Both the position numbers and the translations under genes were made by a program. From NCBI RefSeq assembly GCF_037975245.1, contig NC_092581.1, forward strand, positions 16,369,303 through 16,433,302: a stretch of 64,000 bases of DNA, in the 5' to 3' direction. This document shows, piece by piece, positions 1 to 64,000 of this stretch. The stretch is from Apostichopus japonicus (Eukaryota; Echinodermata; Holothuroidea; Aspidochirotida; Stichopodidae). The first letter of the stretch is position 1; every line of letters starts with the position of its first letter. The notes under the pieces are model-generated. The model made no database searches. It worked only from the letters and a program-made list of their open reading frames with translations, and was not told the DNA's origin.

Positions 1-810
1 CTATTGAATCAATAACCACAGGACACTGACCCTGTGAACTGTTAGTCAACTTAAAGAGGCTGCTGCACTATATGGGTTGAATTTTGTAAGCTGTTATAGT
101 CAAAAGAAGAATATCGAGAGTAGATTTAAGAAGCTGATTATTTGATGCAAACAATATAGTAAACAAAATTAAAAGTAATGTAATTATAAGGAAGATTGTC
201 CACATATAGGAGCGAAGGTTCAGTAACAGTAGGGGCTGACAACATCTGGGATAATTGTATCACATATGCTTTGAAGGTGTGTATAAGATCGCTTTGAAAG
301 TGTATCAGTTTCATAATATGATTAGACCCAACCAAAGACGGCCAAATTGGTCAACATTGTGGTCAAGTGCTTTTATCCCTTTGTACCTACCCTATCTCAT
401 GATCCTACTTTGAATTTTCCTTCCTTGAAAAATAATTAATTGTTAATACATCCCCTCCCCCCCCCCCCCTCCTGCTGCTGGATGTCTGAGAATAATGTTG
501 GAATGCTTGGAGACTTCAAAGAGGACAGTACTTTTGTAAAGATTTGGTGTTTTGGAGGTAATATAGAGGACCTTTAAACTTGTGGTTTAGGTGACCTTCT
601 CTGTAAGTGAGTTTTTGTTAAGGCATGGAGCTATAAACATAGCTCCATGGTTAAGGGTAAATACTTCCATGATGGCATCCTCCCCTGCTCTTTTTCCATG
701 GATGGGAGAAACATGACAAGGAAAGTGGTAAAATTATATTGCATACTACAGTAGCATCTTACCAGGGAGCATACTACTCCAGCTCCCTGATCTAACACTG
801 CGTCTATGAG

Positions 811-855
811 AGGAGGGGACATCTAGGAGGGGACATCTAGGAGGGGACATCTGAC
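811..855. repeat. Short tandem repeat, 15-bp unit, 3 copies
   Basis: The unit GAGGGGACATCTAG plus one base repeats three times, and the last copy runs into a diverged end. It is simple sequence with no sign of coding. Confidence 0.8.
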
Positions 856-1056
856 ATTCCTTCTAAGAGAGGGGGGTTTCTCTACCTGTGAATTATTTGC
901 TGAGGGACAGGAACTTATCTACCCTGTGAAGGGAGCACAAGGAGAATTGGTAGGTAAGAATGACAATAAATGGATAGTTGGATTTGTACCACAGTGGTAC
1001 TGTCTAACTCTGTATAAAGAATTGTCCGTTTTCAATGTCAGATATGAACAAAAGTA

Positions 1057-1130
1057 TGTGTAAAAGTAAGTTGACTTACTTTTACACATTCTCTTACACA
1101 GGCTCTCTAGTGGATAAGCAGTTTGCTAAC
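1057..1130 (-). repeat. Palindromic end plus flank of the dispersed 'GATCCTGCTAGGATC' repeat
   Basis: Positions 1057-1071 and 1074-1088 are perfect 15-bp inverted arms around a 2-base spacer. The arm TGTGTAAAAGTAAGT is the terminal sequence of the dispersed repeat found at 15361-15549, 15888-16006 and 20780-20966. The following bases to 1130 (GGCTCTCTAGTGGATAAGCA and on) are the reverse complement of 15893-15930 in the second of those copies. This is a rearranged, internally deleted copy with two ends joined head to head. Confidence 0.75.
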
Positions 1131-4100
1131 AGTTTTATGTTATTTAGAGGAACAATAGTAGTGATTGCAAGATGATGACATCACTAATGACATATCTTTA
1201 TAGATGTAAATTGTCTAGCCTTTTATTTTGCTGGAGAAAATAATGTATTGACGGATATGAATTATTGACCGTTGACGGACATTGGTCATTGTTGTAGTCG
1301 TCCGGTGGTATTTGCTAGAGGCCTTGCTGTATCATTTGAAAGCAGACTAGTGTGGAGAAGAGTTATTAAATATAATATTATGGTGTAAGTTGAACAATTA
1401 TGTTCTTCTAAGTTACTGTTTAATATTGATTAATCTTTGTGGGAATTTCTCAAGTATTTTACAATCTCTGTTGTTATATGTAGAGCAACATTCTTCACAT
1501 TAATTACACTAAGTTGTACTCGGTTAGCCAGGTATATACATCAAGGTGAATTACTTGGTCGTTAGTCTGCAAGGAATGTGTAACCGTTAGTAGGCTACAT
1601 CATTAGGACTTAATTTAACTGTTGGGGGGAACACGATAATGCCCTGTAGGGGTTACAGGACTCAAATCTGATATGAAAATGTCAATGTAGAACATGAATT
1701 CCATCTGAAATTGTGAATAATGAAAATCTAATGAAATCTCGGTACAAGAATAACCAAAGTAGACACAATAGAAAAAGGGGGGGGGGGGAACTCACCCAGA
1801 AGGGATAAACTTAAGAAAGAAACGATTGAAAGATATCAAGTGTTGAGGCAATTGTTTTACAAAGCAAAGAAAGATTGCCCCCCCCCCCACCAACCCCAAA
1901 AAAGGAAAAAAAAGAAGGAATTAGAAGAATGCTATAATAAATTGCCTTTATAGTTTAATTCCAACCTTTCTCAAGGTTTTCAGCCCCATTTTCTTTCTAT
2001 CAACAATTTCCACTTGTTCTTGAATGTGAATATTTAACCTTTCTTCAATGAACTAAAAACTGAATTACACTGTAAATTATGTGGTAGTAAATGCACAAGC
2101 ATTTCTCCTGTTTCCCACCATTCCCTTTCCCATCCCTATCCATTCCTCTCTCCCATTCCATCCACTTTTCCTCCCCCAGCCACCAATCCACCCCCCCCCC
2201 CCCCATCCTCATCTAGCCCTGCTCTTTGTTAACAGTCACAGTGATCTTTCGCATATATGTGTTCTTTGTTTAGGCTATCTTCATTGTTTCAAAAGTATTT
2301 TAATAATGGTTTACTACTTGTTAACAGTCCTGACAAAGATAGCAACTTCTTGTTCCCTTTGTTCCAAGTGTAATGGCCTATATCTCTAGCACCGCATGAA
2401 CCCACTTTTGTTGAACTTTCATTTTATAATTAATACTCTGTTTCAACTTTCTGCTGCTTCATAAATATTGCATATCCTCAGAACAAAGAAATGTCCACTT
2501 GTTATCTAGTCTTTGTTTCAATTAGTGGTTGTTGTCTTATATAGAAGACCATATATTTAATTACCAGTTTAAGTTTTATTCCTTTGGATGCTTGGAATGG
2601 ATTTAGTGGAACCTCCCCACCAAACGGAACAAAGCTATCAAAAATAAAAACAGAGATAATAATTTAGTTGCAAGATCATCAAGCAGAAAAGATTCCAGTT
2701 CCGAATGTAGAAAACAGCCGTTATCATTGCGGGTAATGATCTTTAAACAATAGGGGTATTAAACATGTACAAAATCTGTTTTTGTGTTTTGAAAAGAAGT
2801 TGGTTGGCATTTGACAGGAAATATTGACTGTCTGGAATTGGCAGTGCATGGGAACAAACCGGGCAGAACGTACAGTATCAGCACAACAATGAGAAATACA
2901 GACTGAATTATTATTCAAACAGAGCAGTGTTGTGGGGATAAGAGAATACAGAAGGTTTGAAATTATTGAAGTGTGATGAGTGTGTGAGTTTCTATTAAAA
3001 CGTGAATCTCTTTGTGGTGAGGAAATATTAAGTTCCTCAGTTGTGTCTTGTTGAGCTTGTATCCCAAATTTGGCATGCAACAGGACCATCAGGTTTAAAA
3101 CTACATATAAAGCAGCAAAATTTTGTCAAAATTTTAACATGTTTATTTTGATACCCTACGGTCTTTCTGATGAAACCTTTTTTTCTCTGGGAGTAACAAG
3201 TTTGTGATGTTCTAAGACTATAATCCAGTAAAGCAGGGAGAGAGGAAAATTATGACCCAGTGTAGCTAAGGAAGCCTCAATTACAATACAACACCATTTC
3301 GTTGTTTCAGTAGGGTTCAATAGGGTGAACAAGTCTTAACAATATTTAAATAGTCAAAGGTTGCAAGTGACTATTAAAATCGAAATTTTTAAATCTCAAA
3401 ATGGGCAATGTTATCAGCCAAGGGTGTAACAAGCCCTTCCATGTCACCGTTGGTCAGACATAAATTCATTCAACTCCCTCATTCCTTCCTCAGCATTCTT
3501 TCCCTCCTCCTCCCATTCCCTCCCCCCCCCCTTCTCTTCTTTCTTCTTAAGCTCCCTTTCTCACTCCCTCCCTTTTCTTCGTGACCAAAGGTTTGTCATG
3601 AATGAACCTTCCATGCTCACATGTACACAGATCATCCTAGTCTTGTCAGAACGTCACTTACAGAGAACTCATAAAATTTTAAAAAGCCTGTCCCCTCTTA
3701 AATTTACCCAGGCTCTATGAACGCTGTGAGCCAATTATTCACAGTATCAGATTTTGAGTTAGAAATAAAAAAAATATATAAAAAACCCTCTTCAATTACA
3801 AGTGGACAAGCTTCTAGTATATTATATATGTGTGTAGCCCATCTAACAAAGCATGAACATCTAGGTTTTTCTTCAGCCTATGGTGTTTAAAGTAATATGG
3901 TATGTCCAATGCAGTATTGAAATTAAGAGTTATTCTTCGCCTCACACAGTTGGACCAAAGAGATACAGTGGTTGTCCTTGAAGTGGAGGCCATCTTGACC
4001 TAATTACATAACCAGCTTGAGCTGGTTTGGGTTCCTCTAGACCAGCAGGGAAGAGTGCTGGGCCAGGAAATCAAAGGCAGCCGTATCTCGAAATTAAATT

Positions 4101-5225
4101 GTTTCAGTTAATTTATATTCCTTTTGGTGATTTGTTGCCGTTTGCTCCTTGGTCGATATCATGCAGTATGTGGGCCCTTAGCTCAAGCATTGTATTAAAG
4201 CACACCATAATATGTTCAATGTGCTAATTTTAGTTTATCAATTTCTAAAACTCACATGTGGTTGTGGAATTGTACTGAATCGGTCCTGCTACTACAAATA
4301 ATCTCCCATATATATCATCAGTATTATTTTGGTTTGTTTCACCATACAAGCAGTTGTAGGGAGCTTATAACATTACAGTGTAGGTCTCAAATGCTTGTAC
4401 CCTCATCCCCCACCCTCCTCCCCACCCCCTCCCTCCCCTGGGTTTGTTGACAGCTTTTCTCTTGTTTCTTTGTTTTGTTGTTTGAATCAGATATCTTGTC
4501 TCAACTGTTTATCATTTTTCACACAAATTGCAATGAATATTAATTAAAAATAACTGGCAAAATATTACTTTTGAAGAAGGCCGATCTATAAATCTTTTTA
4601 CAAGTAATAATACTTATATTATATAGCCATTCATTTATTCATTGCTCCTTCGAATTTACATTCCAATTTACATTGAAAGGAGATAACAGTACAAAAGAGT
4701 TACTCATCAGTTAGTCCAGTCTGAAGGCAAGGAATTTCATTTAGTTTCCCTCTAACCACAAGAGATTTAACGGATAGATCATGTTTCTAGATTTGCATTT
4801 TAATTTACATACTCCATGAGCAACCAACCGCATGAAACAGTCAGATATGTGAAGATTGAGGTACAAACTTTGCAATTGACTGTGAATGAAGGGCCAGTTC
4901 AATAAAACTAGCACAGCCTGACCATATCAGTCTGAAACTCGGCGTAGTGTGTAAAAGTGGCCCCAAAAATGTGACAATTAGTTAAATCCCTTCTTAATAA
5001 TGGAATGGTCCTCACATCAAAATGATAAAATATATTATTATACAATAATTTATTCACTCTTTGTAATTCCTACGCGAAAATCTTGAATTAACTCATAATG
5101 TGGTTCTTGATTTCTTATTAGTCCCCACAGTTTAATGCTGAAAAAATATTCCTAAAATATCTTTTAACAGATACTCTTTTCTGTTGCAGTATATGTGGCT
5201 AAGTGCTATAAAAGTTGTGATTATA

Positions 5226-5244
5226 ATAATAATAATAATAATAG
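5226..5244. repeat. (TAA)n microsatellite
   Basis: Six uninterrupted ATA/TAA units are visible. Nothing else is supported around it. Confidence 0.85.
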
Positions 5245-5859
5245 GCAGTGTATTTTACTTCTGGCAATACTCTATTAAAGCAATACTAATGCAACTTTTT
5301 GAGCTGATTTTGTTAATTATTTTTGATAGATACTAAACCATATACCTAAACCCAGATAAAAACACCTTTCAGTAACTAGACTTGTAGAGTTTCATCAAAT
5401 TCCATTTTGCTTTTCCCACATAATTATATAATAACATCAATTTGAAAAAGTGTCTAAACTGACTACAGAATATTTTTTTTGTATTGTTTGTAGAATATTA
5501 TATATTCCCTCAGAAGGTTTGCAAATCATGAATTTGACAAAAAAATCAAGAACCTTAGGTATTTCTTGAACTTTGTCAATTTAACATTCTGTTACATATA
5601 TAATTATCACATTTACTTTGAAAATTGCTACAATTATCATAGTTTGACACCACAAAAAAAAAAATGCAATCCCTCCTTATTAACAACAACACATATTTGT
5701 CTTTCATTTGGATATCCTTCAAATTGTACAAACATATAAAAGCACACAGCCATTGATCATCAGTTTAACCTTGTGTCAGTTGGTTCAATTACCCACCACG
5801 TTGTGGTTGCTGATCATAAAATAAGGCAAGGTATTTTGGATTCTCCAAAGCTCGGGCGT

Positions 5860-6317
5860 TAGGAAATTATTTCTCGGACATCTTCACGGGACAAATCACC
5901 CCTCGCTGAGTCGGACTGTCGGCCGGCTATCTCGGCAGTGAAGCGTTCTTTCCAGGTACTAGCAGTGAGTAGTGAGTAGTATTGAGCGGCGGCATATAGG
6001 TTGTTTTGTTGAAACTGACTATTAGGAAGTCGTCACATCCTTTTGCGACTGATTAATTGCAATCGTCTTGTGCATATATTTGTAGGGTCCCCCCTCATGA
6101 TGTTTGCATTTTGGATTTTGACTTGGAAGGACTGCAGCTGCTGTTAGTTCATCTATAATATTTCCAGTTAAGCGTTCAGCTTTAATAGATATCTGCTGGT
6201 ACTATATGGTTGTTAACTCCTGGTTGCAGTAAATAGCAGTGCTTCTGTCTTCTGAATTTTGTCGTTTGGAGTTATTTGACAGTGGTTGGATTGTGAATGG
6301 ATGCATATATGCATGGG
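5860..6317 (+). promoter_or_regulatory. Possible promoter and first-exon region of the membrane-protein gene
   Basis: This is a locally GC-richer and CpG-containing patch (around 5850-5960) in otherwise AT-rich DNA. It is followed by a candidate exon end at 6317 with the strong donor GTAAGT. A short open frame starting at the ATG at 6301 ends in phase 2 at that donor, which would join in frame to the acceptor at 10822. The resulting N-terminus has no signal peptide, so the true first coding exon may be elsewhere. This is inference only. Confidence 0.25.
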
Positions 6318-9300
6318 GTAAGTAGTGTTACATGTGGGTTTTAAAATAACTAGTGATATTACTGTACGGTATCTCACACATCAGTAACTTATGAATAGCG
6401 CTTAGAAAAATTGGAGATTAACATGTACTATGCAAATTTTATGTTGTTTTTCCTCTAATATTAAGTGAATCGAAATGCGGGAATCTCAGAATCATTTTTG
6501 CTCTCGTTTCATTTCATTTTTGCCTGATTATATTCAGACTGCTTCCCAACTTGAGTATTTTTTGTTTTTAATGTTTTTTTCTGAAATCGGCAGATAAATA
6601 AATGACAGTGTAGGTGCATGCGAGTATGATTGAACCTTGCATGTTTCCAGGAATCAGTAAGCCTTTTATTTAAATGTAAAAGCATGTCCAATTCTAAAGC
6701 TTCTATATATAATCTAACAGGAAAAAAGCGTATCACTATAGAAGCAAGAGAGAAAAGAAAATGTTGTTTTTCTATGAGATCTCTGTGAATGTTATGACAG
6801 GCTTTAGCTGATTTAGCTATATAGTGATGTGTGTCATTTTGTGCTGGGTTAAGTTTTGAGGGGCTATGGGATCATATGAGCAACCTTGATTACAGCTTGA
6901 TCGGACACAACTTCAAGTTGATATCTTTCGAGTTCTGCAACTTGTGCAAGGTGTTTGAGACATGTGAGAGAATGGGAGAGTGTATATAAGAAGATATGTC
7001 TTGATTCTTGCAAATGGTAAAATTTCAACTCAGAACTGGGAATATCATCTACAAACAGGTGACATAATTTATATCAATAATATTTGTAAAATGCCAATGA
7101 AACCGTATTGGGCACTATGGGACTTTATAGGCTCAAATATGGTTGAAAATTAATTTGCCAAAAACATGCTGAAAAGGGTCACTGTGTTAATATGTATTGA
7201 TTTATCAGTGTAGTTACAGTACTTAGGTACTGCATGGATGCATGTTATTATAAGGAGCAGTTGGGTTACTGACTATTCACGAGGTTAGAGGTCAGTATAA
7301 GTTGCATAGAATTCATTGTAACCTACATTGAATTAAAGCATATATGAGAAAAATCATCTGGTATGTATATCACTAAACATGTCGCATTGAGTTTTCTCTT
7401 CATAACTTCGTTTATAGGAAGAGGGAGAATTCCTGCAGTAGGACACAAAATTCTTCTTTTTTATTTTCTTGTGAAAAGTCAATATTCGATACAAAATTTA
7501 ATTGCTTTATAATGTGATGATTAAAATCTAGTACTGTATGAACAATTTTTACAAGTAGGTCATTGGTTACAACTGAATGTTTAAAATTCATTCTTATTGT
7601 AAATTTATCTGTGATCGTTGTCTATTTGTTTAAATTGCCAAGAAACAGAAATATTTTATTCTAGTAAGTACCGAAACAATGATAAGCATATGTTATGTTA
7701 TAGTTAAACTCTCTAGTACTGTCGCTCAGGCTTATAGCTACTTCAGAGTGATACAATATGTTGCAGTAAGATTATTAAAAAAAAAACATCAATTTGCAGT
7801 TTTTCTGTTTGGTTATTACTCAGAAATTGTTTCGTTTCTTGAATTTTCAAAGACTCAGCCTTTTGTAATTTTGTTATCAATACCATGAAGTTAACTCTCT
7901 TCAATTTTAATGGAAACTTGAATATCGTAGAAGTCTATGCTCTTGGCTCTAAACACTGCAGGAAGGAAAACATCCGTTAACATATTCATCAAAAAGCATC
8001 TCCAGGACTTTCACTCTCGGTTCCTCTTTAATCAACATGCATGCTCGACGGTTTTCATCAAATCTAGGAATTGTTTGTGATCGTGGCGCATTCTGTGAAT
8101 TTTACACTACATATTTTATTAGACTCAACAGAAATATTTTGAGCAGTTTCCCACTAAGTTGAATACCAGCCAATTTCTGCACTAACCATTTTCGTTGTAA
8201 ATATTCCTTTTTCCCGCATAATTGGTTTATTTTTCTGAAATCTACTGTACAGAATATGTAAATATATGTATATTGGTTAATAATAGTGTGACTTTCACTT
8301 TAAGTGCAACATGTTAACTTTCCCTGCTTGACTGGTCGTCATGGCAGGAGTTGTACGCAACACTGACTTCACTGCCTGCTGAAGACTATTTTGAATCAGC
8401 CATAACCCAAGGTTCTTATGTAGACTGCATGTATGCATAATCACATTCAGTTGACTATATAGTACAGTTTTTCGTTACATTATTAAAAGCCTCATATAGC
8501 AATGTTTTGTGTTTGTTTTCCAATGTTCCTATAAAAGCTTAATAGAGTAATATCCTCAAAGATAATATCATACTAGATTAGACGGAAGGAGAGCTGCTGA
8601 GGTAATTTAAATACCTGTAATACATCTGTGGTGTCTTAATTAATAAACAAACAAACTACAATTCAAGATACGACCACAAAGCATGGTTTTTAATTAATCG
8701 TGCATCAATATTTAAGGCACATTTTGATGTGTTTTTGCCAGATAAATTTTTGATAATTCTGGTCACAAATATCATAATTCCCTCAAGTATTACCTCGTGA
8801 ACTGTTCTGAATAATGCATCGTTGAAAAAATAAGGGAAAGATAACGAGATGATTCTGTATGAGTCGATTCATTTCATTGTGACTCAGCTTAAGTAATCAT
8901 CAGGAATATTCTAGAAAACTTCGAATGCAGTAAAAATGCATTAATTAAGGGTGGGGAATTTAAGTCGATATTTGGGGAACTGGAAGTTTATTTTGAAGAT
9001 GTTTTAGATGGAATCTGTATTTTACAATTATCCAATTATTTCAGTACCAAATGTTATAATCTCTGTGCTGAATAAAAAATATTTTATTTTTATGGATAGG
9101 CTGAAAGTGAAACAGCTATATTGAATGACAAGCAGTCATCATCATGTATATATATATATCACATTAAATTGTGTTACTGTATGTATTTAAATGCTTTCTA
9201 TTATAATACTTATGATTCATGTAAGCCTAGTGGAGAGCTCAGTGCTAAGCTAAGGATTTTACACTTTCAGGAAGTTCCATTTAAGTCAGTTCATAGAATT

Positions 9301-10815
9301 TACTTGAAAAGGACCCATGTTACCTCTAAAAAAAAAAATTTGCGGAGGGGTAGGGGAGGGGGGGAAGATGGAGAGAGGGGCAGACGGAGAGAGGGGCAGA
9401 GGAGGAGGGGTCCATAGAGGGATTGGGAACAGGGGAAATTAGAAGGAGAAGAGGATTAAGGCTATGGGAAAGATTGGGGAAAGGGAAGGATTGGGGATAG
9501 ATGGGGGAATTTGTTGTAATGGAGGGTTGGTGATTTATTTTGTGGGTTAAATTATCCATCTTTGGGAATGGGAGAGGATCAACTACAGATGGGAGGATGA
9601 TTGGGGCTTGGGTTAGGATCTGGTTGGAACTAAAGGGCTGGGGTTGGGAGAGTGCTGTTGGTAATTTGAAGCCCCACAAGATTGAGCCTGGAGATGGTGA
9701 CATCTGCATTAATTGTGACTGACCACGTACTGGAGCTATATAGCTATAAGCAAAAGTTGAATAATTTCCTGCTACACTAGGCGTAAATTGTTTCACCAAG
9801 GCAACTGTAAAATGCCAGGGACAAAGTGTCTAGATATTTCTGAGAATTGAATAGCTGAGTCACAAATCTGTCGTAGGTGTCTGTACTTCAGAATTCATAT
9901 TCGGTGTAGAGACAACATTGTGTGTGGGACGGTAAATGAGATCATTCAGTGCTTATAGATGTCATAGTGGCCATCACCGCCAGACCGATTAATTATCACT
10001 CTGGCACATCTGCTAATGAAACTAATTGGAGTTGGTTAAATTGATATCAAGGGAAAGTACTGGCATGCAAAAATGACTTTTTCTTTCTAGCTAGCAGAGT
10101 AAAGTGAATTTGTATCACAGGACTGGCAATGCATGACAGACTGAGCAATAAGTGCCTCATGTGTTTAATATTCACACAGTGCTATTAAAAGTGAATTGTG
10201 TATAGCTGTGTGTACATAATTCACACACGTTGTAGACTGTGGTTCTCAGAAGAGGCGTTCAGGCTCGTCCCTATCTTGGTTTCTTTAATAGGCATACTGG
10301 AAAATAACAGAAGAATGCTCAAAGGAAAGAATATCGTGAACAAGTAAAATTTTGTTTTGGTCAGTGAAACTCAAATATTGGAAATGAAAACAAAAATTGA
10401 GTACTTTAAAAATGGAAAATTTGTACTTCAAAGTCAACATTTTGGATACTCAAAAGCTATGTGGACAATTTTTTGTGTATTTCAGTATTTCACAAATAAT
10501 GTACAAACTGGCATGCCAGGGGAAAAGAAGAGTTAAAGAGAGAATGGGAATATAGGGGGGGAGGGGGAGTGAGGATGGGATGGGAGATATATGGTAACAG
10601 CAATGTGTGTGGGCATCATTTTTGAAGGTAACATTTCAGTATGTATGGTGTGATGGATTTCTACATCAATAAGTCTGTGTGTAACGGCAGAGATTACATC
10701 TCATATTTGTTAACTTGACTAACTTTAACTATCATAATTGACAGAAAATGTCCTAAATTACAGCTAAGAGCCATCCCATTATACTGAACAGGTCTTAATT
10801 CTTTTCCTGTTTCAG
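6318..10815. other. Non-coding stretch, probable intron 1 of the membrane-protein gene
   Basis: No exon is recognised. There is a purine and G-rich low-complexity stretch at about 9338-9520; the proline-rich reading on its opposite strand is a composition artefact. A smaller G-rich patch lies near 10550-10585. Confidence 0.5.
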
Positions 10816-13800
10816 TTTCCAGAAAGGTGTTTAGAAAGCCGCGCCGCTACATAGGGTTACCCAAAGTCCAACCAGGCAGGCCAGTACACCCTGACGACAA
10901 ACCGACGCAAGTCATCGAACTGATATCACCAGAACTAATAGAAGCAGGTAATTACTCACCTCATTTCCACATGTGACGTATCTGATACCTCCTCTGTTTA
11001 CAGAACATCCTCTCCCCCCCCCCTACCCCTACCTAAATCATTTAATGTTTTGACATCATAGTACTTAATATCTAGCGACAAATTCACAGATCATGCAGAA
11101 CCTGCCAACAAGGACTTACGGTAACTTTCAAATTGTTTTAGCTGCATTTGGAAGCAAAGCAATGTTGTATAGGCATATCACCCAAGCCCCTCTAACCCAG
11201 AGGTAAAAAGGGGTTTAGCTATGATTGGAAGGGGTACACTGTTACTGGCAAGGGGTAAAGCAAAGTGGGTACCAGGGAAATATATTTGTGGGATCCAGCT
11301 GCATCACTTAAAAGTACTTTGTGCTCTCTTGTTCCAAACAGGCATGTCAGAACGAGGAATTACCCGGAAGTTACTCATTTTAGCAAATAATTTGATGAGG
11401 GGGAGGGGGAGAATACCCCTAACGTCTTGCTCCTATGTCCCTGTAACATTTTCACCACACTGGAGTACACTATTATGAACAAAAGTTGTGTCGTTCAAAA
11501 ACAACATCTTCTTCTCCTCTATGGCCATGCTTGCCTCGAGGAGTTGTGCTGAATCAAATAATACATCTGTTTTGGCAGATTTGGACCAATAATTGCACCT
11601 AGTTTAAATAAACAATTATCCTCATAAGTTGTTTCAATATTTGCAATAAAATTTGATTCATGATTTGGTACATACTACTCTTCAAAGTTAGATGGAATCG
11701 TGTTCAATTTATTCAATGTTTGCGAGCAGCACTAATTTGTTTGCGATCTATGTATGGTGACTTGCACATGCTTCTTGCATTCAAACCACTCGTAGGATCA
11801 TGTGTTTGTTCTCTGAAGTGACTGCGAGCCCAACATGATTGAAATCGATTCACTAGCTTTGATCTTACCTATTTCGCTAATCTCTCATGCCTAATAACCT
11901 TTTGGTTTGATGCTTTCATTCATGGAATCATGATCCATCATTTGTGGATGGTTCTCGGTCTCTATCACTCCAGGGAATCTCGTTGCCCCCAGCTGAAAAG
12001 TAAAGATCTTTCCTTTGATTCATAGCTCACGAATTTGTTTGCACTAAAAACTAAAACCTGTCCGGGGGTTTTTGATGGATGAGTACGTTTTAATGAGGTA
12101 AAATTTACTGGAGCTGTTCCCAGTACAACTATAGATTCGTCAAATGCTAAGAATTCTTTCCTCCAGATGCAAAAGAACGTGCGTCAAATGTTAAGATGCA
12201 TGGAGATGTACATGACTTTGATATCTTCCATTGCATAATTAAAGGGGCTTGGAGAGACTGCTCAGAGATACCTACATACCGTGTGTATATGCTTCACATG
12301 TAGGTAAGGTGTACATAGTTGTGTAGTTTTCAGTAGAGGAGTTCTTGTTGTTATATTGGTTTCTTGGAATTAGGGAAACTATAGACATGGTTAAAAGAAT
12401 TAAGACAGGGAAATGAAAACAAATCAATCAATCAATCACATTCTGCACACTATTTGACCTACGTTAATTAATTAATTTGGTTTCTAGACGACAGCTTTGA
12501 CCTGGGAACTTCCAGAGGGGTTGGTTTGCAATTACCAAGTGTAAAACTGTGGGTGCAACCACTTGAATGAGAGGGCCCAGTGGTGGTAATTGTTTAATAC
12601 AACATGGTGCAATGTCAACGAATTGTTGTCAGCTGTTTGTATGTAATTTAGGGAGGAGGGCCGGGCCAGAATCTTTGTCTGAATATCGGGGAGGGTGGGG
12701 GGGGGGGAGACATTCTAGAACACACTGTGGTTACATCACTGATCCATCTATGCTTTATATGCAACATGTTCATGTTTCCCCATTTAAAGGTCTGCTGTAT
12801 ACATCCCAAGTGTAGCACGCTATCGTGAAAATTTTCTTGAGATTACATAATCGACCTGACTTGGTATTTTTTCCCTTGTATGAGGGTCTTTGTGTGAACT
12901 CTGTATGATTAACTACACTTTAGACATGAACATATTTCCACACAGTGTTTACACAAAGAGCCTAATGGTGTTAAGAAGCTATGCAGGCTAATTGTAGAGC
13001 CTGAGGTGGATTTACGATCGTGGCAGGTTGATTACATAATCACAAAACTTTCCTAGCTATAGCATGCTACAGTATAATTGGAGCCAATATAGCAGATCTT
13101 TAAGGAGACTCCTTGAATCAATTTGTGTGAAGCTGAAGCTTTTATATTTTATCTTAATAATTTTAATAAAATTCAGACAAAAGTATACTTTTCACCTTTA
13201 TTGTATGTGCTGTGATTTTAAAGCTTTACAGATTGTTGGTAATATTTTCTGTACTTTTGAGAAACTATTAATAACTGATCTCATGTTTTATAAACACGGC
13301 ATAAATTTGCTCAATAAAAATTCAACAGCTGCCATGCTGGAATAAATTGGTAAATGTTCTTCCCAGAAATGTTGGGTGTTGCGTCTTAATTGAAAAAGGC
13401 TTTGCAGCGACGTGGAAGATTTTAATTAAAAGGAAGTAAGCTTCTTCACTCTTGAAAAAGCTGCATGCATAATTGAACAGTCAGCAGATGTAAATATGAA
13501 GCTTTCATAATCGGTTTAATTAATTATTTGGCAAAATCCATCATACTGCGATGCATCATCAGAGGTCGCAAATTTCCATTTTTTTAAACAAAGTCATTTA
13601 CAAGATATTTGAACCGGTTTAGTTATGGTGCCAGTATCTTTATTTCTTTACTATGCTGGGCGGGAACATTTTTCTTGCCAAAGAAAGCTTGTCGTTTGCA
13701 ATGTAAAATGTTGTCGTCTATAATGCGTCAGCACAATATTATCGTTTCCTTATTTTGTAGCATAGTAATTACGTGTTGTATAAATTCCTTCCGTCAAGAA

Positions 13801-16800
13801 ATTTTCAGGAATAATAGTAAAGAAGAAAAAGAAAGAAAATAAAAATAAAATTTTTGTTTTGTCTAACATTATTATTATTTTAGGTTTACAGTCTTGTACA
13901 GGGCCAAGGCCCTTTCACACGACTTTTACAACTTAACCCTGGTCATTGGTAACTTGTCACACCTACACACCAAAGTGTGCACAATTCAATCAATCTCTCC
14001 TGGGGCACCACAGTGCACCACAACCATGTGTCCCCCGGGGGACTTCCCATAGGGTGCAGCCACAAACCGGCACACGCAACTATATTTACAAGTTACCTCG
14101 CAAGTTCCCATTTATACACCTGGGTGAAGAGAGGCAACGGAGATAAAGCGCCTTGCCCAAGGACACAACGCAATGATCTGGCCAGGGCTCGAACCTGTAA
14201 TCCTTAGATCACAAGTCCACTGCCTTAACCACTTGACCACAATGCCCTCTCATGGGCCGAACTGAACTGCACTGCACACTGTGGAAGATATATGTGAGCG
14301 TAGTTTGGTTAGATGTGAGGTGATAGGTGAGCGTTGATAGGTGAAGATTATTTTATTGTCATCAAGTGGATTAGGCTGTCTGGTTGATCCTCATTGGGGA
14401 AAAAAAACGATATTCTCCAAAATAACAATGCAGAATTGTGTAATTGTCTTAAAATTGGGTGAAAAATGAGTGGATCTTGTGGTAGTGAATTAATAGTCAG
14501 CATCACTTAACAGCATGAATGACATGTAATGTTGGAAGTAATGTAATTTATGGTTAGACAGTCATACACAAATTTATACGTTAAAAATATTATTTATACT
14601 TTAAGTAGAGAAAAAGAACAAACATGAGCTCCTTCATTTAACACTGTCTGTGCCTGCTGCTCTTATATAGTATCTCTCAAAATGGGATGAATATTTATAA
14701 ATTTACATATATCAGTTGTTTTAAATGAGGTCAGGGTTGGCTAAAGAGTACAGTGGCATTGGAAGCTATCAATAGGTGAGGGGGGGGGAGGGCCAGAAAC
14801 AGGTGGGGTCTTCACCAGAAAGTGTTTGTTTCGTAGATGCTACGGTGGCCCAAATGGGACATTGAAATTCTCGCTAATGGACATTATTATTCGTTGTGCC
14901 ACCAGTGTGTAATATGGTCATTTGACTATATTCTTATCCAATGGTTTTGGGGAAGTTGCTAGAAAGGATGACTTTAGCCAGAAAATTGATAGTAGCAAAA
15001 ATGGTCAACTGTGAGTAAATTGTTTCCAATTAAAAGTTCCCACTTCCAAAGCTAAGTTGATGGTGACAGCAGCTAATCAATTCATCTTTCTTCGTTAGTG
15101 AATGTTCTATAATTATGGATGACCTATAAATTAAAAAGGGAAAAATCCTTTTCCAGGAATACCACGGTATAGTATGGTTAGAAAATTCACTTGACATTAC
15201 TTGAAAAGCATTCAAACCCATAACCATTGTCAAATTCTCTGCTTTTATTAACAATAACAGCACGTTATAATGTCAAATGAAGCCTTCCTTCAGTTCAGAT
15301 ATTACAACCAAGAAAAGATTGAGGGTTTCCGCTTCCCCTGCCTCTCCTCTTCCCCTGTTGGTTTCTTCTCTCCATCCCTTGTCTACTAATCCCCTTACAT
15401 CTATCTCTTTGTGTTCACCATGCTCATTAACCTGTCTGTATTCTGTGCGTGTTTTTGTCCCTTATGTTACTGTTACTTGTCATTTAGCCTTTGAAGAAGA
15501 TCCTGCTAGGATCAAAACGTCAGGCCAACTTCCTTTTACACATTCATAATGTTTATACATGACATTCTTTTCTTTTTTCCAGAAATTCCTCCTGTGGTAG
15601 AGTATTCGTTTGAAGACAGTGACATGGCGATAGCTGTGACTGACTTGATCACAGAGGTCTACCCACCAGACCCTGTTCAGGGCTGGTTTGTAAGCTCCAT
15701 GGCTCTGGCTAACTTTGTGATGGGTAAGAAATACTTTGGAATTCATTATGTAACGTTCCACTTTGGCTCTTTGTGTCTTGTAGATCACAGTTCATGGGAT
15801 AAAACAATACTATTAAATAACAGGAGAGTTGGACATTTGAACAAAGAAAATTTAAATGATTATATTAAATTAACTTCAAAATAAAATAAAACTGCTAGCA
15901 AACTGCTTATCCACTAGAGAGCCTGTGTATAAATAGAATGTGACAGGCCTTTGAAGAAGATCCTGCTAGGATCGAAACGTCAGGCCAACTTACTTTTACA
16001 CACTAAAGTAACTTAAATTAAATTAACTTATCAGAGAATTGCTTTAGGTAGGTAATCCCAAAGATTAGGACAGTAACATGACATGTCTGTAATAATTGTC
16101 CCACTCGTTCCTGCTCATATAATAGCCGTTTTACTGCCCCATGCCAAAGAGGGGTATGTACCCCAGAATCTGACCACTTTAATTCTCAAATATTGAAGGA
16201 GTTGAAGAAATCCGATTGAAGATCACCGCAGTGTAGTCTTTTCGAAAAATGTAGTTTAATAACCAGCGAAAGAACAGAATGAAATCCCCATTTCCAAATT
16301 CTCTAACCAACAGTACTCCACACACAGAATACTCTGGAACATATGGTACATTTTGAATGAGAATTATGATGATTGTTGGGATGGAAGAGAGGATGGAGGC
16401 AGGGGGTGGGGTGGGGGATGTATAGCAGGTACTCAAACGACTGTATTATTTGAAAACATGAGAGATGCCCTAGATTTTAACTTTATTAATGTTGGTCTGA
16501 ACGTGTAGCTTTTCACATGAAGTTTAGCCTAGGCAGTAGAATCCAGTTATAATGGTCAAGTGTTAATTGTAAAACCTATTCTGTGAGGGGTGATACAGCC
16601 AGCATTCATGAGTGAAGGTGCTGGGTTTGGGTTATGCAACTAGCATATGTTATTGCAAGGAATGAGTGATAAGTATTATGGTTAGAGGTCAGTTTACTCT
16701 CTCTCCTTGCTTAGCTTCACGGTCGGTTGGGACTTTGTGCTTGACGAGAGCACCAGCTGCACTCACTTCATTCGGGGTAAAGTGTAGCTGTAACTTGTTC

Positions 16801-18735
16801 ATAGTGTACTGAACGTCTCAGCTGATGGTATTACAGCGTCTCGTGTTGACAGAACAATTTGTCAAACACGTACGCCATCTCTCTCTAAATGACTGTCAAG
16901 TGTAATTATGTCAAAAGACTGCTTGAAGAACAATCAGTTGACATGAAGCACATCACGACTAGGAAGATATAAATAGTTGTTTGTGCTGTGTAAATGTATC
17001 ATGTCACACCGCCCTCTGTGCTACCACATAGCTGTGTTCGAAACTGTGTACACCCTGTAACTTAATTGTAATAAATCATCTTGTGAAACGATTGTATGTT
17101 CTTGACCGCAGATAACAAGGAGCCTGTATTAATATCTCTACTACTGAAGCATACAGGGGGCCTCCCGTCCACGGCGGGTTCAGGCGCAGCACAGTGTGCC
17201 GAGGCATACAGGGGGCTGCACCACCCTCCGTGCTACCACATAGTTGTGTGCAAACCTATGTACTACACCCTGTAACTTAATTGTAATAAATCATCTTGTG
17301 AAACGATTGTATAACATTTTCTTGACCGCAGATAACAAGGAGCCTGTATTAATGTCTCTACTACTGGGTGCCTCTCTCGGATTGGTATTACTCTTATTAG
17401 CCGTGGTCCTTCACTGTCAGGTCAAAAACTGGAAGCTAAGGAGGAAGTTAAAAACAGGTAACATTTTGAGGCAAAACATTTAATTTTATTTTGGATATGA
17501 AGTGAAAGGGAGTTGTTGATATGTTTAGTCACAAGTTGACTATATTAAGTCGATTGCTGTTACGCACAGCATCTGTCTGTTTCGTACAAGTTGTCAAATG
17601 GGAAAGGGAAGGATGTGTTTAGGACCAGGACTAGTTTGCAGGGATATTATGCACATCAAAATCCCCACATGTCATGCCACTTCCCCCCCTCCCCCTCCAC
17701 CCTTTGTCCTGAAAAAAAATTGTCCAGTTAGAATCTGGGTTTCTGCTTCACCAATTCACTATTTACATCAATGATAACGTATTTCTACCCTTTCCCACAC
17801 CCTCCCCCTGTCCTGCACTCTTGCAGGCCTCATTGAAATGGGCAGGTTACAACCTTTAATGTGTGTACTTACTCCGTTGAGATTAGAATAATATAGCATA
17901 AAGTAAACTGTCTTAAATTTTTTAATTATCTTACCTTAAAGAAGGTCCTAAACCTATTAGATATGGATGTTTACAGGGGGAATTAATGCTTAAAACAGAC
18001 GTTAATAAGGATATTAAAGGCATATTTTGTCACCACTGCAACAAGGAGAGAATAGTTTTGTGTTCCAGATCTGTTCTTAAGAACAAAGACTTTTATGTTA
18101 CAAATTATCCAACTAAGTTGTTTCAGTTTATCTAAGGACAGGCTGTACGTATATCATGACATAGCTGTCAATGTTAGAGGATGTTGGAGCAGTTTTAATC
18201 TTTCGTAAAACTTAAGTCTTCCAAAAAAACAAACGTTTCCATTTCCCTTTTAGCTACAAAGAGGCACAACTTGGGCTCAGGAGATGGTTTGCTCCTAGCT
18301 GTACAAGAGGAGAACAGAATAGATATCAACGAACTCTGGCGAAGGCCTCCATCCCCGCTGATACTCGCGAACAGGACCTTCGACAATCAGAACGGAAACC
18401 GGCCGAGACAGGTGGAGACAGGCTTTGGCAGTCATAGCGTCCATACCGGAGTGGACAGAGCTCCCTCTCTGTCAGACAGTAATAGCACTATACATCAGGT
18501 AGAGATAGATTCCAACAGGAACACGATACAGAGGGTCCAGAGGGCCCCCAGTGAAAGTACCACCGTCTCGTGGCAGGCAAGAACGTTCGCTAGTAGTAAC
18601 AGATCGCAGGAGCTGGACTCCAACCGTAGCACCTTGCCGAGAGACTCGAGGGAACCGAGCGAGATCACCACGTACCACAACGACGGGACGTTGCCCTTTC
18701 CCGGAAGTAGACCCTTGAATAATTATTATCCATGA
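10816..18735 (+). CDS. Unrecognised single-pass membrane protein (4 exons seen, 5' end incomplete)
   Basis: The exons are 10816-10947 (acceptor TTTCAG; a second AG ends at 10822), 15583-15723, 17332-17457 and 18254-18735. All have GT-AG junctions, the phases agree (each junction after the first exon is phase 1), and the last exon ends at a TGA. The first exon encodes a basic stretch (KVFRKPRRYIGLPK). The second gives a probably extracellular juxtamembrane part with EYSFEDSDMAIAVTDLI. The third holds one hydrophobic helix (LLLGASLGLVLLLLAVVL) followed by a strongly basic stop-transfer (KNWKLRRKLK), which puts the C-terminus in the cytosol. The last exon is a Ser/Thr/Asn/Arg-rich, probably disordered tail of about 160 residues containing YHNDG and ending NNYYP. 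I cannot name the family. More N-terminal exons, perhaps with a signal peptide, probably lie upstream. The start of the third exon is duplicated 220 bp upstream (see 17012-17361). Confidence 0.7.
12811..13071. mobile_element. MITE-like element with ~48-bp terminal inverted repeats
   Basis: The left end (TGTAGCACGCTATCG then TTGAGATTACATAATCGACC) is the imperfect reverse complement of the right end (GGTTGATTACATAATCACAA then GCTATAGCATGCTACA). The interior is about 165 bp with no open frame. A related, partly truncated copy lies at 36413-36660 in the opposite orientation. I do not see a clear target duplication. It lies in the intron between the first and second known exons of the membrane-protein gene. 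Confidence 0.7.
13868..14249 (-). mobile_element. tRNA-derived SINE
   Basis: Read on the minus strand, the element begins near 14249 with a tRNA-like head. It has box A (TGGTCAAGTGGTTAAGG), a long variable-arm-like region and box B (GGTTCGAGCC). The body contains GTTGTGTCCTTGGGCAAG and CTCTTCACCCAG, and the tail ends in TAAAATAAT-type repeats near 13868. The same body motifs occur in the SINE at 52041-52345, so both belong to one family, with a diverged 3' half. It is intronic. Confidence 0.85.
15361..15549 (+). mobile_element. Dispersed repeat with hammerhead-like core, copy A (possible Penelope-like element end)
   Basis: It shares about 190 bp with the inverted copy at 20780-20966. The shared part includes a pyrimidine-rich stretch, GTGTTCACCATGCTCATTAA, TTACTGTTACTTGTCATTTA and then the core GCCTTTGAAGAAGATCCTGC, TAGGATC, AAAACGTCAGGC, ending in TTTTACACA. 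In this copy the GAAA of the core is mutated to AAAA. It ends only about 34 bp before the acceptor of the second known exon. Confidence 0.75.
15888..16006 (+). mobile_element. Dispersed repeat with hammerhead-like core, copy B
   Basis: It starts GCAAACTGCTTATCCACTAG, shared inverted with 1094-1130, and continues into the intact core. The core shows GGCCT / AGGCC arms (stem I), GATCC / GGATC arms (stem II), a TTGAAGA strand, then GAAAC and GTC. It ends ACTTACTTTTACACA. It is intronic. Confidence 0.8.
16852..17075 (+). repeat. Dispersed ~225-bp repeat, copy 1
   Basis: It is closely similar to 28407-28620. Shared blocks include TTTGTCAAACA, GTACGCCATC, AATGACTGTCAAGTG, AGCAATCAGT/AACAATCAGT, CATGAAGCACATCA, AAGATATAAATA and CACACCGCCCTCTGTGCTAC-like sequence, up to CACCCTGTAACT. 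In both places a GC-rich repeat with CAGGGGGCC blocks follows within about 300 bp, which suggests a composite element. It lies in the intron before the transmembrane exon. Confidence 0.8.
17012..17361 (+). repeat. Tandem duplication of acceptor and first part of the transmembrane exon
   Basis: A block running from CTCTGTGCTACCACATAG through the acceptor CTTGACCGCAG into GATAACAAGGAGCCTGTATT occurs twice, offset by about 212-220 bp. The acceptors are at 17111 and 17331. The downstream copy continues as the transmembrane exon. The upstream copy loses homology after CTACTACTG, runs through CAGGGGGCC blocks and stays open in the exon's frame until a TAA at about 17274-17276. GTAATAAATC, containing AATAAA, follows within 15 bases. 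Confidence 0.8.
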
Positions 18736-20779
18736 GAGGGTGATCTCGCAGACAGTGTCAAGCAGGATTGAAATCACCATGGCAACTTTGCGGATGCATA
18801 TATATATGGAATATCTCCAGTCGGGCAGCAGTGCTTGCCAGCAAATATTTGCCGTGATCTGTTCATCGACGAAGCGAATCTCTCGTTTGCTTTTCACCGA
18901 GGAAAATTTGCCTCAAGTTTTAACAAGAACCACCAGCAAACTACTAAGTATGAGGCTTGATGAGGGAGAAAGAAGAAAATGAATCAGTTATTCCAAAATA
19001 TGTTCAGATAGTGAAAAATTAGGGCAGACTGGTTGCCAGTAAATTCCACTCAATATAAACGAGTTGCTGAAATTATATCTGTACAGATCAACCTTTTTGT
19101 TCAACTGTTTTTTCTTAGGCATGTAAAGAGACTTTAATGCAATATATTTTGCTTCAACAAATTGTTTTATGAGGCTGATATTGTCGTAGCTGTGTAATTT
19201 ATTAAACTTTTCTTTCTCTTACCAAACCTTCTCAGGAGCAGGTCTCCACAACTCAGAGAGTGGTTTTGTGTATTTTTCATCTGAAAACATGTTATTTCTT
19301 CATTTTGTTTTGTCCATATAAATGAATGTTCATCTCTTATTTATTTTCTGTCTGTTGGTGCTAGATCAAATTTTTACATAAGTATAAATACCTTCCGTTA
19401 TATTATTTCTGTTTTTTTTCATTGAACAGTTTGCCTCGTTGTACTTTGGCTATTCAATGTCCTAGTTTGGGTAAAGTCGTTAATACTACTATAATGTTGC
19501 TCTCAAAGACTTAAAATCAGGTTCAAATAAAAACAGTGACTTTCCAAGTGTAGGAATTTTCCAAAAATGAGACAATTTTCCAATTGGTTTGAACAATGAG
19601 GCACTGCTCAAAACTAGCCTAAGTTTTGTTATAATTATTCAAATGCTTTCGGATTTTAACACTGTTGGATTCCGGTACATTTGGCACAGGGATTTAGTAT
19701 TGTATGTGATTTTACAAAAATTCCTTTTTGTCTGGATAAATAATTACCCTGTTCTTGGAAGTGCAAAGGGAATCTGAGTAAATTTATCCAATCAGAAGAT
19801 AGGATGGATGACCTTTGACCTGTTACATTATGACCATATTATTGATACAATATGGTATGCACAAAAGGAAAAAAAGATGGCCAAGATTGTCCCTTTGCTG
19901 GAAATTTTTTGCCCTGAATCACCCATCCTTTGTGGTAGAGATAGAGTGGGGGGGGGGTTGTAACTATGGTAACATAGAAGGGATATCACAGTTAGGACTT
20001 GAACACACACACAAATATGTTAAATATCTGCAAAAATTTACATTTTGCCTTACAAATAGTCAAAAATCTGAAAAGTACAACTTTGATCATTTGGTACCAT
20101 CAGGAGATGCCATTTTTATATATCGATATATATCCAGTGAGCCTTCATCAGATGTGGTGGTGAGAGACAGAAAGCTATTTCTAAGTTTATGCAAACCTGC
20201 AGATATATTAAAGATAAGCACACCCTCAGCATGAAAAAAATGTTGACTTTTAAGTGGTTTACCTCAATCATAAAGTTACTGTAGGACTAGATCCTTTATT
20301 TAGCTACTCTTTCTTTTCTAAGGACTGGCCTTATTTCCTAGCCTATCTTTTTGGGAGGCTTTGTAAGGGATGTCATTTAATTGTTGATTCAGTCCATTGT
20401 TAAAGTGTCTGGACTAAATGCTTTTGTCATCTGTTAGACGGATTAATGAAATGTCATGATGCTATTTAAATTAAAGACTGACCACAGTATGACGAAAGTG
20501 GTTACGAGATCATCTCGAACAAAGTTTATCAAAGACAGGAAATGGATTCATCAATGCAAGGCCACTACGCCTACAGTTGGTATCTTGTGGTTGTTAAAGA
20601 TCAACAAAAATATATTGTAGTGGGAAAGTTGACTGAATGAAAAGGAGGTGCAACTGTGTCCTTTGGTAATGTCACAGCATTGTAGTCCTCTTAATATGTC
20701 AATGTTAAGCAGTGTGTACCTCTGTTACCAAGGTTATAATTTGGACAGTACTACCATTGTTTTAGCTAAACATTTATTA
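18736..20779. other. 3' flank of the membrane-protein gene, no further gene seen
   Basis: This is probable 3' UTR followed by intergenic DNA. An AATAAA lies near 19527 and may be the poly(A) signal, but that is not decided by sequence alone. The open frames around 19589-20234 have random composition and no recognisable domain. Confidence 0.5.
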
Positions 20780-20966
20780 TGTGTAAAAGTAAGTTGGCCT
20801 GACGTTTCGATCCTCTTCCTAGCAGGATCTTCTTCAAAGGCTAAATGACAAGTAACAGTAACAGAAGGGACAAAAACACGCACAGAATATAGACAGGTTA
20901 ATGAGCATGGTGAACACAAAGAGATAGAAGTGAGGGGATTAGTAGACAAGGGATGGAGAGAAGAAA
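20780..20966 (-). mobile_element. Dispersed repeat with hammerhead-like core, copy C (inverted)
   Basis: It is the reverse complement of 15361-15549 over nearly its whole length. Its core has an 8-base insertion in the loop of stem II (TAGGAAGAGGATC in place of TAGGATC), but GATCC/GGATC and GAAACGTC are kept. Confidence 0.8.
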
Positions 20967-23244
20967 GAAAGAAAACATTTATTATACACAAATTTGTCTC
21001 CATACTTACTTGAAAAACAGGTACTGTTTATTTCATCTCTGAATTTAAGTACAAATTTAAAATAAGTAAGAACAATTTCTTTGTACCCAAAATGTTGCAA
21101 TTTATATTATAAGCCTTTTCTTGTTAACCTGATATTTAGAAGATGATATAAATAAGAAATGCCTTGAAGCTTACGGGCAAATGAGGTGCCCCTTTGAAGC
21201 TTTTGTAAGTTTTAGTAATTTTTTAAAGAGACGTGTCTTTGAGCCCTACGTAAAGTAAAAACATTGCACTAGAAATCAGCAAGCTTCTTTAACACTAACC
21301 AGGATGTGTCTTTGGTTTGTACCCACTGTGGTACTCAGAACCTTTCAAAGGGACTATTGGAAACAATGGTATACCAGCTGATCTCATAATCTTATTTTGG
21401 TACTCATGTGTTATCCATAATCATGTTAATGTTACGCACAATCTAGTACCCATAGTCTGTACTAACATAGTACTTACATTCATACATACTTTTGTTGTGG
21501 TACTCGTGAATAACTCATCTCGTAGTTGTAAGAGTACTCATAATACTGTGGTACTCATATTTTAGTACGCACACATATCACTGTATTAATAATTTTATAT
21601 ACTGCCTTACTTGCATTTACTGGTCTTATAGATACAGCATTTTTGGTGGTGTTGAAGCCTTGTCTATCACACCATCATTATGACATAACCATTTGGGATG
21701 GCAGAATAAAAAGTATTATCTTATTATAGGAATTCTACTGCCAGTCAGTAGCGTGAATCCATGTAGCAGATATGCACACGAAATAAAAGTCCAAAGGTCA
21801 CAAGTTTTATACTAGAAATATTAAATATTCATTATATTAATTAATGACCGCTATTTCTGAGATAGCTGATGTTTCATGTTCAACTGACCCCTTGTAAGTA
21901 AGATCTTAATATACATCCGTTGTAGAACAGTGATCACGTCAAGACCAGTTAGAACAAGTAAATTTGTTTGAAAACCCTGTTTTACAGTGTTCTGGGATCA
22001 TCATGCCAAACTTGAAGTGCCATTTTGTATTGAAATGGGAGACAAATTCTTCAAATACTTTAGATCTTTAGGTACTTTGTTTTGTTTTTTGTAACTTTTT
22101 CCCTCTTATGACAGTTTCACATGTACAAGTCATGAGATATCTTCAGAGATTTCAATGTAAATATAGTCATCTCGAATGAAATGAATATTCATGCATATAG
22201 TCATCTCTATGACTCCATTGGTAGATCTATGCAGCATGAATATTCATTTAATGGACAACACAAAGGAATTCTCCTTATTTTGTAATTCTTTTGTTCAATA
22301 GGACAAAACAAAGAAATGTCACTCTTTGAATGACAATGCAACCTTTCACAAAGTTATAATGACCCTGTATGCCTGTCCTTTGGTGGTATATCTTCATTGC
22401 TGTATCATTCTGACGAATCGTCATTGCAGTGTTTTTTTTTCCGCGTCAATGAATCATTTGAAGCGAGAGCTTAGGTCATTCAGGAAGTTGTTAAGTACCG
22501 CAGTACCTATAATGGGTGGTACACGATGAAGTCAGCTCTAATGGAAGAAAATATGCTTTTACTTTCCACTGATATAGGTTGGATGTTAAAGGTGTATCTT
22601 GTGCTTTAAATTGCTGCAGTCTTGTGCTACAGTACCATACTCAACTATTAAATTTTACATTTAGAAACTGAAGATGTAATCTATTAATCTGGTCCACGGA
22701 AAGTCATACCAGAAATAGTCTAATATAGACGTGAATTTCATTGGTCTGCCAAAGATATTTGGAAGTGAAATGTGTGGGACACAAAAGTTACTATATTGGG
22801 AGTAAATGGTCAATTAATGTCTAATTAGTAAATAGACAAATGTTTGTAACCATATATATCAACTATCTGCTCAAACAAAATCCCCTGGCCCACCCCACTC
22901 CCATCTGATGCTCCTTCCCTAGATTTATAATCTTTTTTAATATCATCTTTTCCATAAAGATTCTTGCCCTTTCTATAAACTCTGAATTTCTTCGTAGAAG
23001 AGTTATACAGATTTCGAGATGGTTCCTCGTTTGTCTTCCTCTCTGAGGGGTTGATGTCACATCATCTCACTTTTTGCATCTCATTTACATATTTCAGCTT
23101 TAACCTAGATTTTGAGGCAACAAAATGCTCTGGCAAAACTGATTTTGGGCTGTTTGATAAATAAAGCTAGTCTGGCCCAAGGTGAAATTTTTAGGAATAT
23201 AATCCCTTAATATGCAAGTCAATATAATTAAAAGTACTCATAAC

Positions 23245-23390
23245 CTCTGCAAACATATTACTTGCAGTTTTAGTTCAGGGGAGGAGTGCGGAAGCAATTC
23301 CCAACCAACCTCGACTTTTGCAAACATATTATTTGCAGTTCTAGTTTCGGGGGATGGGGTGCGGGAGCAATTCCCAACCAACCTGGCTAG
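23245..23390. repeat. Imperfect ~80-bp tandem duplication
   Basis: The sequence TGCAAACATATTACTTGCAG, then a G-rich stretch, then AGCAATTCCCAACCAACCT occurs twice in tandem with small differences. There is no associated gene. Confidence 0.75.
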
Positions 23391-24496
23391 AATACATGCT
23401 ACTTTCTTTTACTATTTAAGGATTTTTTTAAGTCCAAGAGCAGTCTGTTCTTTCCTCAAATTATGAAACAAGTAATTTCTTTATCTACCTCCTTGCGTGA
23501 GACCTTTCATTGTTCCATTTTGTTTAAATTTGAAAGAAAAGGTTGCAATCTATCGAATAAACAGTAGTTTTGTTGCTTCTTCGACGATAAAGATGAAACA
23601 AACAAAACAAACCTATATATTTTTGTAGAAAATTGTCGTAGATTGATGACTGAGCAGTCTTTAGAAATTGTTATATATAATCCTAAATAATTTGGTTGGC
23701 CGAAAATATCTATTTTGCTATAGTTTTCGTCCATTTTTGTCTGAAATGTTTACCCTTGCATTTACTCCATGCTAAAATTTTGAAAACTTGAATTTTTACT
23801 GTTCGCATGTATTAAGTGATTAAGATCAAAATAACACAAAACCATGAACTGTGTTGGTTATTTTTCGTAGCCATGAAATGGCGTGTGGTGAGTATCACAA
23901 ACTATTAAAGGTGGCGATTGGTGGCAGTCTGTTTTATATTCCTGCATTGCATTTCTTAATTTAACCTTAATATCCCATATAAACCTTCCATTACCTGTCA
24001 ATCATGAGATTTCATACACAAGAAGTTCTTGTTGTTGGTTTTGAAATCGAGAAAAGGTGTTATATAATCCTAGGCTCACAACTAGCGTAACAACGTCCAT
24101 AAACTTTCTGGTTTCAACCATGATATTTCTAACCAAGAAATATGGTTTACTTTCAAAGTTTTGTCAAAGCTATGAAATAACTTCAAATGAATATTGGCTG
24201 TAGTTTGAATGTGAATATCTTCTTTTAATATTTACAGTATTTAACTATTATAATGGAACATAGTTTTTTGTAGAATATGGGATTGCATTTTCAGCTGAAA
24301 TTAGTTCCATGTACATACAGACATCTGGAGAGGTTGCTATTATTGTGACAAACAATCCCAACTAGTATAGGGTGCTATTATAATACACCACTGCATCCAG
24401 TTGTTGTACAAACCCTGTTGGTTTTGTTGGTCAATTCAATTATGAAAACTGTATTGATTTGTCGAGAATACTAAACTAAATGATAACAGGGATTTT

Positions 24497-24990
24497 TGAC
24501 AGGGACCAATTGGACCCACATTTTGTTGGGGTTCAAATTTTGGGGGCAAATATATTTTTAAGCCAGTTTGTTTGTGCCAAACATATTTGGGACCACTTTG
24601 GTGCAAATTTGATTGGGCCAAAGTTTTTGGGGAAGGGCCAAAATTTTAAACTTGCAATAGCTCCAAAACTTTAACTCAGATTGTATCCAAACTTGGAAAA
24701 CAGTTGTTGATTAGTAGCTGGTACATGCATGAAGGCCTAAATTTTTTTTGGAACCGTCTGGCCCCATACATTCCTGTGTGCATTTTTAGGCTGGGTGGCC
24801 TCAAAGTTTATGTCCACCTCAAATGCACTTTGGGACACAATGCATTCTTAGGGCCCGGATGTGGGCCCAATATTTGTGGGATAATTTGGGCCCACATTTT
24901 AGGGGTTTAATTTTTGGGGGGCAAATATAATTTTGAGTCAGTCTGTATGGGCAGAAAATATTATTTTTGGGACCATTTAGGTGCAACATT
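24497..24990. repeat. Pair of degenerate direct repeats, ~115 bp, about 370 bp apart
   Basis: Both copies contain a GG(A/G)CCCACATTTT-like block, then GGGGTT(C/T)AA, then GGGGGCAAATATA, then AGTC/AGCC with TTTG/TATGGGC, and end GGGACCA(C/T)TT(T/A)GGTGCAA. The function is unknown. The reading frames across it are not conserved between copies. Confidence 0.6.
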
Positions 24991-27651
24991 TTATTATACT
25001 ATGTCACTTAGTAGGCTTTGTCAACATAATAACCGATTCCTGGTACCTTCCTTTATATGTTGCCGCATTAGCCAAAAGATAATCCCTCTTCATTTTGGTG
25101 TACACAAGTTCATGAATATTAATATGTATGGCTTACCACACTATGAATATGTTTAGACATTGGAACCACTAAACGTTTTCGTTTTCAGGCTTTTTTTTTT
25201 ATCTCTACTGATTGTGCCAAATAAAATGTTCTGTTTTAGTTTTACTAGCAACTCAACTGCCTCATTTATTGAGAGAAACCTCCCCCATGTATTCCCTGGT
25301 CTTCTTGGACTGGGATATTTATCAAAGTTGTGGGATTCCATGATCTGAAAATTAAGTACCTTATGCTTTAAGTTGACTTGAGTATGACTTTGATCATATC
25401 TATATTTGTCTTTGTAAATGGAAGGAAGCATATCTAAAAGATATTTGTTTCTTAGACATTTTCACACAGGATATATAACTGAATAAAAATGAAATGTTTT
25501 CCATACAATACATACATGTGTTTGTTTTTCTTTCTCTCTTTGTGCTCTTTTGTGTAAGATTATTGTCCTCTTGAAATCGAGAAAGAATGTTTAATAGTCT
25601 GCAGGGATGTGCCCACGCTGGGCGACCCCGCCCAGCACTTAAAATTACCGTCCAGAACTGTCTTAAAAATCGTGAATCCCGCCCAGCACTATTTTCATCT
25701 AAAATCACGGCTTTCCTAACAATATATTCAACACAAATTGGGCCTAGCCTATGCCAAAACCATACAGACTAATAATGCATCAGTTACGCATGTGAGAAAC
25801 ATACGGATTTCAATCGGTCCCTTGTAAAATCTCTTTGAAATAAACTAATAACTTTTACCAGGTACGTAATATATTTCACTAAAACAAATTTAAAAATGTA
25901 AATTGTTATCAAAATACTAATTGTGTATGTGCTTAAAAAGCTACACAAGTGCCAGCATTTGGCATCTGAGCACCTTAAAAAATCGAAACATTTCTCAAAG
26001 AGACCCACCCGTCCCACAGGACGGCGATCAGTAATACCCGGCACTCAGGAAATCCTGGGCACATCCCTGAGTCTGATAATCTGCCCACTAATGATCTCCA
26101 CCTCCATAATTACTGTAACACTTTCTTTGTCGAACTCTCACATTTCTGTAATCCAGAAGCTAAATCTAAAAGCTTAGGTGACTGAATTCATACGCATCAT
26201 AGCTCCTGTAAAGGTTTTGTTGTTTTCGTGAGGAACATTACTGAGTTCCATGTCTGGATACGGCTTAGGTCATGTTTAGGAATTTAGAGATCACTATTAT
26301 TGCTTGCAAATATGATCATCCATCCAAGTCAGAAAAAGGACACCCATACCTCACATATCAGCAAGCATTATATTGTCACACATGCTGTGATATCGAATTG
26401 TCAATTCGTTAATCCTCAATGGCTGTGAAAAAAGTGGAAGCCATTTGGGACAGTTTACTAATGCTTCTCTAAAATGTCCTCCCATATCATGCTTCAAAGC
26501 ACTCGTATTGACAGTATGAACAGCTAACCTTTATCTATTTCTCATGCCAATACCACTTTATACTGTCCTTTCATGTCATGCTTCAGAGCACTCGTATTGA
26601 CAGTACAAACAGTTCCTAACCTTAATATGATAGAAACATGATATTCATACTGCTTATACTGACACTACCAATGCTTTGAAGCAAGACATGAAAGTACAGT
26701 ATAGAAATCAAAATTACAGTATGAAATTAATGGGGGCGGTATTGAAGAAGATAGCATGCATAGACGCTGGATATCTGACCTGATTAAGTTCACTTTGGTT
26801 TCAACTTTGAGTACGTTTCTATGGCTGTCTTGTTGGATGTTTCTAACCGTAATAGTAATTACCGACTTTACGATCCGCGTTATAGTCATCGTCGACTTTG
26901 CGATCCGCGGTCCCCCCTCACAATTTTGCAAGGTGGTAAGAGTGACTCCACAGTTTTCCCTTTCAGGAAACTAAAAAATTGTCCCAACTGGGTGAAATGT
27001 GGAGGATCAGAAACCTCTATAGGAAAGTAACCTACTTCTGCGGGTAACTTCTAGCAAATTTTGGCTTGCTAATATTTGGAGCCAATGACCTTTACAGAGT
27101 GGGTGACACTGTTGTATTGACTTTTGCAATTACGTCACTGTTCACGGAATCGACTCCATCACTATGGTTACAGAAAAAAAATCAGTTTGTACAGTACCAT
27201 GCAACTACCAACTTGATTTATAGTGGTATCAGCAGCTTATATTGTGATAATTACCAAGAACATAAGTAATTCCTGGTTTTCATGGGGGTCAAAACCCTTT
27301 TTAGGATCTCCAAAAATTCAGAAGGTTGCCAAAATCTTCGGCAGAAAACAGAAATTTGGGAGAAAGAAGTGGAAAATTCATGAATTACATCAAACGTTTC
27401 ACCCTTAATTATTAACAAAAAAATTCTCAAAAGAGGGATATTTCCTCTCAGTACACCCTAGGGGAGGGGCGAGAAGGAAATATGCCAAGCTGATAAAGGT
27501 GAAAGTTGTGGTCACCAAACAAAGCAAACTGAATGCCACAGGTCGTCATTTCTTCCCTTACCTCCACCCCAAGATATGATAAGAGTAAAAACAATTCACC
27601 TCAGCATTTCTCATTCACTGAACCATTTAACTTTCTACAGTGCTGGCCCCA

Positions 27652-27653
<2 letters not shown>

Positions 27654-27686
<33 letters not shown>
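27654..27686. repeat. (CT)n microsatellite
   Basis: This is a run of about 16 CT units. Confidence 0.9.
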
Positions 27687-27688
<2 letters not shown>

Positions 27689-28406
27689 GTGGGGTCAGCA
27701 CCTCCAGATAACATTAATTTACAAACAATTAGCAAATTTCGTTGAGCTGAAATTAGGGAGCAGAACAGTGGCTTTTGAAGATAAATTATTACTCATAAAT
27801 TATATCACACAAAAAGTAGAGATCAACTCCTATCCCGATATCACCAAATGTACTTGTTCAGGAAACTAATTGTGAATCAGCGAATAATATATAGCTTCCA
27901 TGCTGATTACCTACACCCATATTCAGCCAAACGTGATTGTTGTAAGACAAGTTCCAACTTGCCGTAATATCCTGTTGGCATATATTACCATGGCAACCAG
28001 GTCAATTGGAGAGTTCTGTACGCGTGCGTTGACCTTTCATATCTTAATAGGTCTCTAGAATGTAAGATCCCGTACCAGAAAAGCATGCCGAAGCAAGTTT
28101 TGATGAGATAATTTCAGAGATTCAAGTTTGAGCTTGTTAACCAGTTTATTCAACATCCTGCCATTTCTGTTGATGAAATATGTCTGGACTTGTTTCAGAA
28201 GATACCAATATCTTTAGACCAACAAAAGAATAACAGAAACAAACCCAACAATCTCATCCTCCAGGAAACAGGAGTTATAACAATAAAAGTTCATAGGAGG
28301 TCCTTGCTTCAGCCTGCCAATGAGGTGGTTATCCCCTCCATACACATGGAATGAAGGAGGAGGGAAGGAGGCAGGTGGAGGGACGCAGTTTTATAGCATC
28401 ACGAAC

Positions 28407-28620
28407 GATTTGTCAAACAGGTACGCCATCACTCTATAAATGACTGTCAAGTGAACTTATGTAAAAAGACCGCTTGAAGAGCAATCAGTCGGCATGAAGC
28501 ACATCATGAGAAAGATATAAATACTACTTTGTGCTGTGTAAATCTATAATGTCACACCGCCCTCTGTCCTACCACATAGCTGTGTGGAAACCTATGTACA
28601 CCCTGTAACTAAATATTTGT
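28407..28620 (+). repeat. Dispersed ~225-bp repeat, copy 2
   Basis: It is homologous to 16852-17075 across its length, with small indels. It is followed directly by (ACAT)n and then by the GC-rich minisatellite, whose CAGGGGGCC units also occur next to copy 1. Confidence 0.8.
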
Positions 28621-28630
28621 AACAAAAAAA

Positions 28631-28960
28631 AAACACATACATACATACATACATACATGTCAAGCGCCAATGAACGTTGACCAAACGTTGGAATTGTTGT
28701 ACGGTTTACAGCTTGAAGAGTTGGTCCTTTGCCCCGATTTTGATGATCTGTACACACAGGAGGCCACCCGTCCGCAGCATGCCGAGGGGGCCACCCGTCC
28801 AGAGGGTGCCGAGGAACGCCGCAGCGTGCTGAGGCACGCAGGGGGCCACCGGTCTGCAGCGTGCCGAGGCCATGGCAACGTGATGAGGCGCGCAGGGGGC
28901 CACCTGTCCGCAGCCTGCCGAGGCCATCGCAGCGTGCTGAGGCACGCAGGGGCCACGAAG
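28631..28960. repeat. (ACAT)n plus GC-rich minisatellite
   Basis: (ACAT)n at about 28633-28658 is followed by imperfect units built from CAGCGTGCTGAGGCACGCAG and GGGGCCACC. The region is open in several frames on both strands only because it is a repeat of high GC. The protein-like readings (Arg/His/Ala-rich) have no start context or splice signals. Confidence 0.8.
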
Positions 28961-29027
28961 AATAAACAGGCCATCGCGGCATGCTAGGGCACAAAGTTGG
29001 GCCACTTGTGCACTCGTGCACTCCTGT

Positions 29028-29280
29028 ACGTGTGTATGTATGTATGTATGTATTTATGTATTTTAGAGCCTCCTGCAAGCAGGAACTCGCGATGAAGCCT
29101 CATTGGCTTATCAAAGCCGCAAACTGACCTGGAAGTCAGTCTCTTACATTCATATTTAAAGTCCAGGAATATGAGTTGTCAACAACTGTGTAACTGGACG
29201 ACATACATTAATCTTGGAGTGACTTGAACTTGGAACCTTTGAAAGGCACCAGAGTTAACCACTGAGCTAACACTCCTATA
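29028..29280 (-). mobile_element. tRNA-derived SINE with (ATAC)n tail
   Basis: On the minus strand the head reads AGGAGTGTTAGCTCAGTGGT (box A) and then AAGTTCAAGTC (box B). The body includes GACTGACTTCCAGGTCAG, CTTTGATAAGCC, AATGAGGCTTCATCGCGAG and TCCTGCTTGCAGGAGGCTC. It ends TAAAATACATAAATACATAC in a microsatellite tail. This is a different family from the SINEs at 13868 and 52041. Confidence 0.85.
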
Positions 29281-30660
29281 ACATATTACTTTCTTTGCTG
29301 GATGGTTGAACCGCCTTTGTAGGTTTCCGAATAGGTGAATGTGCACAGTTCTTTACCCAATGTGCCCAGCCTGGAATTCCCCCCCCCCCCAACAGTGCTT
29401 TTTAAAAGTAATTATGATACCATATGTGCGCATGTTATAGACATCTGCATAGCAAAGTGATTTTATTCGTGTGTGCAAACTTTAAGAATGTTTCCGTTTT
29501 GGTGTAAGTCTCAAGTTTATTAATCATGATGCAGGCCCTAAGTTATACCCCTGATAGATAAGTCTTTCTTAATTTAAGTATCATCACCTGTCAGTTGTGA
29601 CATTTTTCAAATATATTTATGACTGACATATAAATTTAAGGACCAACGGAAGCAAACTTGAAGATTTCTAGATGTGAGTCCGCCCCCTGGACCCCGCCGC
29701 CGCGTCGCCCCTGGACCCCATTATAAGGCGGGCCCCACCCCAATAAAAGGTTTTGCACCAAGGAGCTCGCACACTCCTTCATCTTTATTCATGTTCAGTA
29801 ATTTATGTCCCCATCCCACCCTCCCCTCCCCCACTTTTCAATTGGGATTGACCCCAGCCTGTCTAAGCTTATGTTATTTCTTTACATTGTGTTGTATTTG
29901 CGGGAGGATTATCTGGTATAAAAGCTTGCGACAGTTTTTATATCATTTCCATTCAAAGTGCATTGATACATTTTTAAATATTATCTGATGTATACTTTCA
30001 ATATTTGTGCGCGTTGTGGTAAAACTAACAAAGATGCTTTTTGTGTAAGATAAATGCGTTGCAGGAGGTGCATTGTCTTGATCGGTTCAGAGAGGCTGTT
30101 CGTGAGTGCTAGCTTCACTTCGACGTTAAATTGAACCAAGTCAGCTGTTGTGCCAAATGCGCGAGATTTTTGTTTTCGACCATGCTTGGAACTCAGTTGT
30201 CAAATGAATGCATTTATTTCATACTAGCAACAAGATTACAAACTTTGTGCCTACATCACGGGATACACGGTAAATTTCGAAATTGGCAAAGCTCCAACGT
30301 TAGGTCAATCATAAGGGGAGGTTAACTTGAGCCTTCATATGAGGGACTTACTATTACTGTACAGTAGTACTACAGTACTAGCCTAGGTAATTGGATGTGG
30401 AATTGTTCTTTTATACCATGTGCTAAAAGGTATAGGCCTATGGTTACAGTCATTTAGTCTTTACGGGATGGTGTACGTACTTTTGATGGCGAAAGTGAAT
30501 GCCCTGTTACAGTATGTTTCTGCTGGGCCCTAGGCGATATAGCACATTTACCCCATTATGCATGCAGGTACTGGTCTAACATAATTTACAAAATGTGATG
30601 TCCTATAGGCTGTATGTGGAAAGTTTTGACAGGCACGCAGTTTCTAAACACATGATACTG
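29281..30660. other. Upstream region of GTF2E1, possible promoter and 5' UTR exon
   Basis: The first GTF2E1 coding exon begins with an acceptor and a 10-base 5' UTR, so a non-coding first exon must lie upstream. A locally CpG-containing stretch at about 30060-30330 is the best candidate, but no specific donor can be chosen with confidence. Confidence 0.3.
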
Positions 30661-30665
30661 GCTCA

Positions 30666-30892
30666 GCGGTACTAATTTAGAATCCGTACCAATCGACCCT
30701 ACTTCCTAACCCCTAACACTATTCCCTACTTCTTTACCCTACTCCCTAACCCTTAACCATATTCCCTACTTCCTAACCCTAATTCCTAACCCTAACCCTA
30801 CTCCTTAACCCTACTTTCTAACCACTAACCTTATTCTGCCGATTCGAAGTAAGCTTTCCCATTCATATAGTACGGATTCTAAAGTTAGGCCG
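30666..30892. repeat. Telomere-like (CCCTAA)n tract between short inverted repeats
   Basis: Between about 30697 and 30835 there are many degenerate CCCTAA, CCTAAC and CCCTACT units. The tract is flanked by ACTAATTTAGAATCCGTACC on the left and by AGTACGGATTCTAAAGTTAG on the right, which are inverted repeats of each other with few mismatches. The animal telomere unit is TTAGGG, so this is an interstitial telomere-like block inside an inverted-repeat-bounded unit. Confidence 0.7.
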
Positions 30893-31290
30893 GCTCAGCT
30901 AATTTAAGCCATGCATAATGTAAAATAACTGTAATAGTTAACGGTTTTATATTAAAGATTAGGCCTACCTGCCCATAGAAACATGAAAGATGATTTAGAA
31001 TTTTGATTTCACAAAGTAACCAAATATGCAAAGGTTCTCAGAGGTCACAGATTTGACAACACCCAGCACACACCCAAGTATGAAATTAATACTCCATACA
31101 GTACGTCAGTAGTTGCGTAGGCCTGTCATTTGTAATATTGCACATAACAGAACACAGGATGTTACAAGCTTTGGCACAGTCATAATTTTCTAAAATCATT
31201 GTAATAAATTAATGTATCTAGAGTGGAAAAGCTGTTGTCATTTCCTCAAGCATTTAATTGATATGTTTGTATCTTCACAGAAAATACAAC

Positions 31291-32872
31291 ATGTCCAGCA
31301 CAGCTGGAAAAAGTGACGGTGAGCTGTTAACAGAAATTCCAGATGAGCTTAAGAAATTGGCCAAATATGTGATGCGTGGCTTTTATCCCGTTGAACATGT
31401 ACTCATTGTGGATCTTCTTGTTAGAAATGTGATTATGAAAGATGATGACTTAGCAGAATTATTAAAGTTTGATAAGAAACAACTCAGGATTATGCTGAAT
31501 AAACTTAAGAATGATAAGTTGCTAAAGTCGACTTTACGAGTCGAAACCCAAGCCGACGGTAAAACAAATAGGCACAACTACTATTTTATAAACTACAAAG
31601 TATTTGTCAATGTGGTCAAGTACAAATTGGACAAAATGAGACAGAAGATTGAAAGTAGGGAAAGAGAATCGACAAGTAAGGCATTATACAGGTGTGTTAA
31701 CTGTGATAAACAGTACAACGAGTATGATACAGGCGATCTCATGGACTTTATGACAGGAGAAATGAAGTGTACACTTTGTGGCGCAGAGGTGGAAGAGGAT
31801 GAGACCGCAGCTCCTGAGAAAGATACGTACATGCAAATAGCTCTCTTTAATGAACAGATGCGACCACTCTTTGATTTATTGAAAGAGGTTGAGCACATCA
31901 AGTTATCACCAGAAGTCCTTGAACCAACTCCTGTTATTGTCAGTGATGCTGTCAGGTATGTGTGAAATTTCAATGAATGACAAAATTGTCAGAACTGCAA
32001 TTTTATACTGTAATGTTACTGTAATAGTTACTGTCATGTTACGATGACCAACATTTCATATATACTTATGTTGGAATCGTATCTGTGGTCAATTATCACT
32101 GACTTTTGTCTAAAAATAGTGTCATTTCCCTTAAAGCATCAATCATAGATGAGAGCTTAAAAAAAAAATTGCAATAGGACTTTGTATGGCAGTTCTGCAG
32201 AGATTGAGTTTCTGGTGATGATAAATATATTTGCCACACGTATTTGATTTGTGCTTTGTTACTTTCTCCATTTGCAGGGCCAAACAAGCTGGCTCACAGA
32301 GAGGAATGGCTGGTTGGAGTGGCAGTAATAGACCCAATTATGATCTCTACAACCATGAAGTCACAATCAACATGGGCGGTGAAAATAAGGACTCCCAAGA
32401 GAACAAGGAGGTCAAGGAGAGACCACGGTGGATGGTGGAGAGTACAGTAGATGGCGCAGTAACCGAAAAGGAAACCACCGTAGGATCTATGGAGTCTAAA
32501 CAGACGGCCGGAGCAAACTCCAAGAGTCAGAAACAGGACCAAGGGGAAATAATGAGGGCGTTGCTCGTTCACGAAAGGAAATCTGGAGGGAAGCCTAACA
32601 TAGTGGCTGCTGCTCTCAGTGAGAACGAAAGCGACGAGAGTGCTTCGGATGACGATTTCCCTAATAGTTCGTCAGTGACAAAACGAGACGAGAGGATGGA
32701 AATGGACGAGGTCGATGATGAGGAAGAGGAAGAGGAGGTGATGGTGTCAGTAAGAGGACAAATGCTTCCCTTCAGTGAAGTAACAGAACATTATGTGGCT
32801 GAAATGACGCCAGAGGAGAAAGACATTTACATTAAGTTAGCCCAGGAGGCATATGCAGCTATGCATGATTGA
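31291..32872 (+). CDS. GTF2E1: Transcription initiation factor IIE, alpha subunit
   Basis: TFIIE-alpha pairs with TFIIE-beta in the RNA polymerase II pre-initiation complex in the nucleus, recruits TFIIH and stimulates promoter opening. There are two coding exons, 31291-31955 and 32278-32872, joined in phase 2, giving 419 residues (human 439). The start is the ATG at 31291, ten bases after the acceptor ending at 31280. Residues 12-125 form the winged-helix region ([38 protein letters not shown]), all close to human. A zinc ribbon has C135-x2-C138 and C160-x2-C163. The C-terminal part has [22 protein letters not shown], an acidic tract ([11 protein letters not shown]) and the final [12 protein letters not shown] helix, again in human order. 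The protein looks intact. An AT microsatellite begins about 23 bp after the stop, so the 3' UTR runs into it. Confidence 0.97.
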
Positions 32873-32892
32873 GAATATGCCTTCCATTCTAA

Positions 32893-33065
<173 letters not shown>

Positions 33066-33312
33066 TATTCATTTGCCTTTGTCGTTTATTTCCATTTCAT
33101 TAACATAAAGTCTGTTCAAATACTTATCTCTTTCGAGATCCGGCTTTAGGAATCACAAATGATTTTCAAGTTGCTTAGCATCATGTTTGATCTCTAGAAT
33201 AAGGCAAATATGTCACCAAAAACAGAACTAGTATTGTTCGATACAGGAGACAAACGCCTACAGTTGAATAACAACCTTCCTTACCAGTTTCGAACATCTG
33301 GACATACAGTCA

Positions 33313-33383
33313 GCGTCCATAGCCTAGTGGTTAGGGTGTCTGCGTACAGAGCGGGAGGCCCGGGTTCGAATCCCGGTGGAGGC
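33313..33383 (+). other. tRNA-like sequence (left arm of inverted repeat)
   Basis: The 71 bases show a tRNA pattern: box A (TAGCCTAGTGGTTAGGG), box B (GGGTTCGAATCCC), an acceptor stem with one mismatch, a T arm with perfect pairing and a 7-base anticodon loop after U33. A T7 run, like a Pol III terminator, follows at about 33390. The anticodon loop would read ACA, and the stem is built partly of G-T pairs, so a functional tRNA gene is doubtful. A pseudogene or SINE head is more likely. Confidence 0.5.
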
Positions 33384-33509
33384 AAGAAGTTTTTTTACTG
33401 TTCTTGATTTTCCAACTCATTACGATTTTCAATTATATACATATTTATATATACATATATATAAATATAAATATATAAATATATATATATATATTTTTAT
33501 ATTTATATA

Positions 33510-33556
<47 letters not shown>

Positions 33557-33562
33557 CTTCCA

Positions 33563-33633
33563 GCCTCCACCAGGATTCGAACCCAGGCCTCCTGCTTTAT
33601 ATGCGGACACCCTAACCACTAGGCTATGGATGC
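33563..33633 (-). other. tRNA-like sequence (right arm of inverted repeat)
   Basis: It is the mirror copy of 33313-33383, also 71 bases, with box A (TAGCCTAGTGGTTAGGG) and box B (GGGTTCGAATCC). The anticodon-loop triplet differs from the left copy (ATA), and the anticodon stem has a mismatch. It runs toward the centre of the inverted repeat and enters (AT)n. Confidence 0.5.
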
Positions 33634-33775
33634 TGATTGTAAGGAAGGTCGTAATTCCACTGTAGGCGTTTGTCACCAGCATCGAACAATACTAGTTCTG
33701 TTTGGTGACATATTTGCCTTACTCTAGAGATCAAAAATGATGCTAACCAACTTGAAATCTCGAAAGAGATACTTT

Positions 33776-35440
33776 TATTATTTATTAAATAATCCAATAA
33801 ATGTCTTTACTTTCCTTAGAATGGAGAGTGCTATTTCAGATTTAAATTGACCTTCCACCCCCCCCCCCCTACTCCCACCATCCTATTCAGTTTCCACATT
33901 GAAAAACAAGTGCCATTCTTAGTATTATGCATATTATCTCGGAATAGATTGATATGATTCCATCAGGCTATCAGAATTGAAATCCAACTGGGTCATTCCA
34001 TATCAAATCACCAGATTTTGGATTATGTTGTAGTTTGACCTCTTCTAATATTTACCAAATTGATTGTATGCTTGGAACACCATGAAATAAGCAATTGCAT
34101 TGCTTCAAAATTGGCCAATTTATCACACTTTGAAATTCCACAATTTATCGTCCTGTGACTTTTTCTTGATTTTGAGGTCTGATTTCTCAGCAATTAAACG
34201 TCCTACTACCTTCCTATTACAGGAACCCATAGATTCTATCCCTTAGGAATGGGAAATAAAAAAAATTACGCTATAAAGTTGTGGAGTTAGGTGAACTTAA
34301 AAGTTCCAAAATATTCAATTTTGGTATTTTTCTTTTACTTTTCACTTTTAGTGATGAATTGCTGCTAAACTATTGTATCAGGATACTGGATTCTTCCAGT
34401 AAAAACATACCAAATAATGATTACAATGCTTTCCTGTAATATATTTGTATAAGTTTTGCAGCTCTAAACTTGCAATTTCATGCTTTGATTGAGCATGTAT
34501 CACTAGTAATTATTTATTTTATGGTGTAGGTGTGGGAGGAGCAGGGGATGGGAGGGGTGCATTACAAGAGGAAAGCTGATTCAAAAACTACAGGAAAGAA
34601 GTTTGGAAACGTGTACATTCTTTATATGTTATTCTTTATTTGTGAAAGAATGGTATGAATAGATTTCATGCATTTACTGTAAATATTTCATTCAAAACGA
34701 ACATGTAAAATGTAACAATGAGTATAAAACAAAGAGGGGAAGAGAAGAACAATTAAAGTGGTTGTCAAGGTGCCTTTGTTATCTTTTTCATTATTCAATG
34801 TTTCTCTTCTAAACTTAAACCATTTTGACAAGTCTTGGCCACAGGATGATCACATATATGGAGTCTCCAATCCAAATATATATTTCCTAGGTTTGGTTGT
34901 TTGAAAGTGAACCTACTTTGTAACTGAAGGGCAGTCCAGTGGAATGATCTCTGATGTCACCGAAGCAAACCTTTCTCTGCAGCTTTCATTTTCATTAAAA
35001 TCTTGTTGATTTCATGAAGTTTCTTAAATCAAAAATTTCAATTTACTTTATTTCAAGTCATGAAAGAATATTATGTTACTGTGAATGTGGGATTTCAATT
35101 GCTCCTTACTCTGCTATTGCCAGATACTTATTCATAATTGCTTAACAATTTTTTCAAACTGATCCTGAATTGATTTGCCTGACTTCAGAATGCAGTTTAA
35201 TACTAGGAATGTGGAAAAGCTCACATTTTGATACAATCAACAACAACAACCAGAATATTCCTCTAGACAACTTAGAATTTGTTGTGGGAACACCAGACTC
35301 CTGATAATTTAGGATTTGCTATATACTGAATTGGGACTATATGGTGACATAAACAACCAACTCTGCTAAAGTGGTCCAACAAGCCCATATTCTGAAGTTC
35401 ACCTTTGAACATTTCTTTGACAGTTTTGGAAAATCTGATT
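33776..35440. other. Non-coding stretch, no gene seen
   Basis: No exon, RNA or clear repeat boundary is visible. The block GGTCATTCCATATCAAATCA near 33992 looks like part of a dispersed repeat, but no second copy is in the window. Confidence 0.5.
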
Positions 35441-35879
35441 ACATCTGTAATATTGTGACGAGCCCGGCTCCTCCGACATGTAATATTGTATCGGGACTCG
35501 CAATAGAAAGGTACTGGGGTTATCTTGATGCAGTATTTTATGCTTCTTCAGGAGACGTCTCGAACGGGCGATAGAGGAAAACAATGAGTTCTCAGAAAAA
35601 CAAGTTGACGAGATATGATTTGATTAGTGATTCGATATAATTTCTTCTCTGTCGATTCTCATACAAACAAAATTACAATGATTTGACTCCGTCAATTACG
35701 CAATTTGAAGGGGTGACGAAGTAATGACGAAGTAATGACGAAGTGATGAACTTGCGAACCCATGCCGCCTTTTATAGATTACTTCTATAAAATCCCTCTG
35801 CGCATAATCAGAAGGCAGCCAATATCCTGCTCATCCTGCATTAGCTTAACGATATAAAAATCATTGGATAAATGACTGA

Positions 35880-36076
35880 TCTGCCCTGATTGGTTGGGAG
35901 TTTGGAAGTCCACCCCTTTCTTATGGAAACTTCCATACCACGTGAGAAGAACCTTCTCGAATGTTCTACAGACACCATGGAATCTATTTTGGGAAAAGGC
36001 CCTGTGACATGATTCAATAAGATAGTTAAAACTTCTCGTGGGAAAACTGAATCCATGACCTAGATAAATATATAAG
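35880..36076 (+). promoter_or_regulatory. Heat-shock-type promoter cassette without an evident gene (possible solo LTR promoter)
   Basis: An inverted CCAAT box (ATTGG, 35889-35893) is followed by an HSE pair gGAAa-cTTCc at 35925-35934. Next is a perfect four-pentamer heat-shock element at 35948-35967 (aGAAc cTTCt cGAAt gTTCt), and then TATATAAG at 36069-36076. The order and spacing are those of a heat-inducible RNA polymerase II promoter. No convincing open frame starts within the next 1 kb. CCT8 starts 2.1 kb further on. The region could be an LTR fragment. Confidence 0.55.
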
Positions 36077-36412
36077 GGGCCTGTGCGGTGTCTCGATGGA
36101 GTTTTTCGGGAACATCAAAGAGGCAGTATTACTATTTCATAACACATCATATTCATAAATAAAAAAATCCTGGTCTTTACAAACTTTCATCTTGACACCA
36201 AACCGATGACAAAGGCAGTCTTTACTGAATTTTGTCTTAGTCAGGACTAACAGCAGGAGACCGTTCTTGAGATCTATAAAACTGACCATCAAGCCATGAT
36301 CATTATGTAATAGCTGTAAAGCTTGGAAGTTAAAATTATCTTCCTCATTCATGTTTTAATTATCAATTTGGAAAAGTATTGTAATGATACATTTTGTTTT
36401 CACCACACTATA

Positions 36413-36660
36413 GGCTCTACAATTAGCCTGCATAGCTTCTTAACACCATCAGGCACTAGGGGAAACTGTAAACACTGTGTGGATATATGTTCATGTCTAC
36501 AGTTGATTTAATCATACAGCGTTCACACAAAGACCCTCATATAAGAAAAATATATGTGGCAGGCGTTGCAGACTAATTGGTAAAAGGAGGTCATTTGACG
36601 AACAAGGCAGGTCGATTACGTAATCTCAAGAAACTTTTCCATGATAGCTTACTATAGCTG
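36413..36660 (-). mobile_element. MITE-like element, copy of 12811-13071 family
   Basis: The reverse complement shares TTTCTTGAGATTACGTAATC, GACCTG, TATGAGGGTCTTTGTGTGAA, TGTATGATTAA, AGACATGAACATAT, CCACACAGTGTTTAC and GGTGTTAAGAAGCTATGCAG with the first copy, in the same order. It has an extra internal segment, and its far end is truncated near 36413. Confidence 0.75.
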
Positions 36661-36676
36661 GTCTATACAGCAGACC

Positions 36677-36995
36677 TAAAGGGTGAGAAGACTCGTGCAA
36701 AAAGAAACGTCTAATGCCGGCAATCTGACCTAGTTTCGAATCCCAGAAAATACACACACAGCTTGCTACCGTCGGTAATTAGACACTAGTGTACAGTCAG
36801 TACATAACAGCTGCGGTCAATACCCACAGCACAGTGTACAAACGATACAGCGATGGACATCTCAGGTCCAGCTAAAGATAACTAGGGATCACGTTTCATT
36901 ACTGTCTGCATTTTTTAGCGACAAGAGAAAAACTTCACTTGCACGCAACGGAAAGTTAACTTTTTAAAGATGGCGGCACACGGAACGCGAACAGT
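36677..36995 (+). mobile_element. TTAAAGGC-family DNA element, degraded copy
   Basis: It is homologous to 54137-54503: AAAGAAACGTCT, GCCGGCAATCTGACCTAG, TACACACACAGCTTGCTACC, GTCGGTAATTAGACACTAGT, GCGATGGACATCTCAG and TTCATTACTGTCTGC, ending in GTTAACTTTTT and GATGGCGGCACACGG. The terminal inverted repeats have decayed in this copy. Confidence 0.8.
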
Positions 36996-37337
36996 TCAAT
37001 CTCCTGGGTGGACATGGAGACAGGTTTGATACTCATAAAGGGTACATGCATTTGTTTTGGCAAAGCTAAGAAGGATTTGTAAGATAATGGATAAACATCT
37101 TTGTGTGAAAGGACTATATCAGATATGTATCGATGTGGATGTCAGGATGTAATTGAAAACATACAAGACAAAATCGAGTCGTTGGTCAGGGTATGAAGAG
37201 CCTCATTTTATATAACTTTGGCGGGATTAATTCATCATCATCTCAGAATCAACTTCTTATATCAATGTTATTAGGAACGTTTGTTTGTCATATGAAAATT
37301 TTGAAGCAGGATTCATATCGCCGATGGTTATAACATA

Positions 37338-37987
37338 GCTATTATGGGGTGCTACTAAAACGAATGACAATTGCCATACACGTAACGAATGACAATATGT
37401 TGTACACACTAAAAATTTGCGTTGACTAAAACGAATGAATTTGCTTCAACCGGATATCACAGTTCAGACTTCGTGGGTATCTGGATCTAGTAAAGTAAGG
37501 AGTACGGACAAGATAAAACACGCACCTTATAGTACGCGAAATTGTAAGTTTGATTTTAAAAAGTAAATTTAACGTCATTTTGCCGTTATTAATTGTTAGA
37601 AACTAACATTACTCCAATCTTGAAACGGCTTCAGTTATCTTTCTATATAAATCTACAGAGGTAAAATGCACAGCACTCAAGCGCATTTTCACACAAAAAC
37701 TTTCCCTGTGGTTTCTATCCGTAAATTACACCAAAACCCTGTAGCCACGTAACACGCGATTTTCCTCAAATCATTTTTTTTATTTGCGCAGAAAACCAAT
37801 AACCGCATTTACTCCACTCCGTTAATCATTCTATCTCCTCTCAACTCTGTCCTTCGTTGTCATTCGTTGTCATTCGCTGTCATTCTCTGTCATTCGCTGT
37901 CATTCGGGAATGATAATTGACCCTGTACAAAGTCAATTGTCATTCGGTCATTCACTGTCATTCGTTTTAGTTTGTCCCGCTATTATG
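37338..37987. mobile_element. 632-bp non-autonomous DNA transposon with 9-bp target duplication
   Basis: The element is 37347-37978. It is flanked by identical GCTATTATG at 37338-37346 and 37979-37987. The ends are inverted repeats: GGGTGCTACTAAAACGAATG on the left and, read inward on the other strand, GGGACAAACTAAAACGAATG on the right. The right sub-terminal region repeats the 9-mer CGAATGACA (as TGTCATTCG) at least six times, and the left has two further copies. This is typical of transposase-binding arrays. No transposase frame is present. An 8-9-bp duplication fits hAT-like or related cut-and-paste elements. The insertion ends about 107 bp before the CCT8 start codon. Confidence 0.85.
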
Positions 37988-38045
37988 AAACCGATACTGC
38001 GCACTTGCCGTGATTAAGATTTTGGCGTGTTTGGCGTCCAAAATT

Positions 38046-38060
38046 GTTCTAGAACATTCA
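38046..38060 (+). promoter_or_regulatory. Perfect heat-shock element in the CCT8 proximal promoter or leader
   Basis: Three contiguous perfect pentamers, gTTCt aGAAc aTTCa, end 26 bases before the CCT8 ATG. Heat-shock factor is known to control cytosolic chaperonin genes in animals and yeast. The tight match and position make HSF regulation of this gene plausible, though it could lie within the transcribed leader. Confidence 0.7.
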
Positions 38061-38085
38061 ATTCATTCAAGACAACACCGTCACC

Positions 38086-41000
38086 ATGGCTCTCAGAGTA
38101 CCAAACGCACCTGGTTTTTCTTCAATGCTCAAAGAGGGAGCAAAGGTTTTAATATTCCCTTAATTATTCATCTAAACGTGTTACAAATCTTGTTATGTAG
38201 TTTTCAAAATTAGCTTATATTTTGCAGTCTGCTTAGCAATCAATACAATGATTACTAGGCCTAGCACGTGTGTGTTCACCAGTGACATCGCCCTTGTTGT
38301 GCACATAGGTTAACGTTAGGCCTAGCCTGGGCTAAAGCCGTTAGTCAACAGAACATTAGGTTAACAGTGTAGGTGGTACACTGAAGGGTTCAGTGCAGTC
38401 TTAACAAGTAACAGTAACACTAGTCAAAAGTAAGGCCGTATGAAAATAAAGGCTAACCACCTTTGCGAAAGGTCTCTGTAGAAATAATACAAAAGGCATA
38501 CAGCAAATTTAACATGCTTGAAACAAAGTTGGCTGGTGAAACGCTTCCATGAGATTTGGCATAGACCTGTTCTTGAGAAAGGGGTTCCAGTGCCATGCTG
38601 CCATAGGTACATACCTCCATACCATTCCACCATTGGTTTCGATCCTTGCCGAGAAAGGGTACTCTTAGTTTTAGTCTCCTAACTTAAATTTCTTACTTGT
38701 TTACTACATCTTGAACTTGTATAGTGACCTATCTAGCTGTGATAAAGCAACATTCTAACAAGTCTGTTTCGACTTCATTTTGTTAGCTGTAAATTGTTCT
38801 TTCAATTATCTAAAGGCTTCATAATTGACACACCTTCTAACATTACTAGCTCTGTGATACAGCAGGCAACCTAAACTTTGTGCAGTCAAGCAGTCAAACA
38901 TTTGATGAGTTTTATCCATTTCAGGTTTATGCTGATCAAATTGTGCTTTTCTTTAAGCTTAAAGTAAACATCCTCACCCCAGTTTTGTGCATTTTTTTGG
39001 CATTTGGAAATCTAACTCCCAAAAAATAACCAAAATTACCTCAGTATAATACCACTACTCTCTGGGACCTGACCTGTCAGCACTTAGAGGCTCAGAGCAT
39101 AGCAAACAGCATCCAAAGTCAATTGATGTATACTAAGGCCTATACTACAGTTAGCGTTTTGATGAATGTGTCAATTTAGGGGTATGAAAAAACTTGGCAA
39201 GGCAGACATTATGTGGTCAATTTCTGCTCAATTGTTCATTAGGTAGGCACAGAACAATAAATAGTTTGAGATCATTACATTTCTGAGGATCTACAAATAT
39301 GAAAAACAAATACAGTTGAGTGATCTCGAGTTTTCGTTGATAGACATCATTAATCAAATCCTTAAGTGCGTCAATTATGAGCCCACTATGCTACTTTTTG
39401 AAGTGCTATCTTCCATTAGTTTACCTACTTCATCTTTACACAACAAGATGTATTTGATGTTCACCAAAGATTATATCTTTTGAGTTAGTTTAGAGACCCA
39501 AGGATCAGGAAGACTTACAGTAGCTTATTTGAGACCCTATCTGTGTTAGATGCAAAGTAGTTGTTTTACTTTATTTTTTATCTGTTGTTTTGATTTTTTA
39601 TAGCACTTTCATGGCTTGGAAGAAGCAGTGTACAGAAATATTGGTGCCTGCAAGGAACTTGCTCAGACGACAAGGTCAGCCTATGGTCCCAATGGAATGA
39701 ACAAAATGGTTATCAACCACATTGATAAGCTCTTTGTAACAAATGATGCAGCAACAATCTTGAAAGAACTTGAGGTATTGTATTTATCATAAAGTCTAAA
39801 AAGAGACCTATTGCTATTGGATCCTTTACTCTTTAAGTACTTTACCTAGAAACAAAACATATGATTATGAATGTAATAAAGCAAAACATTACCATCACAG
39901 TGCTTTACAAGTTTTGTTTCCTTTTGAAGGCAGAAGGAATCTATGCAATATTGATGGCATGTGTGTGCCAGAAGTTTAGTTTATTTTTTAATTCAAAACC
40001 CTTGTTACATGATATCCCAAGGGAATTTGGGATGGACCTCCAAGTGTTGGGAACTACTACCCAGTCGAAGCTATTAATACCATGTCAAGAAGTAACGTTG
40101 TTACTTTTCTTTAGAAACACTGCAATGTGTACTCTTCTGTAATTTCATCATTTGGTGATATTCCCTATTGTCTTGATGAGTTTATGTGTAAAATGTGAAA
40201 ATTTGTTACTACTCATGCTCACGAAAGTTTTGATCAACTGTGTTTGTTTGCTGTGACTTGTGTACAGTGTACTTTAAAGCCTGAGTAATCTCTCTGCAGT
40301 GCTTACTTGTACGCCAGTCAATTTAATTTTACGCCTAGATATCACAAAATTTTGCTCTTGCTTAAAATGAGAAAGTGGGAAATGTGGCCAAGGTCATTTC
40401 AGTTCAAAGAAGAGCTCATTAAGCTCAAAATCTTTGAAAGTGTTATGCTTCCAAAGATGAGGTATGGAAGTTACTGACAGGCCTCCATACTTTGTAAGAG
40501 GACAATGTTGAGACAAGCAACAATAAAATTAGGTTGTTATCTGTTACACACAGAAAACTTGTCTTCCATTATGCATGACCATTATAGATGGTAAAAGTCA
40601 ATTAAAATGCATCATCACAAATGTTCAAGTCAGTGGAACTCAATATTTTTTTCATGTCAGTGAAACAATAATTTATGTAGGGCTTATAAGAATGATATCT
40701 CTAGAAGATAAAGATTGGGTTAGGGCTAACCCTAACACCTATCTTATTACTGGTCCTCAAAGCCACAATGCACTTCTGTTTATTTTTAAATATTTCTTTT
40801 GCAGGTTCAACATCCTGCAGCTAAAATGCTAGTCCTAGCAACACAGCAGATGGAGCAAGAGGTCGGTGATGGAACAAACTTTGTTATGGTCTTTGCTGGT
40901 GCTCTCTTGGAATATGCCGAGGATTTGCTGAGAATGGTATGAACAAAATAATTCTATGAGAAATTTCCAGAAGCCATCGTTTTCTCTCAAAATATTTTAA

Positions 41001-44000
41001 GTTTGGCACAGTTATGTTCTCACTGAATTAAATATATGCATACTCAGATTGCAATCAAATTAAGTGACTTGCATTGTTTGCAGATAAGGTATGACAACTA
41101 TTTGGAACAAAGCTGTATATCTCAATTGTGTCTTTCTTTGATCAAAATGTTTTTCATTTTAAAATGCTTTTTGTTGTAAAATTCTAGGTGTATTGTTGAG
41201 AAAGTATTTGCTACATCTTGTTAGCTGTGCACCATTTAAAGTCTTCTATTTCATAACACTAATCCTATGCCCATCAGCACTATGGCTAATATGTCTGCTA
41301 CTAGGAGAAATGGATGTAGTGCTTGTGTGACCTACAGTATGACATCATTAGTCAAAGGTCAAATCATTAAAATCAGCAGTTTGGGTTTCATGCTCATACC
41401 AAAATGACAGGATGGCTGAAACCATCCAAGCCCATGTTGGATATCAGACTGCAAGTTTATAGCTCATTAAAAATGCATGTTAAATGCAGGTCAGCATGTG
41501 CAAACTACTCTTTAGTTACAAGGCATATTAACTTTAAACTTGGGTATGTGCCTGGGACATCACTCATTGTTGTGAACATGAGATCAGTAAAATTCAATTG
41601 ATAGTCAAGCAGTTATTTTACGATGCTTAAGCGACCACAAATGTGGGGCAGAAGCCTGCAAGGTTTTATGGATTACAAGTTTCATGTTGGGTGGCTTCCA
41701 ATTCAACAAGATGAGACCTGCCATAGCTTGCCTACTTACTAGTAATTTAACTTAACTTGTAGTATCTGTTTTCTTATTGCAAATTCAGGGTTTGTCTCCA
41801 ACAGAAGTTATTGAAGGCTACGAGATTGCTTTGAAGAAAGCACTTGAAATTCTTCCAGGTAATGAGACCAAGTTTATTGTTTCTTTCTCTAGACACAATG
41901 TAGACTTACTATAACAATTACATGTGATCTCGTAAAATATTGTTTATAGTTTTCATTAGTGAACACAACAGACGGTGATGTCAAGGAAGTCTATTATCTG
42001 TTTAAGGCCTATTCCAATGGCTGAATTAGACCTGCTTTTAAATAAATAAGTTGGGAATTTCCAGCAATTTTTTTGGACAAGACCACATCCGAGTAGCATT
42101 TTGTATGGTGAAAATTGAAACTTCAGATTTGGTGATGTTTTTTTGGCATCTGTAAACATCAGTGTGAATGATTTCATCATAGCACTTCAGATGCAAAGTT
42201 TTTTCTTTTTTTTTTCATTTTTTCTATGTTTTACTCACTTATTCACAGATGAGAATAATATTAGTACTACAAAAATGTTTTGATGAAATTCTAAGTACAG
42301 AGAACATTGACAGCTAGACGAACGTTCCAAATGTATCATACTTCAAGAATAAATCAATATCAGGACAATTATAACAGGAAATTAGAGCAACTGAAGAACA
42401 CTGCCAATTATGACATCACTGAACATCTTCTGTCATCCACTCCCAGAAGAATCATGGGTTTAGCCAGTAAAAAAATATGTTGCATTCACTCAACCATATA
42501 TTAGTAAGCAGCAAGATATTAGGATAGAACATTTTGAAATATATTTGTCTTTAAGATCAGTGTTACATTGCCTCCCACTGGAATATCCCTTTTATCATAA
42601 ATTCGTAGGGTCTTCAAAACTTTCATCATAGAGGTATCTACTCTAGTTAAGTTTATATGAATATGGTAGAAATTGCAAACTTATCTGGTAGGTGGTTCTT
42701 GAAAATAGTTATCTGGTAGGTGGTTCTTTATCATAACATAAATTCTAAGGTGTTCAAAACTTTCATCATAGAGGTATCTACTCCAGTTAAGTTCATATGA
42801 ATATGGATATGGTACAAATTGCAACTTATCTGGTAGGTGGTTTTTGAAAATCCCTTTCAAGAAGTGATATTTTTCTGATTTCTCTGTCCTTCTTCTTTCA
42901 GAGATATCCTGCGGATCCTTAAAGGATTTATGTGATGCCAGCGAAGTGACAAGCGCAATCCGTACAGCAATCATGAGCAAACAGTATGGAAATGAAGATT
43001 TCCTTGCAAAGCTTGTAGCACAGGCCTGTAGTAAGTACATATGCGCACCTTTATGGAGTAATCACAACCCCAAACATTCAGTGTGGAGGGGACAATACCC
43101 TCTTGAAAGACGGTGCTTCATTTTGTAAAAAAGACTGTGTAGGCATATCGTTGTATGGAAGGTGTGATGTTTGCATGTTTATAATTGCTACATGTATTAC
43201 CATATGCTTGTTTCAGTATAATACTGCTGTGTTCCAAAAGGAGACAAAAGATTTTTTTTTAATAGAATTTGAGATTTTTATGATAAAGCTGTATTTTGCA
43301 TCAAGCAGAGGAAGAAGCCAGAAGCCATGTAGGATTGACCTGAACAGATGTATCTGATCAAACCTATTCAACTTCTTTATAATTAACCAAATTACAACTG
43401 TTGTTTTTACCTTCAAGGGGGTCAACATCATGGCATTAATGCACCTTTGAGGTTTGATTTATTTACCCTTTTATAAGATATTGCAATCATCTAACCATCT
43501 CAATTTTTCTCTTCTTTCGCAGTTTCAGTCTACACCAAATCAAAAACTTTCAATGTGGATAATGTGAGAGTTGCCAAAATCTTGGTGAGTCACCACACAC
43601 TTCTCTTGGGTGAAAGTGATGATTGTTTTACTTTTCTAAGACGCTTGATAAAAAGTTTCTTTCTTCCCTGCATTTGTCGCAGAGACATCGGTTCTATAAT
43701 ATGACAATTAAAACGGGACAAATTAAGTCAAGGCTTTAATATCCTGCCTTTCACGATATGAGTAATAGATTTTGTCTGAATTTAACAATTGTTAAAGAGA
43801 ATGTCTGATGAGTCTGTGACTCTATTGATATACATTAGGAGTTTATTGCAATGTATTGGATGCAATCTGTCAATCACAGCAGTTCAAATTTACTTTTTTC
43901 ATTGCCTGGATATTACACAATTATTTTCATTTCTGCACATATGTGGAGTTTTTGAATGTGGAAAATGGGGGGCGAGGGCTTGTCTTTTTCAAAGCAAAGC

Positions 44001-47000
44001 TAACCCAAAGATTTTGAAAATGTTTCTTGTCCAAGTTTTGTGACAAGCAGCAGTATGTCAATATGGTTCTATTATGTTACACACAGAGACAACAGGGTTC
44101 ATGGTTTCTGAAAGTTGATAGTTTACACAAGTCACTTTGCAAAAGTCAATCGAGCTGCAACATCGTTGATGTTCTGTTTAATTTTATTCCCCCCCCCCCC
44201 AACCCTACCACTTCACTTTTGGGGAAGGGCCTTAAGGTGTATATTTCTTGTTTGATAGCTATCATTCCCTTTCGTTTCTCATTTCTGTTTTTGCTTGCAT
44301 TGAGGATGCTCATGATGTGTTATTTTTACAGGGTTCCGGTGTCCTCAGTTCATCTGTAGTACAAGGTATGGTCTTTAAGAAGACCATAGATGGTGATGTA
44401 ACGAAGATAGAAAAAGGCAAGATTGCTGTCTACTCATGTCCAGTAGATTCCTCTAGCACAGAAACTAAGGTAAGGACTCTTCTTTTACCAGAGCTGAAAG
44501 CAGGACCAATAAACTGGCTGGCTGTGCTTTCAATGTTCTGCCTAACACAGGCATGAAGATAATACAATGTTAGCTCCTTGTAAAATGTCACACCAGGTGG
44601 CCTAGCCAATGTCAGTTTACTTTGATAGAATATTGTGCAAAACTGGGAGATGGAAGAAAGCGAGCAGTGTAAATGTGATTATGTAGTATTTGGATCCCAA
44701 ATAGTGGATACTTAATGCAATACTCACAAGAATACATTCTATTTTGCAATAAAGGGTGCCCTTAGGTTAGGTAACACTTCAATTCCAAATACTACATATT
44801 TCATGCAATGTAGAGTGCCCTTTGGTAAGGTTACACTTCCATCCCAAATACTACATATTGAGTGCAAAAAAAGGTGCCCTTTGGTAAGGTAACACTTCCA
44901 ATCCCAAATACTGCATATTACATGCAATGGAGGGTGCCCTTTGGTAAGATAACACTTCAGTACAAAATACTACATATTTAATGCAGTAAAGGGTGCCCTC
45001 ATGTAAGGGACAACACTTCAATCCCAATTACTACATGTTGAATGCAATAATGGGTGCCTTATGTAAGGGAACACTTCAATCCCAAATACTACATATTTCA
45101 TGCAGTAAAGGGTTCCCTCATGTGAGGGAACAACACTTCAATCCCAAATACTACATATTGAATGCAATAAAGGGTATCTTATGTAAGGGAACACTTCAAT
45201 CCCAATTACTACATACTATGGATGCCTTTAGATAATGAGAGACAAACAGGTGAGTCGCAGTTATTGTAGCATAGCTGATGAAGAGTATTTCCATTAACAC
45301 TGTGAAGGCTGATCTGATAATGCCATTTATGATACAAGTTTAATCAGGTTCAATTTCTATCTCTCTCTCTCTGTTTTGTCTTGCAGGGTACTGTTTTGAT
45401 AAAGAATGCAAAAGAGTTGTTAAACTATAGCAAAGAAGAAGAGAATGTGCTTGAAACAGTAAGTAGAACGGTTTATCTTATATGTTTGTTTACAAGTACA
45501 TCTTACCAGCTGATGCCTCATAATAGTGATGGATTCCTGCTACATTTGAGTGCAATCTGTATGTAAAACACCAAAGGTCACAGAAATGTTGACTATTGAA
45601 TCCTAATTCAGTCCTCTCCCACCCTGAAAAGAGTCACAGTCAAGCAAAAGACTTACTTAGTTCAGAGGCTCATTGTGACTCAAGGTATGTAGCAAAGGAA
45701 GAGGCTGCGACTGTCAGATAACCATCCCATTCTGGAACTTTGGCAGGTGGAGAGAGTTTGTGACATATTCTAAAGTGATTACTACCAGTTACCTTTAATG
45801 TATATGTCGATGAAGCTTAACCTAACTATAGACATGTCGTCCATGTTACAAATTTGAATCCTTTTTGTCACGGTGATGCTGTGACGTGATAAACAGGGCT
45901 CTCACACCTTTGGCTTTCATTTTTATCTTTTCACAGCAAATTAGGGTGATAGCTGAAACTGGTGTGAAGGTTGTCGTAGCTGGAGGTAAAATCGGAGATA
46001 TGGCCCTCCATTTCCTGAACAAGTATAACCTGATGGCAGTGAGACTAACATCAAAGTGGGATTTGAGGAGAGTGGCCCGCTTGATCAGAGCTACCGTACT
46101 TCCCAGACTTGTGAGTAAAGTTCATAATATCCAAAAGTTTAGATATAAGGTTTGAGAGGCTATAAGTTAATGGCGATGTGGCTGACATCAAAGTGGGATT
46201 TGAGGAGAGTGGCCCGCTTGATCAGAGCTACCGTACTTCCCAGAAATTTTTAATGATGTATGTATGAAGGGATATATGTGGTTTTGAAATGGTATATTTG
46301 CATACGGTAATTAATTGTTTTGTAGAGGACTCACAGTCATACCTATAAAAGAGGGTGTCTTGAAAGAGTAAAGCACATGCTTGTCTTGCATATTACGTTG
46401 GTGTGGTTGGATGATGATCACTCCGGTAGTAAACGTTGTCTTGTTCCCCGTCTCTTAGACCCCACCCACAGAACAGGAAGCCGGTTTCTGCGATCAGGTA
46501 TTCGTCTCAGAGGTTGGTGACACTCCAGTTGTAATATTTCAACAAGGTAAGATGAATACAACTTTGGTCGTGGTATACTCTGTCTTATAGTAAAGTCCAG
46601 ACCACAGTCATCTACCCAATTGGGTAGATGATTGTGATGGTTTATTCAAAGGTGTGAATATATTACAAGTTCGTCACTGAAATTTACTTAGTCTACTCCT
46701 TACGTTAAGTTATGTATTGAATGTTGTTGTATTCTTGCCAATACTATTGCCAATGGCTATACAGGTGTTTGTGAGACGTGCATACAGTATACTCAATCAA
46801 GGCTCATAAAAATTACGTGGCACTGACTAAAGAACTCAGTAAATTTGATATTGAAACAAGGAAACAATAAAGGAGAGATTCTATGGAAAGTACTACAAAC
46901 ATATTTTTCTAATCACTTTTATGCTCAGAAGTTCGAAATATGAGATCAACATAAGTTGTAAGTCTGAGAAGTCTGTATACAAAAACCCTTATGCAATTGG

Positions 47001-50000
47001 TGGAAGTCGAAAGTGTGGAAACCTTGAACACAAAAAGAGTGGAACATAAAATTTGGATGAACTTCACACATGGTATGTAGATCCACCTAAGTGAGTGCAA
47101 GATCCCTGCCGGTTTCTGTAGAGGTCAAAGGTCCTTTGTGGTTAAACAGAGGCCAAAGTCTCAAAAATGTTGTAAAACATGATAACTTTAAGAGTAAAGC
47201 TTGGAACTTTATACTGCGGAAGTGGATTTACACTACGTAGTACAAGGAACATGTTTATACAGGTGCATGAGACTATCATGAGGTGTTCTATGATTGTCTT
47301 TGTTAGATGCTGATGAGAATGCAGTCTCCACAGTGGTGATCAGAGGATCAACGGAGAACATAATGGATGATGTGGAGAGGGCTGTAGATGATGGAGTGAA
47401 TACATTCAAGAGCCTTACAAAGGTATCATAAAAGAGATTAAATAAATCTAGGTATAAGGAATAGGTTTTTGTAAATAACTTTACTTGATGATGTAGAGAG
47501 GGCTGTAGATGATGGAGTGAACACATTCAAGAGCCTTACAAAGGTATCATAAAAGAGATTAAATAAATCTAGGTATAAGTAATAGGTGTTTGTAAATAAC
47601 TTTAATGGATGATGTAGAGAGGGCTGTAGATGATGGAGTGAACACATTCAAGAGCCTTACAAAGGTATCATTAAAGAGATGAAATAAATCTAGGTATAAG
47701 GAATAGGTTTTTGTAAATAACTTTAATGGATGATGTAGAGAGGGCTGTAGATGATGGAGTGAACACATTCAAGAGCCTTACAAAGGTATCATAAAAGATA
47801 TTAAATAAATCTAGGTATGAGGAATAGGTGTTTGTAAATAACTTTACTTGATGATGTAGAGAGGGCTGTAGATGATGGAGTGAACACATTCAAGAGCCTT
47901 ACAAAGGTATCATAAACGAGATTAAGTAAATCTAGGTATAAGGAATAGGTGTTTGTAAATAACTTTACTTGATGATGTAGAGAGGGCTGTAGATGATGGA
48001 GTGAACACATTCAAGAGCCTTACAAAGGTATCATAAAAGAGATGAAATAAATCTAGGTTTAAGGAATAGGTGTTTGTAAATAACTTTAATGGATGATGTA
48101 GAGAGGGCTGTAGATGATGGAGTGAACACATTCAAGAGCCTTACAAAGGTATCATAAAAGAGATTAAATAAATCTAGGTATGAGGAATAGGTGTTTGTAA
48201 ATAACTTCAATTTATGATATACACATTCAAGGCCCTTAGGTATCATAAAAGAGATTAAGTAAATGTAAGTAGCAGGAATAGGTGTTTCAAATAACTTTAA
48301 TTTATCATATACACATTCAAGGCCCTTACAAAGGTATCATAAAAGAGTTTTAAGTAAATGTAGGTAAAAGTAATTGGTCCAATTCAAAGTGATTCAAATA
48401 AAGTTTATTTATGATACGATTGAAGCAAATCGAGCAAAAATATATAAAAAATTCTTTTCATTTCATCATAACAGGATAAACGGTTTCTACCTGGTGCCGG
48501 TGCTACAGAGATAGAACTAGCGAAGCAACTGGCTTCTTACGGTGAAACCATTCCAGGCTTGGCTCAATATGCTATCAAGCAGTATGCTCAGGCATTTGAA
48601 GCTCTTCCTAGAGCATTGGCAGAAAATGCAGGAGTCAAATCAACAGAGGTCCTATCCAAGTTGTACGCTGCTCATCAAAGTGGCAACTCTAAAATTGGCT
48701 TTGATATTGAGGTATGTTTCAATCAGCTACTCATAAAGTCGACTTTGATATAGAGGTATGTTGTTTCAGTCGGCAACTCTAAAGTTGGCTTCGATGTTGA
48801 GGTATGTTTTTTCAGTTGGCAACTCTAAAGTTGGCTTCGATGTTGAGGTATGTTGTTTCAGTCAGCAACTCTAAAGTTGACTTTGATATAGAGGTATGTT
48901 GTTTCAGTCGGCAACTCTAAAGTTGGCTTCGATGTTGAGGTATGTTGTTTCAGTTGGCAACTCTAAAGTTGGCTTCGATGTTGAGGTATGTTGTTTCAGT
49001 CAGCAACTCTAAAGTTGGCTTTAATATTGAGGTATGTTGTTTCAGTCGGCAACTCTAAAGTTGGCTTCGATGTTGAGGTATGTTGTTTCAGTTGGCAACT
49101 CTAAAGTTGGCTTCGATGTTGAGGTATGTTGTTTCAGTCAGCAACTCTAAAGTTGGCTTTAATATTGAGGTATGTTGTTTCAGTCGGCAATTCTAAAATT
49201 GGCTTTGATGTTGATGTATGTTTCAATCCCCATGCTAAAGTCCGCTTTGATATTGAGGATATGTTTCAATCGTATCACTATATGAGCCCTTCCCTATGTA
49301 AGACATAGAATCGGAGAGAGATTTTAATTTATGCAGGAGCATGTAAAGTGACTCTGTGTCCAAGTGTGTCAGTCGAGTCTCTCCATGATCTCTAAAATAA
49401 AACAAATGTTCGAAGCAAAAAAAAGCAACCATAATTTAAACATTTTCTTCATTTCAAAGTGATGTAAAATCTGCTAGCAATGATTATAATTAGTATCAAT
49501 TCTATCAGCTGGCCACTTTGTTTATTGTATATATTGTATATTGTATCATATATCTAGATTGAGTAACAAAGCATTTCACTCCACTAGTGGTCAAAATACA
49601 AAGAAGAGTTTTCTACAATACATGCATGCCACTAATAAGGATCCATCAATAACACATGTGATTCATACGATAAATGCTAAAACATGAAGCATTACACTGA
49701 ATAAAGTAATGTTTTGTAGAAGAAATATTAACGTATCAAAAGCAAAATCTGTTTTGACTACCACTATAGTGCTCTTCAGCAAAAATGGAAACTCGTATGT
49801 AAGTTTTGGCAGTTACCTTAAATAGGCCTATCCTTATGTTATACTGCTTTTATGTAGCAATAAAGCCTACCCCTGTCTGTAAAACTGCCTTGTGGGCAAA
49901 ATACTTGAACCTCAGAGACCAAGAAATGGCAATATTAAAACTTTATTTGCATAACAAGAAGGTTTTCATCCTCTTGTGTCATTCACTGGTTTCTTTGGCT

Positions 50001-51544
50001 CCAAACTTTCAACATTGCCATTGCAACTCTATATCTCATTAATTAGTTTACATATGTGTTCAATTGACTGTTGATGCAGTTAATGTGAAAGAAGTATGAC
50101 AAACACCATAAGAAAGTATTCTGACATGTTTATTGTAAAGAGCCTGTTAAATTAATAGCCCAGGATAGCCATTGTAAACACCAGAATAGCCCACAAGAAA
50201 ACACATAGTTGGTCAAAAAGAACCCACAATGTCTAAAAGACATTGACACTTGCAAAACAAATATGTATTAATAGCACTAACAATCCTTGTTGTGTACAGT
50301 TATACATGACAGAGAACTCAGAATAGCAAAAAGCTGTAACATACATTATGAACATTTCCTAGATTTTAAATCTGGAAGACTACAGCAGAAAGTCTGTTAC
50401 TTTTTTGTTCATGCCAAGTTCTTGGAATTTATCCAAAGATGTGAAATATGTTGAACTGCTTAGTTTCAATATGAATTGTAACTGGGTGCAAGTAAAGCCA
50501 TTGTTATAAAATGCTTACGTGATTTCTCATTTAGTTCATAATTATTTATTTGAATATCTGACCAAGTTTCCTCTTACTCACAAATCAGGCTGAAGGTGCT
50601 GATGTCAAAGATGTGGTTGAAGCTAACATTACAGATGCTTACCTGACCAAGTTCTGGGCAATTAAACTGGCTACCAATGCTGCAATCACTGTACTTAGGG
50701 TTGATCAGGTAGGAGCCTACACAGCAACCTTCATGTCACATCATATGTGACTCATTCTGTTTTCATTGCGGGCTGAGAGAGGGCATTTTGGGGGAGCGGG
50801 GCATCAGTTGGGGAGTGGGGGATTAGATGGGGTGTGAGGCACCAGTTAGGGTGTGGGGCATCAGTTGGGAGTGGCATCAGTTGGGGGGTGGGGCATTAGT
50901 TGGGGAGTGGGGGAATCAGTTGGGGATTAGGGGAATCAGTTGGGGATTAGTTGGGGTGTGAGGCATTAGTTGGGGAGTGGGGCATCAGTTGGGGAGTGGG
51001 GCATTAGTTGGGGAGTGGGGCATTAGTTGGGGAGTGGGGCATTAGTTGGGGAGTGGGGGAATCAGTTGGGGATTAGGGGAATCAGTTGGGGATTAGTTGG
51101 GGTGTGAGGCATTAGTTGTGGGGTGGGGCATCAGTTGGGTTTGGTACAGACAAGAAATCAAACCTCTTCTGACTTGACCAGAAAGATTCATTGAAACAAT
51201 TTGTTTAAACCTATGGTGATGTTGATTAATTAATGGAGTGTAGTTATATAACCCTGCCATTAACTGATTTGTATTGCCAGGTTTTTACAAATATTACTGA
51301 AGATTGATATGTTTCATAGTTGATTCTTATACATAACTGCAAATGGTACACAGATAGTTAGACACTTAATAAACTCACCAGTTCATAGTATTGTGTTACG
51401 TACAGTACAGTGAGTGTTAATGTTAATAGTGTATCGTTTGTTTACTTTACTTTATTTTATTCCCAACAGATTATTATGGCCAAACAAGCTGGAGGACCAA
51501 GAGTCCCTAAGCAAGGGGCAGGTAATGACCCTGATGATGACTAG
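38086..51544 (+). CDS. CCT8: T-complex protein 1 subunit theta (chaperonin TRiC/CCT), 14 coding exons
   Basis: CCT8 is one of eight subunits of the cytosolic TRiC/CCT ring, which uses ATP to fold actin, tubulin and other proteins. The coding exons are 38086-38145, 39604-39774, 40805-40936, 41789-41858, 42902-43030, 43523-43584, 44332-44469, 45387-45458, 45937-46110, 46459-46546, 47307-47422, 48475-48711, 50589-50708 and 51470-51544. All have GT-AG boundaries and compatible phases, giving 547 residues (human 548). Group II chaperonin signatures are TTRSAYGPNGMNKM (residues 42-55), EVGDGTN (96-102, catalytic Asp), SKWDLRR in the apical domain, GAGATEIELAKQL and WAIKLATNAA. GAGATE replaces the human GGGATE, a tolerated difference. 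The end, RVDQIIMAKQAGGP, is near-identical to human. The gene looks intact. Its introns are unusual: the 3' ends of exons 9, 11 and 12 are duplicated into the following introns. Confidence 0.98.
42590..42852. repeat. Imperfect tandem duplication in CCT8 intron 4
   Basis: A block of about 130 bp containing CAAAACTTTCATCATAGAGG, TATCTACTC(T/C)AGTTAAGTT, ATATGAATATGG and TTATCTGGTAGGTGGTT occurs twice, with a third partial copy of the last segment between them. It ends about 50 bp before the acceptor of exon 5. Confidence 0.85.
44690..45230. repeat. Minisatellite in CCT8 intron 7 (~60-bp unit, ~9 copies)
   Basis: The unit is about 60 bp, built from ACACTTCAATCCCAAATACT, ACATATT(G/T)AATGCAATAAAG and GGTGCCCTTTGGTAAGG with variants. 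The copies are well conserved. They read as short spurious proteins on both strands. Confidence 0.9.
46161..46244 (+). pseudogene. Duplicated fragment of CCT8 exon 9 in intron 9
   Basis: These 84 bp repeat 46024-46107 of exon 9 with few changes (from TATAA...ATGGC through CCGCTTGATCAGAGCTACCG to TTCCCAGA). The copy lies 137 bp downstream, after the real donor. It lacks the donor itself, since homology stops a few bases before it, and has no acceptor in front, so it is probably not spliced in. Confidence 0.9.
46600..46640. repeat. Palindrome in CCT8 intron 10
   Basis: There is a perfect 24-bp palindrome at 46608-46631 (half-site TCATCTACCCAA), extended by imperfect pairing to ACCACAG on the left and TTGTGATGGT on the right. 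It would form a hairpin in RNA or a cruciform in DNA. Confidence 0.85.
47367..48360 (+). repeat. Exon-11-derived tandem array, 121-bp unit (7 copies plus 2 decayed)
   Basis: The first unit is the last ~56 bases of real exon 11 (GATGATGTGGAGAGGGCTGT ... AGCCTTACAAAG) plus the first ~65 bases of intron 11. The donor junction AAG|GTATCA recurs at exactly 121-bp spacing (AAGGTATC starting at 47420, 47541, 47662, 47783, 47904, 48025 and 48146). Two further shortened copies follow to about 48360. Every copy keeps the donor, but none has an acceptor. The open frames on the opposite strand are mere shadows of the repeat. Confidence 0.95.
48680..49262 (+). repeat. Exon-12-derived tandem array, 46-bp unit (~12 copies)
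   Basis: The unit is the last ~30 bases of exon 12 (GGCAACTCTAAAATTGGC, then GA(T)(A/G)TTGAG) plus GTATGTTGTTTCAGT from the intron start. The GGTATG junction recurs at 48711, 48755 and then every 46 bp (48801 to 49169), and ends in decayed copies near 49215 and 49258. Each unit contains a donor-like GTATGT and a TTTCAG just before the next copy, so each copy is bounded by both kinds of splice-like signal, but the spacer is only 14 bases. Confidence 0.95.
49263..50588. other. Rest of CCT8 intron 12, no further feature seen
   Basis: This is unique-looking AT-rich intron sequence before the acceptor of exon 13 (AAATCAG). No repeat boundary or RNA gene was recognised. Confidence 0.5.
50775..51140. 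repeat. G-rich minisatellite in CCT8 intron 13
   Basis: It consists of short units based on GGGGCATCAGTTGGGGAGTG and GGGGCATTAGTTGGGGAGTG, irregularly arranged over about 365 bp. The sense strand has closely spaced GGGG runs, which could favour quadruplexes in the transcript or DNA. Confidence 0.9.
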
Positions 51545-52040
51545 GGTTATCCCCTCCCACCACCCCCACTCCCTCTTCAGGGATGATACCAATTTCTCAG
51601 TGTCTTTGTGTGCAGCCATAGCTCGCTCACTGTGCAGTAAAGCAGCCTGGACAGCCTAAAAAAGACTCTGGCTCCCCAGATGGAAACTTACCAAAATATT
51701 TGATGTTCCAGTTAGGGTGAGATGTCACAGACAAAGAAAAGAGGCAGTTTGATTCTTTCAACTTTCCTTCTCTTTATTGTTGTAAGAACTTAAGCAAGTA
51801 AACATTTCCCCAGCCTTTGTACCATTGTGTGTTAGACCGATCTAGTCATACACAGTGTGACTCACAGCATTGTTGCTGTTTTCCCTACAATTCCAGTTAA
51901 TTTAATAATTTCACATAGTGAAAGATGATATTGTACAATATTCATTGAAGGTTACAGTTCCTCCAGTGGTAAAGGTTTATGAGCTGACCGTCTATTGATG
52001 TCTAGCAATCATGTCAGTATTGTTCCCCAGTAGATCATAT

Positions 52041-52345
52041 GAGAGCATGGTGGTCAATTGGCTAAGGCGTCGGACTCGTGATCCAAGGATTGCTGGTTTG
52101 ATTCATGCCTAGTTCATTACGTTGTGTCCTTGGGCAAGATGCTTTATCTCACTTGCCTCTCTCCACCCAGGGGTTAAGTGGGTACCTGTGAGGTAACTTG
52201 TCATTGGGCGCAGTATATACTGCTGCCGACTGGAGGGATTGTCTCTGGGACAGGTTATCATTGACCAGGGGTAATATAACGTCTGTAAAGCGCTTTGAGA
52301 CCTATCGCTGGTATAAAGCGCTATATAAAAAGCAAATATTATATA
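52041..52345 (+). mobile_element. tRNA-derived SINE in the CCT8 3' UTR region
   Basis: The head reads GAGCATGGTGGTCAATTGGC (box A) and GGTTTGATTC (degenerate box B). The body has GTTGTGTCCTTGGGCAAG and CTCTCCACCCAGGGG. The tail is GTAAAGCGCTTTGAGACC then TAAAGCGCTATATAAA. The head and first body part match the SINE at 13868-14249. It sits between the CCT8 stop (51544) and the AATAAA at 53070, in sense orientation, so it is probably part of the mRNA. Confidence 0.85.
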
Positions 52346-53069
52346 ACCATACCATGTAATACTATCATTAAATCCATGAAGCTGCTGGATCTTTCACTTC
52401 TTAAAACATTGAAGAACTTCATAATGGAGACATTCATTTAATGGAGTACATCATTGTGTAAAATGTCTTTATATTTCTCTGATCTTATAATTAATCTAAC
52501 TCAATACTTGCAAAGTGTTGATTGCCAAACCATAAGTAGGGAGGATCGTCTGTAAAATGCACATCAAAAATGTTGCAAGTAGAAGCGTTTAGGGTAGTTT
52601 TACGAAAGATTTCCGAAGTTGTTTCAGAGATTCCATTTGTCCATATTGTTGAAAAAAAGGAAAATCTCTCTGCATAGCAAAACTTTTCTCAATATGAACT
52701 TTGCCAAGCTGTCACTTACAAAATTGCTCATTCAGAAATGGTTGAAAAACAGCTGCTATTGAAAATTAGACTTGTTATGCCAAGTGCATTTCTTTTCTAA
52801 GACCTTTTACTTTGGTTTATGTATACATAGACCACAAACGGACAAATTTGTTGGGTAATTTAATGTGCAGGCTATTTGTTAAGTAGTGTAATGTGAAACT
52901 AATGAAAATTGAGACACTCTTTGATCGGAATTCATGCTAATGTGTCGTCAGTGATAGTACCAGCTTTTTTTACTTTATAATGTTTCATGATATCAAAGCA
53001 AATGTGATTGTTGTGGTCTATTTTCTTTTTACTAGTGTGGTAATTATTGAAATGTTGATGTCTTGTTGA

Positions 53070-53075
53070 AATAAA
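53070..53075 (+). terminator. Candidate poly(A) signal of CCT8
   Basis: AATAAA in GAAATAAAGCATGTTTG lies about 1.5 kb after the stop codon and is followed by T- and G-containing sequence. It is the clearest canonical signal after the gene. An earlier ATTAAA near 52369 is an alternative. Confidence 0.55.
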
Positions 53076-53217
53076 GCATGTTTGAAATACATCGAAAACA
53101 TGACGTTTTGCAGCAAACTTTTGTCCTTATTTCTTAAAATTTCTAGGGAAGTCGTAGAGGACACTCGGTAGTTAACCATTTGTGGTAAAATTTCCTAAAC
53201 AATTGAAATACAAGTGT

Positions 53218-53514
53218 TCTGCCACCAGGCCCGTAGCCAAGGGGGGGGGGTGAAGGGGGCAGCTGCCCCCCCTTGAGCATATTTTGTTTATTTTTTATTT
53301 CAAAAGAGAAAATGCTAAGATGCAACTGACAAGGCCTGGGAAGTGCCATTTCAAGCGATTTTGGAGGCATTTTCAGCCAAAATTTTCTTGTACGCTTCGC
53401 ACCAACCATGGTGGCCCTACGCTTAGATAGTTTGCAATGCCGTATCTACGGCTCTGATAGTTTGCCTACAATTCCCTCCCTTGGCAAATTCCTCGCTACG
53501 TGCCTGTCTGCCAC
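53218..53514. mobile_element. hAT-like MITE with perfect 8-bp target duplication
   Basis: The element is 53226-53506 (281 bp), flanked by identical TCTGCCAC at 53218-53225 and 53507-53514. The ends are inverted repeats: CAGGCCCGTAGCCAAG at the left and, on the other strand, CAGGCACGTAGCGAG at the right. CAGG ends with an 8-bp duplication are the mark of hAT transposons. There is no transposase frame, so it is non-autonomous. It lies about 150 bp beyond the CCT8 poly(A) signal. Confidence 0.9.
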
Positions 53515-54136
53515 ATCGTAGGCAAGGATCAATAGGGGGGCAGCTAATGTCAAAAATCCTAGAGTGTGACCTCTACATCTGTTGGCAATAGGTATATGTA
53601 TATGTAGAAATATATAATGTTGGTATGACATGATTCAATGAAAGACAAACTGATTGCAGACCTATAAATGTATCTCTGTCAAGGCTGACATTTAGATTGG
53701 TACATGGAGTGCTACTTAAGCAGCTTTTTGCATTTTGTTGCTGTTTTCCCACCCTTTTGATATGTCCATCAGTTTTTTACATGTGTTCATCACAAAACAA
53801 CAAACTAAGATATTAGCCAAGTTTTCCCTGCGAAGAGCACTTAATTGGCGAGTAATAAAAGAATCCTGACAAATTCTCACTTATAATTAATCGCATTTCA
53901 GTTCCCCAAATCCACTAGTTTGAATTCAACCAATCAGTGAATAGCTAATATGTTTATTTATGAGCGGTTGCTTAAAACATTCATTAACAACAATCTGAAA
54001 AAGTTGCGTAGGTAGCACAGCCATACATAATGTACACAAACAAAGCATGGTGGTGTAGTACCTTTTGGTGTACTGGGTTGCTTGCGACGCCGGCAAAGTG
54101 AAAATTATTTACCTCCTTCAATGACGTTCATAGAAT

Positions 54137-54503
54137 TTAAAGGCAGTGAAGGCTCGCGTACAAAGAAACGTCTCCATGCCGGTAATCTGACCTAGTTTCG
54201 AATGAGGTGTAACAGAAGTGTTAAACACCACCATCGATCCCAGAAAATACACACACAGCTTGCTACCGTCGGTAATTAGACACTAGTGTACAGTCAATTC
54301 CCTCCAGCTACGGTCAATACCCACAGCACAGTGAACATAGCAGCGATGGACATCTCAGTTCAAGATGAAAGATAACACGTTATCATGTTTCATTACTGTC
54401 TGCATTTTGCAGCGACATGGAAAAAACTTCACTTGCGAGCAACTGAAAGTTAACTTTTTCAGAGGGCTGCACGCGGTTTGGGGCGAGTTTTCAATGCCTT
54501 TAA
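54137..54503 (+). mobile_element. TTAAAGGC-family DNA element, most complete copy
   Basis: The left end TTAAAGGCAGTGAAGGCTCG and the right end (other strand) TTAAAGGCATTGAAAACTCG are 20-bp inverted repeats with three or four mismatches. The interior of about 330 bp matches the copies at 36677-36995 and 57308-57695 but has no open frame. TTAA at both ends may be part of the target, as in piggyBac-like elements, but the boundaries cannot be fixed from one locus. Confidence 0.85.
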
Positions 54504-54612
54504 ATATATGATGGGCGGGGTTTATTGTGGTCCTAACGGAAAAGATCTTTGAAAAAAACAGCGCTCAGAGTTGTAAACTTTTCAATTTTTATTCCTGTCC
54601 TGCTTCTCTCTC

Positions 54613-55035
54613 CATGCCTTAGACTGACATTGTTACATGTAGTGCTACTTTACGTCCACATTGATCATTGTCCTCCTGTCCATGCCATAGACTGAGATTG
54701 TTACATGGGGTGCTGCTTAATGTACACATTGATTGTGTTGTCCTCCTGTCCATCCCTAAGACTGAGATTGTTACATGGAGTGCTACTTAATGTCCACATT
54801 GATTGTATTGTCCTCTTGACCATGCCTAAGACTGAGATTGTTATATGGAATGCTACTTTACGTCCACATTGATTGTGTTGTCCTCCTGTCCATGCCTTAG
54901 ACTGACATTGTTACATGTAGTGCTACTTTACGTCCACATTGATCATTGTCCTCCTGTCCATGCCCTAGACTGACATAGTTACATGGAGTGCTACTTCACG
55001 TCTACATTGGTCGTTGTCCTAATGTCCATGACTAA
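54613..55035. repeat. Minisatellite, ~70-bp unit, 6 copies
   Basis: The unit is about 66-70 bp, built from CCATGCCTTAGACTGACATT, GTTACATGTAGTGCTACTTT and ACGTCCACATTGATCATTGT. Copies start near 54613, 54681, 54751, 54821, 54891, 54959 and a partial one at 55025. A single diverged relative (TTGGTACATGGAGTGCTACTT) is near 53698. Confidence 0.9.
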
Positions 55036-55749
55036 GAATGGAGAAGCTGATGATTTGACAGTAATGAGTCGTGACTCGCTTCAGAAGATTTCCGTAGTGA
55101 AGCGACTTCGTCAATCACTACTGGAGTCCAGAAAGTCACTGACAGTGACCTCAAATCAGGTGACCCATTATAACGCTGGGTGTTTGATGCCACGGCAGAA
55201 GTTGGTTTCGAATCTGACAAGCTGACCTAAAGGTATATGTACTACCCTTATTATTGCAGTGACTATCAGCCTCTCAGTGTTTATTAATCTATAAAACAAG
55301 CGACAAAGAAATATAACCTGCACTGGTGTGGAAGTTACTTAAAATGGTCTTATATTTCAAAACGGAGTCATTAACGTGATCCTCTCAAACTAATCGTTAA
55401 CTCAAGAAATCAATCAGTAGTATTTTTCGTAGAATGGCCTACACCGACCCCCTCTCTTTTATAAATTATAATGTTCACAGTCCGGCATGACGTCAGGGGG
55501 ACAGAGAGTTACCAACCTGGCCATAGGGGGCCAGGAACATATGGGAGAGTACAAAAAAGGAAGTCGGTGACTTAATTGTTTCGCAAGATAGAAAGCAACA
55601 CGTATGCATAATTAAAGGACCGCGCATGAGCGTGGCCAACAAAAATGGAATGTAGTGGGTGTTGGCAAAATGTTTACGATGCATTAAGAGTTCACAGTTT
55701 GTATTCAACAGAATAGTGATCTTGAAATATATCCTTTCTCGGTTCAGTT

Positions 55750-56235
55750 TTAAATCTTGCAAATAAATCTAAATCCTGCCCCGTTATAACACTGCGTATC
55801 GTCCCATCCGAGCAGATTTCCTGGTCTTGCTGATAAGAATACACAATTTCCGGTTTCCCAAGTTGGATAACCTTTTCTGTAAGAGATGAAATCCACTGGT
55901 GTATTGTCAGTCCACTTGGGGTTTAGGGGGTCCCCATCGTCAACGTGAAGTCCTGTCCAGACGTTTTTTTCTCCCCATTTATCATGTATTTCATTGATCA
56001 GAAATTCTTGTTCCAATATACTATGGATTGAAACTAAATGACTTTCACCACAGTTATCTCTGGACTGGTCTTGACAAATGGTCTCAGCTTCGTGGAATTC
56101 TCGAGCCCAAGAAACGAGTAAATAACAGTGGCCGTTGAAATGCTTCCAACCAGGAGGACAGTGTCTCTGAAGACATGACGTGACACGTGACGTCAATATC
56201 AGTAGAAGAAATGTCGCCTCTTGGAGCCACTGCAT
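55750..56235 (-). CDS. Secreted C-type lectin domain protein, single exon
   Basis: This is a 161-residue protein with a signal peptide (hydrophobic FLLLILT at 9-15, cleavage probably near 20-23) followed by one C-type lectin domain. It has the long-form first disulfide pair (C26, C37), C54, C131, C149 and C159, with an extra pair candidate at C21 and C62. Family landmarks are GWKHFNGHCYLL, HLVSIHS, WTGLHVDD, KWTDNTPVDF, GNCVFLS, GWDDTQC and a final FICKI. The usual sugar-specifying EPN or QPD triplet before the WND site is replaced by YPT (123-125), while WDD (144-146) keeps acidic calcium-site residues, so sugar specificity cannot be assigned. Such proteins are typically secreted, immune or matrix lectins in echinoderms. 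No intron interrupts the domain, but the ATG follows an acceptor-like TTTTAG, so a 5' UTR exon is possible. It is flanked by inverted copies of one transposon family. Confidence 0.93.
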   Translation of the reverse strand: MQWLQEATFLLLILTSRVTSCLQRHCPPGWKHFNGHCYLLVSWAREFHEAETICQDQSRDNCGESHLVSIHSILEQEFLINEIHDKWGEKNVWTGLHVDDGDPLNPKWTDNTPVDFISYRKGYPTWETGNCVFLSARPGNLLGWDDTQCYNGAGFRFICKI

Positions 56236-57307
56236 TCTAAAATGTGTATGAACGTATTTACATCAATTCGAAGAAATAAATTGGCGCAAAGTTGGGAAAT
56301 GAGCGATGTGGTAAAAGCTGCAACAAAGTCTACTGTTGTTATCTTCGTTTCATCTTCTTGGTAATAACTCAGTTGCAATTTACTATGTCTAGCTACTAGG
56401 CCTCTGCATTTGTTCTCTTCAAACGTTCAAAAAACCCAAGGAATTTGTCGAAAGATGAAGGCTTACTGGATGAAAACTGGGCTTAAAATCTTGGATTCAA
56501 CATCGCTTCTTTAACGTTCGTTTCGTGTGCAAATGTCGCTCTCGAATGCAGTAGCCTATTATAGACGAAAGATAACCCCATAGGAATAAACTGGTTTCCA
56601 AACCGGTAAATATATAAATATTTAAATAAATTTGTAGAAAACAATGTTTCCATTACACCAACGTAAAGTGTTATCGATTCAGGCGCGAACTAGTTCGTGT
56701 CTGTCTTAAATGGATGTTTTTGAAACTTTCTCTAGGCGTAAGACAAAGAAAGAGGCTGCAGCCACAGTAGGCATGCGCAGGTATCATATTAAAATGGATG
56801 CGTTGTATAAGAACGGTAAAATCTTTCTCAAAGATATAGTTACTGATGTACGTGCTCCATTTGATAGATTGATTGATTTCCCTTCAGTCAATAATTGCAA
56901 TGTGTCTTAATTAGAACGCAAATCAGAAATCGGTGTAGGTTGAATAGCAGTTAGCGATTGTTAGTCGAGTTGGTTGACAGAAACGATGGAAATCGATGTA
57001 ACATGATAAAAGTTCTGTGTATTCGAAGTTATTGTAAAATTGATATTATATGACTTAAGGAAAAACAAGCCAAACCATCGTCGTTGGCCTATATAGAGAA
57101 TTGTGATGAAATAATTCTCTCCAAACCGTTAAGAACAAAAAACCTTTTACAATTTGAGAGATAGACCTGTTACCATTTCCTCACACCCTGAAGTCGATGA
57201 TTTTGGAGCTTGAGGCTCCAAAAGCAGCTCCTTTTGGGGGAGGGGAGGGGGCGGGGGTACTGAGACAAAGGGCTATTATCTATCTAGTCATCCTATGACA
57301 TTGTGCT

Positions 57308-57695
57308 TTAAAGGCATTGAAGACTCGCCCAAACCGCGTGCGGCCATCTGAAAAAGTTAACTTTCCGTTGCTTGCGAGTGACGTTTTGTTCGTGTCGCTA
57401 CAAAATGCAGACAGTAATGAAACGTGATACCTTGTTATCTTGATACCTTGTTATCTTTAGCTGGACCTGAGATGTCCATCGCTGTATAGTTTGTACACTA
57501 TGCTGTGGGTATTGACCGCAGCTGTATGTACTGACTGTAGACTAGTGTCTAATTACCGATGGTAGCAAACTGTGTGTGTGTTTTTTGGGGGATCGATGGT
57601 GGTGTCTAACACTTCTGTTACACCTCAATCGAAACTAGGTCAGATTACCGGCATTAGACGTTTCTTTTTGCGCGCGTCTTCACACCCTTTTATAA
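57308..57695 (-). mobile_element. TTAAAGGC-family DNA element, inverted copy
   Basis: It is the reverse complement of the 54137-54503 copy. It begins TTAAAGGCATTGAAGACTCG at 57308 and keeps CTAATTACCGATGGTAGC, ATCGATGGTGGTGTCTAACA, ACTTCTGTTACACCTC and AGACGTTTCTTT in reverse order. The far end, near 57695, is degraded. A short local duplication (GATACCTTGTTATCTT) lies near 57426-57457. Confidence 0.85.
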
Positions 57696-60600
57696 GGCTT
57701 GGCAGAACGTCTAACTTTGCAATTGATTTGTGTATGATCCATTATCATATTAAACGCAGTTCTGGACAGAGTAATTAAAATGTTTACACTGCCATGCCAC
57801 GTCCGTGTCTCTTGGGGTCACAGAAAATCACCTTTCTAATGGACCGGTGAAATCACTGTAGCAATAGTAACTGCAGCAGGTTAATGCTACGTCTTAATGT
57901 ATAAAAAAATCTTTCTAAACCTGTTTAACTTTACTTAAATTGTGCGAAAGCAGAACTACATTACTTGGCCTATCTGTATAGTATTATATAGGGCTCATGT
58001 ATGGTGTAAGATGGATACACATCAGGCACGTATCAATATGAAACCAATCCAAGTTTTACTGTGTAGTTATCCACTTTACAAGACTTTGAGACTGACATCT
58101 ACTGACCTCAAATGAACTCTGACCTTCACAGAAAGTACAAAAGGACTTGATCCAAATAAGGTGGATCCACATATCAAGTATCTAGTAAAAACAAGCTTTA
58201 CTTTTGGAGTTATCATGTATAGGCTACAAGGTTTTCAGATTTTGACGTTTGGTAGCCTAAAATGACCTTTGAACCTTTGCAGAAAACGACAGGGTTCTAT
58301 TACTCAATATGGTGCATTCACACACCAAATATAAGGTAGCATACGCCCATTAAAAGCCCCATTGACTTACACACTAAATCACAAAAGTAATGTGGTCTCT
58401 AAGTCTAGATAGAAGTTTTCACTAGCTAAACGCTACCAATCACCGGATAGCTGACAAGTTGGCCTTTCATGGCACCATCAATTTTCCGTATCATGACCAT
58501 GTAGATTTTTTTGCTATTCGAGCCAGAAGTTTTCGTCACTTGTAAACAAACCTCTTCACTCAGTGGTAAACAAATTTCCTACGCTGCTCCTGGGAGGCCT
58601 AAAGGGGTCTCAAATTGCCTCAATTGACCCAATTTTCTCACCACATGTACTTCCATTCATGCTCTTCAACATGCAAGCCACAAAAAAGCTAGATTATGAT
58701 TGATAACAGGTCACAAAAGATGTTCTCCTGCTGCTTTTTGGCACTTTTCCTGAAACAGGAGAACAATCGAGCGGATTGATATAGACTCTAATAGGAGTAT
58801 GCCACCATAAAGTGCACCCAGCCTATTGTTTTTTTAGTGATCGTGTTTGCAAGACGTCATGCGCACCCACACGCGCACGGGGGGTATTTTACATTCACCT
58901 CGAGGATCCTATTGTGTTTCATTGTTTTACTGCAGTGAATCAATAATCAAATCTTCGACGTAAAATATTATACAATGACTGTGACTGATATGACAAACCA
59001 ACTGTCGATTTATCCATTTTCCTTCAGACGAGTCAAATACTATTTCAACATGTCCTAAAGATATGGAAACTCAGAAATCAGATCGAAAACCGTTATCGAT
59101 TGTTAGTTACACTAGTTACACAGACACAATGCGTTGAAAATCAAATTAGTTATTGACCAAAACTCTGTTTATTAGAAATTACTTTAAAAGTGAGAACATA
59201 TGTTTAAAGCACACAAGAGTAAAAACCTTCTATGCAAATTTGTTTGTTGAAGAAGTATGTAGTCAGAGAAAGTGATGACTTGAATGAGGAAATGACTTCT
59301 GGAGTTATCTTGGAACACGCGGGATCCCGTGTAATTGAAGAGGGAAGGTCAAAGAGGTCAACTCACGTGACGGTTGAGTTGCCACCCAGTTTTTTTTTTT
59401 TAATTAAATATATATTCTGCTTTGCCTTAAAAAAAAGATTCATAGATATTAACCAGAGTGCACCAAGGTCAAAATAGAAAAGAAAATTCTTCGAATTGTT
59501 CTAGTTTTCATCAGTTTATTGTATCAGTTTGTGATGAATATTCACAAGACTGGCCTACGTGAGTTTTATCCTTACACAACTGACTTAATCACCCCATTTT
59601 ATTCCTATATTTTATCATATATTTTTTAATTTTTTTATCATATTATTATTCTTAGAGTGGAAAAATAAAGAAATGATGTGGAATAAAGAAAACAAACCAG
59701 ACTCGTTTGATCACAGAGAATAGCCAAGTAATTTTCTACAGACAACAGACGTGTCTTACACAAATACCTGTGCAGACAAAAGACGGGTCTTACATAGTTT
59801 AAGTTCATACAAATAATACCTGTGCAGACAACAGACCTGTCTTCCATTGATTAAAGTCCATACACAAATAATTGTGCGTAATATTCACCTGGGTATTTCT
59901 CTGTTTCTATACTGTATAAAAGCTTCAACAGATTTATCTCATTTTAAGCAAGAAAACGTGGTCGTTTTGTTTCCCTCTTTACATGAGTTTGTTTGATTAT
60001 AAATCTTCATCTTGGTTTTCGTTCGGGTGTTTTTTTCTCCTTCTCGGCAGTAGCTTTCGTTAAATATATCTTTCTTTTTCAAATGCCATCATAATGTCAC
60101 ATTTATCTTTGTTTCAAATACACTTGTTATGTGTGTTTTAGTATAGTCATATAGCAATAGAAATTTCAACATGAATGCTTGTAAAATGTAAAGAGACAAT
60201 AGCTTATCAGTTACGAATATTCTGAAACAAGAAAACATCATCAATAACAAATAATGACAAATACTAAATGGTACTATTACGAGACCTATTGATTTGTTTG
60301 CTATCCAGAACATGGGACAAATAAACACCATGGTATCAAGCATCAATGGCAACATATTAAATGGTACTTTTAAAAGCCCTTTTACTTATTTTGCCATCCA
60401 GCACAAGGAACAAATAAAACAGCTTATTTTGACAAAAGTTATGACCACCTTGCAAATATCAACATAAGCGTCAAAGCGTCGTTCCTGCAAGTTGTTTGGA
60501 CTCTACAGTGTAATAAGTGACGTTAGCTTATAATAAGACGATAATGGAAGCCATTAAAGGTTTATAATGACCATTAGCTCATTACACAGTGGTATTAATG

Positions 60601-61138
60601 AGAACACTTGTACTGTTTATATATGAACCAAAGAATAAATAAGATATAAACAAGTACAACAAACAATACCAGACAGATATCACTCGATCTTTTTCTACAA
60701 GTATCAGGGACATGTGTTTGTATCTATACAAATCAAACCCTGAACAAGTTTTAAATCCCTCTCTAAATATGTAAAACAAGTAATACATATGCAATAAGAC
60801 AGCTTAGGCCATGAAATTCTTGATACCCTAATACAGCTAAAGCAAGTGCACAGTTGTACTTTGCTAATGTACTACCAACACATTTTGCCTGCAGTATAGT
60901 AGTCACTATTCAGTTTTAATAATTCATTTTACCAGGATTCTCATTTTACTGTAGTGTACTTTTCTGGTAATATAGTTTGTTTTGTATATTGTTAATGTAC
61001 TTTTATTACATTTTATTTCATAGATATAACTTAACTCCGTTGTATAACATTGCACTGTATTAATGTATGGCAGAGTATTACTAATAATTGTATTTCATTG
61101 TTTTGTGTACATTGTATTCTATAAATCTACTGCAAGTT

Positions 61139-61222
61139 GAATTGTATTGTATTACAGTTTATGGTTTTGTAAGACAATGGATTGTATTGTATTACAGTTT
61201 ATGGTTTTGTAAGACAATGCAT
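61139..61222. repeat. 44-bp tandem duplication
   Basis: The sequence ATTGTATTGTATTACAGTTT and then ATGGTTTTGTAAGACAATG occurs twice directly in tandem and is almost identical, which suggests a recent event. Confidence 0.85.
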
Positions 61223-62046
61223 GCATTGTTAGGAAATGTATATGGATTGCAAGAATACATGGAATATTGGAATGTTGAAACACCTTGTTGATGTACCGAG
61301 TAAGCCTTCCTTAATTACAAAATGTATGAATAAGTTGACAGTTGTAATTCAGTCAACTCATCGTGAAAATTAAAATTACATCATTACAGATGAAACAAAT
61401 TCATAACACCAAATATAAATGACTCAAATCAATTTAAAGATGAAAGAAAGAAAATTAATAATAGACTAATATCAGTTTATAAACATAGGAATCAAATAAA
61501 TGAAAAAGAATTATGGATTGAATTGAAAAAAAATTGCACAATAATACGAATGTGTTTTCATTGCACGACCATGATTAAAGCTAATAACAAGGATCATAAT
61601 AAAACATCAATAAATACCAGATTAATTTTAAATAGAATTATATAAAACTGTAAACAGATTGTAAACAGATTGAAGTACAATAAGAATCAGCACTTGACTT
61701 TCTGGTCTATAATCACATACACAAATCAGTGGAGTAACACAAGATCAGAAAGGATCCATAGAAGTATACAAGCTAATCTTCATATTTGTTCAGGAATAAA
61801 CAACTATGCATCCAACTTGTCAATGGGGTATCACTGATTTAAAGAAGAGACTCAAACTCTTCACTTTCCCTTTACACCACACTCTGTTAAACAGCCTGAA
61901 AGTCCTGGTGATGAAACTATTCCAATGCTCATAACTAACGCTTATATGGATTTACCATCGAAATAGTTCTAAGTGAAATTCAGAAGCAAATCTTTCTCTC
62001 AAAACACATCTTTTGTACTATTATATTTAGCCATGTTGGTCTTAAT

Positions 62047-62170
62047 AGACAGCCATCTTGATTCACACTTCATAGACAGCCATCTTGATTTACTGTTATT
62101 AGACGGTCATTTTTATTTACTCTTAGTAGACGGTCATCTTGATTCAATCTTAAAAGACTGCCATCTTATT
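62047..62170. repeat. Imperfect ~31-bp tandem repeat, 4-5 copies
   Basis: The units are AGAC(A/G)G(C/T)CATCTTGATT followed by variable sequence. The reading on the plus strand gives a repeated DSHLD-like peptide, but there is no sign it is a gene. Confidence 0.75.
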
Positions 62171-64000
62171 CACTCTTTGCATAACTCATTAATCTAACCA
62201 TATCACACAAGATTTTTAATCAATAAACTACAATGAAAATATGGTCCCTCCCCCCCCCCATCCCCAACACACTCCCAAAGCTCTGCTAACACTTTTATCA
62301 GAAGCTGTATGCACTTAAGTGAAAGATAAATAACATAAGTTTTGAGAGGTAAGTACTCGATTGGACTAATGGTTAAATTATGTGATTTCTAGATTTTAAA
62401 TTCCTCACCTCCTAGGTGAAAAACCGACAAATTGTTTAGGATATCAGACGAGTGATTTGTTGAAAAGACATTGCATGGACTGAAAGTGGTAGAATACAAT
62501 GAAATGTCTGTTCAATTATACTTAAGGTGACAACGATGGTGGAAACATGAATTCTGAACATGGAATACGATTACCTGAACAACATGCAATATGTCAGTAA
62601 CAGTTGACTTCATTATAAAGAACAGTAAGATCATGCATTAGCTGAATAGCAAAATAAATAGTAACTAGTTTACAATAATATTCAAAAGCTCATTACTTAA
62701 GACTAGATAAATTTGTTGTCATTGGCAAATTAAACTCACCATATTTCTGCATTTAAAAAAAAGAGCCTACAAAAGAAAGTACTATCAAGTATATAGGAGT
62801 AGACTGATTGATGAGAACAGCTAGCTGTTACAGCATGCAGTGAATGTTTCTAAATTGCACTGGAATAAGGCCACAGTCACTTAAAAATGAAAACAATTTG
62901 TTCATGTTGGCTGATAGGATTTATTTACTTTGGGGGGGGGGGTGGGGGGGGGGACAAAATGCTTGGTACCTCCAAATGGCAGTGAGAGAACCAAGGCAGG
63001 CCAAGTGCACAGGTCATAAGTGTATTTGTAGTGGGGTGTATATATCAAAGGTCTCATTCATAACTTTCACTGGATGTATAATTTGCCATTTTTATAATTA
63101 GGATAGAAATATATAGTACTGATATTTTCAGTAGAATCTTTTTCAGTTGTCTCATTTTCCTTTTAGCTTTTTGCTACCCCCCCCCAAACTTTGAAAGCCC
63201 TGGGTCCCCAGACCATATAGCCAAATATAGTAAATGTCCTGTTACAGACACAACAGATGCTATTTAGGGCCCTTTGTTTCCTAGATCAAACGGTCAGCAA
63301 ACTGTTAGGCCCATCACCCAGTAGTTTCCACATAAACCGGATATTGAAGCAATCTTTACTTAGTAGGTACATCGAAACTTGTTTGACCCCAATTGAGTAT
63401 TAGTATACGAAACTATGAGACCATTTATCTAATAGTCCTTAAAGTCATTCCACATTGATTAGATTTACCACAGGAAGGCAATTAGTTACTCTGGTGTTAA
63501 GTTTCCTTCCACCAATGTTCATAGTACAATTACCAATAAGCTTCCTATTTTTCTATCGACTTCTCCAACAAAACACAGAGATGACAGTCACCACCATAAC
63601 CTTACATACATCCCTTCACAAAATCACCACACCAGATAATCAAACTGCACGCTCGTTAACGTTCTTCCTACGTTGAAATTGCCTAAATTAGCAAACCAAA
63701 CACGGGCTCACATGCAACAACGATTGAGTGAAAAAGATACAAAACAGAGAAAGGTTTTTTCACAGAGCTATACACATATATGGCAAAAGAGAGATATAGG
63801 GTAAAAAATCATTGAAACAAAGAGATTTCTGGCTTGGTTTTTCATGTGAAAGCTGGCTCATACACTAACTGAGGAATGGTCAGAAGACTTATGCATTTAA
63901 TGTAGATTTTGTGTCTTTTTTTTGCTATTATCACACTGTAGATAGACAAAGTAAAGGAGAGAATAGGGGTTAGGTCTAGAAAATGGCTAAAATATTTCAG

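Follow-up and report, generated by a model that had tools for sequence, protein, structure and literature searches.

We found that the 3' ends of exons 11 and 12 of the CCT8 gene of Apostichopus japonicus, each together with its 5' splice site, are repeated in tandem in the intron that follows, leaving a row of decoy donors behind each true one. Judged by their anatomy in the assembled DNA, these arrays add a further case to a known kind of structure, the mirage, in which tandem repeats run across exon/intron boundaries. The reading that we favor, and to which we assign a probability of about 80%, is that they are mirage-type minisatellites whose unit spans the exon/intron boundary and which are tolerated, with the first donor being the one used.

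The CCT8 gene and its surroundings

The window, by which we mean the whole stretch of 64,000 nucleotides that was analyzed, contains an intact gene for CCT8 (TCP-1 theta), with 14 exons whose spliced model reads in one frame through 547 amino acids with zero internal stops. Its coding region lies on the plus strand at 38086..51544, as placed by the one-frame spliced translation and the match to the PDB, and its exons, all on the plus strand, are found at 38086-38145, 39604-39774, 40805-40936, 41789-41858, and 42902-43030 (exons 1-5); at 43523-43584, 44332-44469, 45387-45458, 45937-46110, and 46459-46546 (exons 6-10); and at 47307-47422, 48475-48711, 50589-50708, and 51470-51544 (exons 11-14). 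The top PDB match is 6qb8_q, a TCP-1 subunit theta chain (E 1.4e-260, residues 1-546), which, together with the place of the affected exon in the 14-exon model, bears out a preliminary description of this DNA that had named the gene as CCT8 and the exon as its eleventh. The exon 1 donor has a low score (-0.1, position matrix), and its position was set from protein continuity alone. Exon 11 (47307..47422, 116 nt) has its true donor, AAG/GTATCA (the slash marks the junction), after 47422 and is joined to exon 12 at 48475; exon 12 (48475..48711, 237 nt) has its true donor, GAG/GTATGT, after 48711.

Just upstream of CCT8 and on the same strand is a TFIIE alpha gene at 31258-32869 (Pfam PF02002 and PF11521), and a C-type lectin domain lies on the minus strand at 55753-56262 (PF00059, E 9.5e-08). 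A 54-bp repeat of 3.2 copies at 28785-28956 lies in a stretch with long open frames on both strands. At 33313-33634, an AT-rich tract is flanked by oppositely oriented matches that are tRNA-Cys-like and tRNA-Tyr-like and are probably tRNA-derived repeats. The mitochondrial genome is represented in this assembly by contig C35 (16,099 bases), whose Pfam fits score higher under the echinoderm code (table 9) than under the invertebrate code (table 5), with 504 vs 473 bits for cox1, 279 vs 266 for the first cob domain, and 230 vs 219 for the main nad5 domain. On this contig, nad4L lies between cox1 and cox2, as in echinoderms. The genes nad1 and nad2, which were identified by visual inspection of the translated sequence, are on the cox1 strand, which is presumably not the sea-star order.

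The exon 11 array

TRF detected an array at 47361-48218 with a period of 121 bp, 7.1 copies, 95% matches, and 0% indels, and the extent of the blast matches assigns 62 nt of the exon end and 59 nt of the start of intron 11 to the unit. On the plus strand, unit 0, which is the true exon end at 47361-47481, is followed by six full decoy units with junctions after 47543, 47664, 47785, 47906, 48027, and 48148. Beyond these lie two degraded and shortened end units (48208..48390, plus strand), with junctions after 48239 (TAG/GTATCA) and 48333 (AAG/GTATCA). There are eight decoy donors in total, six of them in strict 121-bp register, and seven of the eight are identical to the true site from -3 to +6. 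The sequence AAGGTATCA starts at plus-strand positions 47420, 47541, 47662, 47783, 47904, 48025, and 48146, with six intervals of exactly 121, and again at 48331; in the whole window and on both strands it has 10 matches against 0.88 expected, a count that was reached in 0 of 100 shuffles. Across the assembly (671.6 Mb in 35 contigs), an exact 27-mer spanning the exon 11 junction occurs 4 times, always inside the exon 11 array, and the unit is therefore local.

TRF and the blast extent together confirm the central claim of the preliminary description, that the 3' end of exon 11 had been amplified with its donor in a 121-bp array, while its counts needed revision. Seven AAG/GTATCA junctions at 121-bp spacing had been reported and are indeed present, but they comprise the true donor and six decoys. 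Seven decoys had been claimed where there are eight, two of them in the degraded units, although seven do match the true site in -3..+6. The division of the unit into about 56 exon and 65 intron bases gave way to the 62 and 59 of the blast extent; 56 nt is the exon part counted from the first base beyond which all exon 11 decoys agree.

The inner units of the array are homogeneous, and the two outermost are shortened and diverged. Two fixed positions separate unit 0 from every one of the six full decoys, offset 13 (G vs A) and offset 40 (T vs C); both differences are synonymous, and the six decoys still spell DDVERAVDDGVNTFKSLTK. Since the C at offset 40 is also carried by both outer units, the change at this position probably took place in the true exon. 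One of the fixed differences turns GTGGAGAGG into GTAGAGAGG in 6/6 full decoys, with GGAGA being lost and TAGAG gained. We take GGAGA to be an SRSF1-like word and UAG to be an hnRNP-A1-like word, and on the strength of these motifs the change could weaken an enhancer in the decoys.

Among the six full decoys, none of the 56 sites in the exon part (offset 6 on) is variable, compared with 9 of 59 in the intron part (Fisher p 0.003), a test that omits the variable offsets 2 and 4, gives p 0.027 when offsets 0-5 are included, and counts sites that are not fully independent, some variants being common to several units. This invariance is a modest signal. It is absent from the exon 12 array described below, where 6/30 exon sites and 2/16 intron sites are variable among nine full decoys (Fisher p 0.69), and since that array has no such contrast, we treat the exon 11 invariance as a lead and not as a finding. 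The exon 11 decoys also share variants (offsets 78, 95, and 106 and offsets 2/4) in patterns at odds with a simple tree, and this conflicting sharing fits what unequal exchange or conversion gives.

Copies of the ends of exons 12 and 9

The exon 11 array had been presented as a single oddity. Instead, a blastn search of the window (E up to 1e-3) with the 14 exons, each extended by 60 nt on either side, revealed two further duplications of this kind within CCT8, making three in all. Copies of exon ends were found on 3 of 13 donor sides, those of exons 9, 11, and 12, and on 0 of 13 acceptor sides, and it is always the 3' end of the exon that is copied and placed in the following intron.

The exon 12 array (48682..49222, plus strand, TRF) consists of 11.8 copies of a 46-bp unit that combines the 3' exon end and the donor. 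It supplies 11 decoy donors on the plus strand, after positions 48755 to 49215, of which 10 are identical to the true GAG/GTATGT in -3..+6. The array has a higher order of three units (138 bp), in that similarity is 98.6% between units three apart, compared with 92.4% one apart and 91.3% two apart. We ruled out this 138-bp order as a sign of coding sequence, since all three frames of the array contain stops.

At exon 9, the event is a single copy. The 3' end of the exon (46024..46107, plus strand) recurs 137 bp further on in intron 9 (46161..46244, plus strand), where 84 nt match it at 90% identity. All eight differences fall within the first 24 nt of the copy, and its last 60 nt reproduce the exon exactly. 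The match ends 3 nt before the exon end, leaving the copy without a donor.

When six repeat structures of CCT8 were placed at random, only 0.3% of 200,000 trials gave three or more whose first unit held an exon end and donor, and the share was again 0.3% when two short TRF rows were added. This figure serves as a guide only, the set having been assembled after the data were seen. None of the three other coding stretches in the window (two of TFIIE alpha and one of the C-type lectin) has a second copy there.

Two other minisatellites lie within CCT8 introns: a 59-bp array in intron 7 (44745-45215), with GTAAG-like words in many units, and a G-rich one in intron 13 (50791-51139), with 19-bp units and a 146-bp higher order. 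The intron 7 array was ruled out as a fourth exon-end array, since blastn of exon 7 with 60 nt on either side returned no copy. We also ruled out an R-loop origin as a general cause of the duplications, since plus-strand GC skew is 0.48 (G-rich) in the exon 11 array compared with 0.06 at the exon 9 end and -0.04 at the exon 12 end.

Choice of donor

Reading on past the true exon 11 donor meets an in-frame TAA at 47429-47431, as the preliminary description had anticipated in arguing that the first donor is required for a normal protein. Its expectation of a premature stop from a later donor was also upheld, with all eight exon 11 decoys leading to a stop after residue 406 of 547. The 11 exon 12 decoys all lead to one after residue 496 of 547, so that every one of the 19 decoys, whichever array it belongs to, introduces a premature stop, the outcome that unproductive splicing (NMD) calls for in an alternative site.

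Scored with a position matrix, the true exon 11 donor is weak (3.93, third lowest of 13), and that of exon 12, which at 8.74 ranks third from the top, is strong. As far as the letters go, the core sequence cannot distinguish the true donor from the decoys, most of which are identical to it. Concealment of the decoys by RNA structure was not supported, since the predicted accessibility of true and decoy donors overlaps at three window sizes: the true exon 11 donor ranked second, third, and fourth of 9, with the decoy at 47906 higher each time, and the true exon 12 donor ranked eighth, sixth, and sixth of 12. What is left to single out the true donor is its position, in that it is nearest its own acceptor, is transcribed first, and has the full exon before it. 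Exon definition would favor the donor that is paired with the acceptor of its own exon. On the other hand, in classical experiments in which duplicated 5' splice sites compete, the one closest to the downstream acceptor is often favored. Here that would be the last decoy, and this counts against a tolerated array in which the first donor is used. So does exon size, since exon 11 spliced from decoy 1 would measure 237 nt, the same length as exon 12, and size alone is therefore insufficient against decoy 1.

If the decoys are used to some extent, a share of CCT8 pre-mRNA would be spliced from them and degraded, and array copy number or splicing factors would set the output of the chaperonin. This fits the premature stop that follows each of the 8 exon 11 and 11 exon 12 decoys, the weakness of the true exon 11 donor, and the exchange of GGAGA for TAGAG in all six full decoys. 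Stops are, however, usual in most intron read-through, and the decoy core is neither stronger nor weaker than the true site; since seven of eight exon 11 decoys match the true site from -3 to +6, the core gives no mark of a regulated alternative. Predicted accessibility shows no preference for the true donor at either exon, and lancelet mirages are reported in the cited passages without disturbance of splicing (PMC3087553, PMC3902484), which by analogy would speak against a regulatory role for the CCT8 decoys. We consider this reading, under which decay would tune chaperonin levels as the preliminary description suggested, improbable.

Slightly less probable again is that the exon 11 decoys are under constraint, either frozen by exchange onto a true exon that is itself selected or acting as regulated competitors whose swap of GTGGAGAGG for GTAGAGAGG sets the rate of unproductive splicing. 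The invariance of the exon part (0/56 against 9/59) is unlike the prediction for a purely neutral array and in this respect counts against the mirage reading, at the modest strength given above.

The preliminary description had further stated that no acceptor lies between the exon 11 donors. This agrees with our finding of no AG above 2.8 within 47423-48474 under a profile built from CCT8's own 13 acceptors, but the exclusion is soft, the two weakest real acceptors scoring -2.1 and 1.8 when left out. In the exon 12 array, the AGs at 48866, 49004, and 49142 score 6.0, compared with a leave-one-out median of 5.8 for the 13 real acceptors, and by these scores unusual splicing within that array is possible. 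Acceptors so close to the real median would suit the emergence of a new exon or intron, with array units supplying the splice sites of a recruited exon, as has been proposed for lancelet globin genes. The inner exon 12 units also hold GTATGT and then TTTCAG within 14 nt, and eight acceptor-donor pairs would yield 78-nt two-unit cassettes that are open and in frame, for example ending in VGNSKVGFDVE like the true exon end. Yet the acceptors of these eight cassettes score from -1.5 to 4.3, with a single one above 0.9, and 28 AGs per kb of intron score at least as high as the weakest real acceptor. The cassettes are, moreover, copies of one another and not eight chances, and the AGs at 48866, 49004, and 49142 give no open in-frame cassette shorter than 200 nt. 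We regard the recruitment of a new exon as a long shot.

Least probable of all is that the assembler expanded a single exon end. Tandem arrays are error-prone, and one lancelet mirage was apparently misassembled in a draft genome (PMC3087553, supplement legend), but the six full decoys carry different variants, the outer units are degraded, the true unit differs from all six decoys at two sites, and 671.6 Mb in 35 contigs suggests long reads. The copy numbers given here are those of one assembly.

Discussion

Several of the features that mark mirages recur in CCT8. A unit that runs across an exon/intron boundary is present in the exon 11 and exon 12 arrays, though not in the exon 9 copy alone. 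Splice signals are retained in the units, with 7/8 exon 11 and 10/11 exon 12 decoys having the core of the true donor and the exon 9 copy having none, and the authentic exons and reading frame are intact, as the 547-amino-acid protein attests. In the exon 11 array, the inner copies are homogenized and the edges excluded, in that unit 0 and the two outer units differ.

We envisage that a tandem duplication across the boundary of exon 11 and intron 11 came first and that later units were added and homogenized by unequal exchange or slippage. Duplications on the donor side may be tolerated because they leave the exon body and the first donor untouched and their copies land in the intron. The first donor would be chosen mainly through its pairing, by exon definition, with the acceptor of exon 11, which lies 116 nt upstream, and through being the earliest transcribed. 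Mistakes at later donors would encounter TAA as the third codon and would probably be removed by nonsense-mediated decay, and such decay would hide the array from selection. In Drosophila, decay of mis-spliced mRNA has been proposed as a shelter for new introns (PMC2809761), and a shelter of this type could equally let arrays of decoy donors persist.

The term mirage comes to us from a paper on amphioxus globin genes, where, in the passages cited here, it denotes tandem repeats across exon/intron boundaries, with examples cited from the Adh3 genes of two Branchiostoma species and from further loci; splice signals are present in many, but not all, of the units, and regular splicing is undisturbed, as RT-PCR suggests (PMC3087553). 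Lancelet PGBD5 has since been added to the mirage cases, with troponin C quoted (PMC3902484). Like the Adh3 mirages of lancelets (Canestro et al. 2002, via PMC3087553), the CCT8 arrays lie over an exon/intron boundary beside an intact gene. The Adh3 units measure 10-72 bp, compared with 121, 46, and 137 bp in CCT8, and length and somatic instability have been reported for the Adh3 mirages, whereas CCT8 is known from one assembly. The mirages of the globin genes BflGb6 and BflGb9 have units of 150-160 bp (PMC3087553). BflGb9 duplicates a 3' exon boundary, as CCT8 does, and edge copies escape homogenization in both systems; the BflGb6 mirage uses the 5' part of an exon, whereas CCT8 shows three events in one gene, all at exon 3' ends (PMC3087553). 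In PGBD5, duplications of 60 and 108 bp overlap splice sites, as in CCT8, and were judged harmless to splicing, but the copies are few and imperfect, (PMC3902484), whereas in CCT8 as many as 12 donors follow one another, of which 11 share the core.

Outside animals, the potato RdRp gene shares with CCT8 a tandem duplication over an exon/intron boundary, but in potato a new intron is spliced (PMC4974935), whereas none is evident in CCT8, where the copies lie inside an existing intron. A link between intron gain and tandem duplication has been published (PMC4974935, PMC3087553). Two animal cases, in the passages cited, concern a minisatellite within an intron and a large duplication inside a gene and not boundary-spanning arrays (PMC6905558, PMC7605655). 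Among the matches listed in the literature, we found no boundary-spanning exon-end arrays outside lancelets. That the known cases found are all from lancelets, while the host here is an echinoderm, counts against the mirage reading.

What is unusual in CCT8 is the density, with three events in the nearby exons 9, 11, and 12 of one housekeeping gene, all at 3' ends, and also the host. The eight donors with the same nine-base core after exon 11 and the eleven after exon 12 amount to a natural experiment in 5' splice-site competition, in which the core is constant and the donors differ only in their position and in a few bases of the exon. Should the first donor be used almost always, exon definition and transcription order suffice to select it; if later donors are used, the array illustrates how a change in copy number could alter protein output. 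Three events in one gene bear on how frequently minisatellites arise from exon ends and on the origin of new introns by tandem duplication. Mirages, which we found described only in lancelets among the literature listed, would thereby be extended to another deuterostome phylum, the echinoderms.
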